Assembly: GCA_028819775.1 (NCBI GenBank)
Contig: JAPPKV010000389.1
Coordinates: 1 to 5,521 of the forward strand
Direction: 5' to 3'
DNA from: Gammaproteobacteria bacterium
GTDB lineage: Bacteria > Pseudomonadota > Gammaproteobacteria > Pseudomonadales > Azotimanducaceae_A
DNA: 5,521 nucleotides
Part shown: positions 1 through 5,521 of the stretch, in pieces
Numbering within the stretch: the stretch's first letter is position 1
Layout: each line of letters starts with the position of its first letter
Notes under the pieces: model-generated
Told to the model about the DNA's origin: nothing
Database searches by the model: none
Seen by the model: the letters and a program-made list of their open reading frames with translations, nothing else
Position numbers and translations under genes: made by a program

Positions 1-32
1 CGCCCCCCGCCGGGGGTGGCATTTTTGGGCGT

Positions 33-695
33 TTATAATGGGGCGCCTAACGCCCCCTGGCCGGGGGCTTTGGCGCCCGCGTCGACGTGGGTCACGGGCT
101 TGCCGATGAAGCGGTGCTCCGTTTCCTTTTTCAAGGGCGCATTCTCGGGAACCGGCAGCATTGCCGCTTGCGATGCGAGTTCGCCGTAGCCGAGACGGCG
201 ACCGCTCGCGGCGTGCACGACCTCGTGGTTGCCCGCGCTCACCGTGTCAACTGCAACGCCCCAGTGCTTGGCGGCGGCTTGGCGCAGCATGAGCCGGGCG
301 GTGGCACCGGCGGCGCGCAGCCGATCATAGTTCTGCGTGATGCTCCTCGAGCCGTCGGTGTTCTGATCCCCGTACTTGACGTCGCCCTGGGCCTGGACGA
401 CCTCGACGCGGGACCAGTCGGCATCCAACTCGTCGGCGATCACCTGCGTCAGCGCGGTGCGGATGCCCTGGCCCATTTCCGACCGGTGGACCGTCGCGCG
501 GACCGTGCCGTCGCCGTCGATGGCAAGCCACAGATTGGGAGCGAAGGTCGTGGGGGCAGCCGTCTGCCCTAGGGTGCGTTGGACCGGTAGGGATGCGCCC
601 AGCACGAGCACGCCGGACACGCCCAGGAACCGGCGGCGGGAGAACTCGGGGGAGAGGGAGGAGAGGGGTGAGAAATTGGCGATCGTGTCCATCAT
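33..695 (-). CDS. iorB: Isoquinoline 1-oxidoreductase beta-like molybdopterin subunit, N-terminal part only (Tat-exported)
   Basis: This is the catalytic large subunit of a xanthine-dehydrogenase-family molybdenum hydroxylase, which hydroxylates N-heterocycles or aldehydes and passes electrons to the IorA-type subunit. Residues 19-25 read SRRRFLG, a twin-arginine motif, followed by a hydrophobic stretch (26-38), so export in folded form is expected. The beta-subunit signature follows: EMGQG at 73-77, DELDADW at 88-94, DGSRSI at 114-119, then a helix with [12 protein letters not shown] at 126-137. Family members are about 700-780 residues; this frame stops at 220. Translation is family-like to about residue 212 ([10 protein letters not shown]) and then degenerates in homopolymer-rich sequence, so the stop at 33-35 may be a sequence-end artefact. 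Two consecutive ATGs (695-693 and 692-690) overlap the iorA stop. A strong GGAGGAG lies 4 bases before the first ATG and 7 before the second, so the second may be the true start. Family assignment is firm; exact substrate is unknown. Confidence 0.85.
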
Positions 696-1162
696 TCAGC
701 TCCTCCGGCGACGCGTTGGCCGGCCGCCTGGTGGATGGCGGCGCGGATGCGGACATACGTTCCGCAGCGGCAGATGTTGCCGGTCATGGCCGCATCGATG
801 TCGGCGTCGGTTGGCTTCGGATTGCCGTCTAGCAACGCGGATGCCGACATGAGTTGCCCGGGCTGGCAGTAGCCGCACTGGGCGACGTTGTTGTCGATCC
901 AGGTCTTGACGAGTGCCGGATGGCGATCTTCCAAGGTTTCGATCGTCCGGATTGCTTTGCCTGGCAGCGTGGACACTGGCAGTTGACAGGATCGAGTCGC
1001 CGCGCCGTCCACATGCACGGTGCAGGCCCCGCAGTAGCCGCCGCCGCAGCCGTACTTCGTGCCAGTCAGTCCGAGATGATCCCGCAACACCCAAAGGAGT
1101 GGCGTGTCGCCGGAAACGTCGATGTCGACGGCGTCTCCGTTAACGTTGAGTTTGTGTCCCAT
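692..1162 (-). CDS. iorA: Isoquinoline 1-oxidoreductase alpha-like [2Fe-2S] subunit
   Basis: This 156-residue small subunit carries electrons from the molybdenum site of its partner through two [2Fe-2S] clusters. The N-terminal plant-type ferredoxin fold binds one cluster with Cys39, Cys44, Cys47 (in CGGGYCGAC) and Cys59. The C-terminal helical domain binds the second with Cys96 and Cys99 (CGYCQPGQ) and Cys131 and Cys133 (NICRCGTY). All eight ligands are present and the length matches the family (about 150-160). No signal peptide is visible, as expected if it is carried out of the cytoplasm bound to the Tat-targeted large subunit. Its TGA overlaps the iorB ATG as ATGA, implying translational coupling. 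The ATG at 1162 gives the usual short lead into the beta-grasp (MGHKLNVNG); the ribosome-binding site before it is weak. The substrate could be an N-heterocycle or an aldehyde, since related two-subunit enzymes share this architecture. Confidence 0.93.
700..706 (-). promoter_or_regulatory. Strong ribosome binding site for the iorB-like gene
   Basis: GGAGGAG on the minus strand lies inside the last codons of iorA (Ala-Gly-Gly-Ala-Glu-stop). It is 4 bases from the first iorB ATG and 7 from the second, in-frame ATG. The spacing favours the second ATG (690-692) or dual initiation, and the site supports coupled translation of the two subunits. Confidence 0.75.
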
Positions 1163-1192
1163 GCGTTCTACCGGTGATGAGCCTCGACAATG

Positions 1193-1221
1193 ACTCTACT
1201 TCGCACCGGGGCCAGCGGCAA
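1193..1221 (-). promoter_or_regulatory. Candidate sigma70-type promoter for iorAB
   Basis: On the minus strand TTGCCG (1221-1216) and TAGAGT (1198-1193) are separated by exactly 17 bases. Each hexamer matches four of six consensus positions (TTGACA, TATAAT). Transcription would start near 1186, giving a leader of about 24 bases before the iorA ATG at 1162. This rests on pattern matching by eye only; in GC-rich DNA such matches also arise by chance. Confidence 0.33.
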
Positions 1222-1322
1222 CGATCCCTTGGCCGGTTCGCGACCATCAGCGCCCATGCGAGGGCCTCCAGATGCCCGAAACACGTCTCTGATGGACTCC
1301 CCAGCCACCCCGCCAACCCAAA

Positions 1323-1338
1323 TGTGACACTTTTGTGA
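1323..1338. promoter_or_regulatory. TGTGA-N6-TGTGA direct repeat, possible operator upstream of iorAB
   Basis: TGTGAC occurs at 1323-1328 and again at 1334-1339, 11 bases apart (one helical turn), inside a locally AT-richer patch of the 328-base gap between iorA and the YjbR gene. TGTGA with a 6-base spacer matches CRP/FNR-family half-site spacing, but here the half-sites are directly rather than inversely repeated. It lies about 100 bases upstream of the candidate iorA -35 box. A tandem-binding regulator is possible; chance is not excluded. Confidence 0.25.
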
Positions 1339-1407
1339 CGGCTATGTTCTTGATTGGGATAGTCCGCGAGGGCTCGCCGGTTTGGGATCGCAGATCCGAT
1401 GATCGGC

Positions 1408-1496
1408 CCGTAGGGGCGACGCTTGTCGTCGCCCGCATTGGGGTTGCCGGCACTTGATGCCGCTGCGGCGCGGACTCCTCGGCCCGTCCCCTACGG
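1408..1496. repeat. Inverted pair of GTAG-headed palindromes (REP/BIME-like element)
   Basis: The left unit is GTAG (1410-1413) followed immediately by a perfect 8-base hairpin, GGGCGACG (1414-1421), loop CTTGT, CGTCGCCC (1427-1434). The right unit is the same head in opposite orientation: CCCCTACGG at 1488-1496 is the exact reverse complement of CCGTAGGGG at 1408-1416. Its own stem is poor (GGAC/GTCC only, 1472-1475 with 1486-1489). A GTAG tetranucleotide followed by an imperfect or perfect palindrome is the hallmark of GTAG-class REP sequences, which are mobilised by RAYT transposases and often occur in inverted pairs. The TAG of the right head is also the stop codon of the upstream YjbR gene. 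Only one locus is visible, so dispersed repetition is inferred. The left hairpin has no T-tract on either side, so it is a weak candidate as an intrinsic terminator. Confidence 0.5.
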
Positions 1497-2261
1497 TTCC
1501 TCGAGAGCCTTCAACATGCGCTTCAAGGCGAAGTGGCGATAGCTCCCAAGGGCGAGTTCATGCACTTCGTCCCAGTCGATGGCGTCTTCCACGTCGAGGT
1601 CGATCCAACCCCGGTGTCCGATGTAGCGGGGGATGACGAAACGCGGATCGTCGGTGAGCGTGGCCTGAAGCTCTGGCCCGACCCAGAACTCCAGGCGCAT
1701 CCGACCCCCATGTCGAAACACGGTGAGGAACGTCTTCTTGCCGGCCTTGAACGCCGGTGTCCCGAATTGCCTGCCCTCGGAGGTTTCGGGTAGGGAGGCG
1801 ACGAAAGCGCGGAGATCGTCGAGCTTTTGCCGGGCATGGGGTGCCTGCAGCGGATCGAACTCCTCGGGATTCACCGCCTCCGTCGGTGGCTCGATGTCGA
1901 TGGGCTCGCCCAATTGCTTCATCAAACCCGCAGGGGCGACGTTCACGTAGGCTTCCCGAACGCGCGCGGCGATGGCGTACCAGTCGTTGCCTTGGTCGAG
2001 ATGCACGCCCAGCCAGCCTCTCGGTCCCACGTAGGGAGGTACGAAGTAGTAGTCGGGTTCGCCTTCGACATGCAGGTGCTGGGCACCCGGCGGTGCATGC
2101 ACCCATAGGGCGATGCGTCCATCGCCGTGATGGTTGATCGCCAGCATGGCGAACACCTTGCCGCCCACGCGGTAGTCCGGCATGCCGTGGCCGGTGCGTT
2201 CCTCGGCCCCGGGAAGCCGGAGGCAGACTTCCCTCACCGCGTCCTTGATGTTCTTGCCCAC
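1491..2261 (-). CDS. Tandem MmcQ/YjbR-domain (DUF419) protein
   Basis: This protein of 256 residues (from the GTG at 2261) is made of two consecutive YjbR/MmcQ-like domains, at about residues 4-118 and 147-256, joined by a Pro/Glu-rich linker. Both repeats start with the family helix and turn (VREVCLRLPGAEE; LRAFVASLPETSEG), continue with GMPDYRVGGKVF or GTPAFKAGKKTF, and carry matching PPYVGPRGW (75-83) and PRYIGHRGW (211-219) segments. The family has a CyaY-like fold, is often labelled DNA-binding, and has no settled biochemical role. Most members have one domain, so the duplication is notable. The frame extends to an ATG at 2381, but those 40 extra codons are Arg/Pro-rich, use rare codons such as CGA four times and resemble nothing in the family, so I chose the GTG. 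A weak promoter-like pair (TTGCGA/TACCGT, 17-base spacing, 2294-2322) lies just upstream and fits this start. Function is not predicted. Confidence 0.82.
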   Translation of the reverse strand: MGKNIKDAVREVCLRLPGAEERTGHGMPDYRVGGKVFAMLAINHHGDGRIALWVHAPPGAQHLHVEGEPDYYFVPPYVGPRGWLGVHLDQGNDWYAIAARVREAYVNVAPAGLMKQLGEPIDIEPPTEAVNPEEFDPLQAPHARQKLDDLRAFVASLPETSEGRQFGTPAFKAGKKTFLTVFRHGGRMRLEFWVGPELQATLTDDPRFVIPRYIGHRGWIDLDVEDAIDWDEVHELALGSYRHFALKRMLKALEEP

Positions 2262-2421
2262 GCCAATCGGTCGTCGAATCGTCGACAGCGGGGACGGTAG
2301 CCGATGACCGGGCCACTCGCAATCTCGCCTTCGTCCCGCTCCGGACAGGAGCTCAGGAAATCGTGATGCCGGGCGGGCCATCGGTTGTTACCCTCTCGGG
2401 GTGTGTGGTCGAGAGACAGCT

Positions 2422-4638
2422 ATGGCCGAGCCGACGTTTGCCATTTACTCGGACTCGAAGCTTCCGGGCTGGGCCGAGGGTTTCGCGGGGTTGCTCCGCG
2501 AGGGGCCAGCAGCCCAGATCAACATCGCGGGTAGCCTAGACGACGCCTTCGACGGCGATTCCGACGTGCTGGTATTGGACTTGGATTTCCGTCGCGACGA
2601 GAAACTCTCCGCCGAGAGGATTGCATCCCTGGGTCAGCGCCGGATCATCGCGATGGCGCCAGGGGCCGACTGGCTCTGTGGTCAACTCGACGAGATCGAG
2701 TTTAACGGCAGCAATGTGACAGGCGACCTGCCGATGCTCGTCGTCGACAGTGGCCTGTTGGGGAAGCGGTGGGCGGACGAGCCGATGCGGCCGTTCAGCA
2801 AAGTCCAGGACGCGCCATTGGCAGAGTGGACGCTGCAGACTCCGAGGGTCTATTTCTGCGCTGGCAATGTCGCCGAGTACCGTCCGGGCGTCGACTACAT
2901 CCTTGTTGCCGAGAAGCTTGAGACCTGTGCTGTCGTCGTCCGGCAAGCGAACTTCGTGTTCGCCGGTGTACAGGCGCATCCCGACGACTACTCTGAGGAA
3001 TACCGCTCGCTGATTCGGCGGGTGGCGTTTGCGCTCGCTGACCGTCCGATCGAAACGCTCGTCCCGATTGTCGTCGACCGTCAGGTCCATCCGCCGGGCA
3101 GTATCCGCTTCGACTTGAGCCCTGCTTCGTCCGGCGAGAACCGGCACCGGGTTTTCTATTTCCGTTTTGATCGTCCCACCGCATTCACGGCGACGTTGGA
3201 ACACACCGGGTCGGACGCCATGATGCTGCTGTTCGCGGGCGACAAGAAGGGCCTCTATTGGACCCGGCAGGACACCGAAGCCGGCAAGACCCTCACGGTC
3301 GCAGCCAACATCAGCGACGCCTCGATCCAGGCCCTCGGACATCGGTATTGGATGCTCAACGTAACGAACTTCGACGGCGACAACGGGGCGTCCGCGACGT
3401 TGACGGTTCGCTACGACGGCGCGGAATCGCAAGCGCCGATCCGCCCTCTGCCCGGCAACGCCGGGTTCGAACATCTGAACCGAGATGCGCAGAACCTTTT
3501 CGAGGCTGCACGCCTTGGTGATGCAACAGCGGTGGAACGGGTGGCACGCTTCGATTCGGCAGTGCGGCCCGCGCAGATGGAAAGGAACCTCGCAAGGCAG
3601 GTGACGGCCCGGGAACACGGCTTCGACAGTTGGGACATTCTCGACGGGCATCTCGCCTGGGAGTTGCCGGGTTCCCTGCCATCGGTGATGGCGTACGGTG
3701 CCGGCGACTTCTACGACCGGGGTGTCGCGCGGTATCGCGAATCGTTCTCCATCGCCGAGCTGGTGGAGTTGACCGGCGACTTCACGGAGGACGCCGTCGC
3801 CATGCTGACCTCGTCGTTTGCCCACGCAAGTGCGCGAGGCCATCGGTCCTTCACCGGCGAACACCTGTTGTCGGCGCTTTTGGACAACCCCGTGTCCATT
3901 CACGCGCTACATTCGGTCGGCTGCGACGTGGACCCATTGAGGCAGGAACTTCGCTCTTTTCTCCGGACGGTCCCCAGTGAAGCTCTCGATGGCGATGTCC
4001 AGGCATCAAGGGCGCTCTGTGGTGCGGTCTACCGCGCCAACTTCATCCCGACATTGGGCCGCGAAGGAACAAATCCCGCCAACCTTCTCGTGGGTCTTGC
4101 CGCCGAGGGAGGCGAGGCGGCGAAGGCGCTCGCAAGGCGGGGTGTGTCGCGCGGCGACCTCGTCAACTATGTCACCCATGGGATTGCTACCGAGTTGGCC
4201 GGGGATTCCGAACCGAACGCCTCGGTATTGGGCGCGGAACTTGAGCGAGCCGTGCACTTGGCTTTCCTATCCGCACGGTCGTCGCACCATGAACACCTCA
4301 CCATCGAGCACCTTTTGCTGGCCGTGCTTGGCGTAGACTTGGTGACGGACACGCTGCAGTTTCTTGGCGTGGACGCGGGCGAATTGGGGCGCGATCTGAC
4401 GAATTTCGTCGAGCAGGCGACACCGGTTGCGACTGTGGAGGGCCAGGCGCCGAGACCCACGCGCGCGTTCAACCGCATCATGCAGATGGTGGTCGCGAAG
4501 GCCCGCTCGAGCGAACGCTTCCAAGCTAGCACTCTCGACGCCCTGTGGGCGCTTTGCGGTGAGCGCGAAGTGCCCGTGGCGGACTTTCTCGAGCGCTACG
4601 GTGTAAGGCGCGCAGACGTGGCGGCGCGGATAGGCTAA
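2422..4638 (+). CDS. Multidomain protein with two ClpA-type N-terminal (Clp R) domains and no AAA+ ATPase
   Basis: This is a 738-residue protein. Residues 1-215 look alpha/beta, with strands such as DVLVLDLDF and an end segment VRQANFVFAGVQAHPDDYSEEYRSL read as segments around 173-196. That recalls ThuA/GATase-like folds, but I see no convincing catalytic Cys-His-Glu triad. Residues 222-331 are strand-rich and resemble a PPC-like beta-sandwich. Residues 354-411 carry LFEAARLGDATAVERV and TAREHGFDSW, a helical module usually found beside bacterial ankyrin repeats. Residues 455-587 and 604-738 are two Clp R domains: HRSFTGEHLLSALL and HEHLTIEHLLLAVL open them. The first closes with GVSRGDLVNYVTHG, very close to the end of the E. 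coli ClpA N-domain, which binds ClpS and substrates. No Walker A or B motif follows. No signal peptide or membrane segment is seen. The ATG at 2422 is preferred over the in-frame GTG at 2401; GAGAG lies 6 bases before it. The cytoplasmic role is unknown; protein-quality control or adaptor binding is an inference. Confidence 0.85.
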   Translation: MAEPTFAIYSDSKLPGWAEGFAGLLREGPAAQINIAGSLDDAFDGDSDVLVLDLDFRRDEKLSAERIASLGQRRIIAMAPGADWLCGQLDEIEFNGSNVTGDLPMLVVDSGLLGKRWADEPMRPFSKVQDAPLAEWTLQTPRVYFCAGNVAEYRPGVDYILVAEKLETCAVVVRQANFVFAGVQAHPDDYSEEYRSLIRRVAFALADRPIETLVPIVVDRQVHPPGSIRFDLSPASSGENRHRVFYFRFDRPTAFTATLEHTGSDAMMLLFAGDKKGLYWTRQDTEAGKTLTVAANISDASIQALGHRYWMLNVTNFDGDNGASATLTVRYDGAESQAPIRPLPGNAGFEHLNRDAQNLFEAARLGDATAVERVARFDSAVRPAQMERNLARQVTAREHGFDSWDILDGHLAWELPGSLPSVMAYGAGDFYDRGVARYRESFSIAELVELTGDFTEDAVAMLTSSFAHASARGHRSFTGEHLLSALLDNPVSIHALHSVGCDVDPLRQELRSFLRTVPSEALDGDVQASRALCGAVYRANFIPTLGREGTNPANLLVGLAAEGGEAAKALARRGVSRGDLVNYVTHGIATELAGDSEPNASVLGAELERAVHLAFLSARSSHHEHLTIEHLLLAVLGVDLVTDTLQFLGVDAGELGRDLTNFVEQATPVATVEGQAPRPTRAFNRIMQMVVAKARSSERFQASTLDALWALCGEREVPVADFLERYGVRRADVAARIG
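3784..4182 (+). other. First ClpA-type N-domain within the fusion protein
   Basis: This segment encodes about residues 455-587 of the fusion protein. It has the two-repeat helical layout of a Clp R domain: FAHASARGHRSFTGEHLLSALL, then LRQELRSFLRTV, then a second half with NPANLLVGLAAEGGEAAKALARRG. It ends with VSRGDLVNYVTHG, matching the ClpA ending VSRLDVVNFISHG in most positions. In ClpA an AAA+ module would follow; here a second Clp R domain follows instead. Confidence 0.78.
4231..4635 (+). other. Second ClpA-type N-domain within the fusion protein
   Basis: This segment encodes about residues 604-738, the C-terminus of the fusion protein. It opens with LERAVHLAFLSARSSHHEHL and continues TIEHLLLAVLG, the most recognisable ClpA-like match in the window. 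It then has LGRDLTNFVEQATP and a second half with FNRIMQMVVAKARSS. The closing helix YGVRRADVAARIG is more diverged than in the first copy and lacks the His-Gly ending. The protein stops directly after it, so no ATPase module is attached. Confidence 0.82.
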
Positions 4639-4645
4639 CGACAGG

Positions 4646-5521
4646 ATGGCACCCTTGCCCCCGAACAGACCCATCGTCGAACGCTTGGTCGACGGTCCCA
4701 TCGTCTCCCCCGCCTCCCATCCGAGCATCGGGGTCAACATCCAGGGGCCGTCGCTGGTGCGCGTCCCGGATTGGGTCGAGTCGCCACTCGGGCGCTACTA
4801 CCTCTATTTCGCCGATCACAAGGGACGCTACATCCGGCTCGCGTACGCGGATCGGCTCACGGGTCCCTGGGCGATACACGTCCCGGGCGCGCTGCGTCTC
4901 GAGGACACGCCGTTTCCCCACGAGCCGCCCGAGATCCCGACGGAACAGTTGCGTATTGCCGAGAGCCTTCGCGAAGCGTCGGGCCCGCCGATCCTGCACA
5001 GTGCGTCTTACGAGATGTCGACGCCGCATATCGCATCGCCGGACGTGCACGTCGACGCGACCAATCGCCGTTTCGTCATGTACTACCACGGTCTGGAAGG
5101 GCCGGGACGACAGGTCTCGCGGGTCGCCGTATCCGGCGACGGGGTGGCATTCGAGTCGGGCACGGAGATCCTAGGCCGCACGTACATGCGGGTATTCCGC
5201 TACCGAGGCATGACGCATGCCCTGGCCATGCCGGGCCAGTTCTACCGCTCGACCGATCCGCTGGGTGGTTTCGAGGAAGGACCGCGGCTTTTCAATCCGG
5301 ACATGCGCCACGCCGCGGTGATGCGTCGCGGCGACACGCTCGTCGTGTTCTGGACACAAGTGGGCGATGCGCCGGAGCGTATCCTGCTATCCACGGTCGA
5401 CCTTCGAGGCGACTGGATGGCTTGGACGGAGTCGGACCCGGTGGAGGTACTGCGCCCCGAAAGAGCTTGGGAAGGCGCCGATGCGCCGCTAGAGCCTTCC
5501 GTACGCAGCGTTGCCTATGGG
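4646..5521 (+). CDS. Five-bladed beta-propeller protein, GH43-like glycoside hydrolase (3' end beyond the window)
   Basis: An open frame of 292 codons runs from ATG 4646 to the last base without a stop, so the gene is partial. It resembles bacterial five-bladed beta-propeller proteins related to GH43/GH32-type glycoside hydrolases. Characteristic repeats are GPSLVRVPDW at 34-43, YYLYFADHKGRYIRLAYAD at 51-69, SPDVHVD at 131-137, RFVMYYHG at 142-149, QVSRVAVSGDG at 156-166, RVFRYRG at 182-188 and DAPERILLSTVDL at 242-254. Each blade seems to hold an aromatic-rich strand pair. No signal peptide is visible at this start (MAPLPPNRP). Only 7 bases separate it from the fusion gene's stop, and the AGG directly before the ATG is a poor ribosome-binding site, so translational coupling is likely. 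Catalytic acids cannot be assigned with confidence, and the substrate, or even enzymatic activity, is not established. Confidence 0.8.
   Translation, partial: MAPLPPNRPIVERLVDGPIVSPASHPSIGVNIQGPSLVRVPDWVESPLGRYYLYFADHKGRYIRLAYADRLTGPWAIHVPGALRLEDTPFPHEPPEIPTEQLRIAESLREASGPPILHSASYEMSTPHIASPDVHVDATNRRFVMYYHGLEGPGRQVSRVAVSGDGVAFESGTEILGRTYMRVFRYRGMTHALAMPGQFYRSTDPLGGFEEGPRLFNPDMRHAAVMRRGDTLVVFWTQVGDAPERILLSTVDLRGDWMAWTESDPVEVLRPERAWEGADAPLEPSVRSVAYG

Follow-up and report, generated by a model that had tools for sequence, protein, structure and literature searches.

The window, a 5,521-nucleotide stretch of gammaproteobacterial DNA, encodes a protein that ends in two Clp_N domains and has no motor (Table 1). 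A first-pass annotation had proposed tandem ClpA N-domains separated from any AAA+ unfoldase, and we confirmed this observation, while its interpretation was supported in part. The domains are real and show conservation; domain 2 clearly belongs to the ClpA type. The Clp_N family match and the Clp fold were found in the window protein by profile search, PDB sequence search and structure prediction. For residues 455–738, the segment to which the annotation had assigned the fold, the Clp fold was predicted with confidence; the protein modeled was P0001, the first row of alignment A1, which differs from the window protein by one residue.

Table 1. Positions of the features discussed, counted from the first nucleotide of the window
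Feature	Positions	Strand	Basis
Motorless tandem Clp_N protein, 738 aa, whole gene	2422..4638	+	
Residues 1–210, putative flavodoxin-like, class I GATase/ThuA-like fold; Ala79 at the would-be nucleophile Cys site; conserved His186-Pro187	2422..3051	+	Strand/helix order, Foldseek; weak profile match
Residues 211–335, putative PPC-like beta-sandwich	3052..3426	+	
Residues 345–415, helical module with GFxxWxxLxxH	3454..3666	+	
Residues 451–590, Clp_N domain 1; C-terminal end ClpA-like NYVTHG; R, E, S, G at the four ClpS-contact sites	3772..4191	+	
Residues 601–738, Clp_N domain 2, ClpA-type; E624, E629, T680, R685 kept	4222..4635	+	
Downstream gene, weakly GH43-like, 7 bp past the stop, cut off by the window end	4646..5521	+	
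Divergent upstream neighbor with two YjbR stretches	1491..2282	−	

Architecture of the window protein and its relatives

A protein search recovered 73 relatives with 46–100% identity (group A), lying above a drop in score to ClpA proteins that were matched over the N-domain. With a query from G002 contig 498, we obtained 64 more, paralogous proteins (group B), of which 61 had a precomputed Clp_N assignment and three (P0159, P0183 and P0184) did not. The reported lack of Walker motifs held throughout: the Walker A pattern was present in 0 out of 73 group A and 0 out of 64 group B proteins versus 47 out of 47 ClpA proteins. In the window protein, a Pfam profile search produced no match to AAA families, and the NCBIfam ClpA model matched over its N-domain part only. 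The product is best read as a multi-domain, soluble protein that lacks a motor and probably also lacks catalytic activity. Six proteins (P0159, P0069, P0071, P0073, P0183 and P0184) were considered as alternative C-terminal fusions and rejected, as they look truncated or frame-shifted.

In the predicted structure, the order of strands and helices in residues 1–210 fits a flavodoxin-like domain, with a beta-sandwich next. Foldseek searches with the whole model retrieved two structures that contain glutamine amidotransferase domains: 8hx6 at E 2.6e-5, albeit with an rmsd of 24 over 476 columns, and 5tw7_B at E 1.1e-3 with an rmsd of 5.3 over 224 columns, neither match being localized on the model. 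Residues 1–345 were also modeled alone, using five rows; that model was of poor quality (pLDDT 57), and its matches count little; 3afg_B, whose matched part we take to be a PPC-like domain, ranked second for this model among other beta-sandwiches. Profiles did not bear out the GATase, ThuA and PPC assignments suggested for the front half: a scan of 70 members with an E limit of 1 yielded 18 Pfam families, none of them GATase (PF00117), ThuA (PF06283) or PPC (PF04151), and in the window copy no Pfam family matched the front half at that threshold. Comparison by hhalign with domains from the carrier genomes yielded matches of motif length for GATase (E 0.065, 15 columns), ThuA (E 0.12, 20 columns) and PPC (E 0.016, 19 columns). 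All 50 VIA rows listed were taken by Clp_N and none matched the front half, a result that excludes nothing.

We placed the would-be nucleophile at residue 79 from its strand position. This residue is Ala, Gly, Ser or Asp in group A, and columns 76–85 contained no Cys in 70 group A rows (with three to six gaps each) and 54 group B rows. A Cys at position 86, in the next helix, was common (51/70 in group A and 49/54 in group B). Because no Cys occurs at or around the expected nucleophile position, these alignments indicate that the front half, if derived from a GATase, is very probably a dead one. No segment of the protein is better conserved than the putative beta-sandwich at residues 211–335, which has a mean identity of 0.64. 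The helical module at residues 345–415 had been missing from the first-pass description, and group B paralogues carry an extra copy of it at their N-terminus. The family PF20066 (Glyoxalase_8, N-terminal helical part) weakly matched 16 out of 70 members (best E 0.0014, its place in the protein not given) and passed the cut-off on the N-terminal copy in the group B protein P0137, at residues 11–81.

Clp_N ancestry and ClpS-contact residues

Domain 2 shared 36% identity with the E. coli ClpA N-domain (rmsd 1.4), and its PDB sequence matches included ClpA (2.7e-18) and ClpC2 (8b9o, 0.00026, across residues 550–665); alignment showed it to be without the C-terminal SHG of ClpA. Domain 1 alone had ClpC as its top PDB sequence match (2y1q, 0.011) and contained a conserved patch with the consensus GAVYRANFIxALGREGTNAANLL. 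We built a domain tree of 79 rows, taking every fourth or fifth family row and no ClpC rows. Domain 1 of groups A and B joined (100/99), closer to the ClpA rows than to the two host ClpB rows; group A domain 2 made up one side of a branch, and group B domain 2 did likewise except for one long row. Based on this grouping, the tandem seems to predate the split of groups A and B.

In a passage of PMC12493166, Glu23, Glu28, Thr81 and Arg86 are given as ClpS-contact residues of E. coli ClpA; passages of PMC9663308 and PMC5515868 do not name contact residues. Alignment placed window residues E624, E629, T680 and R685 at E23, E28, T81 and R86, respectively, so that domain 2 has all four residues in common with the E. 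coli ClpA N-domain, whereas window domain 1 has one out of four. Alignment A1 comprised all group A proteins except P0028, P0071 and P0073, 70 in total, and a length filter left 69 segments of domain 1 and 63 of domain 2; for group B, we used the 54 out of 64 proteins longer than 690 aa. All four residues were identical in 47 out of 47 ClpA proteins. In domain 2, the full set was present in 18 out of 63 group A and 36 out of 54 group B copies, rising to 20/63 and 49/54, respectively, when conservative exchanges were allowed; in domain 1, it was present in 0/69 and 0/54.

Taken site by site (E23, E28, T81 and R86, respectively), domain 2 kept 25, 43, 63 and 51 out of 63 residues in group A and 50, 39, 51 and 50 out of 54 in group B. 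The corresponding numbers for domain 1 were 22, 63, 3 and 0 out of 69 and 0, 50, 3 and 0 out of 54, with T81 and R86 lost in nearly all copies of both groups. The weak point of group A domain 2 was E23, lost in 38 out of 63 copies and replaced by Lys in 20. Arg86 was also present in two out of two host ClpB N-domains and is therefore partly generic.

As a background, we used 92 sites conserved in 22 ClpA rows, 21 of them from related genomes (several being identical copies) and one from E. coli. Mean retention in domain 2 was 0.72 at the four contact sites versus 0.38 at the background sites in group A (P 0.035) and 0.88 versus 0.34 in group B (P 0.004), the two groups not being independent tests because of their shared ancestry. 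With the 38 fully invariant ClpA sites alone as background, the P values for domain 2 weakened to 0.18 (A) and 0.016 (B). Domain 1 retention, at 0.32 (A) and 0.25 (B), was not above background. This residue pattern supports, but does not prove, the idea that domain 2 docks ClpS and that the two domains divide their labor.

Five carrier genomes related to the window genome (G001, G002, G453, G468 and G439) were surveyed for the N-degron machinery. All five contained ClpS, the Leu/Phe-transferase of the N-degron pathway and, beside ClpS, a Clp_N-bearing frame of 758–774 aa that was provisionally assigned to the ClpA type from Clp_N, length and ClpS adjacency. Two named metagenome-assembled genomes (MAGs) had ClpS adjoining the ClpA-type frame (759 and 774 aa) and contained ClpB-type frames too; the three other carriers had ClpS beside a Clp_N-bearing frame of 758–771 aa and also a frame matching ClpB in length. 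Thus, related carriers have Clp_N without AAA+ alongside a separate unfoldase-type gene. In G439, clpS lay 159 kb from the motorless gene; elsewhere the two genes were on different contigs. Because both ClpS and ClpA occur widely in Gammaproteobacteria, finding them in the carriers is weak evidence. The first-pass annotation had also suggested that the protein could present substrates to ClpAP; a free N-domain is not known to dock on ClpAP, so this role would need ClpS or another bridge.

G001 also encodes a second motorless receiver (contig 107, L015 3620–4939), a protein of about 400 aa with Clp_N and a ClpX C4-type zinc finger and without an AAA family match. A database search found 27 proteins of this family, its own included, of which 12 had a precomputed Clp_N assignment. 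Each of the five carrier genomes also contained at least one short frame (241–305 aa) that bears two ClpX-type zinc fingers and could not accommodate a whole ClpX (G001:C98, G002:C103, G453:C127, G468:C46 and G439:C1); G439 had three of these and G453 two.

Distribution, neighborhood and tempo of change

Group A members were found in two named gammaproteobacterial MAGs, RHO1_bin_53 and COS4_bin_45. We take the names RHO1 and COS4 to resemble those of a coral-reef sponge data set, and on that basis they suggest that the carrier MAGs are sponge-derived. In a sample of 390 genomes from the order of G001, with at most two candidates scored per genome and sorted by E-value, only G001 rose above the level of ClpA N-domains among the matches listed. 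A sample of 100 genomes from the family gave four matches at E 1e-35 or better, and the trait looks confined to a narrow lineage. A plasmid search returned 11 records, matching ClpA N-domains only, and PADLOC returned nothing for four proteins. Two group B genes, OXH15_07245 and OXH15_07250, lie on one contig with neighboring locus numbers. Another group B paralogue (G001 contig 1, L016 4022–6471) spans two overlapping frames and is disrupted in this assembly; intact relatives exist.

A GH43-like gene followed the Clp_N gene in all five group A loci that show its 3' end (the window, L018, L047, L048 and L002), with gaps of 7, 7, 7, 9 and 7 bp, respectively. The partner has 330 residues where complete. 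Its Pfam match to GH43 was sub-threshold (E 0.22 for the window copy and 0.0068 for the L018 copy), and we found no solved relative of the L018 copy below E 0.5. No such partner was found in the stretches covered around the genes of group B and of G439 (L016, L007 and L049; L007 ends near the gene). A YjbR-type gene adjoined the Clp_N gene in the window, L018 and L047 and lay about 3.7 kb upstream in L048. We considered a natural split of the gene in L048 and rejected it, as the apparent break sits at a run of N. At the window edge, a molybdopterin subunit frame (33–695, minus strand) ends early near a GC-rich stretch, and L018 has a long frame at this place; the early end may be an assembly end.

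The Clp_N gene differed from its neighbors in tempo. Between the window and L018, L047 and L048, protein identity was 87–88% for the partner and 84–93% for YjbR versus 59–62% for the Clp_N protein. The ratio of second-position to fourfold-site differences, uncorrected and divided from rounded figures, was about 0.35–0.42 for the Clp_N gene (four window pairs), 0.11–0.14 for the partner and 0.07–0.23 for YjbR (three pairs); the Clp_N ratio was thus roughly two to five times that of its neighbors and about three times that of the partner. For the window and L002, fourfold differences were 0.26 in the Clp_N gene versus 0.45 in the partner, with protein identities of 79% versus 87%. The partner tree joined L047 and L002 (bootstrap 99 of 100), whereas the tree of the Clp_N gene set the window and L002 against the others (100). 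Given the low protein identity, the rate ratios and the discordant trees, the Clp_N gene seems to change fast in protein and to be exchanged among relatives within a stable neighborhood. Metagenome assembly could contribute to this pattern, although each comparison lies within one contig.

Known motorless Clp proteins and possible functions

Motorless Clp N-domain proteins are already known. Plant chloroplasts have ClpT1 and ClpT2, each a single domain that binds the ClpP/R core and has no extra domains; the window protein shares their motorless state and has added domains. Mycobacterial ClpC2 is described in PMC10030653 as a partial ClpC1 homologue without AAA+ that has a dimerizing N-terminal domain and binds DNA. 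Unlike ClpC2, the window protein has two Clp_N domains, the second of ClpA type, plus GATase-like and beta-sandwich parts. Repeated ClpN domains apart from a Clp ATPase likewise occur in ClpN-vWA fusions of FtsH ternary conflict systems, which sit in vWA/FtsH/ubiquitin-like operons (PMC7159879); no such operon genes were identified among the neighbors scanned. E. coli ClpA has its N-domain at the N-terminus, followed by the D1 and D2 ATPase domains, whereas the Clp_N pair of the window protein is C-terminal and has no D1/D2. Neither a ClpA-type tandem behind a pseudo-GATase and a beta-sandwich nor a natural ClpA competitor for the N-degron adaptor was found in the open-licence PMC literature, surveyed mostly at listing level.

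The first-pass annotation had allowed that the homologues might be ClpA or ClpC paralogues whose ATPase was split off nearby. A split or decayed ClpA, its ATPase lost by a frameshift or stop, has nothing in its favor beyond the Clp_N domains themselves and is extremely improbable. We rejected it: for 61 out of 73 group A proteins the alignment covers at least 90% of the query, the next gene is GH43-like and not AAA+, a full-length clpA-type frame lies elsewhere, beside clpS, in all five carriers, and third codon positions of the Clp_N gene change most, as under purifying selection.

With less than even confidence, we tentatively favor a reading in which the ClpA-type N-domains are docking modules, with domain 2 engaging ClpS, domain 1 and the front half engaging something else, and the whole protein tethering or titrating ClpS. 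Domain 2 would compete with ClpA for ClpS, whether or not the adaptor is loaded with an N-degron substrate; domain 1 may hold another partner through its own conserved patch; and the pseudo-GATase and beta-sandwich may recognize a client or ligand. As a net effect, N-degron degradation would be tuned or redirected under some condition. It is also possible, though we hold it with some reserve, that the Clp_N pair is a recruited peptide- or protein-binding scaffold with no link left to ClpS or ClpAP, acting jointly with the GH43-like partner and with whatever ligand the GATase-like/beta-sandwich half binds. The nearby partner gene (7–9 bp away in all five loci), the frequent loss of E23 in group A domain 2, the absence of the SHG end and the fusion of ClpN repeats to other proteins in conflict systems (PMC7159879) all point that way. 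A scaffold role, however, gives no reason for domain 2, unlike domain 1, to have retained the ClpS-contact residues, in group B at a level above background. In addition, no partner gene was found in the stretches covered around the genes of group B and of G439.

We consider it unlikely that the protein is a sponge or decoy protecting ClpA. In that role, its free N-domains would soak up a toxic ligand directed against the ClpA N-domain, such as a peptide natural product or a protein from a phage or competitor. ClpC2 offers a precedent, acting against cyclomarin A in mycobacteria (PMC10030653). The apparent sponge origin of the carriers is consistent with such a role, and a protein that changes faster than its neighbors, with a tree discordant with that of the adjacent gene, is as expected of a gene in conflict. 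However, fast change may be mere relaxed constraint, and a simple sponge has no need of a 450-residue front part or of a divergent domain 1. To our knowledge, there is no such ligand for ClpA-type domains, which also counts against a decoy.

More broadly, and doubtfully, this probably sponge-associated lineage of Gammaproteobacteria may run a set of fast-evolving, allele-shuffling motorless Clp receivers, comprising the ClpA-type tandems with their paralogues and the Clp_N/ClpX zinc-finger family. By catching clients of ClpAP and ClpXP or their adaptors, these receivers would reshape regulated proteolysis. The pseudo-GATase half would sense a client or ligand, and antagonistic pressure may be at work. 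If domain 2 of the window protein binds ClpS, the protein would be a natural ClpA competitor for the N-degron adaptor, and thus a control point of ClpAPS, as well as a ready reagent to block N-degron degradation. The ClpC2 idea would then be broadened to domains of the ClpA type and to Gammaproteobacteria.
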